A stretch of 64,000 bases of DNA, from positions 1,508,140 to 1,572,139 of the forward strand of contig NZ_JAGGMN010000001.1 in NCBI RefSeq assembly GCF_017875325.1, given 5' to 3'. Below are positions 1 to 64,000 of this stretch, piece by piece. Within the stretch, counting starts at the first letter, position 1. Every line of letters starts with the position of its first letter. The notes beneath the pieces are model-generated. The model was not told the origin of the DNA. It saw only the letters and a list, made by a program, of their open reading frames with translations, and made no database searches. A program made the translations under genes and the position numbers. This stretch comes from Methanofollis sp. W23 (GTDB lineage: Archaea; Halobacteriota; Methanomicrobia; Methanomicrobiales; Methanofollaceae).

Positions 1-13
1 AGTGATCTCAAAA

Positions 14-835
14 TCAACCAGAAATATTTTCCTGGCCGCTCACCTCCCCCCCGCACCGCCAGAGGGGGTTCACCGAGCGGCGGCCCTCCAGGTCGGGGAC
101 GGCATGAGCAATGGCACCGTCGATGAATCTCTTGGCCTCCACAAAGGCCGCCTTCACCGGATCCCCGCGGGCAAGACCCGCAGCAAGTGCCGCCGAGAAG
201 CAGCACCCGGTGCCGTGGGCTGAGTAGGGATGGCGTGTGCCGGTGAGGAGCACCTCGCCGTCCTGGTCCATCAGGAGGTCTGCCGGTTCGCCAGGGAGAT
301 GCCCCCCCTTCACCACCACCGCACCGGCCCCCATCGCAAGGAGGGCCCTGCCCGCCTCCCGCATCGACTCAGGGCCGTCGACCTTTATCCCGGCGAGCAC
401 CGCCGCCTCAGGGAGGTTCGGGGTCACCACCGAGGCTCTTGGGATCAAGGCGGCGACAAGCGCCTCAAGTGCGTCCTCTGAGAGGAGACGGGTGCCCGAG
501 GTCGAGACCATCACCGGGTCGACGACGAGCGGGACACCTTCTGGCAGGACGTCGGCCACCCTCCATATCACCGATGCGTCCACGAGCATCCCGGTCTTGA
601 AGGCCCCCACCCTGAAGGCACCCGTGACCGCCTCGACCTGGGCGGCCACGGCCTCGGGCGGGAGGGGCCATGAGCCCTGCACCCCGCCCGGGTGCTGGGC
701 GGTCACCGCCGTCACCGCCGCCGTCCCCCAGACCCCATGGGCCGCGAAGGTCGCAAGGTCGACCTGAACCCCTGCACCCCCACTTGAGTCTGATCCCGCG
801 ATCGTCATGGCACAGGGAGAGAAATATTCGGTCAT
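14..835 (-). CDS. thiD: Hydroxymethylpyrimidine/phosphomethylpyrimidine kinase
   Basis: 273-residue ribokinase-fold enzyme that phosphorylates HMP and then HMP-P to HMP-PP for thiamine synthesis in the cytosol. Visible motifs are the N-terminal substrate loop AGSDSSGGAGVQVDL (about residues 13-27), DPVMVSTSG (about 107), TPNLPEA (about 139), VVKGGH (about 175) and the catalytic anion-hole motif HGTGC (about 208). The length is normal for stand-alone ThiD, and no fused ThiN/ThiE domain is seen. It stands alone on the minus strand with 1.3 kb of non-coding DNA upstream; no other thiamine gene lies nearby. The assignment is secure. Confidence 0.95.
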   Translation of the reverse strand: MTEYFSPCAMTIAGSDSSGGAGVQVDLATFAAHGVWGTAAVTAVTAQHPGGVQGSWPLPPEAVAAQVEAVTGAFRVGAFKTGMLVDASVIWRVADVLPEGVPLVVDPVMVSTSGTRLLSEDALEALVAALIPRASVVTPNLPEAAVLAGIKVDGPESMREAGRALLAMGAGAVVVKGGHLPGEPADLLMDQDGEVLLTGTRHPYSAHGTGCCFSAALAAGLARGDPVKAAFVEAKRFIDGAIAHAVPDLEGRRSVNPLWRCGGEVSGQENISG

Positions 836-2121
836 CCCGTGAAGATGGACATTCTGTGCAGAAGTAAGTGGCGCACCAGGGGACGGATACCTCCGTCGGC
901 CGGGCCACCACTGGCGTATGTCAGGAACACCAGGTCACGGGCAGGCACATGTTGTATGATTGCTCTGCAGATACCCTTGCCTATTCCCAACGCGAGCGTG
1001 ACTCACCTGCCTTCCCATCACTTCTCATCAGGGGCTCCTCGAAAGCCACTGACTGTCTCATCTTCGCTCCGCTCACATCTCGAAGATCAGAGATCATCTC
1101 AACCTTGTTCTCACTCGCATCCCAAGGAACGAAGAGTGGACCAGGAAGGCACCATCGAACGAAGTATCAGAATGGAGTTGTAGCGTCCAGGACCAATCGT
1201 GCAACAAGGGACCCTTTGAAAACCGGAGGGAGGCGAGATGATCTTCAATTTATGAGCAGTCGAGAAATCCTGAGGCTTTCGGGCCGCTGAGATGACTCTT
1301 TGATCTTCGAGGTGCTCTCCACCACCCGGAGAGAAACATCGATAGGATTGGATCTCTACAGAGTCGAAAATTTACCCTTGAAAATATTTCTGTACTGCTC
1401 TTTGTGTAAGAATAACCGCATGCCCATCCCCCTCCACGAAGAAAATACCGATCTTTTGGTTCTGTAGAATTGGGTATGAACCTCTGGCTCACGCATACAG
1501 GATGAAAATTTTTCGTCGCTTGATCGCTTTTTTCAAGAGAGGAGAATCAATGGGGATCGTGTTCCATCGCCGCCCCCACCTATCTTCGTCGTGGGGGCCC
1601 GGGGGGTGCAACCCCCCCGGCGCGAGATGGCAGGGAAATCTCGACGATTGGGGGCGGCCGATCCATCAGAGGAATATTTTATTCTCTGCGTATTGACTTC
1701 AACGGGGTATGGCGAATTCAAAATCTCATGCAAACCAAAAGAGAGGATCGTCAGGATCATTTTCATGGTAAATCCTCTTGATGAATCTCTCTGGCGGGGG
1801 GTTGCACCCCCCGGACCCCCCGCCACACGATAGGTCGAGGTCGGCAGCACTCTCTTTATGGTCATCTATTCAGCCTTCCCGCCCCTATCGTGCTCCTGGG
1901 CGACGACTGGAGGGAGTCGAGAAGATCTCCGATCTTCGCTGTCCGGGCGGCACTCGCCCCCGGCGGGAGGCTATAGGAAGGCGGATGACACGCATGCTCC
2001 CCACGATAAGTGAGAGATTCTATAAAGCTGATTCTACAGAATTGAATCTACATTTTCATTCCTGGATACACTAGAGATCTCAACAAAACTAGCCCAACCA
2101 ATTCCCCTGAACATCCCCCGC
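836..2121. other. Long intergenic region, repeat-rich in its right half
   Basis: No credible gene was found between thiD and hicA. The part from 836 to about 1450 has no strong open frame. It includes a stretch near 950-1010 (GCTCTGCAGATACCC, GCGAGCGTGACTCACC) that resembles 50010-50045, perhaps a decayed repeat end. The right half is a composite repeat, listed separately. Confidence 0.6.
1459..2042. repeat. MITE-like composite element, TCTGTAGAAT ends
   Basis: About 584 bp bounded by TCTGTAGAAT at the left (1461-1470) and its inverse ATTCTACAGA at the right (2031-2040). The left segment (about 1459-1735) has a close direct copy at 48742-49030 and an inverted copy at 4545-4758. The middle (1745-1845) carries a GGGGGGTTGCACCCCCC hairpin followed by CCACACGATAGGTCGAGG, shared with the elements at 12693 and 43238. 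It has no coding capacity, so it is probably a non-autonomous mobile or REP-like element, nested with others. Confidence 0.7.
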
Positions 2122-2382
2122 TCAGGACGACACCGGGACCGCCTCGCGGACAAGCAGGAGAAAGCGTTCCTTCGGGAGAGCGGCCTGCTGGAGCACCGAA
2201 AGAAGCGTCCCCACCGGGAGGTCGCCGCGGCGCGGCACGACCACCAGGAGCGGGCGGCCGGACTCGTCGAGACGTGAGAGGGCGATCTGGCTTCCTCTGC
2301 TCCGCTTCGGTGCGAAGTCAAACCCGATCTTCTTCAGGACCCTGATAACCCGGTCTGAAGAGATCACCGAAAGACGGGTCAT
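2122..2382 (-). CDS. HicA-family toxin-like protein lacking the usual His
   Basis: 86 residues resembling the HicA/YcfA mRNA interferase family (a double-stranded-RNA-binding-like fold). Seen are the N-terminal segment ISSDRVIRVLKKIGF, then RSRGSQIAL, and the strand VVVPRRGDLPVGTLLSVLQQA-like region typical of HicA. The family's catalytic His normally follows GS (GSH); here the position is Gln32 (GSQ), so nuclease activity is doubtful. Its ATG overlaps the stop of the upstream hicB by ATGA, so the pair is translationally coupled. It could be an inactive remnant or a repurposed RNA-binding protein. Confidence 0.7.
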   Translation of the reverse strand: MTRLSVISSDRVIRVLKKIGFDFAPKRSRGSQIALSRLDESGRPLLVVVPRRGDLPVGTLLSVLQQAALPKERFLLLVREAVPVSS

Positions 2383-2615
2383 TCAGACACCTCAAAGGTC
2401 GTCGAGAACTTGCGCGGCGAGCGGAGTGCAGGGAGCATGTCTTCGGTCAGGCCGAGCACCTTCGCGTTCTCCAGATAGAGTTCTGTCGCCTCCCTGAGAT
2501 GGGCAAGGGCGCGGTCAGGCGTATCGCCGCAACTTGCGACTCCTATTTCAGGACACTTCGAGACATAGACGCCCCCCTCCTCCCAGAGTGCCGCCGTCAG
2601 GATATATCTCTTCAT
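2379..2615 (-). CDS. HicB-family antitoxin-like protein
   Basis: 78-residue HicB-like protein. The N-terminus (YILTAALWEEGGVYVSKCPE) and the region CGDTPDRALAHLREATELYL match the partial RNase-H-like HicB domain that blocks HicA. There is no C-terminal DNA-binding helix-turn-helix or ribbon-helix-helix, so autoregulation would need another factor. The start at 2615 is preceded by GGGGGAGATGAGGA, a good ribosome site. It is first in a two-gene module, the antitoxin-first order known for some HicBA systems. Confidence 0.75.
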   Translation of the reverse strand: MKRYILTAALWEEGGVYVSKCPEIGVASCGDTPDRALAHLREATELYLENAKVLGLTEDMLPALRSPRKFSTTFEVSE

Positions 2616-2743
2616 TCCTCATCTCCCCCCTGAGTGCCGGAGACCCGGCACCTCCCCTCTGGAACCCCTCCAATATCAACCCTTGCCCTTCCAGGACGGT
2701 CGTACATCACTGCCTTTAACATGGCTCCAGTCGACCTCTTTTC

Positions 2744-4072
2744 ATGGACATTGAGGGATTCGCTCGCCGTGAACATGCGGCAGGCAGGAGCAGGGAGGAC
2801 GTGGTTGAAGCCCTCACCGACAGGATCCTTGAGATCAAGAGAGGCGTTTCCAGAGCATATGCCAGGCATTTCGCCACGGCCGTCGTCGAGGAGGTCGAGA
2901 ACACCTCAGGGCTGACCGGCGACCTCTTCGAATACGAGCACGCCGGTGTGACGATGGGCGAGTTCGGCGTCGGGTCGAGGGGCCGGGGCGACTTTTTCGC
3001 CCACCGTCAGTTCCCGAGGATCATCGGGAAAGCGGCGGTCGCGGTCGGCGTCGACGAGATGGACGACGCCGGGGCTGTCAGGGCCGGCGGGGAATATATC
3101 ATCACCACCGTCGACGGGATGCACTCGCGTCTCTCCGACTTCCCGTTTCTTGCCGGGTTCCACGTGACCAGGGCGACACTCCGCGACGCCTACGTAATGG
3201 GCGCGCACCCCATCGCCCTCCTCTCCGACATCCATGTCGCCGACGACGGCGACGTCGCCAAGATCTTTGACTACACGGCAGGGATCGCCGCGGTCGCCGA
3301 GGCGATGAAGGTCCCGCTGGTCACCGGGTCGACCCTCCGCATCGGCGGGGACATGGTCCTCGGCGACCGGATGACCGGGTGCGTCGGGGCCGTCGGAGTC
3401 GCCGACCACCTCACCGCCCGCACCGAGACAAAACCTGGCGACGTCCTGCTCATGACCGCCGGGGCGGGCGGCGGGACCATCGCCACCACCGCTCTCTACT
3501 TCGGCCACCCCGAGGTCGTCGAGGAGACGATCAACCTCCACTTCCTCAAGGCCTGCGAGGCCCTTCTCAGGAGCCCGGTCCTCGAACATATCCACACCAT
3601 GACCGACGTCACCAATGGCGGACTGCGCGGCGACGTCTACGAGATGGCCGAGACCGCCGACTGTAAGATCGTCGTCGACGACGAAAACCTCAGGAAACTC
3701 GTGCAGCCGCGGGTGCTGAAGATGCTCGACGCCCTCCAGATCGACTATCTCGGCGTCTCCCTCGACGCTCTCCTCATCGTCGTCCCGCCAGAGCATGCCG
3801 AGGAGGTCATGGCCGTCGTCAGGTCCGTAGGTGTCCCGATCGCGGAGATCGGGTATGTCGAGGAAGGCCCGGCCGACTCGGTCCTCCTCTCTGAGGGCAA
3901 GGAGCGGGACTTCCAGCCGCGCTTCAGGGAGTCCGCCTACACCCCGGTGAAGAAGGTCGTGGACAGAGAGCCGCGCGACTTCGAGGAGATGAAGGAGCAG
4001 GTCCGCAGGGCCGCCGACGCCGCCATCGAAAAGAAAGAGCGGATCCTCAGACAACTCCAGAAGACCGAGTAA
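2744..4072 (+). CDS. AIR synthase-related (PurM/HypE superfamily) protein
   Basis: 442 residues. After a helical 60-residue N-terminal extension comes a PurM/HypE-like fold: an N-terminal AIRS domain (about 95-215, with VDGMHSRLSDFPFLAGFH and GGDMVLGDRMTGCVG) and a C-terminal AIRS_C domain (about 225-370, with GDVLLMTAGAGGGT and HTMTDVTNGGLRGDVYEM). The family binds ATP and makes phosphorylated or dehydrated intermediates. This long archaeal paralogue is distinct from purine-pathway PurM and from true HypE, and its substrate is unknown. The C-terminus is a charged helix. It is monocistronic and no clear ribosome site precedes the chosen ATG. Confidence 0.8.
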   Translation: MDIEGFARREHAAGRSREDVVEALTDRILEIKRGVSRAYARHFATAVVEEVENTSGLTGDLFEYEHAGVTMGEFGVGSRGRGDFFAHRQFPRIIGKAAVAVGVDEMDDAGAVRAGGEYIITTVDGMHSRLSDFPFLAGFHVTRATLRDAYVMGAHPIALLSDIHVADDGDVAKIFDYTAGIAAVAEAMKVPLVTGSTLRIGGDMVLGDRMTGCVGAVGVADHLTARTETKPGDVLLMTAGAGGGTIATTALYFGHPEVVEETINLHFLKACEALLRSPVLEHIHTMTDVTNGGLRGDVYEMAETADCKIVVDDENLRKLVQPRVLKMLDALQIDYLGVSLDALLIVVPPEHAEEVMAVVRSVGVPIAEIGYVEEGPADSVLLSEGKERDFQPRFRESAYTPVKKVVDREPRDFEEMKEQVRRAADAAIEKKERILRQLQKTE

Positions 4073-4356
4073 AGGAGAGAGAGATCTGCCAGGATCTGGC
4101 CCGGTTCCGGGATCGGGGGCCCCGATTCTGGCCCGGATCGGGGAGATCGAGCGATCTCCCCAGAATAATCCTCTTTTCCAGAACACCCCGAGGAAACCAG
4201 GCCCATAAACGCCCCCTGACGACCCATATGAATGAGAGTGATATTTCCGGCCGGGGGGGCCGGGCACAGCGAGCAGGGGGCGTTGTGAATGCCCGGAGAT
4301 CGGTGCGATTTTGAAGGGCGACAGACCGTTTTTGAGCCATAAAGTCGCCGATTTTG

Positions 4357-4760
4357 GGCCGTGTAGAAATGCTCTTGATGGCCATCTCTGCGAGGGGCTC
4401 GCCGCCTCCCGGTCCCCCCGCGCGATTCGATAGGTGGCGGACGCCACCTCCCTCTTCAGGTGCATCAATAGCGCCTTCCCGCCCCTATCTTCATCCCGGG
4501 GGGTCCGGGGGCAACGCCCCAGGCATGGTGGTGCGGGAAGGCACGTCGATCCGACGTACCGCCCCCCATCGTCGAATCTTCACCGCCATCTCGCGCCGGG
4601 GGAAACCCCCCGGACCCCCACGATGAAGATAGGTGGGGGCGGCGATGGAACACGATCCCCACCGGTTCTTCGGTCTTGAAAAAAAGCGATTGAACGACGA
4701 TAAATTTTCATCCCGCATGCTTGAGGAGCCCTATCGCCTCATGCCCAATTCTAAACAGCC
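4357..4760. repeat. MITE-like element, inverted relative to the 1459 copy
   Basis: About 400 bp. Its left end GGCCGTGTAGAAATGCTCTTG and the inverse of its right end (GGCTGTTTAGAATTGGGCAT) form imperfect terminal inverted repeats. Positions 4545-4758 are the reverse complement of the 1463-1735 segment. Positions 4470-4530 carry the module CTTCCCGCCCCTATC plus a GGGGG/CCCCC hairpin. It fills most of the 4073-4768 spacer; 4073-4350 shows nothing recognisable beyond a CCCCGATTC/GATCGGG palindrome. Confidence 0.7.
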
Positions 4761-4761
4761 C

Positions 4762-4768
4762 AAAAAAA
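4762..4768 (-). terminator. T7 terminator after the CoA/nmd3 operon
   Basis: Seven As on the plus strand (T7 in the transcript) directly after the methyltransferase stop codon, the usual archaeal oligo-T termination signal. Confidence 0.6.
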
Positions 4769-5494
4769 TTATTCTTCTTTCTTCCCGCTGGCACAGAGGT
4801 TGAAAGCGAGGTACGGCACCCGGTGCTCCACAAACGGTTCAAACCGCTGTGCCGCATTGAAGAGCGGCTTCGAGAGGTTCACATGAGCGAAAGAGCAGCG
4901 GTGGGTCTCGATCTTCACAAACCCCGCCGACACGAAGAGTTCCCTGATCTCCTCGTCAGTATAATAGTGCTCGTCGAAGTCGCCGACCCCGACCCGGCCC
5001 CAGTGCACCTTCTCCCCGATCTTGTAGACCGCGGGCAGTGCGGCGGTGAAGAGGTTGTGTCCCAGGGTGCAGATGGCGACCCGGCCCCCTGGCCGCAGCA
5101 CCCGGTAGACCTCGTCGAGCACCTTTGCCGGGTCCTGGACATAACTGAATGCCAGGATACTTGAGACCGCATCAAATGAGTCGTCCCTGAAGGGGAGATA
5201 ATCGGCCGTCCCGGTGATGAGATGGTCAAGTTTGTTCCTGGACCGTCCCTCCCGCACCATCGCCGGGGAGAGGTCGAGTCCGACCGCCCGTCCGCCGTAC
5301 GAGAGATAATAGTTCATGAACAACCCGGTCCCACACCCGATGTCGAGGAGATCGCCGCCCTTTGGGAGACAACACATCACCTCTTCCCTGATATGCCCGT
5401 GATACCGTTCCCCCACATCGCCCCCATACCGGGAGTCATAGACCTCCGCGACATGGTCATAGTGCTCCTGCACCTTCTCCAGGTTCTCTTTCAA
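4769..5494 (-). CDS. Class I SAM-dependent methyltransferase (UbiE-like)
   Basis: 241 residues. Motif I LLDIGCGTGLF (about 50-60), the acidic motif II region AVGLDLSPAM (about 70), motif III-like DSFDAVSSILAFSYV (about 103) and LRPGGRV (about 133) define a Rossmann methyltransferase of the UbiE/Methyltransf_11 type. The substrate cannot be read from sequence. It is the last gene of the long minus-strand operon and its start overlaps the stop of the RfcS-like gene by 4 bp, so it is translationally coupled. Confidence 0.85.
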   Translation of the reverse strand: MKENLEKVQEHYDHVAEVYDSRYGGDVGERYHGHIREEVMCCLPKGGDLLDIGCGTGLFMNYYLSYGGRAVGLDLSPAMVREGRSRNKLDHLITGTADYLPFRDDSFDAVSSILAFSYVQDPAKVLDEVYRVLRPGGRVAICTLGHNLFTAALPAVYKIGEKVHWGRVGVGDFDEHYYTDEEIRELFVSAGFVKIETHRCSFAHVNLSKPLFNAAQRFEPFVEHRVPYLAFNLCASGKKEE

Positions 5495-6489
5495 AAAAAC
5501 ACCTCCCTGCTGATCCTTGCCAGCAGGGCATTGATCTGGACATATTCGTTCCCGCCTCTCAGGACCTTGAGGTCGGCATCGGCCAGGGCGACGGCGGTCT
5601 GCGGGTTGGCATAGGCCCGTTCAGCCGCCTGCGCCAGTTCCCTGATCACCTCACGCCCGGTCAGGCCATAGTCGATGAGCATGGACTCGGCCCGTTGCCT
5701 GGCGCCCTGGAGGTCCTTCTGTGCCAGGGCCTCGAAGACCGAGGCGGCCATGGTCTCGGTCTCAGAGGTGGACGCCGCCGCAAGGTCGACCCCCCCTTCG
5801 GCCCCGGCACAGACCTGGAGGAGAAGGAGCGCCCTGCGGAGGTCGCCGCCTGCCACCGGGACAATGAGATCGAGGTCGGCCGACGACACCTGGTCGGCAC
5901 CGACACCCTCGGCCGCCATCACCTCTTCGAGCCGCCGCCTCACCACCTGGTCAGGGAGGGGAACAAAGGCGAGAGGAAGGCACCGCGAGGCGATCGCCGG
6001 GATTATCGCACTCTGGTTGGAGGTGAGGAAGACAAACCGGCATGTACGCGAGTAGCGCTCCATCGTCCTGCGGAGGGCCTGCTGCGCCTCGCGGGTGAGG
6101 GTGTCCGCACCCTCGAAGACCAGGAGTCTGAACTCGGCGTCGAGCGGACGGATCGAGGCATACCACCTGACCACATTCTTGAAGTTCGAGATCACGCTCT
6201 CGTCCTTCCGGTAGATGTGTGCAAACCGTTCTTCAGCCTCAAAATATTTCTTCCCCCCCTCGAAGAGGTCGGCAGTCGGGAGGACGGTGGTGTTCTCCTG
6301 CCAGTGGGCGCCGTAGAGTCCTCGTGCCAGCGCCTCGACTGCCACACTCTTGCCGGTGCCAGGGGCACCGACGAGAAGGAGGTGCGGGACATTTCTGCTC
6401 TCTGCAAAGGAGGAGAGAACCCGCACCACCTCGTCCTGCCCCAGAACCTCAGAGAACTCAGTCGGCCGGTATTTCTCACTCCAGAGCAT
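5491..6489 (-). CDS. Divergent replication factor C small subunit-like AAA+ protein
   Basis: 332 residues with an RfcS-type layout: N-terminal LWSEKYRPTEFSEVLGQ, Walker A GAPGTGKS (about 42-49), sensor-1 region VFLTSN, SRC motif (ASRC, about 167-170) and a C-terminal collar domain. The Walker B box, normally FLDEAD in clamp-loader small subunits, reads VFEGAD, so the Mg-binding Asp and catalytic Glu are replaced by Glu and Gly. This suggests a nucleotide-binding but weakly or non-hydrolysing subunit, like the accessory small subunits known in some euryarchaea. It overlaps the upstream ligase gene by 14 bp. Family membership is firm; the precise role in clamp loading is inferred. Confidence 0.85.
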   Translation of the reverse strand: MLWSEKYRPTEFSEVLGQDEVVRVLSSFAESRNVPHLLLVGAPGTGKSVAVEALARGLYGAHWQENTTVLPTADLFEGGKKYFEAEERFAHIYRKDESVISNFKNVVRWYASIRPLDAEFRLLVFEGADTLTREAQQALRRTMERYSRTCRFVFLTSNQSAIIPAIASRCLPLAFVPLPDQVVRRRLEEVMAAEGVGADQVSSADLDLIVPVAGGDLRRALLLLQVCAGAEGGVDLAAASTSETETMAASVFEALAQKDLQGARQRAESMLIDYGLTGREVIRELAQAAERAYANPQTAVALADADLKVLRGGNEYVQINALLARISREVFF

Positions 6490-7222
6490 CGGCCATCTCC
6501 TCCAGGTGTCTGGCCATCGTCACGAGCGCCTCTTTAAGGAAGACCGTGTTGTCCACCCCGACGGCGAGTGCCCGTGCTTCCTCCTGAGAGAGCGTGCGGC
6601 ACGCCGCCGTGACCGCCGGGACCGCCCGGGTCACCTCGTCGATGACCGCCAGCGTCGCGGTCTGCGCCGTTCTGGAAAGAGGGTTGAGGTCGATGGTGAT
6701 CACGCTCTTCCCCATCTGTCGCAGGGCCTCGCACCGGTCGCCGTCCTCCAGCGGGACCAGGACCAGGTCGGCCCTCCCGATCCCGTCAGGGAGGCAGAGC
6801 GCCCGCTCATGGGAGAGCGGGATCAATCGCTCGGGCGTCCCGGCGAGCACCTCGACTCCGTGCTCCTCCAGGAGTGCGGTGATCTTGGCCATCCGCTCCT
6901 CAGTCCGGTGGAAGAGGTTCACCTCCACCGCCGCCCCGCTCGCCTCCTGGAGAGCGGCAAGTTGATGAGCGCAGAGGGCCGCCGTGTTCCCGTTCACCGA
7001 GATAACCGGGTGCTCGGCCGAGAGGAGCATCGCCGCCGCGGCCCTCTCGGCCCTTGCGGCGCTCCCGGTTGTCTGCTCACCAAGAAGATAGTCATAGGCC
7101 TCCCCCCGCCCCTGGGCGATCAGCCCCTCGGGGGCGACGATCTTTGCCCACATCGCCTTTGTCAGGCGGTCACGGACCATCAACGCCGCATACCGCGGGT
7201 GGTCTTCTGGAATTTCTGTCAT
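6476..7222 (-). CDS. 4-phosphopantoate--beta-alanine ligase (archaeal phosphopantothenate synthetase)
   Basis: 248 residues of the archaeal phosphopantothenate synthetase family, which joins 4-phosphopantoate to beta-alanine using ATP, the archaeal replacement for PanC/PanK order. Family features include the N-terminal HPRYAALMVRDRLTKA, the central VNGNTAALCAHQLAAL segment, GRADLVLVPLEDGDRCEALR and IDLNPLSRTAQTA. It overlaps the pantoate kinase stop by 4 bp, matching consecutive pathway steps. Confidence 0.93.
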   Translation of the reverse strand: MTEIPEDHPRYAALMVRDRLTKAMWAKIVAPEGLIAQGRGEAYDYLLGEQTTGSAARAERAAAAMLLSAEHPVISVNGNTAALCAHQLAALQEASGAAVEVNLFHRTEERMAKITALLEEHGVEVLAGTPERLIPLSHERALCLPDGIGRADLVLVPLEDGDRCEALRQMGKSVITIDLNPLSRTAQTATLAVIDEVTRAVPAVTAACRTLSQEEARALAVGVDNTVFLKEALVTMARHLEEMADALE

Positions 7223-8079
7223 TCATGCACCTCCACAAACCTGAACCCCTCTCGCGCCACGCGGAGAGGGAGCGGGTCGCCGAACCCCGCGAGCACCTCC
7301 CCGGCATCCTCGCCGGCCGCAAAGACCCCGAGCCCGAGCATCGTCATGCTTGCCGGTACCCCGGCGCGGTCACAGGCATCAAGGGCCGCACGCACCTCAG
7401 GCCTCACCAGCCCGCTCTTCTCGGCGAACGCACGCGAGAAGGCGAAGAACTCGGCAAGGTCGCAGGGACATTCGGACGGGAAGGCCTCGGCCACCTGCGC
7501 CAGTTGCGCAGGAGAACCGATCACGTCAGGCGTCGGAAGCGGACCAAAGGAGAGGGCGTAGACCGTCTCGTCGGACATCACCCTCGTGATCCTGGCAGCG
7601 GTCCCAGGGCCTTCGCGGCAGACCACGCCGCCGCCCTGGCAGGCCGCCACATCGCCAAGCCCGGTATTGTGCACCACTTCGGCCTGGTGGGCAAGGGCGG
7701 CGATTCCCTCTCGACCAAGCCCGATCTCAAAGAGGGCGTCGAGCGCCGCCGCCGAAGAGAGAAGCGCCGCCGCCGAGAGCCCGAAGCCCGATCCGATCGG
7801 GAGACGGCAGGTCGTCTCCACCCTGGCGGCGACCCCGAGTTCGTCCATGAGATACTCGATCGGCGGCGAGCCTGCAAAGGCGGAGTGCGTCCTGCCCTGA
7901 TCGTCGACCTGCCTGATCGCGACCTCAGGGCGGGCGGCCGCGGATGCCACGGCGCGCACCCCCTCCTCGACGACGATCCCGGCGCCAAGGCTTCCGGTCG
8001 TCTCAGGCGTCTCCCCAGTCACCTTTCTGAAATATCCGGAGATGTGTCCTGGACAGAAGGCTATCGCAGTGCGGACCAT
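7219..8079 (-). CDS. Pantoate kinase (GHMP family)
   Basis: 286-residue GHMP-fold kinase that phosphorylates pantoate, the first of the two archaea-specific steps to 4-phosphopantothenate. The phosphate loop PIGSGFGLSAAALLSSA (about 94-110) and N-terminal AFCPGHISGYF are visible. It lies between coaBC and the ligase gene and overlaps both (19 bp with coaBC, 4 bp with the ligase), which supports pantoate rather than another GHMP substrate. Confidence 0.92.
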   Translation of the reverse strand: MVRTAIAFCPGHISGYFRKVTGETPETTGSLGAGIVVEEGVRAVASAAARPEVAIRQVDDQGRTHSAFAGSPPIEYLMDELGVAARVETTCRLPIGSGFGLSAAALLSSAAALDALFEIGLGREGIAALAHQAEVVHNTGLGDVAACQGGGVVCREGPGTAARITRVMSDETVYALSFGPLPTPDVIGSPAQLAQVAEAFPSECPCDLAEFFAFSRAFAEKSGLVRPEVRAALDACDRAGVPASMTMLGLGVFAAGEDAGEVLAGFGDPLPLRVAREGFRFVEVHE

Positions 8080-9203
8080 ATCGCCTCTGCAACCTCCTCT
8101 TTGGTCCCTGAGACCTGCATCTTCCCTTCGGCCGTCAGGATCTCAAACTCTCCGCCTGTCGCCCCCATCGCAGGCGGGGTATTCATCACCACCATCCTCA
8201 CTCCCATCATCCTGATCATCTCCTCTGCCCGTGCCTCCTCGGCCCACCCGAGTTTGAAGGCGACCGCCGTCCCCTTGAAGTCTCGGAGCACGGCGTCGAG
8301 CACCTTGGGGAGGGGGCGGAGAGTGAGAGGCACCGGCGCCCCGCTCGGGATCTTGCCTACTGAACGCACCGGGGCGAAATCTGAGATCGCCGCCGCCGAG
8401 AGATAATAGTCGGCGCCTTCACGCACCGCCGAGAGGGCGGCCTCCATCATCTCGGCGGCCGTCTCCACATGGACATTCTCCACGCACGGCACCGCAGGCC
8501 CTGCATGGACCACCGTCACCCCGGCCCCGAGCCTGAATGCTTCCAGGGCAAGCGCCCGGCCCATCCGCCCGGTCGACCTGGTGGTGAGCACCCGCACGTC
8601 GTCGACCGGTTCGGCACAGGCGCCGCTCGTGACGACCACTCGTTTCCCTGCAAGCGGTCTGCCAGAGAGGGCACGCTCGACATGGAGGACGATCTCCTCA
8701 ATGCCCGCGATCTTCGCCTTCTCCTCCTCAATCCTCGGCGGGACCACATCGATCCCCCAGGTGCGGAGTTTCTCAAGGTTCTCCACCACGCCGGGGTGGC
8801 GGTACATGCTCTCATGCATCGCCGGCACGACCACCACCGGCATCCCGCGGCCCAGGGCCGTCGTCGCGAAGGTGGTCACCGGAGTATCGTCGACCCCGAC
8901 GGCGATCTTGCCGATCGTGTTTGCCGTGCACGGGGCGACGAGGAGAAGGTCGGCACACCCCCCTTCCCCACAGTAGACCACATGCTCCACCATCCCGGTG
9001 CACCTCGTGATCGTCTCCCGCCCGGTGGCATAGGTGAGGGCGTCAGGGTGGACGATCCCGCACGCCGCCCCGCTCATCACCGCCTGCACCTCCGCACCGC
9101 GGCGCCTGAGTTCGTGGGCGAGTTTCACCGTCTCGACGGCGGCGATGCTCCCGGTGACCGCCAGGACCACCGTCTTTCCGCTCAACCTTCTGTCATCACT
9201 CAT
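8061..9203 (-). CDS. coaBC: Bifunctional phosphopantothenoylcysteine synthetase/decarboxylase
   Basis: 380 residues. The N-terminal flavoprotein decarboxylase (CoaC, about 8-175) shows VLAVTGSIAAVETVKLAHEL, APCTANTIGKIA and PAMHESMY. The C-terminal ligase (CoaB, about 185-380) shows VVVTSGACAEPVDDVRVLTT, YLSAAAISDFAPV and the typical KxxPKVLDAV-like region LRPLPKVLDAV. It couples cysteine to 4-phosphopantothenate and decarboxylates the product. Overlaps of 4 bp with taw2 and 19 bp with pantoate kinase place it in the same operon. Confidence 0.95.
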   Translation of the reverse strand: MSDDRRLSGKTVVLAVTGSIAAVETVKLAHELRRRGAEVQAVMSGAACGIVHPDALTYATGRETITRCTGMVEHVVYCGEGGCADLLLVAPCTANTIGKIAVGVDDTPVTTFATTALGRGMPVVVVPAMHESMYRHPGVVENLEKLRTWGIDVVPPRIEEEKAKIAGIEEIVLHVERALSGRPLAGKRVVVTSGACAEPVDDVRVLTTRSTGRMGRALALEAFRLGAGVTVVHAGPAVPCVENVHVETAAEMMEAALSAVREGADYYLSAAAISDFAPVRSVGKIPSGAPVPLTLRPLPKVLDAVLRDFKGTAVAFKLGWAEEARAEEMIRMMGVRMVVMNTPPAMGATGGEFEILTAEGKMQVSGTKEEVAEAIWSALR

Positions 9204-10069
9204 GAGAGCACCACGTCATGTACGACATGCCATATATGCGGGCCATATTTCTTTACTTTGCGGGTTGTGACCGCCGCAGTAAACCCGGCACCCTTTGCCG
9301 CCGCCTCGGCCGCCGCCGCGGCGTCCCCGAGGGCGTGGAGGTGGATGACCGTCCCGGCCCTGGCATGGGCAAGGGCCGCGGCGAAGAACCCGGGGGCGTC
9401 GAAGTGGCCCATCACCACCCGGTCGTAGACCCCGTCGAGGAGGTCGCGACAGTCGCCGTGCTCTGGGCGCACCCGCGCTTCAATGTTATTCTCAGTGATA
9501 TTTCTCTTGAGGTACCCAAAAGAGACCGGGTTGATCTCCATCGCATGCACTTCAGCCCCCGCAGACGCCATCGGGACCGTGAAGTAGCCGATCCCGGCAA
9601 ACATATCTGCCACCCGCTCGCCAGGGGCGACCGTCCGGCCCATCAGCCGCCGCTCATCCAGGTTGCCCTGGGCAAACATCACCTCTGCCGGGTTGAGCCA
9701 GTAGCGAAACCCGTTCTCATGGTGGCAGACCAGGTGGGGCTCGCCATAGAGCACCTCGGTCTGGGGGAGACGGCGGATCCCGTCGATCCCGGCAAGGTAG
9801 AGCACGCAGACCGGGCGGCGCCATGCCACGACCGCCGCCACTTCTTCCTCGGTGGGGCGGGGGCCATGGAGGACCGCGGTGTCCCCGATCATCTGGAAGG
9901 CCCGGCCCCGGTACGGCCGACGCTCAGGGAGGTCGAGGTCTGCCTGATACCCTTCACGCACCGGGACATAGCCCCACTCCCCCTCGACATAGGGGCGGCG
10001 GGACCGGTCTGCCCACCCCTCGCGCATCGCTGCGGCGAGGTCGTCCCTGGAGACCTTCCGTACCCGCAT
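9200..10069 (-). CDS. taw2: Trm5/Taw2-family wyosine-pathway tRNA-Phe enzyme
   Basis: 289 residues from the chosen ATG at 10069, which follows the nmd3 stop by 2 bp; an upstream in-frame start at 10165 would overlap nmd3 and lacks family similarity. It is a class I Rossmann enzyme with MFAGIGYFTVPMA (about 163-175) and an AMEINP acidic loop. The Trm5 catalytic NPP-type motif is absent (MGHFDAP instead), which favours Taw2, the aminocarboxypropyltransferase acting on 4-demethylwyosine at position 37, over the m1G37 methyltransferase Trm5. Neighbouring nmd3 is also involved in RNA biology. Confidence 0.82.
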   Translation of the reverse strand: MRVRKVSRDDLAAAMREGWADRSRRPYVEGEWGYVPVREGYQADLDLPERRPYRGRAFQMIGDTAVLHGPRPTEEEVAAVVAWRRPVCVLYLAGIDGIRRLPQTEVLYGEPHLVCHHENGFRYWLNPAEVMFAQGNLDERRLMGRTVAPGERVADMFAGIGYFTVPMASAGAEVHAMEINPVSFGYLKRNITENNIEARVRPEHGDCRDLLDGVYDRVVMGHFDAPGFFAAALAHARAGTVIHLHALGDAAAAAEAAAKGAGFTAAVTTRKVKKYGPHIWHVVHDVVLS

Positions 10070-10071
10070 GC

Positions 10072-11112
10072 TCACCCGACAAGGACAAAACGTTCGGTCT
10101 CGTCGTCTCTCAGCACCCGGATCGTTCCCCCGTCCTCGACCTCGAGCCAGGGGACCGCCCGGCACTCGACCGGTCCCTGGGTCTTTGGGTCGAGGATCCC
10201 GATGACGTCGCCGTCATGGTAGGTGACCAGGGCGTTCTGGGCGTCGCCGACATTCCCGACAAAGCGTTCGACCTCGTCCTCGGAGACAAAATGTGCCGAC
10301 GCATCCCCGAGGTCGTAGACCTGGAGACGGCCGTGCCCGGTGCCACGCACTTCCACGTATCCGCCGCGGACGACGACGACGTCGCCGATCTGGAATCTCG
10401 GGAGACGGACCAGATAGGTGACCCGGTACAGGCGCTTGCCGTCCTTCTCGCCGACCAGTTTGGGGTGGGTGGAGAGTTTTCCGCCAAGGGTCGAACAGAG
10501 TGTCGAGGCGACTATATGCCCGATGTGCTGGGACCCGACAACGATGTCGAGGCCGTCCTTCATCTCCTCGATACTTGAGACAAAGGAGAGGCGTTCGCCT
10601 GCCTCCTGAAGCCCGTCTTCGGTCTCTTCGGCGATCCGCGCCGCCTGGTCCATCTCGCGGTCAGAGGGGCGACGGTCCACGGCCCGCACCTGGATGATCC
10701 CCTCGTAATACCCGCCGCTGATCCGGTTGCACCGGTCGCACTGCTCTTTAATCCAGACGATCTTGACCTGGCAGGACCCGGTCACCTCGACCCCATAAAG
10801 AGTCCCGGTGACGGTCAGATCGACAAAGGTCCGGTTCGGACTCGGGTCCTTGAAGGTCATCGCAATCTCGGCACCCCGCAGATCAGGGTGGAGGGTGAGG
10901 GCCGAGTAGGCGATCTCATGGACCAGGGTCTCGTGGTCGACCAGGGTGTCGGTCCAGGTCTTGCCATGCCTCTGGGATCCGCAGACCGGGCAGTAGATGC
11001 TCTCCACCCTGGGTTCGCACTTCAGCCACTCGACCTCCGCCGCCCGGCACTCGTTGCAGAGCCCGGCCGAGGGTTTGCCGCAGCGTGGGCAGACGCTCCT
11101 GAGAATTTCCAT
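10072..11112 (-). CDS. nmd3: Nmd3-like 60S/50S ribosome export and maturation factor homologue
   Basis: 346 residues. The N-terminal zinc-binding region contains the pairs CPRCGKP, CNEC, CPVCGS and, further on, CDRCNR, which are characteristic of Nmd3. The middle region carries VVGSQHIGHIVA, and OB/SH3-like barrels follow. In eukaryotes Nmd3 is the export adaptor of the large subunit; the archaeal protein is presumed to act in large-subunit maturation. The ATG at 11112 fits the Cys-rich N-terminus; an upstream frame start at 11163 would overlap the DUF424 gene. Stop-to-start spacing to both neighbours is 2 bp. Confidence 0.9.
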   Translation of the reverse strand: MEILRSVCPRCGKPSAGLCNECRAAEVEWLKCEPRVESIYCPVCGSQRHGKTWTDTLVDHETLVHEIAYSALTLHPDLRGAEIAMTFKDPSPNRTFVDLTVTGTLYGVEVTGSCQVKIVWIKEQCDRCNRISGGYYEGIIQVRAVDRRPSDREMDQAARIAEETEDGLQEAGERLSFVSSIEEMKDGLDIVVGSQHIGHIVASTLCSTLGGKLSTHPKLVGEKDGKRLYRVTYLVRLPRFQIGDVVVVRGGYVEVRGTGHGRLQVYDLGDASAHFVSEDEVERFVGNVGDAQNALVTYHDGDVIGILDPKTQGPVECRAVPWLEVEDGGTIRVLRDDETERFVLVG

Positions 11113-11114
11113 GG

Positions 11115-11405
11115 TCACACCGAGAAGATGACGGCGTGCGGGATCCTGCCGATCTTCATACATCCTTCTTCTGAGATCAGTCCCATCTCGACCGCGATCG
11201 CGACCGCCTGCTCACCGATGAGGTTGGCATTGCAGGCACCCCGCAGGGCGGCCCGCACCTCCTCTTCGGTCACAGGCGTGGAGCCGTAAAAGGACTCGGT
11301 GACGGTGATCTCGACATCACCGTGGCTGAGGGTGGTGTTGAGCAGGTCTCTGTCGCAGACTGCCACCACGGCACCCTCCCTGGTATGGTGGACCTTGAGG
11401 TACAT
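11115..11405 (-). CDS. DUF424 family protein
   Basis: 96-residue protein of the archaeal DUF424 family, with segments YLKVHHTREGAVVAVCD, GACNANLIGEQAVAIA and IGRIPHAVIF. The function is unknown; the family is often found next to nmd3 in euryarchaea, as here (2 bp spacing). A much longer in-frame reading (to 11810) has no similarity before the Met at 11405, so the short form is chosen. It sits 44 bp after the TatD-like stop. Confidence 0.88.
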   Translation of the reverse strand: MYLKVHHTREGAVVAVCDRDLLNTTLSHGDVEITVTESFYGSTPVTEEEVRAALRGACNANLIGEQAVAIAVEMGLISEEGCMKIGRIPHAVIFSV

Positions 11406-11449
11406 CAGTACGTACGTTGTACGGCGAGAGTAAAAAAGAGGTGGATCGT

Positions 11450-12277
11450 TCAGAGAGTTATTTCGACGCCATAGACCGCAGACGGCGTGCGGGCATGGAT
11501 CTGCCAGGCGTCGTCTTCGGTGATCGCACCAGACTCGAGCATCTTGCGGGTGACTCTCGGGACCGACTTGGGGCCGAGCACCGCACCGGGGCGGGTGTTG
11601 TCGTCCATGTAGTCGGTCTCCATGGTGAACCGCCGCCCGGCCCTGGCCATCTCGGCGAGGCCTTCCTGTTTGGCAAGGAAGGAGGGCATGAGCGGGGTGT
11701 CTGGGGTGGCGTAGTGTTTGACGACGCGGCCTGGGTCCATCCCGACTTTTTTTGCAAGGTCGACGATGTCGGCGCACGGCCCGCTCTCGGCATGGAGTTG
11801 CACCGCACACCCGAGGTCGGCGCCGAGTGCGAGGGCATGGACGAGCACCTCTTCTGAGGCGGCGGCGATGTCGGGCTCCACCGGGAAGTGGGGGCGCCCG
11901 CTCTTGAGGGCGACGGCTTTCCCTTCCTCGATATACTCGGCCGCCACGTCGAGCCCGGCGCAGGCGAGGTCGACTGAGGCGGCAAGCCCGATCTGCTCGG
12001 CATATTTCAGGACTTCGATGGGGTGGACGCCGAGGATAGGAAAGACCGTGACGCCTACCTCGCGGACCATCCCGGCAACCCGCAGGGTCTCGTCGAAGGC
12101 CGCCCTATAGTCGTCCCCTTTCCGCGGGCAGACCCCGACTGAGTAGGCCGGGAGGGCGACCATGAAGACGTGCGTCCCGCCGGCACGCTTGAAATCTTTC
12201 GCCGCCTCCACCCCGCGGCCATGGACGGGATCGAAGTGGATGTGGTCGTCGGTGATCGGGGTCTCAGGCAACTTCAT
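11450..12277 (-). CDS. TatD-like metal-dependent hydrolase
   Basis: 275-residue amidohydrolase/TIM-barrel protein. Metal-ligand motifs are visible: DDHIHFD (about 9-15), LGVHPIE (about 83), QLHAESG (about 165), VKHYATP (about 188) and METDYMDD (about 225). It belongs to the archaeal branch of TatD-type hydrolases, whose substrate (DNA 3' ends or another phosphoester or amide) is not established. It overlaps mptD by 14 bp. Confidence 0.85.
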   Translation of the reverse strand: MKLPETPITDDHIHFDPVHGRGVEAAKDFKRAGGTHVFMVALPAYSVGVCPRKGDDYRAAFDETLRVAGMVREVGVTVFPILGVHPIEVLKYAEQIGLAASVDLACAGLDVAAEYIEEGKAVALKSGRPHFPVEPDIAAASEEVLVHALALGADLGCAVQLHAESGPCADIVDLAKKVGMDPGRVVKHYATPDTPLMPSFLAKQEGLAEMARAGRRFTMETDYMDDNTRPGAVLGPKSVPRVTRKMLESGAITEDDAWQIHARTPSAVYGVEITL

Positions 12278-12602
12278 CGATGGACCTGATGCTCATGAGA
12301 GGATACTCGCCGGTGAAGTGGAGGTCAGCGACGCACCGTGCCGTCCCGACCTGTGTGGTGATCTCCACCGAGAACATCGCCCCGGCCAGTTCGGAGTAGC
12401 CGAAGGGGTTGGCGGTCATCATCTCACGGTCCAGGCTGACATGGATCTCCTCGACGTACGGCTGGAGCCCGACGGCCTGTTCGATCGCGGTCTCCACGCT
12501 TGCGGCCGTCGCACGGGAGATCGGCGTCCCGACCCACTGGTGGTACAGGGCGCCGAGTTTGATCCCGGCCTCGAAGGTCGCCTGTTCACGGTCACTGCTC
12601 AT
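12264..12602 (-). CDS. mptD: Archaeal dihydroneopterin aldolase
   Basis: 112-residue protein of the archaeal MptD family, which cleaves 7,8-dihydroneopterin to 6-hydroxymethyl-7,8-dihydropterin and glycolaldehyde for methanopterin synthesis. Family-defining segments EAGIKLGALYHQWVGTP and YSELAGAMFSVE are present. The length matches stand-alone MptD. It is the first gene of the long minus-strand operon; its promoter must lie in the 12603-12690 stretch, next to a repeat element. Confidence 0.9.
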   Translation of the reverse strand: MSSDREQATFEAGIKLGALYHQWVGTPISRATAASVETAIEQAVGLQPYVEEIHVSLDREMMTANPFGYSELAGAMFSVEITTQVGTARCVADLHFTGEYPLMSIRSIDEVA

Positions 12603-12692
12603 GGAGGATCATGGGTGTTGATGGGATTTATAGGGTGGCGAGGGGAACGGGGGGCGGCAACGTCCGGTAGCAAGAAGATATGAGAAGGCATG

Positions 12693-12923
12693 GGCTCTGT
12701 AGAAATCCTCTTGATAGTTCTCTTCGACGGGGGGTTGCACCCCCCGGACCCCCCGCCACACGATAGGTCGAGGTCTGCAGTCCTTTCGTCACAGTTGCCC
12801 ATGATGCCTTCCCGCCCCTATCGTGCTCCCGGGAGTCCGGGCGGCACTCGCCCCCGGCCAAAGAGGGGGAAGGCGGGTGGTACACATCTACCCCACACAA
12901 CAGGTGAGAGGTTTTACAGAGCC
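12693..12923. repeat. MITE-like element, 231 bp, GGCTCTGTAGAA ends
   Basis: Left end GGCTCTGTAGAAATCCTC and right end GAGAGGTTTTACAGAGCC are inverted repeats. Inside lie a GGGGGGTTGCACCCCCC hairpin, CCACACGATAGGTCGAGG, the module CTTCCCGCCCCTATCG and a second GGGCGGCACTCGCCC hairpin. The same order and almost the same length (230 bp) recur at 43238-43467, so this looks like a complete unit. The rest of the 12603-13139 spacer shows no gene. Confidence 0.8.
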
Positions 12924-13139
12924 AAAAGATCCAAAAAAAGCACACCAAAGACCGACAATCGTCTCACCTGTATGTTATCTGTTCCGCCCAACTCTCTGGA
13001 GAGGACATGCACCCCACCTCGCAAAAAAATCGCCCCCCACTTCAGATCCTCATGAGAAAAGGGGTCCGGGACCAGAGGCCCCAGGACCCTCGCCGGTGGT
13101 ATTCTACCCTGTATCGAGAGGGGACCTGGTATTGTACAC

Positions 13140-13146
13140 AAAAAAA
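13140..13146 (-). terminator. T7 terminator of groESL
   Basis: Seven As on the plus strand, 16 bp beyond the groEL stop, giving T7 in the transcript. Confidence 0.55.
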
Positions 13147-13162
13147 TAGACCAGGGAGGGGA

Positions 13163-15060
<1,898 letters not shown>

Positions 15061-15116
15061 AGTATTCCTCCTGCGGTCCACAGAGAGTGGATCATCCCAT
15101 ATGATGGGCGCGATTT

Positions 15117-15126
15117 CTATATAATC
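15117..15126 (-). promoter_or_regulatory. Putative TATA box of groESL
   Basis: GATTATATAG on the minus strand, about 60 bp before the groES ATG, gives a start site near 15095 and a 35-nt leader with a ribosome site. A CCCAT-ATG-ATGGG inverted repeat (about 15097-15109) lies at the predicted start site. Confidence 0.55.
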
Positions 15127-15158
15127 TTTTCCAGTTAAATCGAGATGATCTCAACATG

Positions 15159-15175
15159 ATTGAAATAGTTTCAAT
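15159..15175. promoter_or_regulatory. Palindromic candidate operator between groES and a wHTH gene
   Basis: ATTGAAATAGTTTCAAT is a perfect inverted repeat with 7-bp arms and a TAG centre. A second palindrome, GAGATGATCTC, lies at 15142-15152 beside the groES TATA box. Both sit in the divergent promoter region and are candidate sites for the regulator at 15202. Confidence 0.5.
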
Positions 15176-15201
15176 GTAAACCATATGGACGGGGTATCAC
15201 C

Positions 15202-15612
15202 ATGATCGAACAGCGTATCTCCCTCAACACCATTGAGCGGCCGCAAGGGAGCGGGGTCGATGAACATCTTGCCTGGTTCTGCGAGAGCCTTGGACTGACG
15301 AACGGCCGCGACCTGGAAAATATCGCCCAGCAGGTCGTCCTCGAAGTCCTCGCCGAAATTGCCGCCGAGCGGGGCGTCGCCTCAGAGACCCTTGCCGGGC
15401 ACCTGGAGATCACCCCGGGGCGGGTGAACCATCATGTCAGAAACCTCACGCTCGCCGGACTGTTGTATCGAAAAAAGAAACTCATCTACCTGCGCGGCGG
15501 AAGCCTCACCGCCGCCGTCGAGGAGATGAGAAAAGACGCCGACCGGATCTTTGACGACCTGCAGGAGGTGGCGGAGGTACTGGATGGAGCGATGGGGATC
15601 AGGCGGGGGTAG
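15202..15612 (+). CDS. Winged-helix DNA-binding protein divergent from groESL
   Basis: 136 residues. The centre (about 45-95) is a winged helix: ETLAGHLEITPGRVNHHVRN (helix-turn-helix), then LTLAGLLYRKKKLIYLRGG as the wing. The N-terminus is mixed and the C-terminus (about 100-130) is an acidic helix suited to dimerisation. It resembles ArsR-type one-component regulators but lacks metal-binding Cys. The divergent position and the palindrome between suggest local control of the group I chaperonin and of itself; this is inference. The start ATG follows GGGGTATCACC. Confidence 0.75.
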   Translation: MIEQRISLNTIERPQGSGVDEHLAWFCESLGLTNGRDLENIAQQVVLEVLAEIAAERGVASETLAGHLEITPGRVNHHVRNLTLAGLLYRKKKLIYLRGGSLTAAVEEMRKDADRIFDDLQEVAEVLDGAMGIRRG

Positions 15613-15652
15613 GGGTACACACTCTTGAGATGTTTGAGATATCCCCCATCCT

Positions 15653-15682
15653 AAAAAATAGATGAAGGATCCTTGATCCTTC
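15653..15682 (-). terminator. Hairpin plus T6 terminator of the lipoprotein gene
   Basis: In the minus-strand transcript GAAGGAT-CAAGG-ATCCTTC (15664-15682) forms a 7-bp hairpin followed by ATCTATTTTTT (A6 at 15653-15658). It separates two convergent genes. Confidence 0.6.
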
Positions 15683-15693
15683 TCCATATTCGA

Positions 15694-16830
15694 TCACACC
15701 ACTTCCTCCAGGGGACCGACCGAGGCGGCGACCCTGATCAGCACCTCCCGCTGATCAGGCCCATCCAGTTCATAGGTCATTATGCCGTCAGACCAGACCA
15801 GCGTGGCGGCCCCATCTCTGGTGAAATACCGACCATCCATCCCGTCGATCCCCACCTCTTCGACACCTTCGGGGACAGGCGGGACCGGGAGGTCGGCAGG
15901 CCTGACAGTAAGCCTGATCTGATCAGGGGCATCGTCCCGTGCATAGATCACGGTGGTGGAGAGCGCAGGGATCTGGTGGCCCTCGACAAACGCATACCCC
16001 CCAGGGAGCCAGGACGGCACCGGCGTCCCGGGCCCCGCGAATTTCTCCAGGTCGTCAAGGTTCCCGGCAAAGATCGGCGTGAGGGCAAAAGTCCGTGCCA
16101 GGGTGACATTCGTCCCTGGCGGGGGTTCGAAGGTGAAGGCATCTTCAGGGAACGCCGGGTCCAGACTGACCTCCGCGTAGTGTGCGACGATCACCTCTTC
16201 CCCTCCTGCATCCAGGAGGGCCGCCTCGACAACTGTCCAGGTCCCGGCATCGACCACCGCCCTGATACCATAGACCTCCTCACGCCGTCCGGTCGGCGCC
16301 GTCCCGACCGGACCGTCTCCCTCGACAACGACCTCGTAGACCTGGCGGCCGTCGCGCTCCCCTGCCGTCACCGACGAGATCGGGCCGTCCACGACGGCGG
16401 CCACCGCCATCTGGTACACCTCCCATCCAGTCTGCGCCTGCCTGACGGCATCGGAAAAGAGGGTGCCGGCGTACTCCGCCGGGATCACCGAGGCATTGCC
16501 TGCAGCCGGGTCATAGACCCAGAGTCTCTCCCCATCATTGACGACGAGCGTCCCGGCATACATCCCTTCGAGATACTCAAAACGGTAACGATCGCGATCC
16601 TCAGAAGAGATCCTGACCATAGTGTCCCAGTCCGGTGCGGCCAGAATGACATGTGCAGAAAGACCGGTCGTCTTCTCATGGACCTCCGCGACCGCCGCCT
16701 GCACCTCCCCTGCAGAAGGGACGCTGCACCCTGCGGCAAGCACTGCAGCAACAATCAGGCCAATCAGTGCCGCCCTTGTCAGTGCCAGGGTTTTTCTCTC
16801 TTGTGGTTTCCGATAATTTTCCAGATCCAT
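15694..16830 (-). CDS. Cell-surface lipoprotein, LolA-like with DUF4367-like C-terminus
   Basis: 378 residues from the ATG at 16830. The N-terminus has a basic stretch and the hydrophobic run LIGLIVAAVLAAGCS with a lipobox ending in Cys, so it is predicted to be lipid-anchored outside the cell. The middle part (VHEKTTGLSAHVILAAPDWD, YRFEYLEGMYAGTLVVNDGERLW-type strands) resembles LolA/outer-membrane-lipoprotein-sorting folds, which occur in archaeal secreted lipoproteins. The C-terminal part (PSWLPGGYAFVEGHQI and WSDGIMTYELDG) resembles DUF4367. Its ligand is unknown. Confidence 0.8.
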   Translation of the reverse strand: MDLENYRKPQERKTLALTRAALIGLIVAAVLAAGCSVPSAGEVQAAVAEVHEKTTGLSAHVILAAPDWDTMVRISSEDRDRYRFEYLEGMYAGTLVVNDGERLWVYDPAAGNASVIPAEYAGTLFSDAVRQAQTGWEVYQMAVAAVVDGPISSVTAGERDGRQVYEVVVEGDGPVGTAPTGRREEVYGIRAVVDAGTWTVVEAALLDAGGEEVIVAHYAEVSLDPAFPEDAFTFEPPPGTNVTLARTFALTPIFAGNLDDLEKFAGPGTPVPSWLPGGYAFVEGHQIPALSTTVIYARDDAPDQIRLTVRPADLPVPPVPEGVEEVGIDGMDGRYFTRDGAATLVWSDGIMTYELDGPDQREVLIRVAASVGPLEEVV

Positions 16831-17408
16831 GTTCCAGTGACTCCAGGGACACACCCTTTCCTGATAATGTCATATCAGGCAACAGGCCGGGGACCATGAA
16901 GCCCCGCAGGAGAAGAAGAGGTCCGCCCCGCCATCCCGCGGGATGCCGGTCCTCAAGGGAATGGGGGGGTGCCCCTCCAGGGTGAGGCAGAATGCTCTCC
17001 TGAAGGGTCAGATGATGCGGGCACAGGAAGGGAAGTCCGGTGTCATCAGCCCTCGGTCAGAGATGGGCACCCGGTTCCGGCATCCACGCTCCCTCATATA
17101 TCTCTTTTTTTATATATGTGTTGTGTACGGATCCTCTACAGATCAGAAGATTGAGAGAGGGCGACCAACAGAAGAAAGGAGTGGAAGTCATCGGAGTGGT
17201 CCAAAATACGCCCGATGCGGCAGAATTGAAGGCGTACCCCGCCACACCATAGGGTCGAGGAGAGCACCCCCTCTTCATGGTCATCTCTCCACCTTCTCCT
17301 CTTCTCTCGCCAGGACTTGCCCCACAGACCACCCCGACAGAGATCAGACCTGGTGCTCCTGGAGAAGATTATCAAGAGGAGGGCTACAGCCCCCATGTCC
17401 CTTACAAT

Positions 17409-17662
17409 TGCATTCCCCAGGGAGCGTGCCGCGCCCCTGACCCCCTGCGGATGAAGAGTGGTGGAGGACTGCGTCCTGTCTTCATGGTTTTTCCTCCTGC
17501 CTTTCCTTACCTATCGCCATTGCGGGTATCCAGGGCATCGACCCCGGCATAGGGGCGGGGGAAGGTGATGAATGGATGGGTGCGTTATGAAAACGCAGGG
17601 GTCGCTTTATTCTCATCCATCGCTCTTCATCGGCGAGGAGAAGGGCGGGAGAGTTTTGGGAT
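17409..17662. repeat. Copy of the ATCCCAAAACTCTC-ended repeat (one end only)
   Basis: About 250 bp similar to 50197-50451: shared CGGATGAAGA.TG.TGGAGGA, CATCCATCGCTCTTCATC and the right end GGAGAGTTTTGGGATGACCTC. No matching left end was found upstream, so this copy seems truncated. Confidence 0.6.
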
Positions 17663-18101
17663 GACCTCATTTAGAAATACCCTGCAATAGGTGGGTCGGA
17701 CTGCAATCCGCGTCATAGGATCATAGGAAGAACTCTCCAGGTATGTTCGCACTCCTGCGGGTCTGGTGGAGGATGGTTCAAGATCTCTGGAAGGAAGCAC
17801 TCCGGTTCAAGGGGATGGTCACCCAAGAGAGTTTTGGGATATGCCCGATGTGAGAACGGCCCAGGTTCCACGCGTGATCAGGGCTGTAGGCCATGAAGAG
17901 ACGACCAAAGGACAGAGGTCAAGACCTGGTCTCTCGTGCCAGGGGAGATGAGCGCAGGCGCGCAGGATCTTATCTGAAAGATCAATATCATCCGAGGACG
18001 GCGATGTCAACCGGCAATCGCGGGGAGTTCCACGCCGCGGTCATCTCTCCCACTCCATCAGAAATCACCTCCAGGCATAAATCACGCAAACATATTGTTA
18101 T

Positions 18102-18113
18102 ACTATATATTTT
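18102..18113 (+). promoter_or_regulatory. Putative TATA box for the secreted-protein/wHTH pair
   Basis: ACTATATATTTT, the strongest TATA-like sequence upstream of 18206. It predicts a start near 18135 and a leader of about 70 nt. Confidence 0.45.
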
Positions 18114-18205
18114 CTCTGAGCCCTCTCTCTCCCTATCAGGAGGAATTAGAGGATCAGCTCAGAAAGTTTAAGTTCACAGGTTCTGATTCAGGATATGGCG
18201 ATATC

Positions 18206-18688
18206 ATGCAGCCTAGAAAAACCATTCTGATTCTAATCGTCGCCGCAGCACTGCTCGTGTCTGCTGCGACCGCCCATGACCTGAGAACAGAGACTGCCGA
18301 CCAGATCACCGTCTCACCCATCCCGGATGGGGTGATCGACCTGGAAGGGTTTGATAATGCTGTCCGTTCGATCGGGGATACTATCTATCCAAACAGTTTG
18401 GATTCCATCAACAAGGACATTCCATCAAATGTTAAGACCATAAAGGTGTATCTCGACTGGAGCGGGCACGGTGATGGCCCCCACTCAGTCCGTTTGAACA
18501 TCTTACTCCCAGCACCCAACGGACAAGTTGGTCCATATTATGACAGTGACGACGGCCTGATCGATGAAAAAATTTGTTTTTCTTTCTCCGAATCACCATC
18601 CCTCCCGAGCGGCACCTGGACTTTCTGCGTCTTTGGCGATGACGTGCCCGAAGAAGGGGTCTCGTACACACTGGATATAGGATATTAA
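18206..18688 (+). CDS. Small secreted protein with predicted beta-sandwich domain
   Basis: 160 residues. A Sec signal (KTILILIVAAALLVSAATA) ends near residue 24. The rest is beta-rich, with TIKVYLDWSGHGDGPHSVRL and GTWTFCVFGDDVPEEGVSYT, resembling PPC-type or jelly-roll extracellular domains; two Cys could form a disulfide. The start at 18206 is chosen because the signal peptide begins there; the longer frame upstream is non-coding. It is 46 bp upstream of, and probably cotranscribed with, a membrane-bound regulator, so it could be its ligand or accessory protein. The function is unknown. Confidence 0.7.
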   Translation: MQPRKTILILIVAAALLVSAATAHDLRTETADQITVSPIPDGVIDLEGFDNAVRSIGDTIYPNSLDSINKDIPSNVKTIKVYLDWSGHGDGPHSVRLNILLPAPNGQVGPYYDSDDGLIDEKICFSFSESPSLPSGTWTFCVFGDDVPEEGVSYTLDIGY

Positions 18689-18734
18689 GTTCCTGAAAAC
18701 TGACTACATGACCACAATCACTGAGAGATGAGCC

Positions 18735-19523
18735 ATGCATCGAGATACCATCACTATTTTTGTACTCATCCTGGTACTGCTGCTCGTCTGGAGCCCAGCA
18801 ACGGCAAAAATCGTCGTTGAACCTATATCTCCAGAGATTTGCACTGACGTAGCATTCATTGATGACGAGGAGATCGTCCCGATCTGGCACCTCACCCCTG
18901 AAAAAATTGTCATGTGCTTCGCCCTCATCTACTGCCCCCTCCTTGCCTGCCCCATAGAACTCTTCTACTCGATCGGCATCTGGACCTACCTTGGCTACCG
19001 TCGTGTCTCGCGTCACCGCCCCTTCGACAATCAAAACCGGTGGCAGATCTTTTCGTGCATCGGGAAGAATCCTGGCATCTCTGCGACCGAGATCGCCACC
19101 GCAATCGGGGTCAGCCGCGGCACCGTGCACTACCACCTCACCCACCTACAGGACAGGAGTCTCATCCACAAAATCGTCAAGGGAAAAGCTGTTGGCTACT
19201 TTGCATACACCGACAGACTCGACACCGACGAAGAGCAGATCCTCCTGCACTTCAAAAACACGACCAAAAAGAATCTGCTCTCAGTCCTGAGGAAGACTCC
19301 CGGGATCTCCCAGTCAGAAGTTGCAGAGGCCGTCGAGGTCTCAAGGCCGACCGTCAGCTGGCATATGGAGCGTCTCATCAACGATGGACTCGTCGAAGCA
19401 AAAAAAGCAAAGGGAAGAGTGCGATACCGCCTCACCCATGACGCCCTCGAACTGCTCGACAAAGAAAGAGGGGGAGGAGGAAAGGAAGAGGAAAAAATGG
19501 ATCCCAGGTCGGCCACGGCCTGA
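18735..19523 (+). CDS. Membrane-tethered double winged-helix regulator (copy 1)
   Basis: 262 residues. An N-terminal hydrophobic segment (ITIFVLILVLLLVWSPATA) and a second one (about 58-88, with ALIYCPLLACPIELFYSIGI) flank a 35-residue loop with KIVVEPISPEI and DDEEIVPIW. A basic YRRVSRHR stretch then leads to two winged helices (about 100-160 with ISATEIATAIGVSRGTVHYH; about 180-245 with ISQSEVAEAVEVSRPTVSWH). This suggests a one-component regulator anchored in the membrane whose DNA-binding part is cytosolic. It is a full-length paralogue of the 22017 gene. Ligand and targets are unknown. Confidence 0.8.
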   Translation: MHRDTITIFVLILVLLLVWSPATAKIVVEPISPEICTDVAFIDDEEIVPIWHLTPEKIVMCFALIYCPLLACPIELFYSIGIWTYLGYRRVSRHRPFDNQNRWQIFSCIGKNPGISATEIATAIGVSRGTVHYHLTHLQDRSLIHKIVKGKAVGYFAYTDRLDTDEEQILLHFKNTTKKNLLSVLRKTPGISQSEVAEAVEVSRPTVSWHMERLINDGLVEAKKAKGRVRYRLTHDALELLDKERGGGGKEEEKMDPRSATA

Positions 19524-20277
19524 GGAACGCGCGTGCTGAATTTCTCGCGAACTATTCCTGGACCCGATCATTCCCTTGAGATCGGGTGAGGTTTTTTTTG
19601 GTTTTGTTGAAAACTCTGGAGAGATGATTTTGTCCGGGGGACCGAACTCAAAGATCTTCGATCGTTTCGAGTAAATTCCTCTCATATCTTGAGAGCAAAG
19701 ATTTTCCCGACTTACATACACAAAGACAGGGAGAGGAACAACACCTTACATTAGAGGATCTTTTTCTCCGCCTTCATGCTTTGATCTTCATCGCAGGGTT
19801 CGATGGATGCGAGCGGCAACAAGAATGAGAGCACAAAAAATACAAAGAATTTTCTAACGAGCATATCTTCGATGTGCCACGACATGGAGTGTTTCGAGTG
19901 TGAGCAGAATGAACATGAGAAACACTGATCTTTCAGGAGCACTCCCTACATGGGGACCTCATATTATCCTGACGAGTAGGGAACCAGGCACCGCAAAGAG
20001 ATCAATCCAGAGGATCTCTACAGGGGTAGAAAATCATTGATACTTACACTGTGAGTGTTGAAAGATTGAGAGATCCAGAAATCTTCAAAAAGACGTCATC
20101 CTTCCTTATCCTCACTTCTAAATTTCAATAAAACTAAATCAAGACAGACCATCAAAAGAATCCTGAATAATCTGTTAATATCATCCCAGAATAGAGTATT
20201 TCTATTACCACTTCAAGGTAATATGATGAGGAGGATGCATCTCCTCTCACCGATGCATCCTTCAAAAAGAGGAATCT
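19524..20277. other. AT-rich spacer, 0.75 kb
   Basis: No gene recognised. A T8 tract at 19591-19598 (GTGAGGTTTTTTTTGG) probably terminates the upstream gene. A 63-codon minus frame at 19751-19942 with a hydrophobic stretch is not supported by a ribosome site. Base composition is clearly more AT-rich than the flanking operons. Confidence 0.5.
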
Positions 20278-21237
20278 CTAGGGCGCATAGAGATAAATAC
20301 CACCATTCTTCTCACAGGCCACCAGATCCCCATCAATTGAGGGACAAGAGCCATCGTTCACTATCAATGTGGTTGTCCCGGTCGAGAGATCATGCTGATA
20401 CGTACCGTCACCGGCCTGCCAGACAATCTTGTCACCCGAGATATCTGGATATTTCTGGTCTCCTGGATCAGTGCATATCGCCGTTTCGGTCCCGCTGGAG
20501 AGATCATACAGGTAAATATCATAGTCTCCGTTTCTGGTATCCTCCCAGACAATCCGATCCCCATCGATGACCGGACAGTTCTGCCCTCCTGCCGCGTTGC
20601 AGATACAAGTTTCTACCTCGGTGGAAATAGTGTACATATAGATGTCTGATTCCCCATTGCGATCGTCACGCCAGACAATCAGGTCTCCCGATACGCTTGG
20701 GAACCCCTGGTAGTCAGGTGCAGTGCAGACCGCACGCTCGGTTCCAGTAGCAATATCGTACATGTAGATATCATTGCTCCCTCCATTGCGATTATCCTCC
20801 CAGACAACAATATCCCCATCAATCGCGGGACTCATCTGGTATGCAGGATTGGTGCAGATCGGTACTCTGTACTTGTACTTCAGGTCATAGAGATAGATGT
20901 CCTGATTGCCGTTTGGATTGTCCCTATAGACCACTCTGTTGCCGTCGATCGCCGGATCCCATGCCCGAGAAGGGCCAGAACAGATCGGGGTGGTGACCCC
21001 TGTAGAGAGATCATATGCGATAACATCCCATGAACCATCAACCGTGGCTTGCCAGACAACAATATTCCCTGAAATGTGAGGATCATCTCCATCTGGACCT
21101 ATTGGAAACTGTGCCTTGAGACCAGGCACTGCAAGGGACGAAGCCTCTGCAGATGCCGCCGGGACGATCAGCATCATCCCGATCACTAACAGCCCGAGCA
21201 CCACAAGGGGCGGGGCATTTTTGTGTGTTCTTTTCAT
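20278..21237 (-). CDS. Secreted TolB-like beta-propeller repeat protein
   Basis: 319 residues with a Sec signal (VVLGLLVIGMMLIVPAASA). The mature part has about seven tandem repeats of roughly 42 residues, each following the pattern P.I.GD.IVWED.RNG..DIY.YD...GTE..IC, as expected for a TolB/WD40-like extracellular seven-bladed propeller. The last repeat is short and ends in GIYLYAP, with no anchor or sorting domain. Such propellers are common in Methanomicrobia surface proteins, probably for protein or carbohydrate contact. It is monocistronic and oriented against the flanking wHTH genes. Confidence 0.82.
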   Translation of the reverse strand: MKRTHKNAPPLVVLGLLVIGMMLIVPAASAEASSLAVPGLKAQFPIGPDGDDPHISGNIVVWQATVDGSWDVIAYDLSTGVTTPICSGPSRAWDPAIDGNRVVYRDNPNGNQDIYLYDLKYKYRVPICTNPAYQMSPAIDGDIVVWEDNRNGGSNDIYMYDIATGTERAVCTAPDYQGFPSVSGDLIVWRDDRNGESDIYMYTISTEVETCICNAAGGQNCPVIDGDRIVWEDTRNGDYDIYLYDLSSGTETAICTDPGDQKYPDISGDKIVWQAGDGTYQHDLSTGTTTLIVNDGSCPSIDGDLVACEKNGGIYLYAP

Positions 21238-22016
21238 GGTTATTCCTCCTTTTCCTGGTTACCCAATCAGTACACAGACCTTCCAGTCAGGGAAAAATAT
21301 GATCGGGGGGTTTGAAGATTTCAGAAAAACCAGGCGAATTCTGAAACCTCACAAGGACACTATTTCAGCGCCCACAGGTAAGAATTATAATTCCACATAT
21401 ATGTGGATTCTGTGATGATCCTCTACATCCTCAGGAACCACAGGACTACCAGACCCCCAGATCAATCACTCGACCCGCAAACCACAGACATGTGCATCAA
21501 CCTCATCATAATGAAGAAAAGCATATCGCGCCACCATCCGCCATTTTTTCCATCTCTGGTATCTGTTCGACAATCTCAGGCGCGCAGGAAAAAGATCTCA
21601 GACGGTGGCCTTGTGAATTCCTTTTATCGAGTGCGAACGGTGAAGGGAAAAGATCTCTTTGATCCCCAGACACCCACTATATTATCGATGACATCGAACT
21701 CTTCACACTCTCCTGTTCTGCCTTCCTCGCGGACCCTGTAGACCCGTTCATGAATCGAGCGCACGCCTCAAGCATACCGCATGAATATCATTCAGAACAG
21801 ATCGCATGAGGAAGAAACCTGCAAAACCCCGGAGTCCACCACACCTCCCCACAATATATTTTTCAAACCACATATTTTTCCTGAGTCGCCGATACACGGA
21901 TCTAAGAACATAGAGTGGATCAACTCACACCATTTAAGGTCCATATCTCCTACTCAGTGTATGCCGACAGCATCTCGCTGTGGCCCCACCCCCACCCAGA
22001 GACCAAGAGTTGACTC
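21238..22016. other. AT-rich spacer with TATA-like runs and a repeat fragment
   Basis: No gene seen. It contains a family-1 repeat end (CTGTAGACCCGTTCATGAATCG ... CGCCTCAAGCATACCGCATGAA, about 21737-21785) and TATA-like runs near 21855 (CAATATATTTTTC) that may drive the 22017 gene with a leader of about 130 nt. Confidence 0.5.
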
Positions 22017-22802
22017 ATGCATCGAACCCCCACTGCCATCATTATACTCATCCTGATACTCCTTCTTGTCCCGATTCAGGCGACGGCGAAGATCATCGTC
22101 GAACCCATACCCCCAGAGATCCCGACCGACGGGATAAATCTTGATGACGAGGAGATCGTACCGATCTGGTCAGTCCCGCCGATGCAGTTGCTCACATATT
22201 ACATGCTCATCTACTGCCCGGCCCTCGCCGTGCCCATCAAATTCCTCTATTCATTCGGCATCCTGGCATTCTTCGGCTACCGGTGTGCCTCGCGTCGGCT
22301 CTCCCCTGAGACCTCGACCCGCAGGCAGATCCTTATGTGTATCAGCGATAATCCGGGCATCACGGTATCTGAGATCGCCGGGGCAACCGAGATCAGCCGC
22401 GGCACCGTGAACTACCACCTCTTCCGTCTGCAAAGGAAGGGACTTGTCCACCGAACCGGGCAGGGAAATACCTTCGGGTACTTCGCATACTCTGAAACCC
22501 TCAATGCAACTGAGGAGCACCTCCTCATCCACCTCAAAAGCCAGACCAAGAAGAAGTTGATCTCGCTCCTGATGGAGACACCAGATATCTCCCAGTCAGA
22601 GGCCGCCGAGACGGTTAAAGTGTCGAGGGCGACGATCACCTGGCACATGAAGAAGCTCATCAGGGACGGACTCGTCGAGTCAAGGAAAGAAGGAAGAACG
22701 ATGCACTACCGACTCACACCCGACGCCGGGGAGATACTTGGGAAAGAGATGAAAGAAGAAACAGAAGAAGAGAAAATGGATACAGGCCCGGCAACGGCAT
22801 GA
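22017..22802 (+). CDS. Membrane-tethered double winged-helix regulator (copy 2)
   Basis: 261 residues, colinear with the 18735 product: N-terminal membrane segment IILILILLLVPIQATAK, the conserved outer loop (IIVEPIPPEIPTD, DDEEIVPIW), a second membrane segment near 65-88, then two winged helices (ITVSEIAGATEISRGTVNYH; ISQSEAAETVKVSRATITWH) and a charged Glu-rich tail. The conserved loop in both paralogues suggests a shared sensing role. It stands alone downstream of a long spacer, which suggests duplication with later divergence of the partner genes. Confidence 0.8.
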   Translation: MHRTPTAIIILILILLLVPIQATAKIIVEPIPPEIPTDGINLDDEEIVPIWSVPPMQLLTYYMLIYCPALAVPIKFLYSFGILAFFGYRCASRRLSPETSTRRQILMCISDNPGITVSEIAGATEISRGTVNYHLFRLQRKGLVHRTGQGNTFGYFAYSETLNATEEHLLIHLKSQTKKKLISLLMETPDISQSEAAETVKVSRATITWHMKKLIRDGLVESRKEGRTMHYRLTPDAGEILGKEMKEETEEEKMDTGPATA

Positions 22803-22864
22803 AGAAGATGCTTACAGGCTGGTATCTCTGCGCCGGGATAAACCACGAAAGCGAGTCACGCTCA

Positions 22865-22979
22865 CTGGCTCTCTCTCTGGCGGGGGGCTTGGCCGCCCCC
22901 GGCCAAAGGGGTAGGAAGGCGGGTGACACACGTCTCACCCCCACAAGAGGTGAGGGGTTCTATAGAGCCAAAAAAAGGA
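22865..22979. repeat. Truncated GGCTCTGTAGAA-family repeat
   Basis: Shares GGCGGGGGGCTTGGCCGCCC, GGCCAAAGGGGTAGGAAGGC, GGGTGACACACG and the right end GGTTCTATAGAGCC with the right half of the 43238 element. The left end is missing or decayed. Confidence 0.65.
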
Positions 22980-23002
22980 AAAAAATGGCTCGAAACCCAC
23001 AC

Positions 23003-23143
23003 TCATTCCTGACGTGCAGATGACTCAACCACCTTCCCATATTGATCGTGCCAGGGATTCATCCCGTATGCATGAGGGGTGACCTCGCCCCATGCCAGAT
23101 TACCCTGGAAATAATCCTGAATATCATCTCTCCGGGTTTTCAT
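23003..23143 (-). CDS. Possible small protein of 46 residues
   Basis: An ATG frame at 23143 ends with TGA at 23003. The product has a coding-like composition (MKTRRDDIQDYFQGNLAWGE, then VTPHAYGMNPWHDQYGKVVE, ending SSARQE) with several Trp, Tyr and His and no low-complexity run. The nearest ribosome-site-like sequence, GGTGAATT, is about 12 nt away, which is rather far. I recognise no family. It lies downstream of no operon and beside a repeat, so it could also be chance. Confidence 0.3.
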   Translation of the reverse strand: MKTRRDDIQDYFQGNLAWGEVTPHAYGMNPWHDQYGKVVESSARQE

Positions 23144-23154
23144 AATGATTTGAA

Positions 23155-23480
23155 TTCACCACACACCTTCCTGACCAATACACAGAGTGCGGATCCATCT
23201 TCCGAATGATAAGGGGGTTGCACCCCCCGGGCCCCATGAAGCGGGTAGGGGTGAGGCAGCAATGAGACAGTGTTCCCTCCGTGGTGTCCTGCTCTGAAGA
23301 GGGAGCACAAGCCCACACACCCAGGAGACCCACGGTCATGTTCAATCCCTGTCTAAAAGATTCATTCAGAGAGAAAAATCGATCAACTCATGCCTGCAAC
23401 CCAAATAGATACGCAGACCTACAAAAGCAGCCTGAAAAAAAGAAAAGGGAAAAAATCACCTTTCCTCAGAAAAAGGAGAT
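23155..23480. other. Repeat fragments and T-rich end region of the ksgA operon
   Basis: Positions 23180-23345 contain repeat modules (CAGAGTGCGGATCCATC, GGGGGTTGCACCCCCC, CACCCAGGAGACCCACGGTCATGTTCAATC) seen also at 40020-40045, 49095-49115 and 50590-50635. From 23430 to 23480 several A runs on the plus strand give T tracts downstream of ksgA, probably its termination zone. Confidence 0.5.
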
Positions 23481-23494
23481 CTAGGGGCGGCCGC

Positions 23495-24277
23495 TCAGTT
23501 CTCGCGCGGCACCAGGAGATTTGCGATCATCGCAAAAATCATCATCGAGAGTTCTTCCGGGCGCATCATGAGCACCTCGTCAGGGAGTTCGGTCAACACC
23601 CGGTCCAGCTCCTCCTTCCCAAAAACCCGCTTCGCCCCGCGCAGCCCATTCCTCACCGTCTTTCTCCGGTGAGAGAAGAGCTCGCGCACCACCGCCGCAT
23701 AGATCTCGCGGTCGGCGATGAAGTGCGGCGGTTCATGGGGGGTGAGGCGCACCACCGTCGAATCGACTGCCGGCGGCGGGGAGAACGAACCCGGTCCGAG
23801 GTTGAAGCAGAGGTCCACATCAGCATAGGTCTGGACCATCACCGAGAGACGCCCGCAGTCTAGTGTCCCGACCGTCGCCGCCATCCTCTCTGCAAACTCG
23901 CGCTGGTACATCAACACCGCCCGCTCGAAACCAATTTCAAGCAGACGGAACGTAATCGGCGAAGAAGCAGAATAAGGAAGATTTGCGACAACGATCTCGA
24001 ACGGCGGGAACGCGACCCTGGTCGCATCGCCATGGATCAGTTCAAGCTGCCCAGCCTCGATCTCGTCGATAAACATGAACGAGAGTTCCTCGACCAGGGA
24101 ACCGTCCAGCTCGACGGCCGTCACCGTCGCGCCGGCCTCAAGGAGGGCGGTGGTCAACACCCCCCTCCCAGGCCCGATCTCCAGAACCCGCCGACCCTCA
24201 AGGTCGCCTGCCAGGTCCACGATCCGACCGACAGCCCGCCGGTCAATCAGAAAATGTTGATCATGCCGTGCTTTCAT
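23495..24277 (-). CDS. ksgA: 16S rRNA adenine dimethyltransferase (KsgA/Dim1)
   Basis: 260 residues. The order HDQHFLIDRRAV, motif I VLEIGPGRGVLTTAL (about 31-45), TAVELDGSL and the catalytic motif IV NLPYSASSPI (about 98) define the enzyme that dimethylates the two adjacent adenines of the 3'-terminal helix 45 of 16S rRNA. The start overlaps the DUF655 stop by ATGA. It is the last gene of the superoperon. Confidence 0.95.
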   Translation of the reverse strand: MKARHDQHFLIDRRAVGRIVDLAGDLEGRRVLEIGPGRGVLTTALLEAGATVTAVELDGSLVEELSFMFIDEIEAGQLELIHGDATRVAFPPFEIVVANLPYSASSPITFRLLEIGFERAVLMYQREFAERMAATVGTLDCGRLSVMVQTYADVDLCFNLGPGSFSPPPAVDSTVVRLTPHEPPHFIADREIYAAVVRELFSHRRKTVRNGLRGAKRVFGKEELDRVLTELPDEVLMMRPEELSMMIFAMIANLLVPREN

Positions 24278-24837
24278 CGTGCCGTGAAGAGGCGGTACTT
24301 GACCTCTGGATCCTCAAGTTCTTCCATCACGCGCCCGACGATCAGTTTGGTCGGGTTCGGGATAGACTTGATCCGCAGGGCGATATCCTCGAAGCTCTCG
24401 TACGGCTTCTTGTCACGCTCCTCGACCAGTTCCCACATAAGCTTCTTCCCGATGCCAGGGAGAAGATGGAACATGTGGAGCTTTGGCGTGACCGGTACCG
24501 CCTTGTTGAAAAAGTCAACAAACCGTGCCTCGTCCTCCTTCACAATCGCCTCGATCGCAAAGGGGAGTTCGACCTTTGCAGTGTTGGTCAGGTCAGCATA
24601 ACTGATCCGACGCTTCACCCGCTCGACCTTGTCCCGCTCCTTCTCGCCGATATAGACCGCATCATGGATCTGGATATCCGCGCCTTTCTTCGGGATCAAT
24701 TCAAGGAGCTTGAACTGGCCTGTCCCCACCGCCTGCACGACAGGTTCGCGCTTGAAGCCGCGTTTCTGGTCTTCAAGGCGTCCCTGGAGAAGTATATCCA
24801 CAACTACTGCGTAGATCTCCTTTTTCTCAGCCTTCAT
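24274..24837 (-). CDS. DUF655 family protein (RNA-binding, HhH)
   Basis: 187 residues. The N-terminal half is OB-like (AVVVDILLQGRLEDQ, PKKGADIQIHDAVYIG) and the C-terminal half has a helix-hairpin-helix (LHMFHLLPGIGKKLMWELVE). The family is archaeal and almost always sits between rpoF and ksgA, so a role with rRNA or transcription is likely but unproven. Confidence 0.88.
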   Translation of the reverse strand: MKAEKKEIYAVVVDILLQGRLEDQKRGFKREPVVQAVGTGQFKLLELIPKKGADIQIHDAVYIGEKERDKVERVKRRISYADLTNTAKVELPFAIEAIVKEDEARFVDFFNKAVPVTPKLHMFHLLPGIGKKLMWELVEERDKKPYESFEDIALRIKSIPNPTKLIVGRVMEELEDPEVKYRLFTAR

Positions 24838-24846
24838 AACAAACCC

Positions 24847-25197
24847 TCAGAGATGAGTGATGACCATCTCCAGAATAGCATCGAGTTCCTCGCCAGTGAG
24901 CGTATAGCGCTCCTTGGCATAGATCGCTCTAAGCTCATCCCTTGACTGGGGCATGATATTTGCGATCCTGAACGCGATATCAGGTTTCATCTTTTCAAGA
25001 GTGAGGAGTTTGTCCACGAGGTCGCGGGACTGCTCGGCTGAGGTCTTGGAAAGGTGATTGGCATGCTCGATGCTCTGACGGAGCTCATAGGACATCTCCT
25101 GCTCGGCATCAAGACGCCGTGCTTCGACCTGTGCGAGCTGACCCTTCATCTCGGGAAGGGTGATCCGCTCCTCGCTAATTACTCCTTTAACCTTCAT
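24847..25197 (-). CDS. rpoF: RNA polymerase subunit F (Rpb4 homologue)
   Basis: 116 residues from ATG 25197 (a GTG three codons upstream is an alternative). It forms the stalk with RpoE/Rpb7. The segment SYELRQSIEHANHLSKTSAE and the C-terminal HRDC-like helices (PQSRDELRAIYAKERYTL) fit the archaeal Rpb4 family. A gene between rpl21e and DUF655 is the standard location. Confidence 0.92.
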   Translation of the reverse strand: MKVKGVISEERITLPEMKGQLAQVEARRLDAEQEMSYELRQSIEHANHLSKTSAEQSRDLVDKLLTLEKMKPDIAFRIANIMPQSRDELRAIYAKERYTLTGEELDAILEMVITHL

Positions 25198-25216
25198 GCC
25201 AATCACTCGGTGGAAA

Positions 25217-25510
25217 TTATACTTTCTGAGGCTTTAGATGTTGTGGTCTGGAAATTACAATCTTCATACTGTTCCCGTCAGGAACTTCGACGAGCCAGGC
25301 GCGGCCGCGCTGGCCAACAACCGTCCCCGTCCTCCCGTGGAACCTCCGATTGGGCATACCTTTCTGGATGCTCGGTTCACAGACGATGTGGACCTTCTGC
25401 CCCATCTCGAACTTCTGGATCGCTGCAGTCGGCGGGACAATGCCCCGGCGCCTGAGATCCTTCTTCAGCTTATACCGTGTCTTCTTCCTCAGACCATTAT
25501 GATGAGCCAT
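25217..25510 (-). CDS. rpl21e: 50S ribosomal protein L21e
   Basis: 97-residue large-subunit protein. It starts MAHHNGLRKKTRYKLKKDLR and contains GIVPPTAAIQKFEMGQKVHI and FHGRTGTVVGQRGRAWLVEV. The ATG at 25510 is preceded by GAGGTGAATGAG. One bp separates it from the pus10 stop. Confidence 0.97.
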   Translation of the reverse strand: MAHHNGLRKKTRYKLKKDLRRRGIVPPTAAIQKFEMGQKVHIVCEPSIQKGMPNRRFHGRTGTVVGQRGRAWLVEVPDGNSMKIVISRPQHLKPQKV

Positions 25511-25511
25511 C

Positions 25512-26744
25512 TCATTCACCTCTCTCTGGTTCTTCCACCAGCACTACATCAAGGCTGGTGACACGAGCTTCTTTGCCCAGGAGCCCAGCAAGACTTGGGG
25601 TCGTCCGCCCTTCATCGCCTGAGACCAGTTCCTTGATATAAAGACCAGCCTCGCCTGCGACTTCGATGACGAATTTCCCATCCTGCATCCCCGGAGATTG
25701 AATGTGTATCACCCTGCGTTCTCGGATCTTGTCGGCCCGGCGGTGCGCGACCCGTTTTGGGGTGCGCTGGTGGATTGTCACACCATTCAACCGGTCCAGT
25801 GCAGATCTGAGTTCGTCCAGGGAAATATCTCCATCGATCTCAACGAGAATCCTGTATTTTTTATGCGCTTTGTTCGATTTAAGGGTTTCCACCTCGGTGT
25901 GGGAACTCCATCCGGTCAATTTGACCGCAACGCGCCCTTCAGCACGCTCATTGATCAGTGCCTCCAGAGCGGCGAGATCGACCTCCCGGCGCTTCGGGTT
26001 GAGCATCTCCATCACAAAGGGGCGGCCGCTTCCAAGCATCCTGGCGTCGATATCCTCGCGCCCTGAACCATGGAGGACCGCCGCCTCGGCCTCGAAGATC
26101 TCGGCCGCAGGCCGCCCGATGAGTTCTTCCACCGAGTCGGCATACATCTTGCCGGTGTAGTTGCACCGCTCGCACCCCTTGCCGCGGCATACCCGGCAGT
26201 CCCAGTGGGTCTGCGGGATCCCGCGCTCGTACTTGCAGTAGCGCCCCCTGAAATAGACCGGGTTGACCTCGACCTCCACCCGCGCTTCGGCCAGGTTGAG
26301 GATCGCGACCACGTCGGGCCGCTTGAACTCGACGACCTTCCCGGTGAGGGCCGAGACCGCCTTGCCGACCTCACGGTTCAGTTCCGACTTGATCGGTTCA
26401 GGGTCGGTGAGCGAGAGGTCTGACCAGACCATCTCCTCGCTCTCGGCGATGAGCGGAGGCACCCGCGTCCCGACCAGAAAAGTCGCGCACTCGGTCCCCT
26501 CCAGGGCCTCGACGACGCCGCCCGCCCACTCGTCCACCCGGTCAAAGACCCGGTCGCAGACCCAGCATTCGTCAGGTTCCCCGGAGAAGGGTTCGTTCTT
26601 TGCGAGGGCATAGGCAATCCGCAGGGCCAGCCCGCGCTCTTTGTTCGACAACCCGAACGAGCGCTTCCCGAAGAAGCGCCCGAGACAGTGGTCGCAGATC
26701 GGACCATATTCCAGGACCGCCCCGACCGTCTCGATCAGATCCAT
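25512..26744 (-). CDS. pus10: tRNA pseudouridine synthase Pus10
   Basis: 410 residues. The N-terminal zinc/THUMP-containing domain has CDHC (about 17-20) and CWVC (about 60-63) pairs; a further Cys set, CRVCRGKGCERCNYTG (about 182), lies in the middle. The catalytic Asp lies in HGSGREDIDARMLGSGRPF (about 225-243). It makes pseudouridine 54 and 55 in archaeal tRNAs. The adjoining trmY methylates pseudouridine 54, so two successive modification steps are encoded side by side. Confidence 0.95.
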   Translation of the reverse strand: MDLIETVGAVLEYGPICDHCLGRFFGKRSFGLSNKERGLALRIAYALAKNEPFSGEPDECWVCDRVFDRVDEWAGGVVEALEGTECATFLVGTRVPPLIAESEEMVWSDLSLTDPEPIKSELNREVGKAVSALTGKVVEFKRPDVVAILNLAEARVEVEVNPVYFRGRYCKYERGIPQTHWDCRVCRGKGCERCNYTGKMYADSVEELIGRPAAEIFEAEAAVLHGSGREDIDARMLGSGRPFVMEMLNPKRREVDLAALEALINERAEGRVAVKLTGWSSHTEVETLKSNKAHKKYRILVEIDGDISLDELRSALDRLNGVTIHQRTPKRVAHRRADKIRERRVIHIQSPGMQDGKFVIEVAGEAGLYIKELVSGDEGRTTPSLAGLLGKEARVTSLDVVLVEEPERGE

Positions 26745-27311
26745 TCAGCTCTCTCTCCTGTCACGTTCGTTGTGCAGCACCACGATCGCCTGGTCGGCAT
26801 GGAGGACCTCTGGCCCCAGAGAGTAGGTCGGAAGCCCGTGGACCAGGGCCTCCTCCTCCTCGGTGAAGTTCAGGTGGTCGGAGAGGAGGAGGGTCTCGGG
26901 CAGGGACGACCCCTCCCGCACGTCCTCTCCCCCTTCGTCCAGGACTGCACACGAGCACTCTTCGAGCACCGCGGCAAGCCCTCCTTTCCGCACCCACACG
27001 CCCGGACTCGCCTCACGGAAGGTCGTCCCGCACGGCAGGCCCAGGGCCTTCTTGATCAGGCCTGCAATATTGCGCTCGTCGGGACTGAGGTTTCGCACCT
27101 TCGCCCCGGAAAAACAGATCGTCTTTGGACCCCTTGGTCCGCCCAGCAGGAGAAGCCAGCACTCGGCGTCCCGCCTCATCCCGTGAGAGAGACAGAGGGA
27201 AGCCGCCACGCACCGGCAGAGCTCGTCCATCCGGCCGGCACCAGGGAGATCATTCAGCGAAAACCCGGGGTCAGTGCTCCCCAGGTGCCCGACCACGACA
27301 AAACGCCTCAT
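26745..27311 (-). CDS. trmY: tRNA pseudouridine-54 N1-methyltransferase TrmY
   Basis: 188 residues of the SPOUT class (former DUF358). Family segments are FSLNDLPGAGRMDELCRCVA, SGAKVRNLSPDERNIAGLIK and a C-terminal knot region with LPTYSLGPEVLHADQAIVVL. It forms N1-methylpseudouridine at position 54. Zero to one base separates it from pus10, consistent with coupled synthesis. Confidence 0.94.
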   Translation of the reverse strand: MRRFVVVGHLGSTDPGFSLNDLPGAGRMDELCRCVAASLCLSHGMRRDAECWLLLLGGPRGPKTICFSGAKVRNLSPDERNIAGLIKKALGLPCGTTFREASPGVWVRKGGLAAVLEECSCAVLDEGGEDVREGSSLPETLLLSDHLNFTEEEEALVHGLPTYSLGPEVLHADQAIVVLHNERDRRES

Positions 27312-27318
27312 CCTGCTC

Positions 27319-28638
27319 CTACTGCATCTTCCCGAACCGCTTCATCATGCGCTGCATGGAGAACTTATTCCCTCGCATCCCCTTCAGCGCACGCTGCATG
27401 ATCCGATAATATTTGAGGAGTTCACGGACATCCTCGGGCGGCACCCCCGACCCCTGCGAGATCCGCTGGACCCTGGGGCCTGAGATGATCTGGGGGTCGT
27501 CGAGTTCGGCGGGAGTCATGGAGTCCATGATCACCTTGTAACGCTCCATCTTCGTCGAGGTGACGTCATAGGCGTCGTCGGGGATCTGCATCCCACCCAT
27601 CGGGAGCATGGACATCACCTGCTTGAGCGGTCCCATCTTGTTCACCGCCTCAAGCTGTTTGTACATGTCCCGCAGGGTGAACTTTCCCCTGAGGATGGCG
27701 TTGACGTCCATCTCGTCCTCGGAGATGACCTCCTCGGCCCGCTCGACCAGGGCCTTCAGGTCGCCCATCCCTAGAAGCCTTGAGATGAACCCGTCGGGGT
27801 CGAACCGCTCCAGATCGTCGACGGTCTCGCCGGCGCCGATGAAGACGATCCCGCTCTTCGTCTCAGAGACTGCAGAGAGGGCGCCGCCACCCTTGGCCGT
27901 GCCGTCCATCTTGGTGATCAGCACGCCGTCGATCCCGATGGCGTCGTTGAACCGCCGCGCCTGTTCCTTGGCCTGCTGACCCAGAGCGGCGTCGATGACG
28001 AGCCACCGGTGGTCGGGGCGAGCGATCTCGTTGATATTGACGATCTCCTCGATCAGTTCGTCTTCAAGGGCATGACGCCCCTGGGTATCGATGATGACGA
28101 CCTCAGCCCCCTCGAAGTGTTTCATCCCCTCGCGGACGATCTTGAGGGCGTCATCCTCGTCGGGCCTGCCGACGATCGGGACGTCCACCTTCTCACAGAG
28201 GGTGGCGAGCTGCTGGTAGGCGCCCGGCCTGAAGGTGTCGGCGCAGATCACCCCGACCTTCAGGCCCTTGCGCTTGAAATAGCGGGCGAGCTTCCCGGTC
28301 GTGGTCGTCTTGCCGCTCCCCTGCAGTCCGGCCATCAGGATCGTCTGCGGGGCAAGGTCGACCATGCCGGCCCCACCCATCAGCCCGACCAGTTCCTGGT
28401 AGACGATCCGCAGCACATGCTCGCGGACACTCATCCCGCGCGGGGGTTCTTCCTCCAGGGCCCGCTGTTTGATCGACTGGGAGAGTTGCATGACGAGCTT
28501 GACGTTGACGTCGGCCTGGATGAGAGCGCGCTGGAGGCTGCGCACCAGCTCCTCCACTGCCGCCCGGTCGACGACGGTCTTGCCTGCGAGTTTCTTGACT
28601 GCGTCTTTGAGAGACGAACTGAGCGAGTCGAGCACCAT
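27319..28638 (-). CDS. srp54: Signal recognition particle 54 kDa protein
   Basis: 439 residues. N domain to about 90, then the G domain with P-loop GLQGSGKT (about 103-110), DTQGRH and [10 protein letters not shown], then a Met-rich M domain (ends [11 protein letters not shown]) that binds 7S RNA and signal sequences. It targets nascent membrane and secreted proteins with FtsY, encoded just upstream (5 bp gap). Confidence 0.97.
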
Positions 28639-28643
28639 GTGTA

Positions 28644-29816
28644 TTATTCCTCCGTACCAAGGAGTTCATCGACCACGGCTTCGGGTCTGAAGGGGACGAT
28701 GTCGTGGTAGGCCTGCCCGGTCCCAAGGAAGAGGATCGGTTTGCCGATCGTCTGGGTGATCGAGATCGCCGCCCCACCCTTCGAGTCCATGTCGGCCTTG
28801 GTGAGCATCACGGCGTCGGTCCCGACCAGGTCGTTGAAGTCTTTGGCCCGCACCACGGCATCGTTGCCCGCGACCGCCTCGTCGACATAGACCACCAGGT
28901 CAGGCTTCATCACCCGCTTGATCTTTTCGAGCTGGTTCATCAGGTTCTTGCGGTTGTGGAACCTCCCGGCCGTATCGGCAAGGACCACATCGATCCCGTG
29001 CCCACGGGCGTATTCGATGGTGTCGTACAGCACCGCTGCCGGGTCAGAACCTTCCTGGTGCTTGATCACCTTGATGTCAAGCCGCCGACCGTGCTCGACG
29101 ATCTGGTCGATCGCCCCGGCCCTGAAGGTGTCCCCTGCCCCGAGCACGACTGAATGGCCGTTTGCTTCGAGATAGTGGGCCATCTTTGCGATGGACGTCG
29201 TCTTCCCGGTTCCGTTCACGCCGGTGACCAGGATCTTGACAGGACGTTCATGCGCCTGGATATACTCCAGGAGGTCGAACCCGTCGCCAAGGACGTTCAG
29301 AAGTGCACCACGGAGCGCCGACATCACGATCTCGTCGACCGGCGTGCCGATCTTGCGGTGGCTCCCGACCAGATCCTCGCGCATATACCCGATGACCGCG
29401 TCGGTCACCTCAAGGGCGACGTCATTCTCCAGAAGAACCATCTCGAGTTCGAACAGGGGCTCTTCGATGTCTTTCTCAGAGATCACCAGTTCGCGCTCAA
29501 GTACCAGTGTCTTGACCCTGGAGACGATCCCGCCTAACCTCTTAGGCTCGGCGGCAACCTGGTTCTCAGGTGCCGGCGGAGCAGGGGCGCGGGACACGGG
29601 TTCGGGTTCGGGTTCAGGTTCTGGCACCCTGGTCTCGGGTGAAGGTTCAACCGCCGGTTGTTCCGGCTCAAAAACAGGTTCACTGACCTCTGCATGAGCA
29701 GGGGTCGTGGTCTCAGGCCTGACCTCCTCGCGGACCGCCTCGCCGGCGGCGTCTTTGATCGAGTGGCCAAACTTCTCCTTGATATTCTGCAGTTTGTTCT
29801 TCAGGCCCTCAAACAT
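28644..29816 (-). CDS. ftsY: SRP receptor FtsY
   Basis: 390 residues. A charged N-terminal segment, then a Pro/Glu-rich linker (about 45-90, repeated EPEPEP), then the NG GTPase domain: GVNGTGKT (about 205), [20 protein letters not shown] and [12 protein letters not shown]. It docks SRP-ribosome complexes at the membrane. The acidic linker is typical of soluble receptors that bind the membrane peripherally. Confidence 0.96.
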
Positions 29817-29821
29817 GGGGA

Positions 29822-30259
29822 TTACCTGCCTGGAGCGGTCTGCTGTTGTTGACGGTAAGCAGCGTTCAGGCGGGTTGCGATCTCGTTCATCTCCTTCTTC
29901 AGATTTTCGATCGTCTCGGCGACCTTCTTCTCTGAGGCTTCAAGTTCGCGGGCCCGCCCTTCGAGGAACGAGATTGCATCCTCGTTGCTGCGTTCGACAG
30001 TTACGTCCGCCCCAATCGCGACCAGTACCTTTTCTGGGTCAGGGACTGCTGCCCTGACGCTCACGCCGCCACCGATCGGAAGGAGGACGGTACCATCCTG
30101 GGCCTCGCCAAGGGACCGGAGCGTCTCGATCGCCGCAAAGGTCTCGACTCTCTGCTGGTCCATCATCTCCAGCTGCCTGGCCATGACCTCCGCCTGCTGT
30201 CCATACTCGTTAAGATAATACTGGAGCGACTGCAGCTCCCTCGGGTCGGCATGTTCCAT
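29822..30259 (-). CDS. pfdA: Prefoldin alpha subunit
   Basis: 145 residues from ATG 30259, preceded by AGGTGACTAAGTCC. Two coiled-coil arms (about 5-50 and 95-135) flank beta hairpins (VLLPIGGGVSVRAAVPDPEK), the prefoldin alpha layout. The hexamer delivers unfolded proteins to chaperonins. The C-terminal QQQQTAPGR tail is flexible. Position between LX and ftsY is conserved in euryarchaea. Confidence 0.93.
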   Translation of the reverse strand: MEHADPRELQSLQYYLNEYGQQAEVMARQLEMMDQQRVETFAAIETLRSLGEAQDGTVLLPIGGGVSVRAAVPDPEKVLVAIGADVTVERSNEDAISFLEGRARELEASEKKVAETIENLKKEMNEIATRLNAAYRQQQQTAPGR

Positions 30260-30263
30260 GGAC

Positions 30264-30452
30264 TTAGTCACCTAGTACGGTAACGCCATCGATTGAGATA
30301 TACCTTCTCTTCAGGTTGTGTTTACTACCGATATCAGCGTAAACATGTTCCTTTGCAACCTTCTCATTCGGGGCCTCGACGACCTTCGTGAAGGACTGCC
30401 TGATCTCACCCATCTGACAGGCGCCTTTAACTTCAAACTTCTGCATCTCCAT
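30264..30452 (-). CDS. rplX: 50S ribosomal protein L18Ae (LX)
   Basis: 62 residues: MEMQKFEVKGACQMGEIRQS, then FTKVVEAPNEKVAKEHVYAD and a C-terminal HNLKRRYISIDGV. This is the short archaeal LX form. ATG 30452 is chosen since GGAGTGA lies 5 nt upstream; a GTG at 30461 would overlap the eif6 stop (GTGA). Confidence 0.9.
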   Translation of the reverse strand: MEMQKFEVKGACQMGEIRQSFTKVVEAPNEKVAKEHVYADIGSKHNLKRRYISIDGVTVLGD

Positions 30453-30457
30453 TCTGC

Positions 30458-31123
30458 TCACTCCAGAAAGCCAAACACTTCCTCAATCCGCCCAAGTTCA
30501 AAACCTGTGGTCTCGAACCCGGCGACATATCCTTTGCTGTTCGCAAGAACCCCGGTCCCAACAAGGCCGCCGCCCATATTTACCGTGCCTGTCCCGATCT
30601 GGAGATCCCCCACACACTCTGCGAGGTCGGCGATCTCAGCATCAGTACTCCTGGCATGGACAAGGACACCCTTGTTGGTGGCGACCGCAGCCATTCCCAC
30701 GGTCTTTATACCGGCGAAGGTCAGCCTGCGCACCGGCACCCCGAGGAACGTCCCGATCTCCTCTGCCTCCTCTATCGGCATGTCTGGGTGTACTGCAGCG
30801 AACGAATCGTTGGCAAGGATCACGTTCCCGGCCGCGTTCATCGAGGTCCCGAGGGTCATCACCTCCCCATGTTCCCTGAGTACCGCGAGTTCCTCATCAG
30901 TCGCAAGCCCGCTCACCACCATCCCGTTCGAGTTGCCGGCAAGGAGTGAACCGATGATCGACGAGCCCTGGACCGTCGTCCTGACGACCTCGACATCGAG
31001 CGCCTCGGCTACACTCTCTGTAAACTCCTCGGTCGCCATGGGGGGAACGACTGCGAACTCCTCAAAGGCCCGCGCAAAGACACCGATATGCGGATCGGCG
31101 GCAAAGTCGATCGTTCTTTCCAT
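30458..31123 (-). CDS. eif6: Translation initiation factor 6
   Basis: 221-residue pentein-fold protein that binds the large subunit and blocks premature joining. It shows internal repeats, each with an N..G.... pattern: [44 protein letters not shown] and [16 protein letters not shown]. The stop overlaps a possible GTG of rplX; 1 bp separates it from rpl31e. Confidence 0.95.
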
Positions 31124-31124
31124 T

Positions 31125-31388
31125 TCACTCCTCAGCGAGTTCGGCCTGGACCTGTCCGTCCTCGAACTTCATGGCACGGACCCGGATCGACGCTGGCGGC
31201 TTTCCGGCGCCGCGCTCCCAGACCTTCTCGTTGATGCTGCTGTCCAGTTTGATCTCTTCGCTCTTCATGTGCCGGACAAGATATGCCCTGATATCTTTAA
31301 TCGCAACATTGCAACGCCTCCGCCTGGGGGCGCGCTTGGCGTCGCGGAGAGGAACAATATAGATCTGCTCTTTGAGTGCCTCTACCAT
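31125..31388 (-). CDS. rpl31e: 50S ribosomal protein L31e
   Basis: 87 residues. [19 protein letters not shown] and the region [16 protein letters not shown], followed by [20 protein letters not shown], are diagnostic. It lies 4 bp after rpl39e in the same operon. Confidence 0.96.
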
Positions 31389-31392
31389 CTCT

Positions 31393-31545
31393 CTACACCT
31401 TCAGCGTGCTTCTTCTCCACATGCGCCTCTTAGGGTGGGATACCACGTGGCGCTTCGTCCGAATCATCACCCATGCAGGAACACGGCGGTTCTGCATGCC
31501 TGCTTTTGCCAGTCGGACCTTACGGCCCTTGGTAATTTTGCTCAT
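31393..31545 (-). CDS. rpl39e: 50S ribosomal protein L39e
   Basis: 50 residues, the normal L39e length: [20 protein letters not shown], then [20 protein letters not shown]. It lines the exit tunnel. The short start at 31545 is chosen because GGTGATAGCT precedes it and the upstream in-frame extension has no similarity. Confidence 0.96.
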
Positions 31546-31556
31546 AGCTATCACCG

Positions 31557-32150
31557 TCATTCGATGCCGGTTGCACCTGTGACCAGGGACTGCTGATGGT
31601 GTGCTGGAAAGAGTTCCGCACACCGGTGGCCCATCTGTCCGACCGCAGCCCTGATCTCATATTCATAATCACCGTTTTCGATGGTGCCGGTCTCACCATA
31701 GGCGACACAGAGGTGTTGCCTGGCAAGCCGCTGCACCTCGGCTTTCCCGAAGCCAAGGAGTGGACGGACATAGGAACAGCCATACCGGTCTGCCATGCGC
31801 ATCACATCTCCCCGGGTCATCGCCGGCACACGGTCGTTCAACCGGGTGCCGTCGGCAACCACCTCGTACTCCTCTGCAAGAAGACGGACCGCCCGACGGT
31901 GGACCGCCGTGATCGCATCGGCCGGATAGCCGTCCGCGATCACTTTTTTTGCGGCCGCCGCCAGACATTCGAGGCCCAGGGCGTGTTTTCGCCATGGGAA
32001 CCCGAGTGTCCTGGCCGCACCCTCGACAGACGCCACCTCCCGGTCGGGGTCGAAGACAAAGGTGTTGAGTTCGACCTCGTAGTCGCGGGAGAGGAGCATC
32101 GCAGCAAGGGCGCTGTCTTTCCCTCCACTGAAGAGCAGACCGACTTTCAT
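31557..32150 (-). CDS. PP-loop ATP pyrophosphatase family protein
   Basis: 197 residues. The N-terminal PP-loop [17 protein letters not shown] (about 4-20) marks an N-type ATP pyrophosphatase that adenylates a substrate. Further segments are [17 protein letters not shown] and [18 protein letters not shown]. It resembles the small archaeal family found next to L39e/PDCD5 genes, whose substrate (probably an RNA or a translation component) is unknown. It lacks the zinc motifs of tRNA thiolases. Confidence 0.85.
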
Positions 32151-32480
32151 CTACTTCCGCGTGATCCGAAACTCTTTTTTCTTGGGGGCGACCTGCACCA
32201 GCAGCGCCTTCAGTTGCTCGTCAGAGATCTTCTGCCTGATCCGGCCGCTCTGCGCGAGCATCACCAGCTGCTGTTGGATCGCCTGTGCAAACTCGGGTTT
32301 GGCGAGTTTGATCGTATTCAGCCGTTCACGCGCCTCTGGTTCAAGGATCTGCATGAGCGCCAACTGCATCTCTGATTCCGCGCGTTTCTGACGTTCCAGA
32401 TCCTCTTGCTGGCTCATGGCCTGCTGTTGGAGCTGCTCCATTCTCTTGCGCCTGATCTCAGAGAGTTCGTCGTCACTCAT
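32151..32480 (-). CDS. PDCD5-family DNA-binding protein
   Basis: 109 residues: a charged N-terminal helix (ELSEIRRKRMEQLQQQAMSQ) and a three-helix core with EPEARERLNTIKLAKPEFA, VMLAQSGRIRQKISDEQLK and a basic tail KKKEFRITRK. It is the archaeal homologue of PDCD5/TFAR19. The role is unclear (nucleic-acid binding is reported for the family). It lies between S19e and the PP-loop gene, the conserved archaeal position. Confidence 0.93.
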   Translation of the reverse strand: MSDDELSEIRRKRMEQLQQQAMSQQEDLERQKRAESEMQLALMQILEPEARERLNTIKLAKPEFAQAIQQQLVMLAQSGRIRQKISDEQLKALLVQVAPKKKEFRITRK

Positions 32481-32497
32481 ATCAGTATCCCCTGTCC

Positions 32498-32947
32498 TTA
32501 GTAGTGCGCAAGGTCAGGCACGGCCTCAGTCGCCGCGGCCTTCTGGCTGTTCGCAATCGTGTCCAGGAAGGCGCGGCCCTTTGCAGAGACCTGCCTGCCG
32601 TCGTGCACCTTCTCGACAAGACCTTCTGCCTCGAGTTGCTGGAGCGCCTTTCTCAGGACCGAGCCGCTTCCCTTCCTGAACTGGTTCGGGTGGGAACCGC
32701 GGTTCTTGGGCCCGCCATATGCACTCCTCAGTCTCTCCACGCCGACCGGACCGTCGATGTAGACGCGACGGAGGACAGCCGCCGTCCTGATATACCACCA
32801 GTCGGGGTCTTCAGGAGGCATTTCCTTGTGGATCCCGGTCTTGGCAAAAGCCGCCCATTCTGGAGGCTCAATGGCAGGGAGCTCCTTTAACTCACGGGCC
32901 ACCTGCGGGATGAGCATCTCAGCCGGGATGTCATATACAGTTGTCAT
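32498..32947 (-). CDS. rps19e: 30S ribosomal protein S19e
   Basis: 149 residues. YDIPAEMLIPQVARELKELP, WWYIRTAAVLRRVYIDGPVG and GGPKNRGSHPNQFRKGSGSV are family signatures of this winged-helix ribosomal protein. The ATG is preceded by GAGGTTAACC. An own TATA box and palindrome lie upstream, so this gene likely begins the main transcript of the superoperon. Confidence 0.96.
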   Translation of the reverse strand: MTTVYDIPAEMLIPQVARELKELPAIEPPEWAAFAKTGIHKEMPPEDPDWWYIRTAAVLRRVYIDGPVGVERLRSAYGGPKNRGSHPNQFRKGSGSVLRKALQQLEAEGLVEKVHDGRQVSAKGRAFLDTIANSQKAAATEAVPDLAHY

Positions 32948-32961
32948 TGGTTAACCTCACT

Positions 32962-33017
32962 GTAACGATCGATGTTACCAGTCTTTATCTATTTGCCATG
33001 GGTGTTTTTATATATTT
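32962..33017 (-). promoter_or_regulatory. Promoter region of the S19e-led operon with a palindrome
   Basis: AAATATATAAAAA (minus strand, 33005-33017) is a strong TATA box placing a start near 32990. Just downstream, GTAACgatcgatGTTAC (32962-32978) is an inverted repeat with a palindromic centre. It could be an operator, or a hairpin in the leader of this ribosomal operon. Confidence 0.55.
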
Positions 33018-33084
33018 CGAGCGGCAAAACCCGGGTTTTTTCAGGCAATCTGAGCCCATATGCCCGGAGAAGAGGGGGATCGGA

Positions 33085-33333
33085 TCAGACCCGCCTGCTT
33101 CCTTTCCGCTTTTCGGCAAGGACCATGGTCCGGCCCCGCACGCCGACGAGTGTGGCGCCGGCGCGGCGGGCAATCTCGTCGGCATCCACGTCGGTGCTCC
33201 GGAGCCATTTGATCTTGACGACTTTGCGCTGCTTGAGCTGGAGTCGGATCTCCTCGATGAGGGTATCCGAACATCCCTGTTTGCCGATCCATATGGTCGG
33301 CTTCAGTTCCTGGAAGAGTTCATTTTTTTCGAT
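33085..33333 (-). CDS. YhbY/CRM-domain RNA-binding protein, apparent AUC start
   Basis: An 82-codon frame encodes a complete YhbY-like CRM domain: KPTIWIGKQGCSDTLIEEIR, RKVVKIKWLR, EIARRAGATLVGVRGRTMVL (with the GxxG-type loop region), ending EKRKGSRRV. YhbY proteins bind pre-50S/23S RNA. No ATG, GTG or TTG exists between the upstream in-frame stop and the domain. A near-perfect ribosome site GGTGGTGA (33340-33347) sits 6 nt before ATC-GAA-AAA-AAT-GAA, exactly where family members begin with Met-Glu-Lys, so AUC is the proposed start. It overlaps the rnp4 end by 14 bp. Alternatively, slippage on the A7 run at 33323-33329 could join it to rnp4. Confidence 0.8.
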   Translation of the reverse strand: MEKNELFQELKPTIWIGKQGCSDTLIEEIRLQLKQRKVVKIKWLRSTDVDADEIARRAGATLVGVRGRTMVLAEKRKGSRRV

Positions 33334-33643
33334 GTTCTTTCACCACCGGATAGCGTTTCTGGTGACCGCAGACACGGCAGGTGACGAGCACCTTTCCGTG
33401 CTGCACCCGGACGCGGGCATTGGACCCAGGGACGAGGTACGCCGAGCACCGCCTGCAGAAGCGTGTCCCATACTCGCGGGGGATCCTGACCCGCTGGCGC
33501 ATGGCGATCCGTCGAGCAAGAGCAACACACCGGTTGCTCACCTCGGGATCTACAGGGTAGAACTCGGCCGCTCGTTCAAAGAGAAGGGCGATCCGTTCGT
33601 GTGCGATCTTCTTCGCGTTCTGGTCCTTGGGTCTCCGCCGCAT
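33320..33643 (-). CDS. rnp4: RNase P protein component 4 (Rpp21)
   Basis: 107 residues. The helical N-terminus (AKKIAHERIALLFERAAEFY) and a zinc ribbon made of CRRCSAYL (about 64) and CRVCGHQKRYP (about 89) match archaeal Rpp21/Rpr2, which works with Rpp29 on the specificity domain of RNase P RNA. It ends KEHRKK in an A-rich run that overlaps the next gene. Confidence 0.93.
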   Translation of the reverse strand: MRRRPKDQNAKKIAHERIALLFERAAEFYPVDPEVSNRCVALARRIAMRQRVRIPREYGTRFCRRCSAYLVPGSNARVRVQHGKVLVTCRVCGHQKRYPVVKEHRKK

Positions 33644-33678
33644 GGGTGCATCAGTACTCCAGATATGTTATGCAGGAA

Positions 33679-33688
33679 GATAATTATA
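33679..33688 (-). promoter_or_regulatory. Putative TATA box of rnp4
   Basis: TATAATTATC on the minus strand, 36-45 bp before the rnp4 ATG, predicts a start near 33655 and a leader of about 12 nt. Confidence 0.45.
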
Positions 33689-33851
33689 GCAGTGCATGGG
33701 GGTTGGGCCGGATCTGCTGAGCGCGCATTCTCGGAGAGATCAGGGGGCCGACCAGACCCCGCCTCTGCATGATAATCAGCAGAGGACAGGGCCATCTTCT
33801 AAATGTCCCCCCTCTGCCGTCCCGGGGGTCCGGAGGTACCTTCCGATATCT

Positions 33852-34068
33852 GGTTCTGTAGGATCAGGCATGAACCCCGGGCTCACGCATATGGGATGAC
33901 CATGATCGTGGGTCTCCAGGGGGTGGGCGGCACGAGGCAAGATTTCTGGCCGGTCCCCGGTCACAAGGAGAATGACCACTGATCCCTCCACGCCCCGGAA
34001 CCCTGTGACAGGGAAGATTCAATCGCGTATGCGTGAACCCACGGATCATGCCCGATTTTACAGGGTCC
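33852..34068. repeat. MITE-like element with ~50-bp terminal inverted repeats
   Basis: 217 bp. Left: GGTTCTGTAGGATCAGGCAT then GAACCCCGGGCTCACGCATA. Inverse of right: GGACCCTGTAAAATCGGGCA then TGATCCGTGGGTTCACGCAT. Almost the whole unit is the two inverted ends, so it could fold into a long hairpin. It lies between rnp4 and purN. Confidence 0.75.
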
Positions 34069-34077
34069 TCCAAAGCC

Positions 34078-34084
34078 AAAAAAA
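34078..34084 (-). terminator. T7 terminator of purN
   Basis: Seven As on the plus strand, 4 bp beyond the purN stop, overlapping the flank of the repeat element. Confidence 0.55.
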
Positions 34085-34088
34085 GAAC

Positions 34089-34700
34089 TCAGGCCGGGGG
34101 GAGAACCCGGACGCGCCGACCATCAATCTCGATCCGGTCCTCGCAGAAGAGGGCCACCGCCTCGGGGAGGGCGCGGTGCTCCTCCACGATGATCCGCTCG
34201 GCAAGACTGTCTTCATCATCGTCCTCAAGTACAGGCACACCGCGCTGGATGATGATCGGGCCGCTGTCTGTCCCGGCGTCCACGAAGTGGACGGTACACC
34301 CGGCGACCTTCACGCCGTACTCGACCGCCTGTCGCTGGGCATGGAGCCCCGGGAAACTCGGGAGGAGAGCCGGGTGGATGTTGATCATCCTGCCGGCAAA
34401 ACTTTCCACAATCGCCCTCCCCACGATCCGCATATACCCTGCAAGTACAAAGAGGTCTGCCTCGCACGCCTGCATCGCCGCCAGGAGGTCGGCCTCGTAG
34501 GCATCCTTCGAGGAGTATGCATGATAGTCGAGGACCGTCACCTCGACCCCGGCGTCCCTGGCGCGGGTGATCGCATAGGCTTCGGGATTGTCGGTGATCA
34601 GTCCGACACACTCGGCCTGGATCTCTCCCCTGGCCAGGGCGTCAAGGACGGCCTGGAAGTTCGAGCCCCTTCCAGATGCCAGCACTGCGATGCGCTTCAT
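34089..34700 (-). CDS. purN: Phosphoribosylglycinamide formyltransferase
   Basis: 203 residues from ATG 34700 (GTG at 34706 is also possible). RIAVLASGRGSNFQAVLDA (phosphate binding) and the catalytic region INIHPALLPSFPGLHAQRQA with TVHFVDAGTDSGPII are canonical, with the catalytic Asn-His-Asp set visible. It transfers a formyl group from 10-formyl-THF to GAR in purine synthesis. How the folate donor is provided in a methanopterin-using organism is not seen here. Confidence 0.95.
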   Translation of the reverse strand: MKRIAVLASGRGSNFQAVLDALARGEIQAECVGLITDNPEAYAITRARDAGVEVTVLDYHAYSSKDAYEADLLAAMQACEADLFVLAGYMRIVGRAIVESFAGRMINIHPALLPSFPGLHAQRQAVEYGVKVAGCTVHFVDAGTDSGPIIIQRGVPVLEDDDEDSLAERIIVEEHRALPEAVALFCEDRIEIDGRRVRVLPPA

Positions 34701-34725
34701 GCTCACACGTCGGCGTGAGAGAGCA

Positions 34726-36000
34726 TTAACAATTCTCTTCTTCCTCCTCCACAGGGGGCGGGGGGAAGATGAGTTTGACCTTGGTCACCCGCCGCCCCCG
34801 CATCTGCATCACCGCAAGCGAGGTTCCGTCCTCGAGTTTGATCACCTCGCCCCTCAACGGGAGGTGCCCGAGTTGATTGAAGATCAAGCCGCCGATCGTC
34901 TCGTACGACTCGCCGACCGGGAGCGAGACCCCGAGCTCCTCGTTGAGGTGCTCGACCCAGACCTGGGCGTCGACCATATACACCCCGCCGCCGAGCTTCT
35001 GGACCGGCGGTTCTTCCTCATCAAACTCGTCCAGGATCTCACCCACCAGTTCTTCCAGGATGTCTTCCACCGTCACCACGCCGGCAAACCCGCCATATTC
35101 GTCGAGGACGATGGCCATGTGGACCTTGCGGATCTGCATCTCCTTGAGGAGGTCGTCGATCATCTTTGACTCAGGGACAAAGAAGGCGTCAAACATCATC
35201 TCGCTGATGACAAGATCTTCCTTTGAGAACTCAGCCGAGAAGACGTCCTTGACATTGAGGACGCCGACGACATTGTCGATCTGGTCGTGGTAGACCGGCA
35301 GGCGGGACAGCCCGGTCTCGTTGAAGAGGGTGACCGCCCCGTCGAGCGAGTTGGTGTCCTCGATCATCACGACGTCCACTCTCGGGGTCATGATCTCGCG
35401 GGCGGTCGTGTCCCCGAACTTGAAGACCGAGTAGAGCATGGCGCGCTCTTCCTCTTCGATCGTCCCTTCTTCCTCGCCGACATCGATCCACTCCTTGATC
35501 TCCTCCTCGGTGACCGAGGGTTCAGTCGGGCCACGCGCCAGGGAGAAGTGGCCGCTGACCCGGTCGTAGCCCCAGAGGATAGGATACAGGACTTTTGCGA
35601 GGACGAGGACCCATGGTGCGGCAAAGAGAGCAAGCCGGTCGGTATACCGTGCGGCATAGGTCTTGGGCCCGATCTCGCCGATGATCAGCATCAGGATCAC
35701 AACAACCCCGGTGGCGATCCCGACGCCGGCGTCACCATAGTACTCGATGGCAAGGGCCGTCGCCAGCGAAGTCGCCGCCACGTTGACGACATTGTTCCCG
35801 ATAAGGATAGTGATGAGGATATGGTCGGGATACTCTTTCAGATGCGCAAGGGCCTCGGCACCCTTCCTCCCCTCGTTGACAAGAGTGCGGACCTTCGCTT
35901 TCGTGATCGAGATCAGCGCAACTTCAGAACTGGAAAAAAAACCAGACAGGGCGAGACAGATGACAAAGAGCCCGATAAAAACAATTTCATCGGGGGTCAT
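34726..36000 (-). CDS. CNNM/CorC-type membrane protein with CBS pair
   Basis: 424 residues. The N-terminal DUF21/CNNM domain has about four membrane segments (VFIGLFVICLALSGFFSSSE; GIATGVVVILMLIIGEIGP). A CBS pair (about 205-325; REIMTPRVDVVMI and VLDEYGGFAGVVTVEDILEE) follows, then a CorC_HlyC domain (about 335-415). The family is linked to Mg/Co or other divalent-cation efflux. It is 25 bp upstream of purN on the same strand, and its own promoter is likely in 36001-36098. Confidence 0.9.
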   Translation of the reverse strand: MTPDEIVFIGLFVICLALSGFFSSSEVALISITKAKVRTLVNEGRKGAEALAHLKEYPDHILITILIGNNVVNVAATSLATALAIEYYGDAGVGIATGVVVILMLIIGEIGPKTYAARYTDRLALFAAPWVLVLAKVLYPILWGYDRVSGHFSLARGPTEPSVTEEEIKEWIDVGEEEGTIEEEERAMLYSVFKFGDTTAREIMTPRVDVVMIEDTNSLDGAVTLFNETGLSRLPVYHDQIDNVVGVLNVKDVFSAEFSKEDLVISEMMFDAFFVPESKMIDDLLKEMQIRKVHMAIVLDEYGGFAGVVTVEDILEELVGEILDEFDEEEPPVQKLGGGVYMVDAQVWVEHLNEELGVSLPVGESYETIGGLIFNQLGHLPLRGEVIKLEDGTSLAVMQMRGRRVTKVKLIFPPPPVEEEEENC

Positions 36001-36098
36001 TGCTGCCTCGCCGATCTACAGCATAACGCAATCCAACTATCGTTCATAAACTGTAATTCGATTTTTGATAGGTACTCAGAGGTATTAAAGTCAGCGCT

Positions 36099-36920
36099 TC
36101 AGGAGAGGCAGCAGGTTATGTAGCGATGTTCATCCCTGAGGACCATGACCTTCTCCTCCAGGGAGAGGGGGTGTGCAAAGACCTGGTCCTCGATCTCCAG
36201 GGTGAGTGGGCCGCGATATCCGGCGTCTCGCAGGGCGCGGACGACCTCACATGCCTCCTCTCTTCCGGCGACCGGCAGGTGCCGCTGTCCCTCTGCGACC
36301 ATGCTCAGGTGGACGTTGGCGATCCGGTCGCCGCAGGTCTCGAGGTATCGGGCGACCTCCGCCCCTGAGACGGTCATGGCATGGGCGACGTCCAGGGTGA
36401 ACCAGAGCCAGGGGTGGGCGTCGAGGGTCTCACGCATCCCTTCGGGAGTGCAGAGGAGGGAATTCACCTTCGGCTCCATATTCTCGATCGCGACCCTCAC
36501 GCCGGTCTCCGCGGACGCCTGCCGCAGGCGCGCCAGGTAGGTCCTGAAGTGCGCATAGTCGTACCGGCTTGGGGGACGCCTGGCCGTCCTCCTCCCAGGA
36601 TGGACGGTGACCACGTCGGCACCCACCGCCCCCGCCAGTGCGACCGCCTCGACGGCGTACTGCTGGGAGGCGGCGGCGACTCTCGGGTTGATGGAGCAGG
36701 GGTTGAGGTCGAGGGCCGGGGCATGGAGGGTAAGCGGGCTGAGGCGGGGGTGGGCCCTGACCGCGGCCTTGAGTTCGTGGAGAGGGTGGCCTCGCAGCCA
36801 GAAGTGGGGGGTCTCGACCCAGAACTCCAGGCCCGTAAGCCCGGCCTCCTCGACCGAAGAGAAGATCTCGTCGACCGGGTACTCGTGGAAGAACATACTG
36901 GAGACGGCGAGGCTGAGCAT
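36099..36920 (-). CDS. Xylose-isomerase-like TIM-barrel protein
   Basis: 273 residues of the AP endonuclease 2 / sugar phosphate isomerase superfamily. Metal-site-like motifs are LTLHAPALDLNP (about 63), VTVHPGRR (about 104), VAIENMEPK (about 145), FTLDVAHAM (about 174), NVHLSMVAEG (about 203) and LEIEDQV (about 250). It may act on a sugar phosphate or on DNA; endonuclease IV's full ligand set is not conserved. It is divergent from xseA with almost no spacer. Confidence 0.8.
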   Translation of the reverse strand: MLSLAVSSMFFHEYPVDEIFSSVEEAGLTGLEFWVETPHFWLRGHPLHELKAAVRAHPRLSPLTLHAPALDLNPCSINPRVAAASQQYAVEAVALAGAVGADVVTVHPGRRTARRPPSRYDYAHFRTYLARLRQASAETGVRVAIENMEPKVNSLLCTPEGMRETLDAHPWLWFTLDVAHAMTVSGAEVARYLETCGDRIANVHLSMVAEGQRHLPVAGREEACEVVRALRDAGYRGPLTLEIEDQVFAHPLSLEEKVMVLRDEHRYITCCLS

Positions 36921-36955
36921 TGGTTGATATAGACCCCGACCCCAAGATAAACGTG

Positions 36956-38203
36956 ATGGGTCAGGGAGAGGGGCCCGATGGTCCGGCGGTCTTCGGGGTC
37001 GCCGAGGTCACCGGGATCATCAGGGACGCCCTGGACCTCCCCGAACTTGCAGGGCTCTGGGTGCGGGGCGAGGTCACCAATTACACGCACCATCGGTCTG
37101 GCCACCGCTACTTCTCCCTTGGGGAGGGGCAGGGCAGGGAGCGTGCGGTTCTCAACGCGGTGATGTTCAGGGGGAGCGCACGCGCCCTCTCCTTCGAACC
37201 GGCCGAGGGGATGGACGTCCTTGCGTACGGACGCGTGGGGGTCTATGGCCCGCAGGGGAAATATCAACTCTATGTCGAGGATATGCGCCTGGCAGGCGAG
37301 GGCGAGAAACACCTGCTGATCGAGCGGTGGAAGCGGGAACTCGCGGCCGAGGGGCACTTTGATCCCTCGCGGAAGAAATCGATCCCCACCTTCCCGGGAC
37401 GGGTCGCGGTCGTCACCTCGCCGACCGGGGCCGTCCTCCATGACATCACCAATGTCCTCTCGCGCCGGTATCCTCTTGAGGTGCTCCTCTCGCCGACGGC
37501 CGTCCAGGGAGAGACCGCTCACCTTGAGATCGCGGAGGCGATCAGGCGGGCCGACGGCCTGGCAGAGGTGATGATCGTCGGGAGGGGCGGCGGGAGTTTC
37601 GAGGACCTCTTCCCCTTCAACCACCCCGAGGTAGTGCGGGCGATCGCCGCCTGCACGACGCCGGTGATCAGCGCGGTCGGGCATGAGGTGGACGTCACCC
37701 TTGCAGACCTTGCCGCGGACCTGCGGGCGCCGACTCCCTCGGCCGCGGCCGAATGTGCGGTGCCTGACCGGAGAACACTTCTCGAAGACCTCAGGACCGA
37801 CCGGCGACGTCTCGGAGACGGGGTGCTCGCCGCGATCGAACGGCGGCGGGCCGGGCTCGAGGACCTGCGGGTGAGGATCAGGCCAGGGAGGCCGCGCCGC
37901 CGCGTGGCCGAGATGAGACAGCAGACCGCCGATATGGAAGAGCGACTCTTCAGGGCGGCGGCGGGGAAGGTGAAACACGAACGGTTGGTCCTTGCGGGGC
38001 TGAAGGCAAGGCTTGAAGGGAAAAACCCGTATGCTCCCCTCAGGAGGGGATATGCCCTCGCCCTCAAGGACCATATGGCGGTACGGTCGGCCGGCGATCT
38101 CGGGCCAGGCGACCGCCTCGACCTTCTCCTCGCCGACGGGCGGGCCGGGGTCATAGTGGAGTGTGTGCATGATGACAGAGACGTACGAAGACCTGATACG
38201 TGA
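36956..38203 (+). CDS. xseA: Exonuclease VII large subunit
   Basis: 415 residues. An N-terminal OB domain (VFGVAEVTGIIRDALDLPEL ... LWVRGEVTNYTHHRSGHRYF) precedes the Exonuc_VII_L catalytic core (VAVVTSPTGAVLHDITNVLS; IVGRGGGSFEDLFPFN; ISAVGHEVDVTLADLAADLR; PTPSAAAE). A C-terminal coiled coil for XseB follows, ending with RRGYAL. It degrades single-stranded DNA. The start is uncertain: TTG 36920, GTG 36953 or ATG 36956. GATATAG at 36925-36931 as TATA box favours a leaderless start at 36953/36956. It is a bacterial-type gene, found in some methanogens by transfer. Confidence 0.92.
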   Translation: MGQGEGPDGPAVFGVAEVTGIIRDALDLPELAGLWVRGEVTNYTHHRSGHRYFSLGEGQGRERAVLNAVMFRGSARALSFEPAEGMDVLAYGRVGVYGPQGKYQLYVEDMRLAGEGEKHLLIERWKRELAAEGHFDPSRKKSIPTFPGRVAVVTSPTGAVLHDITNVLSRRYPLEVLLSPTAVQGETAHLEIAEAIRRADGLAEVMIVGRGGGSFEDLFPFNHPEVVRAIAACTTPVISAVGHEVDVTLADLAADLRAPTPSAAAECAVPDRRTLLEDLRTDRRRLGDGVLAAIERRRAGLEDLRVRIRPGRPRRRVAEMRQQTADMEERLFRAAAGKVKHERLVLAGLKARLEGKNPYAPLRRGYALALKDHMAVRSAGDLGPGDRLDLLLADGRAGVIVECVHDDRDVRRPDT

Positions 38204-38354
38204 ACTAAAAGAGACGATCACTAAGATCGAGGACGATTCGACCGGGCTTGAGGAGAGCATCGCCCTCTACGAGAAGGGAGAGGAACTGGTAAAGGAGTGC
38301 GAGCGCCTCCTCGACGAGGCCGAGGTGCGGGTCACCAGCCTCACTCAGGGATAG
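38169..38354 (+). CDS. xseB: Exonuclease VII small subunit
   Basis: 61 residues: TYEDLIRELKETITKIEDD, STGLEESIALYEKGEELVKE, CERLLDEAEVRV. This is the standard helical hairpin of XseB. It starts inside xseA's end (35-bp overlap), with GGAG 7 nt before the ATG; another ATG follows immediately. It is convergent with, and overlaps by 14 bp, the DUF371 gene. Confidence 0.92.
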   Translation: MMTETYEDLIRELKETITKIEDDSTGLEESIALYEKGEELVKECERLLDEAEVRVTSLTQG

Positions 38355-38769
38355 AGGCCTCGATCTCGACGACGAGGTCGGCGCCGGCCTGGAGGAGGGC
38401 GACCAACCGCCGGTCGAGGGTCTTTGCAACGGTGTCCGCATCGACGGCGGCGGTCCGGCCGCAGACAAATGAACTTCTCCGCCAGACCAGGTCGGTGGGG
38501 TGGTCGAGGGCAAGCCCGGCGCTCCCCCTCGCATGGACCACCTCCTCGACCTCGCCGGCCCGCAGCCTGATGGTCACCTCGGCCCGCTCGTCGGCAAGGA
38601 GGTGCTTGAGTGCGGGGTCAAGATCGGCGGCTCCTTTGTCGGCCGCGACTCCGATGATGCAGTCGCCCGCCGGACTGAGATCAGGTGCGGTCGTCACCTC
38701 AAAGGTGGAGGGGTGGAGGGCCCTGACATTGGGGTGACCGCGACAGTGGATGACGTCCCGTGCCTTCAT
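38341..38769 (-). CDS. DUF371 family protein
   Basis: 142 residues matching the archaeal DUF371 family: HCRGHPNVRALHPSTFEVTT, ECIIGVAADKGA-like segment (DCIIGVAADKGAADL) and a C-terminal VAKTLDRRLVALLQAGADLV. The function is unknown. The C-terminus overlaps xseB tail to tail. Confidence 0.88.
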   Translation of the reverse strand: MKARDVIHCRGHPNVRALHPSTFEVTTAPDLSPAGDCIIGVAADKGAADLDPALKHLLADERAEVTIRLRAGEVEEVVHARGSAGLALDHPTDLVWRRSSFVCGRTAAVDADTVAKTLDRRLVALLQAGADLVVEIEASIPE

Positions 38770-38801
38770 TATTAATAATCATGGAACTCCCATGCTATTG
38801 A

Positions 38802-39383
38802 ATGTACATCACCGTTGTCTGTCCGCAGTGCGAGGACGAGACCGACCATGAGGTCCTCAAGGAGGCACCGGGCGACCTCCTGGTGCGTTGTACCGTCTGC
38901 GGAGCCACCTATCATGTCCCGGTCCCAAAGGAGCGGCTCATCAACGTAAAGGCGATCGTGAGCATGGAGGAAGAGTCGATAGTCGGGAGCGTCGAGCTCC
39001 TGGAGGATGATCTTGTCTCAGTCGGGAACACCCTGGTCGCGGAGTTTGGAGATGGAGAGGAGGTCGTCTCGGTCGAGGTCACCTCTATCGAGGTCGGCGA
39101 CCGTCGGGTGAGACTGGCAAAGGCCTCTGAGATCCCAACGCTCTGGACGCGCGTGATCGAGGAGGTCGTCGTCAAGGCCTCGGTCCACCATGGGGCAAAG
39201 ACGATCCCGCTGTACCAGCAGTGCGAGGGGGAGGAGCCCTTTGTGGTGGACGAGGTCTATACCTTCGGCGATGTCAGGTTCAGGATCAGTCATATCAAGA
39301 TGCGCACCGGGCAGATGCTCAGGAAAGAGGGCTGGAAGACGGTTGCAAAAAAGATCAAGCGCATCTATGGGAATAAGATCTGA
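38802..39383 (+). CDS. HVO_0476-type zinc-finger protein
   Basis: 193 residues. An N-terminal zinc ribbon (CPQCEDETDHEVLKE ... CTVCGATYHV, about 8-40) is followed by beta-rich domains and a C-terminal HIKMRTGQMLRKEGWKTVAK. It belongs to a conserved euryarchaeal family without known function, possibly nucleic-acid or ribosome associated. Only 32 bp separate it from the divergent DUF371 start, so the promoters overlap (TATTAATAAT at 38770-38779). Confidence 0.87.
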   Translation: MYITVVCPQCEDETDHEVLKEAPGDLLVRCTVCGATYHVPVPKERLINVKAIVSMEEESIVGSVELLEDDLVSVGNTLVAEFGDGEEVVSVEVTSIEVGDRRVRLAKASEIPTLWTRVIEEVVVKASVHHGAKTIPLYQQCEGEEPFVVDEVYTFGDVRFRISHIKMRTGQMLRKEGWKTVAKKIKRIYGNKI

Positions 39384-39387
39384 AGGT

Positions 39388-39410
39388 TCCCGGGTGACCG
39401 GGATTTTTTT
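39388..39410 (+). terminator. Hairpin plus T7 terminator
   Basis: TCCCGG-GTGA-CCGGGA hairpin followed by TTTTTTT (and a second T6), 5 bp after the zinc-finger gene. It is unusually like an intrinsic bacterial terminator. Confidence 0.7.
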
Positions 39411-39418
39411 CTTTTTTG

Positions 39419-39570
39419 ATCTGGAGAACTCAGCATGAATCCCTAACTCACGCATACGGAATGAAGATTATCATGGGTCTCCGGAGCGTGAACCTCCTGG
39501 CGCGAAGATGAGGGGGGAAGGGGAGTAAGTCATGCTCATACAAGGAATGAGCGAAGGTTTCTACAGAACC
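39419..39570. repeat. Short family-1 repeat, 152 bp
   Basis: Left TCTGGAGAACTCAGCATGAAT then CTCACGCATACGGAATGAAG; right GAAGGTTTCTACAGAACC (inverse GGTTCTGTAGAAACCTTC). A short internally deleted member. Confidence 0.65.
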
Positions 39571-39591
39571 CGAAAATCATAGATTTTCTCA

Positions 39592-40363
39592 GCTCTGTAG
39601 AATCGGGCATGAACTCGAGGTTCAAGCGTACGCGATGAAAATTCTTGTAGGTCTCCAGTGAGTGGATCCTTATTCCCTCTTCGGAGCAGGACACCACATA
39701 GGATCATCACTCCATTGCCGCTCCTGCCTATCCTCACCAGGAGGGCAGGCGGCACGTCCTGATCATCACGCCTCCCCAAACATCGGTGCCGGGGGCGTTG
39801 CCCCCGGACCCCCGGGACTACGATGAGGTCTGGAGGGCAGAATAGATGACCATGACGAGTGCGTTGCAGTCCACGACCTCTCGTGTTCGCGGGGGGGACG
39901 GGGGGGCACGCCCCCCTGTAGAGATAACTGTCCAGGGGGTTTCCCATGAAAATGATCCTGAAGATCATATCTCCTGGATCATAGAAGGGCTTGAATCCGC
40001 CATACACCTCCAGGACTGATATGCAGAGTGCAGATCCATCTCCTGCATGATCAACCCTCTTCCTTCCCGCCCCTATCGCCATCCCGGGGGTCAGGGGGCA
40101 GCGCCCCCGGCACGAGGGTATGGGAAGGGGTGATGATCGTGGGTGCCGCCCCCAATCGCAGAACCTTCACTGCCGTCTCACGCCGGGGGGTTGCACCCCC
40201 CGGAACCCCCCACGACGAAGATATGCAGGGGGCGGCGATGAAACCGGATCTTTCAGATCCCCAATCGCGAGGAGAAAGATCCTCTTAAACTCTGTAGCGC
40301 TGCTCAGAACGATTTTCATCGCGTACGCTTGAACCCCACCCTCATGCCTGATTCTACAGAACC
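39592..40363. repeat. Large MITE-like element with ~55-bp terminal inverted repeats
   Basis: 772 bp. Left: GCTCTGTAGAATCGGGCATG then GGTTCAAGCGTACGCGATGA. Inverse of right: GGTTCTGTAGAATCAGGCAT then GGTTCAAGCGTACGCGATGA. The segment 39976-40099 is about 95% identical to 49045-49167, and 40228-40363 matches 49165-49297, so this and the 48742 element are sister copies, the latter with an internal deletion of about 125 bp. No open reading frame with transposase features exists. Confidence 0.8.
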
Positions 40364-40534
40364 ATTTTCTCAGACTCCCTTCGGTCGTCAGCGAAGATCA
40401 AAGATCTCCTCGAACCTATCGTGTGGCAAGACCCACCATAAGAGATTCTACCGAGCCAAAAAAATATTTTCAATAGCTTGGACAAGAGAATGCGTGAGAC
40501 GCTCTCATCTTTCTGCCAGGCGACCGGTCACCTA
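40364..40534. other. Short spacer with T-rich end of the FKBP/thioredoxin operon
   Basis: No gene. An AGATTCTACCGAGCC repeat end is at 40441-40455, followed by A7 at 40457-40463 (T7 on the minus strand), about 70 bp beyond the thioredoxin stop, a possible terminator. Confidence 0.45.
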
Positions 40535-40822
40535 TCATCGTACGCTCACTTCTCCTTCGTGAGTGAGCCATGTTTTGATCGCCGCTTCCAGCGCCTCGGC
40601 GTGCACCACCCCTTCAAACCGCTCTCTGACCTCGCCGTCCACCACGACCAGGAGCGTGGGGGTCACTTTCAGCCCGAAGGTCCTGATCTCTTCAGGACGA
40701 CTGAGCGCATCGCGGGCCTCGATCTCGACCCCAAGGTGGGCCGTCACCTCACGGTTGATCGGTTCCTGCTCCATGCACCCCATGCACCCGTCCTGAAAAT
40801 AGTAGAGCACCTGCACCGGCAT
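40535..40822 (-). CDS. Thioredoxin-like small redox protein
   Basis: 95 residues of thioredoxin fold. The active site is CMGC (residues 13-16, in YYFQDGCMGCMEQEP), with the cis-Pro region VTPTLLVVVDG (about 53). There is no signal peptide, so it is cytosolic. It is 41 bp downstream of the FKBP-like gene and may assist redox or fold control. Electron donor unknown. Confidence 0.85.
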   Translation of the reverse strand: MPVQVLYYFQDGCMGCMEQEPINREVTAHLGVEIEARDALSRPEEIRTFGLKVTPTLLVVVDGEVRERFEGVVHAEALEAAIKTWLTHEGEVSVR

Positions 40823-40863
40823 GGGGGAAAAGAAGAGTGGCGGGTATAAATACCCACCGGATT

Positions 40864-41565
40864 TTACACCTTGGTGATCTGCAGGACCGTCATCTCTGCC
40901 TCTGCATAGTCAAAGTTGACGGTCATGCTCTCATTGTTCTTCTCGCTGATCGTCCCGAAACGGAGGTACGAGATGTCGTTCGCCGGGTCGGTGAAGACTG
41001 TCGGCTGATCAGTGATCGTCATCTGGATTGAGATGCGGTCGCCGACCTGGAGTTCTGTGAAGTTCAACCCCATCTTTTCTGTTCTCTCGGTATCAAACGT
41101 CTGGACAATGGGGAGGTCACGGATCGAGACCCGTTTGGTCTCGCGCTCGTGCATCCCGATCACTCCATCGTTCATGGCCTCTATCTCGGGTTGGAGAAGA
41201 GCAAACTTGCCCTGTCCGCCACCGAGGGCAACAGGCACTCCTTCAACATAGGAGGTGGCGTTCGCCCCACCTGTCAGAGAGAGCGGACCGGTCAGGAGGG
41301 CGATATCGCCCTGCTTCATAGTCTTCTCCATGACCTTCTGGCTGGTGGTGATGACCGGCTTGCCGTCATTGTCCAGGACTGTGTACTCGACCAGGACCGA
41401 GTCGCCAGGCCCGACGCTCCTGAAGGCGCTCATTGCCGGGACACCATAGGAGGCCACCATAAGGAAGGCAAATAGGACGCCGAAGACGACCATGCCGATC
41501 TGCGTCCAATTTCTCTCTTTAGATTTCTTCTCTTTTGGACTGCGCTTCGCAGATTTGGCAACCAT
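40864..41565 (-). CDS. Membrane-anchored FKBP/SlyD-type peptidyl-prolyl isomerase
   Basis: 233 residues. A basic N-terminus (KSAKRSPKEKKSKER) precedes one membrane helix (IGMVVFGVLFAFLMVASYGV, about 23-42); the rest is outside. The FKBP-like part starts GPGDSVLVEYTVLDNDGKPV and includes GGGQGKFALLQPEIEAMNDG and IGMHERETKRVSI, as in SlyD-like FKBPs with an inserted flap. Several usual active-site aromatic residues are not evident, so isomerase activity is uncertain. The TATA-like TTTATGAAC at 41588-41597 suggests a leaderless mRNA. Confidence 0.8.
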   Translation of the reverse strand: MVAKSAKRSPKEKKSKERNWTQIGMVVFGVLFAFLMVASYGVPAMSAFRSVGPGDSVLVEYTVLDNDGKPVITTSQKVMEKTMKQGDIALLTGPLSLTGGANATSYVEGVPVALGGGQGKFALLQPEIEAMNDGVIGMHERETKRVSIRDLPIVQTFDTERTEKMGLNFTELQVGDRISIQMTITDQPTVFTDPANDISYLRFGTISEKNNESMTVNFDYAEAEMTVLQITKV

Positions 41566-41625
41566 TAAATATTCAATGGCGTGCTGGGTTCATAAATCAC
41601 TATGGTCCGCGGCAGGAGAGCAAAC

Positions 41626-41657
41626 AATATATATAACAATCACTAACTATTGGTTAG
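41626..41657 (+). promoter_or_regulatory. hsp20 promoter: TATA box plus palindrome
   Basis: AATATATATAAC (41626-41637) is a strong TATA box. CTAAC-TATTG-GTTAG (41643-41657) is a perfect 5-bp-arm inverted repeat at the predicted transcription start, a plausible heat-shock repressor site. Confidence 0.55.
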
Positions 41658-41690
41658 CACCACCAGAAGGGTGCAAGGAGAAGAGCGTAA

Positions 41691-42155
41691 ATGGTACAGA
41701 GAAGAGGATTTTACCCATTCTGGAGAGATTTCGACGCGATGATGAACGAGATGCGGGGGGACATGGAGAGTCGCGTCCAGTCCCTCCTCACCGAGAGCGG
41801 CGCAGGAAAATACCTGCCAGTGGTCAGGGGAGAGGACATGCGGGTGGACGTCTGCGACCATGAGGGCGAGGTAATGGTCGTCGCCGATCTCCCTGGCGTC
41901 GAGAAGGGAAATATCTCCCTGCGGCTCATCAACCCCAGGCTCCTTGAGATCTCTGCGGTCCAGGCACAGGACCAGGAGACCGAAGAAGCAGGCTACTTCA
42001 TGCGTGAGCGGTATTACGGGACGGTGCGGCGGGCCGTCGGGCTCCCGGTCGAGGTGAATGAGGAGGACGCGCATGCCACCTTCAAGAACGGCGTCCTCGA
42101 GGTTCACCTGAAGAAGACGGAGGAAGAGAAGGGGACCGCCATCCCCATCGAATAA
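41691..42155 (+). CDS. hsp20: Small heat shock protein Hsp20
   Basis: 154 residues. The N-terminus begins VQRRGFYPFWRDFDAMMNEM; the alpha-crystallin domain (about 50-140) has MRVDVCDHEGEVMVVADLPG and GYFMRERYYGTVRRAVGLP, and the GVL motif in FKNGVLEVHLKK. The C-terminal IPI anchor motif (AIPIE) is present for oligomerisation. It is an ATP-independent holdase. Preceded by AAGGAGAAGAGCGTAA. Confidence 0.93.
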   Translation: MVQRRGFYPFWRDFDAMMNEMRGDMESRVQSLLTESGAGKYLPVVRGEDMRVDVCDHEGEVMVVADLPGVEKGNISLRLINPRLLEISAVQAQDQETEEAGYFMRERYYGTVRRAVGLPVEVNEEDAHATFKNGVLEVHLKKTEEEKGTAIPIE

Positions 42156-42241
42156 ATGGGGAGCCGCACCCCCTCCTCTTCATCCAAATCCGAAAACCTT
42201 TATCTATCACCGAACCCTTGATGTAGCCTTGGTAACAAGAG

Positions 42242-43036
42242 ATGATAATGGAGAAAAAGCGGGTCAAGGACTACATGACCTATGACGTCGTCACCGTCAA
42301 CGTCCACGAGACCGCCCGTGATGTCATCGAGTCTATCCAGAAGACACGACATGACGGATTTCCTGTTATCAACGACCAGAAGAAGGTGCTCGGATACATC
42401 TCGGCGAGGGATCTCCTTGCCGTGCACCCGGAGACACCGGTCGAGCGGATCATGAGCCGGCACCTCATCGTCGCCGACCCAGAGATGAGTGTCAATGATG
42501 CTGCACGGGTGATCTTCCGCTCCGGGATCCAGAAACTTCCAGTCGTGGACGAGGAGGACCGACTCATCGGGATCATCTCAAACGCTGACGTGATCAGGTC
42601 GCAGATCGAGCATGTCTCGCCTGAAAAGGTTTTCAACTTCATGGACACCCTCCGAAGGCTCCATAATATCGATCCAAGTCTGGAACGGGGATATGTCGCG
42701 ATCGACGAACTCCTCCCCACCCAGCCAAAGATCTATGAGGACGAGCTGGAGGGACGGATGTACGAGATCAAAAAAGGGCTTGCAGAGCCTTTGATTGTCG
42801 TGAGACGCCCGGGACGGTTTATCCTTGTCGACGGCCACCACCGGGCGATCGCCGCCAAGCGCCTGGGGCACAAGACGCTTGACGCCTATATCATCAATGT
42901 CACCGAGAAGATCGAGCTCGGGATGGAGCGGACGGCGCAGGCGCAGAACCTCAAGACGCTCGACGACATCAAGGTTATGGACTATGCCCGCCACCCCCTC
43001 GTCGCCGTCACGCACCGACTGGTGAGGCAGAGTTAA
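42242..43036 (+). CDS. CBS-pair protein with ParB/Srx-like nuclease fold domain
   Basis: 264 residues. Two CBS repeats (about 8-60 with RVKDYMTYDVVTVNVHET; 70-122 with VERIMSRHLIVADPEMSVND) bind adenosyl ligands. The C-terminal half (about 150-255) is ParB-like, with GLAEPLIVVRRPGRFILVDG and HHRAIAAKRLGHKTLDAY, which contains the conserved G-HHR motif. The fusion is known in methanogens without a defined role. A TATA-like CTTTATCTATC lies at 42197-42207. Confidence 0.85.
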   Translation: MIMEKKRVKDYMTYDVVTVNVHETARDVIESIQKTRHDGFPVINDQKKVLGYISARDLLAVHPETPVERIMSRHLIVADPEMSVNDAARVIFRSGIQKLPVVDEEDRLIGIISNADVIRSQIEHVSPEKVFNFMDTLRRLHNIDPSLERGYVAIDELLPTQPKIYEDELEGRMYEIKKGLAEPLIVVRRPGRFILVDGHHRAIAAKRLGHKTLDAYIINVTEKIELGMERTAQAQNLKTLDDIKVMDYARHPLVAVTHRLVRQS

Positions 43037-43237
43037 GGGCCGGCCACCCTGATCTCTTTTTTAGTTCTGCTGAATCCCTATCCTGGAGTGCAAACAACTT
43101 TCCTTCCCCCCGATCAGGATCCCGAAGTATTAATGGGATCAAGCGTCAGCGAACCTGGAAAAGACGAGAGCCCCTGACGTGACCGGGAGGAGAAGGCGAG
43201 CACTGAGATGGGGCGCCCCCTCACTAAAAGGATTTTC

Positions 43238-43467
43238 GGCTCTGTAAAAATCCTCTGGATGTCTCTCTCTAGCGGGGGGCGTGCCGCCCCCCGAGCCCCC
43301 CGCCACACGATAGGTCGAGGACGGCAACACCCTCTTCAGGGAGTTTGAATATGCCTTCCTATCCCTATCTTCGTTCCGGGGGTCCGGGGGCAGAGCCCCC
43401 GGCCAAAGGGGTAGGAAGGCAGGTGACACACATTCTCCCTGCGATACGTGAGGGTTTCTACAAGGCC
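43238..43467. repeat. MITE-like element, 230 bp, GGCTCTGTAAAA ends
   Basis: Same structure as 12693-12923. Left GGCTCTGTAAAAATCCTC; inverse of right GGCCTTGTAGAAACCCTC. It contains GCGGGGGGCGTGCCGCCCCC, CCACACGATAGGTCGAGG, CCGGGGGCAGAGCCCCCGG and GGTGACACACAT. The spacer 43070-43237 before it shows no gene; a T6 at 43064 may end the CBS-ParB transcript. Confidence 0.8.
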
Positions 43468-43475
43468 GATTTTTC

Positions 43476-43749
43476 GGATTTTTAAAATTATTTATGAAGC
43501 GAAATCACACCCCATGCATACGCGATGAAAATTTATCATCACTTTCTCTTTCTTTTTTCAAGACCGAGGAATTTTTTGAGACTGTATTCTATTCGACACC
43601 ACCATCTATCCTCGTCGTGGGGGAGTGGGAAGGCGACATCAGTGAACATGAAGAGAATAGTGCCGTCCTTGGCATATCGTGATGCGGGGGGTCCGGGGGG
43701 CGGCACGCACCCCGCCAGAGTGATTCATTAAGAGGATTTCTACAGAGCC
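43476..43749. repeat. Second family-1 element abutting the previous one
   Basis: Begins with AT-rich sequence and CCATGCATACGCGATGAAAA, continues like the 1500-1600 segment (TTTTTTCAAGACCGAGGA; CATCTATCCTCGTCGTGGGG) and ends AAGAGGATTTCTACAGAGCC. The left end is degraded. Confidence 0.65.
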
Positions 43750-43757
43750 AAAAAAAA
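43750..43757 (-). terminator. T8 terminator of the nucleotidyltransferase gene
   Basis: Eight As on the plus strand next to the repeat end, 3 bp past the stop at 43761. Confidence 0.55.
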
Positions 43758-43760
43758 GCC

Positions 43761-44939
43761 CTACGACCCCTCGCACCTGAGGTCGTACTTCTCGTTAAGC
43801 ACGTGTTCCTTGACCACCGAGCCGTCAGGGACGATCACCTCAGGCCAGAGCCTGGTCCCTGAGTGGATGGTAACGCCGTTCTGGAGTACCACCCGTGGGC
43901 CGATGACCGTGTCGTTCTCGACCGACCCATCGTCGCCGATGATGGTGTCATTGTCGATGATCGCCCCTGAGACCGTCGTCCGGTTCCCGATGACGACCTG
44001 GTTGTAGATCGAGGAGGAGAAGATCTTGGCATTGCTCTTGATGACGCAGTCCTCCCCGATGCTCGTGTATGGCCCGATGATGACATTGCTCTCGATGGTG
44101 GTCCCCCGGCCGATCGAGACCGGCCCGATGATCTGCGAGTTGGCGCCAAGCGAGATCGAACTCCCAAGCGAGACCGGGCCGAGGATCTTTGCCCCCTTAA
44201 TATGAAGGTCGCCGGTGATGTTGGTCGTCTCGATCTCCTGGAGCTTCCAGCGCTCGGCCTGGCGGAGCGACCGCGGGCTTCCCACATCGGTCCAGTTCCC
44301 GCGGGCAAGCCATGCTTTGACCTTCCGTCCCTCCTGCAGGAGCGCAGGGAAGACATTGCGGGCAAAGTCGACCTTCTCCCCTGTAGGGATATAGTCAAAG
44401 ATCTCGGGGTCGCAGACGTACATCCCGGTCGAGGCCAGGTTCGAGAAGATCTCGCCTGGCCCGGGTTTTTCCTTGAACCGCTTGATGTCATAGCCCACGT
44501 CGATCTCCGCGATCCCGTAGTCAGAGGGGTCGTCGATGGAGATGAGCCCGATGGTGGCGATCGCGTCGTTCTTAAGGTGCTCACGGTAGAACTCAAGGAG
44601 ATTGAGGTCTGCCACATGGTCCCCCCCGACGACAAGGAAGGGCGAGCCGTCCAGGTACTCCTGGGCGTTCTTGACGCTCCCGGCCGTGCCGAGTTTGATC
44701 TCTTCGTGGACGTACGTGATCTCGGCACCGAAGAGCGAACCGTCGCCAAGGGCATTCTCGATGTCATTGCCCTTGTACCCGAGGGTGACGACCATCTCGG
44801 TGAAACCGAGGTCCGCGAGGTGTGTGACCAGATGGGTGATCGAGGGCCTATTCACAATCGGAATGCACGGTTTGGGACGCTCAAAGGTGAGCGGCCGCAG
44901 GCGGGTGCCCTCACCGCCGCACATGATGCAGACCTTCAT
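43761..44939 (-). CDS. Sugar-phosphate nucleotidyltransferase with left-handed beta-helix
   Basis: 392 residues from ATG 44939. The N-terminal GT-A nucleotidyltransferase (1-235) has MCGGEGTRLRPLTFERPKP (signature GGxGTRLRPLT) and VVGGDHVADLNLLEFYREH. The C-terminal part is hexapeptide repeats forming a left-handed beta helix (GPVSLGSSISLGANSQIIGP; IGNRTTVSGAIIDNDTIIGD). It resembles archaeal GlcNAc-1-P uridylyltransferase/mannose-1-P guanylyltransferase; the sugar cannot be fixed. It would feed surface glycan or N-glycan synthesis. No other glycan genes are close. Confidence 0.87.
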   Translation of the reverse strand: MKVCIMCGGEGTRLRPLTFERPKPCIPIVNRPSITHLVTHLADLGFTEMVVTLGYKGNDIENALGDGSLFGAEITYVHEEIKLGTAGSVKNAQEYLDGSPFLVVGGDHVADLNLLEFYREHLKNDAIATIGLISIDDPSDYGIAEIDVGYDIKRFKEKPGPGEIFSNLASTGMYVCDPEIFDYIPTGEKVDFARNVFPALLQEGRKVKAWLARGNWTDVGSPRSLRQAERWKLQEIETTNITGDLHIKGAKILGPVSLGSSISLGANSQIIGPVSIGRGTTIESNVIIGPYTSIGEDCVIKSNAKIFSSSIYNQVVIGNRTTVSGAIIDNDTIIGDDGSVENDTVIGPRVVLQNGVTIHSGTRLWPEVIVPDGSVVKEHVLNEKYDLRCEGS

Positions 44940-45020
44940 ACGGATAGTGTGGCGCGAAAAAGCATTTGAACCTTGGCCCATAAGACAAAGGCTATGCTCC
45001 GTGGGGGACAGTATCATCAT

Positions 45021-45518
45021 ATGAGAGAAGAGCCCTTCACCTGCACCTTCTGTGGCAAATGCTGCATGGGCTTCGGGCGCTACATCACCATCATCAAACG
45101 GACCGGACCACAGGAGTATCGGTGCCAGGAGACGATCACCAGGCAGGAGTTCACGGCCAAAGTCGAGGCCGAGTATCTCCCCTTCTTCGGGCGACCGTCG
45201 GTCCAGTGGTCCAGGCCGACGGCATGCCCGTTTCTCAGGGAGGACAGCGGGAGGTACATCTGCACGATCTACTCGTACCGTCCTGACTTCTGCAGGGACT
45301 ATGTCTGTGCCAGGATGCGGGTGCTCAAGGATGGCGAGATCGCAGGTGAACTGAAGGGCAGGCGGACTCTCAAGACCGATGACAGGAGACTGCAGCGGGT
45401 CTGGGACGACGAGATCGGGCCGCTCTCTCTGCCTGACCCAGAGTGGGAGGTGGAGGCCGACCGGATCCTCTCAGGTGCCGGGTATGAGACGGTCTGGTAC
45501 CGGCAGCAGGAGGACTGA
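45021..45518 (+). CDS. YkgJ-type cysteine cluster protein
   Basis: 165 residues. The family pattern is CTFCGKCCMGFGRYIT (about 8-23), ACPFLREDSGRYICTIYSYR (about 68) and RPDFCRDYVC (about 87), i.e. the zinc- or Fe-S-binding CxxCxxCC...C...C..C cluster of YkgJ proteins. The role is unknown. ATG 45021 is preferred to an upstream frame start at 44973 because the cluster begins just after it. It is divergent from the nucleotidyltransferase. Confidence 0.87.
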   Translation: MREEPFTCTFCGKCCMGFGRYITIIKRTGPQEYRCQETITRQEFTAKVEAEYLPFFGRPSVQWSRPTACPFLREDSGRYICTIYSYRPDFCRDYVCARMRVLKDGEIAGELKGRRTLKTDDRRLQRVWDDEIGPLSLPDPEWEVEADRILSGAGYETVWYRQQED

Positions 45519-45556
45519 CCACGGGCGTCAGGGTCCTGGAGTTGAAAGGAGGACGC

Positions 45557-45778
45557 GTGCCCTGCCCTGACGGCAGGGACCGGTCCCTGGAACACTGCCG
45601 GTTCTGCGTCCACTCCAGGCGGTTCTGTCTGGACGACCGGTGGGTGCCCTCGCCGGCCCGCGCCTACTGCACGCTCCAGCAGGCGACCGACGAGGTCGAC
45701 CTCGCCGGGGTGAGCGCGGTCGAGTGCGACGATGAGAGGAACGAAGGGTTTCGGAGTATCATGACGGTGATCAGTTAG
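45557..45778 (+). CDS. Small Cys-rich protein downstream of the YkgJ gene
   Basis: 73 residues from GTG 45557, preceded by AAAGGAGGACGC. Five Cys/His-rich sites (PCPD, EHCRFCVHSRRFCLDD, AYCTLQQ, VECDDE) suggest a metal-binding mini-protein. It lies 38 bp after the YkgJ-type gene, so the two may share a transcript and a cofactor. I recognise no named family; coding composition matches the genome. Confidence 0.55.
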   Translation: MPCPDGRDRSLEHCRFCVHSRRFCLDDRWVPSPARAYCTLQQATDEVDLAGVSAVECDDERNEGFRSIMTVIS

Positions 45779-45865
45779 CGTCGGGTCAATCGCCGTCGCG
45801 GGGGTGCGGCAGATCTCTCCGGTGTATGGGGGGGACGGATCTTCTTGCAAGGGCGAGAATTACGA

Positions 45866-46257
45866 CTCTGGAGAATTAGTCATGAGACGAGAACGCGCCT
45901 CAAGCATATGGGATGAACACTTCTCGTCGCTTGATTTCACTTTTTCAAGACAGAAGAAGTGGTGGAGACCTCACTCACTCGCCGCAGCGGGTTCCGGGAT
46001 GGCGAGAGGAGGGGGAAGACAGAACGCCGATCATGCTGAAGGCGTCTCTATAATCTACATATAATATTCAAAGAGATCTTGATGGTTCAAATTTTCATAA
46101 AAACCTGGAAAGATTATCGTCAGGACCATTTTCATGATAACCCCTCATAGATCGTAACTGGAGGGGCCTTCTGATCACATGCCTTCTCGCCTCAAAGTCA
46201 CGCCTGGGGCACTCACCCCCTTGCGAAGTGGACCATCAAGGAGATTTCTACAGAGCC
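45866..46257. repeat. Family-1 MITE-like element, 392 bp
   Basis: Left CTCTGGAGAATTAGTCATGA ... GCCTCAAGCATATGGGATGA; right GAGATTTCTACAGAGCC. Internally it has the TTTTTCAAGACAGAAGAA segment and GATTATCGTCAGGACCATTT, a module shared with 1746, 48610 and 50775. The flanking 45779-45865 and 46258-46473 hold no gene. Confidence 0.65.
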
Positions 46258-46473
46258 GGATCAAGAGACATGACAAGGGGATGACAGTCCCCAGCCCTGC
46301 ACCATATGGCGGGGCGACCGGGATTACCGGTGAGAAGAGAAGACAGAAGAGAGATCATGAAATGAGGGACAACATTCCGGGCTCACGCCCCACGCAAGAG
46401 CACCGCACCGCACCCTGCGGCCAGAAGCCGTCATCATCCAGGCGGGCATGACTCGACCCCTCGCGCCTATCAA

Positions 46474-46818
46474 TCAGTCCCGTCCCTTCAGATAGTCCCA
46501 GAGACTTCGCCTCTGGTAAGGAACGCCATGCGCCTCCTTGCAGTAGTCTGACTCGATGGTATGATGGACAAGCCTCAACTCGTCGCGCATATTCTGGACA
46601 AGTCCCTTCATCTCCTCGACATCTTTTCTGATTGTAACATATTCCTCAAATGTACGTTGCTTCTTGATCTCAATCTCTTTTCCGGACTCAAGGCTGGCAA
46701 AACCTGCCTCGATCAACTCAAGGATAGCCTCGTTCCGCCCGATCGATCCTTTTTTGGCATAGGAATCGATGGCGTCGAGGAGCTCCGGGTCAAGAGTGAA
46801 GGAACACCGCATCACCAT
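46474..46818 (-). CDS. Ribbon-helix-helix (CopG-like) regulator
   Basis: 114 residues. The N-terminal RHH (about 1-45: RCSFTLDPELLDAIDSYAKK, then GSIGRNEAILELIEAGF) binds DNA as a dimer. The rest is a helical, probably coiled-coil, extension (EYVTIRKDVEEMKGLVQNMR). No nickel-binding ACT domain (NikR) is present. GGAGTGATGTCCT precedes the ATG. It follows cobyric acid synthase by 38 bp, suggesting cotranscription; any link with cobalamin control is only inferred. Confidence 0.8.
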   Translation of the reverse strand: MVMRCSFTLDPELLDAIDSYAKKGSIGRNEAILELIEAGFASLESGKEIEIKKQRTFEEYVTIRKDVEEMKGLVQNMRDELRLVHHTIESDYCKEAHGVPYQRRSLWDYLKGRD

Positions 46819-46856
46819 AGGACATCACTCCACACACGAATATCTGGACGCAGTAA

Positions 46857-48347
46857 TCACGGTTGGTCACGTTCCTTGTAAAGGTAACCCTCGCGCCCGC
46901 TCCCGAGAGCAAGGGCGGCGACTCGTCCCATATCAAGGTGCACCTCAAAGAGCGCGGCAAGACGGTCATAGGGATCGCACTCGTCCTCTGCCGGGCGGTA
47001 CTCGATCCCTTTCCGGCCTGCCAGGTAGCCGACAAGGGTGTCGACCACCGCGGGGTCGGAGAAGAGCCCGTGCAGGTAGGTCCCGATGACCAGCCCGTCC
47101 CGGCTCACTGCCCCGTCCTCGCCAAAGGCCGGGACATCGCCACCCCGCTCGGTCGTGCCCATATGGATCTCATACCCGCTCACCTCGCCCATCTGCGAGA
47201 GTATGGGGGAAACATCGGCCGCCTGGCGACGCACCTGTCTGGTGGTCTTGGCATAGGCCGAGAAGGTGGTGGCCACGTCAAGGAGGCCGAGTCCCTCGGC
47301 CTCGCCGGGAGCGTCGCCCTCATACCCCTTGTCAAGAAGCCGGCGCCCCAGCATCTGGAAACCCCCGCAGACCCCGATGATCGGTATCCCCGCGGCACGG
47401 ACCCGACAGATCTCGTCGGCGGTGCCAGAGGTCCGCACCACTTCGAGGTCGTCGATGGTGTTCTTCGTGCCAGGGAGGATGACGGCGTCGTAGCCCGCCA
47501 GGCTCTTGCCAGGATTGACATAAGTGACCGACGCCCGCCGCTCCAGGAGTTCGAAGTCGGTGAAGTTGGCGATGTGGGGAAGCCTGAGAACCGCGATCCT
47601 GACCCCTCCTTCCCGTGTCTGTTTGTCCGCGATGGAGAGGGAGTCTTCTGAGGGGAGCCCTGTCTCGGCATAGGGGAGGACCCCGAGGACCGGGACGCCG
47701 CAGATCTCCTCAAGGGTGTCGACGCCGTCGGCAAAGAGGGCGGGATCCCCCCTGAACTTGTTGACGATGATCCCGGCGACCAGGGGTTTGATGTCCTCTG
47801 GGAGAAGAGCGATCGTCCCGTAGGCCTGGGCAAAGACCCCACCCCGCTCGATGTCGGCGACAAGGAGGATGGGCAGGTTGAGGGCGCGGGCAAGTCTGAT
47901 ATTGGCGATGTCGCGGTCATAGAGGTTGAGTTCGGCGGCACCCCCCGCACCCTCGACGACGACGGTCCCGTGCTCTTCTTCGAGGCGGGTGAAGGCCTTC
48001 ACTGCAGTCGCGAGGAGGGCGTCGGTCTCCTGATAATATCTGCCGATCCTGACGTCTTTGTAGGGCCGACCCATGAGCACGACCTGGGAGACCTGATCGC
48101 CTTTCGGTTTGAGAAGGACCGGGTTCATCTCGGCCGTGGGTTCGATGCCGGCGGCCCTTGCCTGCACCGCCTGGGCGATCCCAATCTCGGCCCCGTCGAC
48201 GGTCACCCAGGAGTTGAGGCTCATGTTCTGTGACTTGAAGGGGGCGTTTCCGATGCCCCGGTTTTTCAGGGCCCGGCAGATCCCGGCGACGATCGTGCTC
48301 TTGCCGACATGGGAGGCGGTCCCGAGGACCATCAGTGACATCGTCAT
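46857..48347 (-). CDS. cobQ: Cobyric acid synthase
   Basis: 496 residues from ATG 48347 (ATG 48341 is also possible). The N-terminal P-loop amidoligase ([40 protein letters not shown]) is joined to a C-terminal class-I glutamine amidotransferase with catalytic Cys in [12 protein letters not shown] (about 350) and His in IGTYLHGLF (about 432). It amidates the b, d, e and g side chains of adenosylcobyrinate diamide; methanogens need corrinoids for Mtr. No other cobalamin gene or riboswitch is visible. Confidence 0.95.
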
Positions 48348-48426
48348 TGATCTTGATCGCCTGAAGGGATATGTGGTGCGGTGGGGGGGCATCGTTCGTA
48401 GAATCCAGGATCAGAATACTCCTTCT

Positions 48427-48740
48427 GGCTCTGGAGAATCTGGCATGAACCTCTGGCTCACGCATACGCGATGCACATCCTGCCTCTCTTCGTTACGAGA
48501 GGAAGAGAGGGACAGGAAGGCAGAGGCCCGGTCATTCAGGAGATGTATTCGCAATCTGCATATCGGTCCAGAAGGGGTTTGGTGGATTCAAACCATTGTG
48601 GAAACCCAGAGAGGCGATTTTCAGGATCATGTTCATGGTAACCCCTCAGTTATCGGTAGTGCCCCATGAAACGACTGATACTACACGCCGCTCTTTTGAA
48701 TCGGGTATGAACCCCGTCTCAAGCATATACCATGACCATT
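48427..48740. repeat. Degenerate family-1 repeat array
   Basis: GGCTCTGGAGAATCTGGCAT (48427) with CTCACGCATACGCGATG, then GATTTTCAGGATCATGTTCA (about 48616) and CTCTTTTGAATCGGGTATGA (48690) with CTCAAGCATATACCATGA. These are at least two element ends without intact partners, upstream of cobQ. Confidence 0.55.
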
Positions 48741-48741
48741 G

Positions 48742-49297
48742 GACTCTGTTGAATTGCTCATGAACCCCTGGGTTCAAGCATACGGGATGAAAATATCTCG
48801 TCACTCGCTCTCTCCCTTTTCAAGAGAGGAGAATCAGTGGGGATCGTGTTCAATTCGCCGCCCCCACCTATCTTCAGTCCGTGGGGGGTCCGGGGGGTGA
48901 AACCCCCCGGCGCGAGATGGCAGGGAAATCTCGACGATGGGCGCGGCCGACCCATCAGAAGAATTTTTTTATCCTCTGCGTATTGGCTCCAACGTGATAT
49001 GAAGAGGTCAAACTCTCATACTAACTTGAAATGAGGATCTTCTGGATTATAGAAGGGTTTGAATCCGCCATACACCTCCGGGACTGATACGCAGAGTGCA
49101 GATCCATCTCCTGCATGATCAGCCCTCTTCCTTCCCGCCCCTATCGCCATCCCAGGGGTCAGGGGGCGGCGATGAAACCAGATCTTCCAGATCCCCAATC
49201 GCGAGGAGAAAGATCCTCTTAAACTCTGTAGCGCTGCTCAGAACGATTTTCAACCGCGTATGCTTGAACCCCACCCTCATGCCCGATTCTACAGAGC
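48742..49297. repeat. MITE-like element, sister of the 39592 copy
   Basis: 556 bp with ~55-bp terminal inverted repeats: left GACTCTGTTGAATTGCTCAT ... GGTTCAAGCATACGGGATGA; inverse of right GGCTCTGTAGAATCGGGCAT ... GGTTCAAGCATACGCGGTTG. The left half matches 1459-1735, the right half matches 39976-40363, so it is a chimera of two element subtypes. Confidence 0.8.
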
Positions 49298-49577
49298 CCC
49301 TCTGAATGGCATTTACAGGACCGAGTGGTTTCTTTTGCATTCCTCTCTGCAATGATGCGTGTTTCACGCTCCTCGTCTCTGCCTCCCCCCTTCTCCCTGC
49401 ATTTTCACCGGACCCCTGTCATTAGCCATACAAAGATCCCTTTTCCCTCTGAGACATGGCCTCTCACCATGAAATGATGAAGATCGGTCCTGTTCTGATC
49501 CTCAAGACACATATCTGGCAGGATGGAAGTGATATTCATGCCAAGAAATATATAACGAGAACTTGAAGGTATAACCA
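49298..49577. other. Spacer before eIF1
   Basis: No gene or repeat recognised in 49298-49540; the last 30 bp hold the eIF1 promoter. Confidence 0.5.
49546..49554 (+). promoter_or_regulatory. TATA box of eIF1
   Basis: AAATATATA centred about 28 bp before the ATG, which predicts a leaderless or nearly leaderless transcript. Confidence 0.65.
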
Positions 49578-49883
49578 ATGAACGGTGGTATATGTCCAAA
49601 ATGTGGACTACCCAAAGAACTGTGTATCTGTGAGGAGGTAGCGAAGGAACAACAGAGGATTCAGGTAAAGATCAATAGACGCCGGTACGGGAAAGAAGTC
49701 ACCGTCATCGAAGGGCTTGACCCGTACGACATCGACCTGAATGACCTCACCAAGTTCCTGAAGGCAAAACTCGCCTGCGGTGGAACTGTCAAAGATACGT
49801 CTATCGAACTCCAGGGCAACCATAAAGAAAGGGTCAAGGACTTGCTCGCGCAAAAGGGGTACAAATTGGAGCAGATCAATTGA
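49578..49883 (+). CDS. Translation initiation factor 1 (SUI1/eIF1)
   Basis: 101 residues. The N-terminus carries [13 protein letters not shown], a four-Cys motif typical of archaeal aIF1. The SUI1 core follows: [56 protein letters not shown]. It acts in start-codon selection. Monocistronic with its own promoter, followed by T6 at 49911. Confidence 0.94.
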
Positions 49884-51063
49884 TCCCTTGACTCCTACTT
49901 ATCGATCATATTTTTTCCATTATATGTCCGCCGGGGAGATCACAGGCCGGGCGCGCCGCCTGATGAAACCCCGATGACCAACTCTTTCTCTGTTCCTGGT
50001 TCTGCAAAAACTCTCTGCCCATTCCCGACGTACACGTGACTCATCCACCTTGGAGGTCTGTATGATGACTTCTCCTCACCTGGATCCTCCATACCTGATA
50101 TACGGAATACAGAAACTCTCTCAGAGCATATCCCAAAACTCTCCAGGGTTGAAGATCTCCTCGAACTGAAGTGCTTCCTTCCAGAAATTCTAAACGCTAT
50201 CCTCGACCGGGAGGCGTGCCGCCCTCCGGACCCCCCGCCGATGAAGATTGTGGAGGATTGCATCCCGTCGTCACGATCTTTTCTCTGCCTTCCCGTCCCT
50301 ATCGCCATCCAGGGGGTCCGGGGGCAGAGCCCCCGGCAGGAGCGAGGGGAAAGGCGACGAATGCATGGGTGCGCGATGAAAAACCTGGGATCTCTTCATT
50401 GTCATCCATCGCTCTTCATCGATGAGAATGAGGGCTGGAGAGTTTTGGGATGACCTCTCAGAATGATCGCTCGCCCTCAGCGTAGCACCTTCATCGTCGT
50501 CTTGCGCCGGGGGGTGCACCCCGGACCCCCACGGAAAGAGTAGAGGCGGTGGCGGCAATGAGGCGGCGGTCTGAAGGGGTGGGCACGGATCCACACCCCC
50601 TGGAGACCCACGATCATGTTCAATCGCGTCTGGGTGAGCCTCAGGGTCATGCTCCATTCCAGTTTCAGTTCAAAATTCAGAGGGTTTTGGGACATGCTCA
50701 TGGTAAATCTTCACGATAACTCCCTGGGGGTCGGGGCGAGCCGTGCTCCCCTGAAGAGAGGAGAGGGGAAGGTTGATGATCGTCAGGATCATTTTCATGG
50801 TAGACCTTGATGGACCTGTCAGAGTAGCCTTCTGATCACGTGCCTTCCCACTTCGGTCGCACCTGGGGTCAACGCCCCCCCGCCCTGGCAAGAAAAGAAG
50901 GGAAGGCGGGTGACACACATTCCTGCCGTCCCCCATCCCCCCTGGAAAATAAGGAAGATGACAGTAATCCCTTCTTCTGGATTATCAAAGATGTCTTCCC
51001 GCCCCCATCGCCATGATGGTGGGGAAAGGAGCGAGGGGTGCAACCCCCGCCAGACTCCAGGAC
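49884..51063. other. 1.2-kb repeat-filled spacer
   Basis: No gene. Besides the element at 50130-50451 it contains CCGGGGGGTGCACCCCGG (50509), CACCCCCTGGAGACCCACGA with TGTTCAATCG (50597, as at 23315), GAGGGTTTTGGGACATGC (50681), GATCGTCAGGATCATTTTCA (50776) and a GGGAAGGCGGGTGACACACA segment (50899) shared with family-1 elements. Confidence 0.6.
50130..50451. repeat. MITE-like element with perfect 17-bp inverted ends
   Basis: Left ATCCCAAAACTCTCCAG (50130-50146) and right CTGGAGAGTTTTGGGAT (50435-50451) are perfect inverted repeats. Interior: GGCGTGCCGCCCTCCGGACC, CTTCCCGTCCCTATCGCCAT, CCGGGGGCAGAGCCCCCGG and CATCCATCGCTCTTCATC. A one-ended copy lies at 17409-17662. The ends differ from the GGCTCTGTAGAA family, but the interior hairpin modules are shared. 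Confidence 0.78.
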
Positions 51064-51070
51064 AAAAAAA
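51064..51070 (-). terminator. T7 terminator of the filament operon
   Basis: Seven As on the plus strand, 12 bp past the last gene of the Tad-like operon. Confidence 0.55.
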
Positions 51071-51082
51071 GGATCCCGCCTC

Positions 51083-52120
51083 TCAGATCGCAAACCTGAA
51101 GAGCAGCCAGGCGATGAGGAGCATCAATGCCGAGAACTTAAGCCCTGCAGTCGCCCGCCCCTCGCCCATCTGGCCCGCGACCAACCCGGAGAAGAACCCC
51201 ATGATCATCGCGGAATGGGAGAAGAGACGTTTGTACAGGTCCATATCGACACTCCCGATGAACTGGCTCCCTGCACCGGACTCCGCCGCCTGCGCCCCGG
51301 CGTCGGCCATGGTGGAAAGGAAAGTCGACTCCAGGATCGCGATCACGAAGAGGAAGACGAAGAAGGCGGCAACGATGATCACCTCGTAGATGAGCATGTT
51401 GCTCCCCCGTTCATTCTTGAGGTTGATGAACTCGTAACTGTCCCTTGCGGCAGCCCGCAACACCTCAGAGACTGAACCACCGGCGGTGCTCGCCTTTGCG
51501 ATGAGGTCGACTGAACGTTCGGCGAGGGGGGTGCCGATCCGTTTCCCGAAACTGGTGATCGCCTCGACGAACGGCACATTCCAGGACATATCGATGTCGA
51601 GTTTCCTGATGTACGGCGTGAGCATCCCATACTCACCTTCGGCAACGATATGAATTGCATTGGGGAGGGTCATCCCCGAGTCGTTCATCCCTGCGACATC
51701 CCTGAAGAAGTTCGGAAGGGCCTCTTCAAGACTCTTCTCCCGTCGCCCCTCCTTGAAATCAAGGACCGCAAGCGGGACCACAGGAATGAGGATCGAGAAG
51801 ACGATGACATCGTCGACAAGCGTGGTACTGAAAAGGGCCTGAAACCCGTAATTTACCACGATCAGAGAGACCCCCACGATAAAGAAGAGGAACGAGACCG
51901 GGACCGTGGCGATGAGACTGTTGGTCGGGGTCTCGGTGAGCACCTGGATAGGATGCTTGACCAGGCGGCCGAGCCCCACCTCCATCTTGCGCTGGTGCTC
52001 GATCTTGCTGAAGATGTCCTGCTCCTGATGCTCGTAGCGGTCGAGGTCGGTCACCTCGACCGGCGCCGCACCAGTCCCGTCACGATTGAGGAAGTCGTCA
52101 AAAAGCGCCTTGAATCCCAT
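51083..52120 (-). CDS. TadC/GspF-like filament assembly membrane protein
   Basis: 345 residues with a T2SSF domain. Four or more membrane segments are visible: SLIATVPVSFLFFIVGVSLIV (about 87), a second near 120, and two near the C-terminus (IYEVIIVAAFFVFLFVIAIL; ALMLLIAWLLFRFAI). The cytosolic stretch has LEEALPNFFRDVAGMNDSGM and GGSVSEVLRAAARDSYEFIN, typical of FlaJ/TadC cores. Archaeal FlaJ is usually one long protein, whereas here two half-size proteins are encoded, as in bacterial Tad systems. Start 3 bp after the TadB-like stop. Confidence 0.85.
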   Translation of the reverse strand: MGFKALFDDFLNRDGTGAAPVEVTDLDRYEHQEQDIFSKIEHQRKMEVGLGRLVKHPIQVLTETPTNSLIATVPVSFLFFIVGVSLIVVNYGFQALFSTTLVDDVIVFSILIPVVPLAVLDFKEGRREKSLEEALPNFFRDVAGMNDSGMTLPNAIHIVAEGEYGMLTPYIRKLDIDMSWNVPFVEAITSFGKRIGTPLAERSVDLIAKASTAGGSVSEVLRAAARDSYEFINLKNERGSNMLIYEVIIVAAFFVFLFVIAILESTFLSTMADAGAQAAESGAGSQFIGSVDMDLYKRLFSHSAMIMGFFSGLVAGQMGEGRATAGLKFSALMLLIAWLLFRFAI

Positions 52121-52123
52121 CTC

Positions 52124-53047
52124 TCACACCTCCGGGGTCATCGCACTGATCAATATGAGGAACATCATGCTCCCGAAGGGGACAATCAGGTAGATGATGA
52201 TCATCAGAAAGATCGGGTTCGATTCGCCGCCCATAATAGACATAATCGACTGGAGAATGATCAGGAACAGCGTCCCTGCCACCATCGCCGTCACATATGA
52301 CTCAGCGATCAGCCCCAGGGTTTCAAGAAATGTCTTCTGCTGCCGTTGATTCTCGTTGCTGTACTGGACCGCCTTGTTCCTGAAATAGTCGGTGAGGTTC
52401 GCCCCTGAGGAGATGGTCGCCATCGCACCCTGGAGAAACTCCTTCATCCTCGGACTCGGGGTGAAGGTCGAGGCGATCCGCATCGCCTCGATGAGGTCCT
52501 TGCCGAACATATCGATCTCGCGCGAGATGTAGCGCGCCTCGACCGCAGTCTCACCATAGATCCGGCTCTGCCCGAGAAGCCTGAAGATCTCGGCCGGCGT
52601 GATCCCGGCCGTCGACATGGCGGTCACATAGTTGATCGCATAGGGAAGGGTGGCGTCGATATTCCGCCGCCTGTTCCCTGCGGCCACCTTGGGGTACATG
52701 AGGAAGGAAAAGTAGGTGATGCCGCCAAAGATCAGCAACGAGAGGATGATCGCCAGAGTCGTCCCGATGAGGAGACGATACTCAGAGAAACCGATGAAGA
52801 AACTGGGCAGCGCCCCCTTGTAGGTGATCATCGAGGGGATGTTGAAGAGATAGGTGAACCCCCCGATCAGCAGGGCCATGGTCAACCCGACACAGATCGA
52901 AGCGACATAGGCCGTGGCAAGATAGGCCTCGAAGGGAGTCTTCATCCGCGCCTGCACCAGGTCGCTTCTCAGCTCAACAAACTCGTCTCTCTTTCCCTTC
53001 GCCTGCTGTCCCAGCAGGTTGAAACTGAACCGTTCAAAGCCATTCAT
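52124..53047 (-). CDS. TadB/GspF-like filament assembly membrane protein
   Basis: 307 residues with a T2SSF domain. Membrane segments include AYVASICVGLTMALLIGGF (about 47), LLIGTTLAIILSLLIFGGIT, MVAGTLFLIILQSIMSIM (about 254) and IIYLIVPFGSMMFLILISAM. The conserved cytosolic region contains LPYAINYVTAMSTAGITPAE and RMKEFLQGAMATISSGANLT. It forms the platform with the TadC-like partner. ATGA overlap with the ATPase stop gives translational coupling. Confidence 0.85.
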   Translation of the reverse strand: MNGFERFSFNLLGQQAKGKRDEFVELRSDLVQARMKTPFEAYLATAYVASICVGLTMALLIGGFTYLFNIPSMITYKGALPSFFIGFSEYRLLIGTTLAIILSLLIFGGITYFSFLMYPKVAAGNRRRNIDATLPYAINYVTAMSTAGITPAEIFRLLGQSRIYGETAVEARYISREIDMFGKDLIEAMRIASTFTPSPRMKEFLQGAMATISSGANLTDYFRNKAVQYSNENQRQQKTFLETLGLIAESYVTAMVAGTLFLIILQSIMSIMGGESNPIFLMIIIYLIVPFGSMMFLILISAMTPEV

Positions 53048-55512
53048 TCGCCATCACCGTTCCCATAGAGATCCTTCCTGACCGCTCCGATCACCGTGTC
53101 TGCGTCACGGAAGTAGGAGATGAGCATCTTGGACACGTCCTGATAGTGCCTGATGTTCTTGACCCGCATCCATTCAAGGATCTCCTGGCGCCTCTTGAGT
53201 TCCTCGCGCATCCTGGCCTCGCTCCAGCCTTTCGCCTCGATGATCGACTCAAGGATGTACGACTTGCCAGAGTAGCGGATCTCGTCGGTGGCCTGGTTCC
53301 AGGAGAAGACCTCGTTGGTGATCAATTCGTTGGTCCTGGGGTCGATGTCCAGGATCTCGATGATCTGTTTGTTCCTCCTGATCCGCTGCCCGCCGATCCT
53401 GGCCTGCACCTGGATACACACCACGTCAAGGGCGTTGAGCATGTTCCTGGGCACGTCCAGCGGCGGGTTTTCGAGACGGTGGACCACACTGGCGACCGAG
53501 TCGGCGTGCATCGTGGCATAAGTCACGTGACCGGTGGACATCGCCTGGAAGAGGGTCTGGGCCTCCGCACCCCTGACCTCACCCACACACATGTACTCGG
53601 GCCGCTGTCGCAGGGCCGCACGGAGGAGTTCATACATGTCGATCGAGCCCTTGCCTTCGGTGTCGAAAGACTCCCTGGTCACCGAGGGGATCCAGTTGGA
53701 GTGCGGGAGTTTCAATTCCCTGGTATCTTCAAGGGAGACGATCTTGGCCTGCGGCGGGATGAAGAGCGAGATGGCGTTGAGGGCGGTGGTCTTCCCAGAA
53801 GCCGTCCCGCCTGCAAAGATCGCCGACTTCCCGGCCTCGACCGCCAGCCAGAGGAAGGCGACCGAGAGGGGAGAGAAGGTCCCCCACCCTATGAGGTCGG
53901 TCGGGGTGATCGGTTCGTCCTTGAACTTCCTGATAGTGAAGGTCGAGCCGTGGGCGGTCACTTCTTTGCCCAATGTCATCTGGATACGGGAACCGTCCGA
54001 CATCGTGGCGTCAAGGATCGGGTCGGCGATGGAGATGTACTTCCCGGCCCGCTGCGCGAGTTTGGTGACGAACGAGTCGAGTTCAACGGCGTCGGTGTAC
54101 ATCCGGTTCGTCTTGATCGACTCATACCCTGAATGGAAGATGAAGATCGGGTTGTCGAGACCGTCACAGGAGATGTCCTCGATATAGGTGTCGTACATGA
54201 TCGCGTCGATCAGTCCGTCCCCGAGGAAGTCGCGCTCGATGGTATAGTAGATCTTCTCCCTGGAGAGGGGCGTGAGCGTGATCCCGAAGTCGGTGAGGAT
54301 CTCATCGGAGAGGTCACGCAGGATCTTGCGCGCCCCTTCCCTCGTGAGGTCCTTGGTGCTGATGTCAAGTCTCTCAAAGAGGCGTTCCTTGATCTCGGCG
54401 AGGAGTTCGGTCTCCGCGGCGGTCAGTTCCGGTTCGAGGACGTCGTAACTGTACTCATGGGAGGCGTTGTCATAGGAAATGCGCACGAAGGCGTAGGGTT
54501 CGTTGACCGGATAGAGTTCAACCTCCTCGACATCAGGGGGCGGGGTGAAGGTGAGGTCGACGAGCGGGCCGTGAACTTCGGGATCGTATTCTTCAATTTT
54601 AGATTTATGCTGGGTCTTGCTGCCTATGGACTCAATTTTACTGAGGAATCCCAGGGGCGTCTGTTTTTTCTTGGCCGCCACCACGGCCCTTGCCTCTTCG
54701 GTGATGGCAGGGACAGACTCGGCCCAGAGTTGATCGATCTCAGGGGGCAGGGTGTTCACGCCAAGGGCGTCGTGGTGTGTCGAGCGTTTGATATTGAACT
54801 CCTCGACGTCGAAGGTCGCGGCCTTCGGCAGGATCAGTTCTGAATAAAACCCGAGATCTCCAACGTCGGTGACGCAGGCCTCTGAATCATCGCCCTCCCC
54901 GGCGCCGGAGGACCATCTGGTTGCCCTGGAGGGGGCATGGGGTTCAGGTACAGGAGAAGAGAGAGGGACGTCTTCTGGAAGTGCGTCTTCAGGAAGTACA
55001 TCGTCTTCTGAAGGTCCTTCTTCAGGAGGGACGTCTTCAAGAGAGAATTCCTCAAGAGGCAGGTCGCCCAGGGACACGACCTCAGAGGACGCACGCGGGG
55101 AAGAGGGCTCGTCCTCCACGGGCTCGTGGGAGCCATCCTCTTTACGAGCATCAAAGATGGCGTCGACTGCGGACTTCAGTTCCATAAGGTCCTGGTCATC
55201 AAATCCTGTCGATTGAGATCCTTCCCGTACTGGAGAAGGAGAGGCCTCGGGCGTCCTGATCTTTTCAGCAGGTTCCCCTGTGTCCACCGGTTTCGACGGT
55301 CCGTCTCCCCCGCCGCCATAGGTGCGAGGGTCCCTGATCAGGGCTTCAAGGTCGAGAGTTTCTTTCCCACCCACCAGGGATCTGAGATTGCCTGATTCAT
55401 CTGTCGGTTCTGGTTCAGAAGAGCACTCCTCCCATTCGTTCTTTTTGGCAGGGCCCTTCATCTTCTCAAGGATATCATGAAGACGATTGTGAGGTTTCTT
55501 TCTCTCAGACAT
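53044..55512 (-). CDS. Type II/IV filament secretion ATPase (TadA/GspE/FlaI-like) with long acidic N-terminus
   Basis: 822 residues. The C-terminal 520 residues form the motor: N2 domain with LREGARKILRDLSDEI-like segment, DGLDNPIFIFHSGYESIKTN, Walker A FAGGTASGKTTALNA (about 580), Asp box VSLEDTREL, His box/Walker B YMCVGEVRGAEAQTLFQAM and MSTGHVTYATMHADS. The first 250 residues are acidic and low-complexity (EDVPPEEGPSEDD, DVLPEDALPEDVPLSS), much longer than in usual FlaI/TadA. This may be a docking arm for the small proteins of this cluster, which is inference. It overlaps both neighbours. Confidence 0.9.
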   Translation of the reverse strand: MSERKKPHNRLHDILEKMKGPAKKNEWEECSSEPEPTDESGNLRSLVGGKETLDLEALIRDPRTYGGGGDGPSKPVDTGEPAEKIRTPEASPSPVREGSQSTGFDDQDLMELKSAVDAIFDARKEDGSHEPVEDEPSSPRASSEVVSLGDLPLEEFSLEDVPPEEGPSEDDVLPEDALPEDVPLSSPVPEPHAPSRATRWSSGAGEGDDSEACVTDVGDLGFYSELILPKAATFDVEEFNIKRSTHHDALGVNTLPPEIDQLWAESVPAITEEARAVVAAKKKQTPLGFLSKIESIGSKTQHKSKIEEYDPEVHGPLVDLTFTPPPDVEEVELYPVNEPYAFVRISYDNASHEYSYDVLEPELTAAETELLAEIKERLFERLDISTKDLTREGARKILRDLSDEILTDFGITLTPLSREKIYYTIERDFLGDGLIDAIMYDTYIEDISCDGLDNPIFIFHSGYESIKTNRMYTDAVELDSFVTKLAQRAGKYISIADPILDATMSDGSRIQMTLGKEVTAHGSTFTIRKFKDEPITPTDLIGWGTFSPLSVAFLWLAVEAGKSAIFAGGTASGKTTALNAISLFIPPQAKIVSLEDTRELKLPHSNWIPSVTRESFDTEGKGSIDMYELLRAALRQRPEYMCVGEVRGAEAQTLFQAMSTGHVTYATMHADSVASVVHRLENPPLDVPRNMLNALDVVCIQVQARIGGQRIRRNKQIIEILDIDPRTNELITNEVFSWNQATDEIRYSGKSYILESIIEAKGWSEARMREELKRRQEILEWMRVKNIRHYQDVSKMLISYFRDADTVIGAVRKDLYGNGDGE

Positions 55513-56131
55513 CTGTCACACCATCCATCTCAATGACAAGTTCACTCCGTTCGCCTTTGAAGTCCACCATGAATGTGGCGACCTCGTCTGCGCTGTCGAC
55601 GAGCAGGATGTCATATTTGCCGTTGAAGAGTCTGAACGACACCCGGCCATCGCCGGTTGTCGTATCACTCGCAAGGACGTGCCTGCCCCTCCGCACTGAT
55701 ACTCTGACACCTTCCTGGGGTGTCTCGTTGTTGATGATTACAAGGGCGAGAATTCCGGGTATCCGTCGCACCCCCCCGATCTCAGGGAGATCGGAGGAAA
55801 AATTGTGGGGAAAATAACTATTATGAAAGACCCGGCACCGTGCGATGATCAGGTCCGCCACCCGCCGGTCAGTGGCATAGAGGTCATAGTCATCAGATTC
55901 CCGGATCTTCAAGACCGCCGGATCACCGTACAGTCCACCGATCTCGTCAAAATAGATCGCCCCCGAGGGCTCTCCGCCGGAAAATAAAATTGTTGAGTTT
56001 CTTTTCCCGTCAATGAGAATACCAAGCGCTCCGGCCTCACCCGCTGCCTGTGCAGTCATCTCATGATAAGGAAATGACCCGAGATAGCGTGACCGACCAA
56101 GAACCTCATTGATAATATCCATTATGTCCAT
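55505..56131 (-). CDS. Unknown protein with PATAN-like N-domain, part of the filament operon
   Basis: 208 residues. The N-terminal half has GALGILIDGKRNSTILFSGG, PSGAIYFDEI and GDPAVLKIRE, the G...F.GG.P..A.Y...G..AL pattern seen in DUF2226/PATAN-like domains and shared with the 57150 and 57746 products. The C-terminal half (TPQEGVRVSVRRGRHVLASD, GKYDILLVDSADEV) resembles a small beta-sandwich of the carboxypeptidase-regulatory type. It has no signal peptide, so it is probably cytosolic or peripheral. It overlaps the ATPase start by 8 bp; GGGAGATGAAGA precedes the ATG. Function unknown. Confidence 0.7.
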   Translation of the reverse strand: MDIMDIINEVLGRSRYLGSFPYHEMTAQAAGEAGALGILIDGKRNSTILFSGGEPSGAIYFDEIGGLYGDPAVLKIRESDDYDLYATDRRVADLIIARCRVFHNSYFPHNFSSDLPEIGGVRRIPGILALVIINNETPQEGVRVSVRRGRHVLASDTTTGDGRVSFRLFNGKYDILLVDSADEVATFMVDFKGERSELVIEMDGVTDV

Positions 56132-56238
56132 TCTTCATCTCCCTGGCCCTCTCGCGAAGGTGTCAAGCCAGAGACCATCTGATAATTGGGGGCAAAACAT
56201 GAATGCAGGAGAGAAACGACTCTCCCCGGCCCACCCCA

Positions 56239-57024
56239 TCAGCGACTGCCACCAAAGAGGGTATGTGCAAGTCTGTCAACAAAGTCCTGTTTTCTCTCCT
56301 CGGTCTCCTCCTCATAGGTCACGCCTGCCATCTCCGCAGCAATTCTCCGAAATGCCCGTGATGCCTCCGAAGAAGGATATTTCAAAACAATGGGGGTCTT
56401 GTACGCCGCAGATCTCCTGACATTGGAATCTTCAGGGATCATGTCGACGACCCGTACGCCCAGGACATCTTCGACAGAATGTCTCCTGATCTCGGTGTTC
56501 TCCATCCCTGACCTGTTGATGATGGCGCCATAGACCGTCCCTCCCACCATCTCGGTGAGGATCTTTGTCTTCAATGCGTCGGCCATCGAGGAGAGTTCTG
56601 GATTGACGACAAGGATGACTTCGTCTGATATCGCGAGGGCGACGACCCCGTCCTTGCTGATGCCGGCGGCAGCATCGACAAGGAGATAGTCACACCGGTC
56701 CACCAGGGACCGCATGACATCCCGGAGACGGTCGGGATCGGCGTTCTGGAAACCCTGGAGAGAGATCCCGCTCGGCACCACCTTGACACCGTTCGGTCCT
56801 TCGTAAATTGCGTCGTCGATCTTTGCCTGCCCGGCAAGGACCTCGTGGAGGGTAACCGGAGCTTCCTCAAGCCCGAGCACAAGGCCCAGGTTCGCCATCC
56901 CAATGTCAGCATCGAGGATGTAGGTCTCTTTGCCAAGCCTGGCGAGGGAAGCACCGAGGTTCACGGTGACCGTTGTCTTCCCGGTTCCCCCTTTCCCGGA
57001 TGCGATCGTGAATGCCCTGATCAA
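56239..57024 (-). CDS. MinD/ParA-family ATPase (TadZ-like position)
   Basis: 261 residues. Deviant Walker A KGGTGKT (about 11-17), then YILDADIGMANLGLVLGLEE, VVPSGISLQGFQN and YLLVDAAAGISKDGVVALAI. The C-terminal region is charged but the amphipathic tail is not obvious. The likely start is TTG 57024, preceded by AAGGTGTCGTA. As first gene upstream of the secretion ATPase (108 bp from the next), it occupies the place of TadZ, the ParA-like protein that positions Tad pili. Alternatively it is a generic cell-pole MinD paralogue. Confidence 0.87.
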   Translation of the reverse strand: MIRAFTIASGKGGTGKTTVTVNLGASLARLGKETYILDADIGMANLGLVLGLEEAPVTLHEVLAGQAKIDDAIYEGPNGVKVVPSGISLQGFQNADPDRLRDVMRSLVDRCDYLLVDAAAGISKDGVVALAISDEVILVVNPELSSMADALKTKILTEMVGGTVYGAIINRSGMENTEIRRHSVEDVLGVRVVDMIPEDSNVRRSAAYKTPIVLKYPSSEASRAFRRIAAEMAGVTYEEETEERKQDFVDRLAHTLFGGSR

Positions 57025-57149
57025 TACGACACCTTCTACTCCAATGATTGTGGAAGATGCTACTTAAAGATTATGATATTGGGTGGGAGGCATAGAGCAG
57101 TTTAAACACTCATTTAACCATCCACAATAGATAAAAATAAATGAAGCCC

Positions 57150-57758
57150 TTATCGGGACTCTTTTTCTTTTCTTGCGATGAGATGATCCATATTCATCTC
57201 TTTAAGGAGCACAGAAGCATCTTTCTGAAAATCTTCCTGAAGATGTCTGAGCGATTCCACTGCAGCAGGATTCAGAACCTGCTTTTTCTGATCACTTGAT
57301 GAAGGCAAGGGGGATTGATCCGGCCGCGAGGGGGCGGCGGTCTTCTCGACCGTACGCACGGTCCGCACCCTGGCCCCGGACGTCTTCCCCTTCACCCGTA
57401 CCGGCCTGACCGTCGTGCTCGCTCCCCTGACATCAGAGGGCACTTCGGTCTTCCATGCGGCATTGGAAGGGATAAGTGTGTCCATGTCCGAGATCGAACA
57501 CGGAAAGAACTCTCCCTGCACCATCAGGTCTCCCGCGCGTATCTTCTGAAGAGCCCGGACACCGGACAGCCCCCCGTACTCGGCACAGACCGGTGCTCCA
57601 CCCCTGAACAGGACCGTGCCTCCCGACCGGCCGGCAGAGAAGACCAGTGCCCCGGTAAATGACCTCTTCTGACAGGCGGTGACGATCTCAGCAAGAGGAA
57701 GGAGACGGGTGCCCGCAGACCTCCAGGCAGGTGGCAGGTGCGTACCTATCCCCTCCAA
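57150..57758 (-). CDS. Unknown protein, PATAN-like domain plus disordered linker
   Basis: 202 residues. The N-terminus (RSFTGALVFSAGRSGGTVLF, RGGAPVCAEYGGLSGVRALQ) has the same small-domain pattern as the 55505 and 57746 products. The middle (about 100-160) is Ser/Thr/Arg-rich and probably unfolded; the end is helical (VESLRHLQEDFQKDASVLLK). There is no signal peptide. It overlaps the upstream gene by 13 bp and is last in the hydrogenase operon, 125 bp before minD. Function unknown. Confidence 0.65.
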   Translation of the reverse strand: MEGIGTHLPPAWRSAGTRLLPLAEIVTACQKRSFTGALVFSAGRSGGTVLFRGGAPVCAEYGGLSGVRALQKIRAGDLMVQGEFFPCSISDMDTLIPSNAAWKTEVPSDVRGASTTVRPVRVKGKTSGARVRTVRTVEKTAAPSRPDQSPLPSSSDQKKQVLNPAAVESLRHLQEDFQKDASVLLKEMNMDHLIARKEKESR

Positions 57759-58453
57759 CTGAGACTCTTGAGGGCGATCCTGACCAGGCCCAGGTTTGCG
57801 TTCGCCTTTGTTAAGACACAGACCGAGAGATCCCCTACAGGAGCGATGATCAACTTCCCGCCAGGCGTCTCAAGGATGATCTGGTCGAGCGCACCCATCT
57901 CCATATCGCCTGCAATCCGTGAACTCGCCCTGAGGAGGTCCTCTGAGATCGCAGCCACGCGTTCAAAATCTGCCGCACCGACAGAGTGGACGGCAAACCC
58001 TTCATAGAACGCGGACACCGCCTTCACTCCTGGTTGGGAGAGGACGAGGTTGAGGGCCTCCCTGTCAAGTTCAGGGATGGCACCCTCGCCCGGATCTGCA
58101 TCAGGGGGATGTTCCTCCCCTGTACCAGGTTCTGTCGTCTCTTCTTCACCAATGACATATCCTCCCTCCTCGCACCATGCCAGGGCCAGCGCATATTCGT
58201 CAGGGCCATATCGGCTGAGTTCGGAAGAGAGCGATGGCTCAGCAGAAAGATACTCCAGGGCCGCACCCCCTCTCAGGGCCCTGTCGTCATCCTGATACCC
58301 GGCCGCCACCGGATTTCCCTCGTCAGAGAGGATAAAACCTTCCCCGTTCTCAGAGCGGAGGCGCACGACCGCCTGGAAGGCGCTGGTGAAAGGGAGCACC
58401 TCCTCCAGCGGGGCCGTCATGCTGCCAAAGCTCTGTCCATCAGGCAGTGTCAT
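57746..58453 (-). CDS. Roadblock/LC7-containing protein with PATAN-like N-domain
   Basis: 235 residues. N-terminal part: FQAVVRLRSENGEGFILSDE, GNPVAAGYQDDDRALRGGAA. Acidic linker about 105-130. C-terminal about 135-230 resembles Roadblock/LC7 (VLSQPGVKAVSAFYEGFAVH; GALDQIILETPGGKLIIAPV; GDLSVCVLTKANANLGLVRI). Roadblock proteins bind Ras-like GTPases or motor regulators, and a small GTPase is not encoded here. It is 3 bp downstream of the stand-alone Roadblock gene. Confidence 0.72.
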   Translation of the reverse strand: MTLPDGQSFGSMTAPLEEVLPFTSAFQAVVRLRSENGEGFILSDEGNPVAAGYQDDDRALRGGAALEYLSAEPSLSSELSRYGPDEYALALAWCEEGGYVIGEEETTEPGTGEEHPPDADPGEGAIPELDREALNLVLSQPGVKAVSAFYEGFAVHSVGAADFERVAAISEDLLRASSRIAGDMEMGALDQIILETPGGKLIIAPVGDLSVCVLTKANANLGLVRIALKSLSWRG

Positions 58454-58456
58454 AAC

Positions 58457-58810
58457 TCACAGTGCTGCAGTGATCCGGTCTCTGTTCTTCTTCAATTCGT
58501 ATCTGATCCTGCCGATATTGGAACCGTCGTTCGCGACGATCGCGATCAACTCGTCTTCTGAGAGAGGCGAGAGGAGGATCGGGCCGTTCTGTAATTCCAC
58601 AAGCATCTGGTTCAGTTCGCCCTTGCCAAGTTCGGCACCCATCGCCTCAGAGGTCCCCATCCCGGTCGAGGCCATGGCGCCAAGTGCGTCGGTATCGATC
58701 TCGCCAGAGACGGCGTCCTCGATCACGAACCCATCTCTGCCGATGACGACCGCGGCAGTTACACCGTCCAGTCTAAGAAATTCCATCAGAATCTGTTTAA
58801 GGATTTCCAT
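58457..58810 (-). CDS. Roadblock/LC7 domain protein (MglB-like)
   Basis: 117 residues, a single Roadblock/LC7 domain: LDGVTAAVVIGRDGFVIEDA, then IDTDALGAMASTGMGTSEAM, GELNQMLVELQNGPILLSPL, and ELIAIVANDGSNIGRIRYEL. Such homodimers act as GTPase-activating or scaffold proteins (MglB in bacterial polarity). The start is 3 bp after the hydrogenase large-subunit stop, so it is in the same operon, an unusual partner for a hydrogenase. Confidence 0.87.
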   Translation of the reverse strand: MEILKQILMEFLRLDGVTAAVVIGRDGFVIEDAVSGEIDTDALGAMASTGMGTSEAMGAELGKGELNQMLVELQNGPILLSPLSEDELIAIVANDGSNIGRIRYELKKNRDRITAAL

Positions 58811-58813
58811 AAT

Positions 58814-60217
58814 TCAGTTCACCTCAGTAACGTCGAGCACCTCACACCCGGTGCCCGTACGCCTGACCACCTCGATGCGCATCGGCATCCTGCCGATGGC
58901 GTGAGTTGCACATGAGATGCATGGATCATAGGCACGGATGACCATTTCGATTTTGTTCGATCCATCTTCAGTCAGTTCTCCATCTTTTATGACCTTCCGG
59001 GCAACATCTTCGACGCCACGGTCCATGGCATAGTTGTTCTGACAGGTGGCCACAATCAGGTTGCATTTCTCGATCATGCCGTCGGCATTGACCGAATAGT
59101 CATGGACCAGGGTGCCGCGCGGGGCTTCGATGATCCCGACGCCCCGGTTGGCGGCGACGCCAGTGACCGGCGTCCTGACCTCGGTCCCGGTGATGCCAGG
59201 GTCTTCGAGGAGGGCGACCGCCTGTTCGCAGGCAGAGAGGAACTCGATGTATCTCGCAATATTGTAGGCAAGCGGGGCCTGGACCACCCGACCAAAGGTA
59301 CCCCTGTACTCCTTGAGGGCGGCATCGGCCTCAGGCGTGCCCATCGATTCGGCGACATTCAGTCTGGCAAGCGGACCGACCCGGTAGGCGCCGCCGCCGG
59401 CAAGACGGCAGAACTTGAGGTACGACCAGTCCTCTGAGTACTCCTCGATATGGTCCAGGTAGTCGGCACCGGTAAAGGACCCGGTCTCCTGGCCGTCAGG
59501 ACCGAGGATCTTCACCTCACCCCCGCTGACCGCATGGACGCCGTTCTGTGCCATGCCCATAAACGAGGTCTCGACCGTACCAAAGGAAGTGTCGATCCCG
59601 TCCATCAACCCACGAGCGGTCTCCCATCCTTCTCTGGCGATGGCAAGCCCGTCCTGTGCCGAGGCAAGGAGGGTCTGGCGGTGCTCCTCAGAGAGGGGGA
59701 TGGACATCCCGCCAGGGATGGCATTGCTCGGGTGGATCGGTTTGCCGCCGACGGCCTCGGTGATCCGCTGCCCGAGTTTTCTCACCTCGATCGCCTTTTT
59801 TGCGATCTCGGGCGAGTGCCTGGCAAGGCCGATGACATTGCGTTCAGCCGCAGGGGCGTCGCCGAGGAGGAAGTCGGGAGCGGCGAGCATGAAGAAATGG
59901 AGCGCATGCGAGTGGATGAACTGCCCTGCCAGCAGGAGTTCACGCAGCTTCCTCCCTGTCGGCGGGGGCGCCGCCCCAAAGATCTGGTCGCAGGCCGCGG
60001 CCGCGGCCAGGTGGTGAGAGGTCGGGCAGATCCCGCAGATCCTGGGAGTGATCCTGGGGGCCTCCTCGACCGCGGCGCCGAGGAGGAACTTCTCAAACCC
60101 GCGGAGTTCGACCACGTTGAAGTGGGCGTCGGCGACCTCGCCGGCCTCGTCGAGTTCGATCCGCACCTGGGCATGCCCCTCGATCCTGGTCACCGGCGAG
60201 ATGGTCAGCCGCGTCAT
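58814..60217 (-). CDS. NiFe hydrogenase large subunit, MvhA-like
   Basis: 467 residues, close to the ~470 of F420-non-reducing MvhA. The L1 motif RICGICPTSH (about 60-69) and L2 motif DPCISCATH (near the C-terminus) supply the four Ni-binding Cys. The C-terminal stretch after CATH (AIGRMPMRIEVVRRTGTGCE) is longer than a plain VxxR tail and may or may not be processed. It starts TISPVTRIEGHAQVRIELDE. It overlaps the small-subunit stop by 4 bp. Likely H2 oxidation to feed reduction of CoM-S-S-CoB or ferredoxin. Confidence 0.93.
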   Translation of the reverse strand: MTRLTISPVTRIEGHAQVRIELDEAGEVADAHFNVVELRGFEKFLLGAAVEEAPRITPRICGICPTSHHLAAAAACDQIFGAAPPPTGRKLRELLLAGQFIHSHALHFFMLAAPDFLLGDAPAAERNVIGLARHSPEIAKKAIEVRKLGQRITEAVGGKPIHPSNAIPGGMSIPLSEEHRQTLLASAQDGLAIAREGWETARGLMDGIDTSFGTVETSFMGMAQNGVHAVSGGEVKILGPDGQETGSFTGADYLDHIEEYSEDWSYLKFCRLAGGGAYRVGPLARLNVAESMGTPEADAALKEYRGTFGRVVQAPLAYNIARYIEFLSACEQAVALLEDPGITGTEVRTPVTGVAANRGVGIIEAPRGTLVHDYSVNADGMIEKCNLIVATCQNNYAMDRGVEDVARKVIKDGELTEDGSNKIEMVIRAYDPCISCATHAIGRMPMRIEVVRRTGTGCEVLDVTEVN

Positions 60218-61137
60218 TGTGCACCCCCCTTCACGATGTCACGGATCTTGGAGATGTCCTTGTCCTCCATCACCAGGCTTCCGATGGTGAAGGGGTACAT
60301 CGTATGGGCGACATCGTAGACCTGCTTCTCGACCTCCTTCTCAGGCAGGTCGGTGAGGTCGGCGATCCGCCTGACCATCATATTGTAGATGTCGCGGCAG
60401 GGTTCGCGCAGGATGTCCAGGGATGGGCCATTGCACCCGTGGCAGGGGACATTGTTGCGCGGGCACGAGGCTCCGCACCGCCCGAAGGTGACCGGACCAA
60501 GGCAGAGGTAGCCCTGGCCAAGCAGACAGGTTTCAGGGTCGGGGACGCCTTCGTAGCGGCGCTTGAGGTGCCAGTCCTTGATCTCGCCCATCTTCCGGTT
60601 GCACTCAGAGCAGACCGACTTCTTCGAGAGTTCGGTCTTGTCTCCAGCAACAAGGGCAGGGAGGACAGTCTTGAGGAACTGTTCCTTTGGCGGACACCCG
60701 GTGATATAATAATCCACTTTCACGAGGTCGCCGACGGCAAAGGCACGGTACAGGAAGGAGGGGACATCGGTGGGGACGACATTGTCGGGGGCCGCACTCT
60801 CCACCTCCTGGTAGACATATTTGAAGAGGTCTTCCTGCTTCCCGAGCATCGAGAGGCCAGAGACCCCGCCGTAGCAGGCGCAGGTGCCAAAGGCGATGAG
60901 AGTCTTTGAGCGTTTTCTGAGAAGTTTCAACCGCTCCTCATTCTCCTCGTTCCTCACCGCACCGGTGACGAAGGCGATGTCGATCCCTTCGGGGGGTTCT
61001 TTGGCATCCATGATCACCGGGGAATAGACGATCTCGGCCTGGGCGACGAGGTCGAGGAGGGCCTCGTGGAGGTCGAGGACCGAGATGGTGCAGCCAGAAC
61101 ACCCAGCCAGTTCTTCGATTGCAATCTTTACGCTCAT
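60214..61137 (-). CDS. NiFe hydrogenase small subunit, MvhG-like
   Basis: 307 residues from ATG 61137 (a GTG at 61146 overlaps the previous stop). Cys for three Fe-S clusters are visible: ELAGCSGCTISVLDLHEAL (proximal), GTCACYGGVSG, TGCPPKEQFLK, CSECNRKMGEIKDWHLKRR, CLLGQGYLCLGPVT and RCGASCPRNNVPCHGCNGP. No Tat signal, so cytosolic. No mvhD (the usual electron link to HdrA) is adjacent; a ferredoxin is encoded two genes upstream. Confidence 0.92.
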   Translation of the reverse strand: MSVKIAIEELAGCSGCTISVLDLHEALLDLVAQAEIVYSPVIMDAKEPPEGIDIAFVTGAVRNEENEERLKLLRKRSKTLIAFGTCACYGGVSGLSMLGKQEDLFKYVYQEVESAAPDNVVPTDVPSFLYRAFAVGDLVKVDYYITGCPPKEQFLKTVLPALVAGDKTELSKKSVCSECNRKMGEIKDWHLKRRYEGVPDPETCLLGQGYLCLGPVTFGRCGASCPRNNVPCHGCNGPSLDILREPCRDIYNMMVRRIADLTDLPEKEVEKQVYDVAHTMYPFTIGSLVMEDKDISKIRDIVKGGAQ

Positions 61138-61142
61138 GGCAA

Positions 61143-61703
61143 TCACTTCAGGATCAATTTCTTCAGGCAGGCGTTCGGCCCGGTATGCACGATCTCGAGT
61201 TTTGCACGCCGGCCGGTGATCTCCTCGATCGCCCCGACGACATACCCGTACAGGGTCTGGCAGAGGGGGCCGCCCTGGTCCATGCCATTGTAGCGGAGGG
61301 TCTGGCGGACGATGCAGTCGTGAAAGACCAGGAAGATGAAGGTCTCCCCGTTCTCGGTGACCACATAGTTCTCCTTGTCCTCTGGTTTCCAGAGTTCGAA
61401 GGTGTACTGGCCGTGGAGAATGTACGAGAGTTCGCGGAGCGCCTCCTCGACGTCGTCGATCTTCCTGAAGTACTTCGCGGTCTCGTGACCGAATTTCTTG
61501 CCGGCCCTGAAGGTGACGGCATTCGCGCCCCTCCCGGCGATCTCCTGGAGCGACCTGATGATCAGGCCGTTCATCCTCATGGTACCCTGGAGGGTCGGTT
61601 CAAGCTCTTTTGCTGAGGGGGTACACGAGATGGGGACGTCTTCGGCCCTGAAGACGGACCCTGTCTTAAATTGCTTGTTTATCTCATCAACACTCTCGGT
61701 CAT
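61143..61703 (-). CDS. V4R-like (4-vinyl reductase family) small-molecule-binding protein
   Basis: 186 residues. Segments TMRMNGLIIRSLQEIAGRGA, VTFRAGKKFGHETAKYFRKI, FIFLVFHDCIVRQTLRYNG and GYVVGAIEEITGRRAKLEIV, with a late Cys in TGPNACLKKLIL, match V4R/heme-NO-like ligand-binding folds found in archaeal regulators of metabolism. Here it sits between ferredoxin and hydrogenase genes (1-bp overlap upstream), so it may regulate or insert a component of the hydrogenase. The assignment to V4R is moderate. Confidence 0.65.
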   Translation of the reverse strand: MTESVDEINKQFKTGSVFRAEDVPISCTPSAKELEPTLQGTMRMNGLIIRSLQEIAGRGANAVTFRAGKKFGHETAKYFRKIDDVEEALRELSYILHGQYTFELWKPEDKENYVVTENGETFIFLVFHDCIVRQTLRYNGMDQGGPLCQTLYGYVVGAIEEITGRRAKLEIVHTGPNACLKKLILK

Positions 61704-61948
61704 CAGATCACCCGGTTGAGCATCTCGCAGACGCGTAGGTCGATATAATGCCGCTTTGAAGGATAGACGCCGCGATGTTCCAGCGCCTGGGCCGGGCAGA
61801 TCTCATGACACGACAGGCATCCCATGCAGTTTTCTGGACGGACAGGAACACTGACACCGTCCTGGAGTTCATAGACCCGCATAGGACAGTCTTTTACACA
61901 GAGGCCGCAGCCATTGCAGGCTGCTGAGTCAACTGATATCTCTATCAC
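61703..61948 (-). CDS. 2[4Fe-4S] ferredoxin of the hydrogenase operon
   Basis: 81 residues from GTG 61948, preceded by GGTGGT; a 16-residue in-frame extension to 61996 seems spurious. Two CxxCxxCxxxCP motifs: CNGCGLCVKDCP and CMGCLSCHEICP. It is first in the operon and could pass electrons from the hydrogenase in place of MvhD. TATA-like TTTTAATAC is near 62000. C-terminal segment YPSKRHYIDLRVCEMLNRVI is longer than a minimal ferredoxin. Confidence 0.85.
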   Translation of the reverse strand: MIEISVDSAACNGCGLCVKDCPMRVYELQDGVSVPVRPENCMGCLSCHEICPAQALEHRGVYPSKRHYIDLRVCEMLNRVI

Positions 61949-62060
61949 ACACACCACCAAACATAATTGTAGGACGATACAATTTTCAGACCCCACCGTA
62001 TTAAAACCTATTGAAAATCGTTAGGGTTAAAAACGGTGCCAATAATAAGAATAAAGCACC

Positions 62061-62855
62061 ATGATTCTTTCCCTCCTCGTTGCCTCGGCCGCGGTGGTGA
62101 TTACCCTGCTCTATGCATCGGTCCTCGACCACCGCGAACGGCGGGTACCCTTCAAGACCTGGTACCCGATGCTCGCCGTCGCGTTCCCGTCGGTACTCTT
62201 TTTTTACGCCGGCCTGATCCTTGGCGGGGACCTGAGAATAGCGATCTACTTCGCCGCGCTCTCCCTGGTATTTTCTGTCGTCTTCTATACCTTCGGGAGT
62301 CTTCATCTCTTCGGCGGCGCCGATGCATGGGCCCTGATCTTTCTTTCAGCCTGCATCCCGGCCTTCCCACTTGACCCGCTCTTCGGGATCCCGCCGCTTG
62401 GATTCTTCCCCTTCACGGTCCTCACCAATGCCCTGATCCTCAACCTTGCCGCACCGGTGCTCCTCTTTCTCAAGAATGTCGTCAACCGGGATTTCGCCCC
62501 ATTCCCGTACATGTTCCTTGGCTATCCAGCAGACGGGCCCCGGATCAGGGACCACTACGGGTTTGTGATGGAAGAGATCGAGGAGGCGAACGACGGCACC
62601 CTCACCCGCCGGTTCCTGCGGATCAGGGACTCGTTGCGCCGGACGGTCAAAGGGGGCGAGCGGCGGATGTACACCAAAGACCTGCGTGAACACCCGGATA
62701 AATACCGAAAAGAACTCTCCCTGTACTCGCGGGCCGGCACGGTCTGGATCAGTTATGCCGTCCCCTTCATCATCCCGATCACCGCAGGGTTTCTCACCGC
62801 GCTGTTTATTGGCGACCTCCTCTATATGATCATGATGATCCTTATAGGGGCCTAA
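62061..62855 (+). CDS. Prepilin/preflagellin peptidase (A24, EppA/FlaK-like)
   Basis: 264 residues. GxGD-type aspartic protease with about six membrane segments. The first Asp lies in [18 protein letters not shown] (about 20-37, the DxRxRRIP-like motif) and the second in FGGADAWAL (about 94, the GxGD position as GGAD). It removes the class III signal of pilins or archaellins. It is divergent from the hydrogenase operon, with the filament operon 6 kb away. GGAD instead of GxGD is common in the archaeal branch. Confidence 0.85.
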
Positions 62856-62860
62856 TACAG

Positions 62861-63223
62861 ATGGAACTGAATTATACCAACGGACTGGTCCCGGTCATTG
62901 TGCAGGAGGCGACAAGCCGCGAGGTGCTGATGCTCGCCTATGCCAACGACGAGGCGGTGCACCTCACCCTGGAGACAGGGTGTGCTCACTACTGGTCACG
63001 CAGCCGGGACAGACTCTGGAAAAAAGGGGAAGAGAGCGGGAATGTCCAGCAGGTCCTGGAGGTGCGGGTCGACTGCGACGCCGACACCCTCCTCTACCTT
63101 GTCGAGCAGACGGGAGCCGCCTGCCATACCGGACATTATTCCTGTTTCTATCGACGTATCGACGGGGAAGAGATCAGTGCACCCGTCTTTGATCCAGCAG
63201 AAGTATATGCTAATAAGGAATAA
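62861..63223 (+). CDS. hisI: Phosphoribosyl-AMP cyclohydrolase
   Basis: 120 residues of HisI, the third step of histidine synthesis. Signature: [38 protein letters not shown], metal and Zn sites [20 protein letters not shown] with [11 protein letters not shown]. Stand-alone (no HisE fusion). 5 bp after the peptidase stop. Confidence 0.95.
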
Positions 63224-63250
63224 AGACACGTAAACTATGGTGAATTTTTT

Positions 63251-64000
63251 ATGAAAATAGTACCTGATACCAGTGTCGTCATTGACGGACGCATCACCTC
63301 CCTGATAAAAGCCGGAGAATATACGGGTGCGACAATAATTATCCCCGAGGCAGTCGTCGCAGAACTCGAGGCTCAGGCCAACCAGGGGCGTGAAATAGGC
63401 TTTTCTGGACTGAACGAACTTCAAGCGCTCTCCAAAATGGCTGCAGACGAGACGATCGAACTGCGGTATGTGGGCGAGCGCCCCAATCTCAACCAGGTCA
63501 AACTTGCCAGCGGCGGCGAGATCGACGCCCTGATCCGGAATGTCGCCATCGAATATGATGCAAAGTTCATCACCAGCGACGTGGTCCAGTCTGAGGTGGC
63601 AAAGGCCAAGGGGATCGATGTCCTCTATCTCAGGCCCCAGACCGGGGAGGCGACCCCTCTTCTTATCGACCAGTACTTCGACGAGGACACGGTCGCGGTG
63701 TACCTTAAAGAACGGGTCCCGCCGGCGGCAAGGAAAGGATACCCCAATACGATGCACCTAGTGCATCTGCGCGAGAACCCGATGAACGAGTACGAACTGC
63801 GCACCATGGCCCAGGAGATCCTTGAACGGGCAAAACGCGACCCAGACGGGTTTATCGAGATCGAGCGCCGCGGGATCACGGTCGTCCAGATCGGGTCGAT
63901 CCGGATCTCCATCGCCCGCAGGCCGTTCTCCGACGGGATGGAGATCACGGCGGTCAGGCCGATCAGGGACGTGACCCTGAACCAGTACGCCATGGCCGAC
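63251..64000 (+). CDS. PIN-domain/PilT-family ATPase, truncated at the window edge
   Basis: First 250 residues of a gene that runs off the right edge. The N-terminal PIN domain has VPDTSVVIDGRITSLI (first Asp), IPEAVVAELEAQANQGRE, EIDALIRN and FITSDVVQSEVAKAKG. Then a linker and the start of a VirB11-like region (RDPDGFIEIERRGITVVQIG, IAITAVRP-like). In this archaeal family the ATPase domain with its Walker A comes next. Its role (RNA or filament linked) is unclear. It is 27 bp downstream of hisI. Confidence 0.87.
   Translation, partial: MKIVPDTSVVIDGRITSLIKAGEYTGATIIIPEAVVAELEAQANQGREIGFSGLNELQALSKMAADETIELRYVGERPNLNQVKLASGGEIDALIRNVAIEYDAKFITSDVVQSEVAKAKGIDVLYLRPQTGEATPLLIDQYFDEDTVAVYLKERVPPAARKGYPNTMHLVHLRENPMNEYELRTMAQEILERAKRDPDGFIEIERRGITVVQIGSIRISIARRPFSDGMEITAVRPIRDVTLNQYAMAD

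Follow-up and report, generated by a model that had tools for sequence, protein, structure and literature searches.

A yhbY gene of Methanofollis with an apparent AUC start codon, and AUC or AUA at the homologous position in other Methanomicrobiales

The yhbY frame and its overlap with rnp4

We analyzed a stretch of 64,000 nucleotides from Methanofollis sp. W23 (called the window below). On its minus strand, positions 29822 to 33643 are occupied by a dense cluster of translation genes, which includes rnp4, yhbY, the gene of ribosomal protein S19e and the gene of a PDCD5-like DNA-binding protein. Judging from the ORF translations, the same cluster probably also encodes L39e, L31e, aIF6, an L18a-like protein and prefoldin alpha. 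The S19e and PDCD5-like genes are located downstream of yhbY, and a TATA-like stretch before the S19e gene suggests that rnp4 and yhbY form a separate transcript. The features considered in this study are as follows.

33320 to 33643, minus strand: rnp4, RNase P subunit (Rpr2/Rpp21; PF04032, 58.4 bits), its product ending in ...PVVKEHRKK before the stop
33340 to 33347, minus strand: SD-like GGTGGTGA, assigned from the 16S 3' end and the duplex energy; part of the Rnp4 'PVVK' is encoded here, and the TGA that bounds the yhbY frame on its upstream side lies within it
33331 to 33333, minus strand: proposed AUC start codon of yhbY (ATC in all 12 genus genomes; sister genera have AUG, AUA or AUC as the homologous codon)
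33320 to 33322, minus strand: TGA stop of rnp4, within yhbY and 11 nt downstream of the AUC; a candidate for the termination event in translational coupling
33085 to 33333, minus strand: yhbY, CRM-domain RNA-binding protein, 82 amino acids with the start, stop codon included in the coordinates (PF01985, 54.1 bits; dN/dS about 0.16 in the genus)
32498 to 32947, minus strand: downstream gene of ribosomal protein S19e (PF01090, 185.9 bits; ATG start in 12 of 12 genus members)

The yhbY frame extends from stop to stop over 33085-33339 (84 codons), and its translation reads KNIEKNELFQELKPTIWIGKQGCSD...RRV between the two stops (also given as KNIEKNELFQELKPTIWIGKQGCSDTLIEEI...RRV). The product, a protein of ribosome assembly, matched PF01985 (CRM/YhbY) over profile positions 12-82 of 84 with a score well above the curated cut-off of 27 bits. 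The Gly-11, Lys-12 and Gly-14 residues of the GKxG loop, an RNA-binding loop of the GxxG-like type, were invariant in 15 diverse members of the order. The score against TIGR00253, the bacterial YhbY equivalog, was 43.7 bits and thus below the cut-off of 78.5 bits. We therefore regard the product as an archaeal CRM protein and do not class it as the bacterial equivalog. Within the genus, the mean dN/dS over 72 codons from codon 5 onward was 0.155, which indicates purifying selection and rules out that yhbY is a pseudogene. The dS value was near 1; that is, synonymous sites have changed freely.

The original prediction held that this frame contains no ATG, GTG or TTG start, and our reading bears this out: the first such codon is codon 51 of 84, which lies inside the CRM domain. 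The motif that had been noticed 6 nt before ATC is GGTGGTGA. As for the extent of the gene, which had been given as 33085-33347, the end at 33085 stands; the other end took in the SD, and the gene occupies 33085-33333. A scan of the window for coding potential yielded 68 coding-like ORFs, and of these only yhbY clearly lacked a standard start near the onset of coding. Three further ORFs were flagged, and these had a standard start some codons further on, touched the edge of the window, or scored weakly.

The in-frame TGA upstream of yhbY lies at 33340-33342 within GGTGGTGA, and only AAG and AAC stand between it and the ATC at 33333-33331, so that the frame opens 6 nt before ATC and the spacer from GGTGGTGA to ATC is also 6 nt. 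The 3' end of the 16S rRNA of this genome is GGATCACCTCCT. The best duplex with the anti-SD near the yhbY start is predicted for GGTGGTGA (-11.0 kcal/mol), which differs from GGAGGTGA by one mismatch, and the start is located 5 nt past the predicted end of this duplex. In the predicted fold of the isolated mRNA, the region of the SD and the start is partly paired. If yhbY begins at this ATC, rnp4 and yhbY share 14 nt in different frames, an overlap of the kind expected of a termination-reinitiation pair.

Conservation of the codon in the genus and in the order

We compared the start region among 12 genomes of the genus, that is, the window genome and 11 congeneric relatives obtained by searching 100 genomes; several of these are complete single-contig assemblies. 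YhbY of all 11 relatives aligns from the residue encoded by ATC. The alignment in close relatives, which had been proposed as a check, gave ATC at this position in 12 of 12 genomes, in each case with GGTGGTGA and the 6-nt spacer. Near the 5' end of yhbY, ATC is the only codon within one base of ATG that all 12 members possess, which supports the earlier reading of AUC as the apparent start. Nine of the 12 have no standard codon before the conserved core, and three have one that lacks an SD.

The overlapping end of rnp4 was also informative. In 12 of 12 genomes, the His codon of rnp4 that overlaps ATC is CAT, a codon that accounts for 33% of the His codons in those genes of the window that we examined. 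It is followed in 11 of 12 genomes by the Arg codon CGA, which accounts for 6% of the Arg codons in the same genes. A yhbY start translated as AUC-GAA would impose just this codon usage on rnp4. Codon 2 of yhbY encodes Glu or Asp in 11 of the 12 members.

The overlap with rnp4 and the recurrence of the pattern across an order, rather than in one odd gene, go beyond the original prediction. We surveyed 118 yhbY loci of Methanomicrobiales, counting a locus as having no standard start when none was present from the upstream stop (or from 45 codons back) to the conserved core. In 71 loci, ATG, GTG or TTG was accompanied by an SD. Another 22 loci had no standard codon, and every one of them had an SD-like motif followed 3-11 nt later by ATC or ATA. 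All six families are represented by these 22 loci, which belong to nine genera (coded g1, g6, g16, g18, g21, g23, g25, g84 and g85), and the single-lineage cases outside the genus (g1) include incomplete genomes (g23, 62%; g84, 84%). Sixteen loci, including the remaining three members of the genus, had a standard codon without an SD together with an AUH codon (AUU, AUC or AUA) with an SD; L065 and L154 (ATG adjoining ATC) are weak cases among them. Nine loci had a standard codon without an SD, and no locus had neither a standard codon nor AUH. Some AUH loci elsewhere in the order also carry GTG, TTG or a later ATG, without an SD, as a possible start. The background rate of AUH at SD distance was 8 of the 71 loci with an SD-led standard start. 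One further locus, L161 (g91), appeared start-less in the short view and was rejected, since ATG with an SD is located further upstream.

In loci whose yhbY-frame stop forms the end of GGTGA, the codon in question is the third one after this stop. It is ATC in g1 (12 genomes), g16 (4), g23 and g84; ATA in g6 (3), g21, g24, g25, g85 and g13 (2, then ATG); and ATG in g6 (2; L071 and L123), g12 (7, most of this genus) and g17 (1). In the aligned sequences, AUG, AUA and AUC interchange at one homologous codon, in g6 even between sister species. The expectation that homologues should have Met at the position of ATC agrees with the AUG of L071 and L123 in g6 and of most of g12. The Rnp4 residue over the conserved 'AT' varies (His, Tyr, Asn or Asp), so that the conservation of 'AT' is not explained by a requirement of Rnp4. 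On a quick tree of Rnp4 and YhbY there were at least eight changes between AUH and standard starts, a count that does not separate gain from loss. The outgroup classes have standard yhbY starts, nearly all ATG.

As controls, we examined two other genes of the same genomes. The start codon of aIF1 was ATG in 25 of 25 relatives and that of S19e was ATG in 12 of 12 genus members. Because all of these controls start with ATG, we reject a general relaxation of the start codon in these genomes. The gene of aIF1 (SUI1) also lies in the window, from 49647 onward on the plus strand, with ATG in every relative checked.

Two groups of loci have arrangements of their own. In the Methanogenium-like g18 (L032, L060, L072, L076, L093 and L155-L157), GGGAGG(G/C)GAT ATC ATC GAT precedes yhbY; that is, two consecutive AUC codons follow a strong SD. 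No standard start is possible in L155 of this group, because an in-frame TAG directly precedes the SD. In g16 (L080, L082-L087 and L090), small indels between rnp4 and yhbY change the relative frame (0, 1 or 2), and the AUC after GGTGA is kept.

Probable initiation at AUC and the alternative explanations

Given the codon with its SD, its conservation and its homology to AUG, and given that the product is under purifying selection, all of which we observed directly, it is very probable that translation of yhbY begins at AUC (AUA elsewhere) with initiator Met-tRNA, from an SD inside rnp4 and probably in translational coupling with it. The SD within the last rnp4 codons would position the 30S subunit at AUC 33333-33331. 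The initiator Met-tRNA (anticodon CAU) would then form pairs with the first and second bases only, both in AUC and in the AUA of the other genera, so that Met would be the first residue of YhbY. Ribosomes finishing rnp4, the stop of which lies 11 nt downstream of AUC, probably assist by termination-reinitiation. The weak and long-conserved start codon probably keeps the synthesis of YhbY low, and its output may be regulated, possibly via start-codon fidelity controlled by aIF1. These cells may thus tune the output of YhbY by a weak AUC or AUA start. We speculate further that the Methanomicrobiales yhbY start might act as a sensor of initiation fidelity (the state of aIF1/aIF2) or of ribosome-assembly status, in an infC-like loop linking initiation stringency to assembly of the large subunit, although we consider this rather unlikely. 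A search for a conserved regulatory RNA structure at the yhbY start gave only a weak consensus fold and no Rfam match; since two frames are coding in this region, the fold is not informative.

There is nearly an even chance that the AUC/AUA start is real and has no regulatory meaning. That is, a good SD and coupling would make the third base nearly neutral, and it would drift among G, A and C. This concerns the purpose of the start and is compatible with initiation at AUC as the best explanation of where translation begins. The exchange of AUG, AUA and AUC at the same codon in sister species agrees with such drift, and the coding of rnp4 also constrains these bases. However, AUC is fixed in 12 of 12 genus members despite a dS value near 1, and purifying selection is reported to act generally on the AUG starts of bacteria and archaea (PMC5622118).

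Translation might instead begin further in, at Leu codon 6 or another near-cognate codon, which we consider very unlikely. Codon 6 is indeed ATG in L005, TTG in L008 and L013, and CTG in four genomes, but the window genome has CTC there and two others have TTA, so that this codon is not conserved. It is also about 20 nt from the SD. Moreover, a start at codon 6 does not account for Glu or Asp at codon 2 in 11 of 12 genomes, nor for the rare CGA that rnp4 keeps and that this residue requires.

Even less credible, by a small degree, is a programmed +1 frameshift at CGA AAA AAA TGA, close to where rnp4 ends, by which a Rnp4-YhbY fusion would be made without any start codon. It is true that in the genus the yhbY frame is +1 to that of rnp4, that the two frames have 20 nt in common, and that the stop of rnp4 follows an A-rich run. 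This run, however, varies even within the genus (from AAAAAAATGA to AAAAGAATGA or AAGACGAATGA) and differs in other AUH lineages (AGGAAATAA, CGGAAGTGA, AAGAACGAGTGA), with no common slippery motif. Among the AUC loci of g16, rnp4 occurs in frame 0, 1 or 2 with respect to yhbY, and in L084-L087 of that genus the end of rnp4 coincides with the opening of the yhbY frame. In addition, relatives have a separate ATG start for yhbY, and a frameshift would leave the conserved AUH at SD distance without explanation. As background, a 2021 review knew of one case of programmed frameshifting in archaea, of the -1 type (PMC8211752).

A sequencing error or a decayed gene, for which the missing standard start alone would speak, can be practically discounted: the same codon occurs in 12 genomes, several of them complete single contigs, which excludes an ATG at 33331-33333 hidden by an error as considered in the original prediction, and the frame is intact and under the purifying selection described above.

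Comparison with known systems

In bacteria, conserved AUH starts are known from a few genes, above all infC, in which they make feedback via IF3 possible. Our search of open-access papers turned up no gene of an archaeon whose AUC or AUA start is conserved phylogenetically, and we therefore regard the novelty of such a start as provisional. Non-canonical starts of sORFs are mentioned in a Ribo-seq study of Methanosarcina mazei, but its text names neither AUC nor AUA (nor ATC or ATA). A housekeeping gene that starts with AUC or AUA across six families and nine genera would lend itself naturally to testing how strict archaeal ribosomes with aIF1/aIF2 are in their choice of the start codon. It would also mark a systematic blind spot of annotation, because callers limited to ATG, GTG and TTG would miss yhbY, or give it a wrong start, on account of its AUC/AUA codon.

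The product itself has the same domain as bacterial YhbY/CRM proteins (PF01985, TIGR00253), with conserved GKxG and RG residues, and differs from them as an archaeal form with a short N-terminus that scores below the TIGR00253 cut-off.

The overlap with rnp4 resembles the Haloferax gene pairs coupled by termination-reinitiation, in which the upstream gene ends inside the 5' end of the downstream gene (PMC10666635). Those pairs typically overlap by -4/-1 nt, whereas rnp4 and yhbY overlap by 14 nt and the start is AUC.

With bacterial infC, which encodes IF3 and starts with AUU in E. coli and AUC in Streptomyces, yhbY shares a conserved AUH start on a gene of the translation machinery that is often misannotated (PMC5472188). 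The product of infC is itself the fidelity factor, and infC autoregulates. YhbY, in contrast, is a CRM protein and no initiation factor, the host is archaeal, and aIF1 has ATG in all 25 relatives tested, so that autoregulation of the infC type does not apply. The sigR gene of Streptomyces, which starts with GUC and is repressed by IF3, is likewise an ordinary gene with a rare start codon, which in sigR sets the product level via an initiation fidelity factor (PMC5472188). The codon, the gene and the domain of life are different, and the effect in sigR is experimental, whereas that of the yhbY start is a proposed one.
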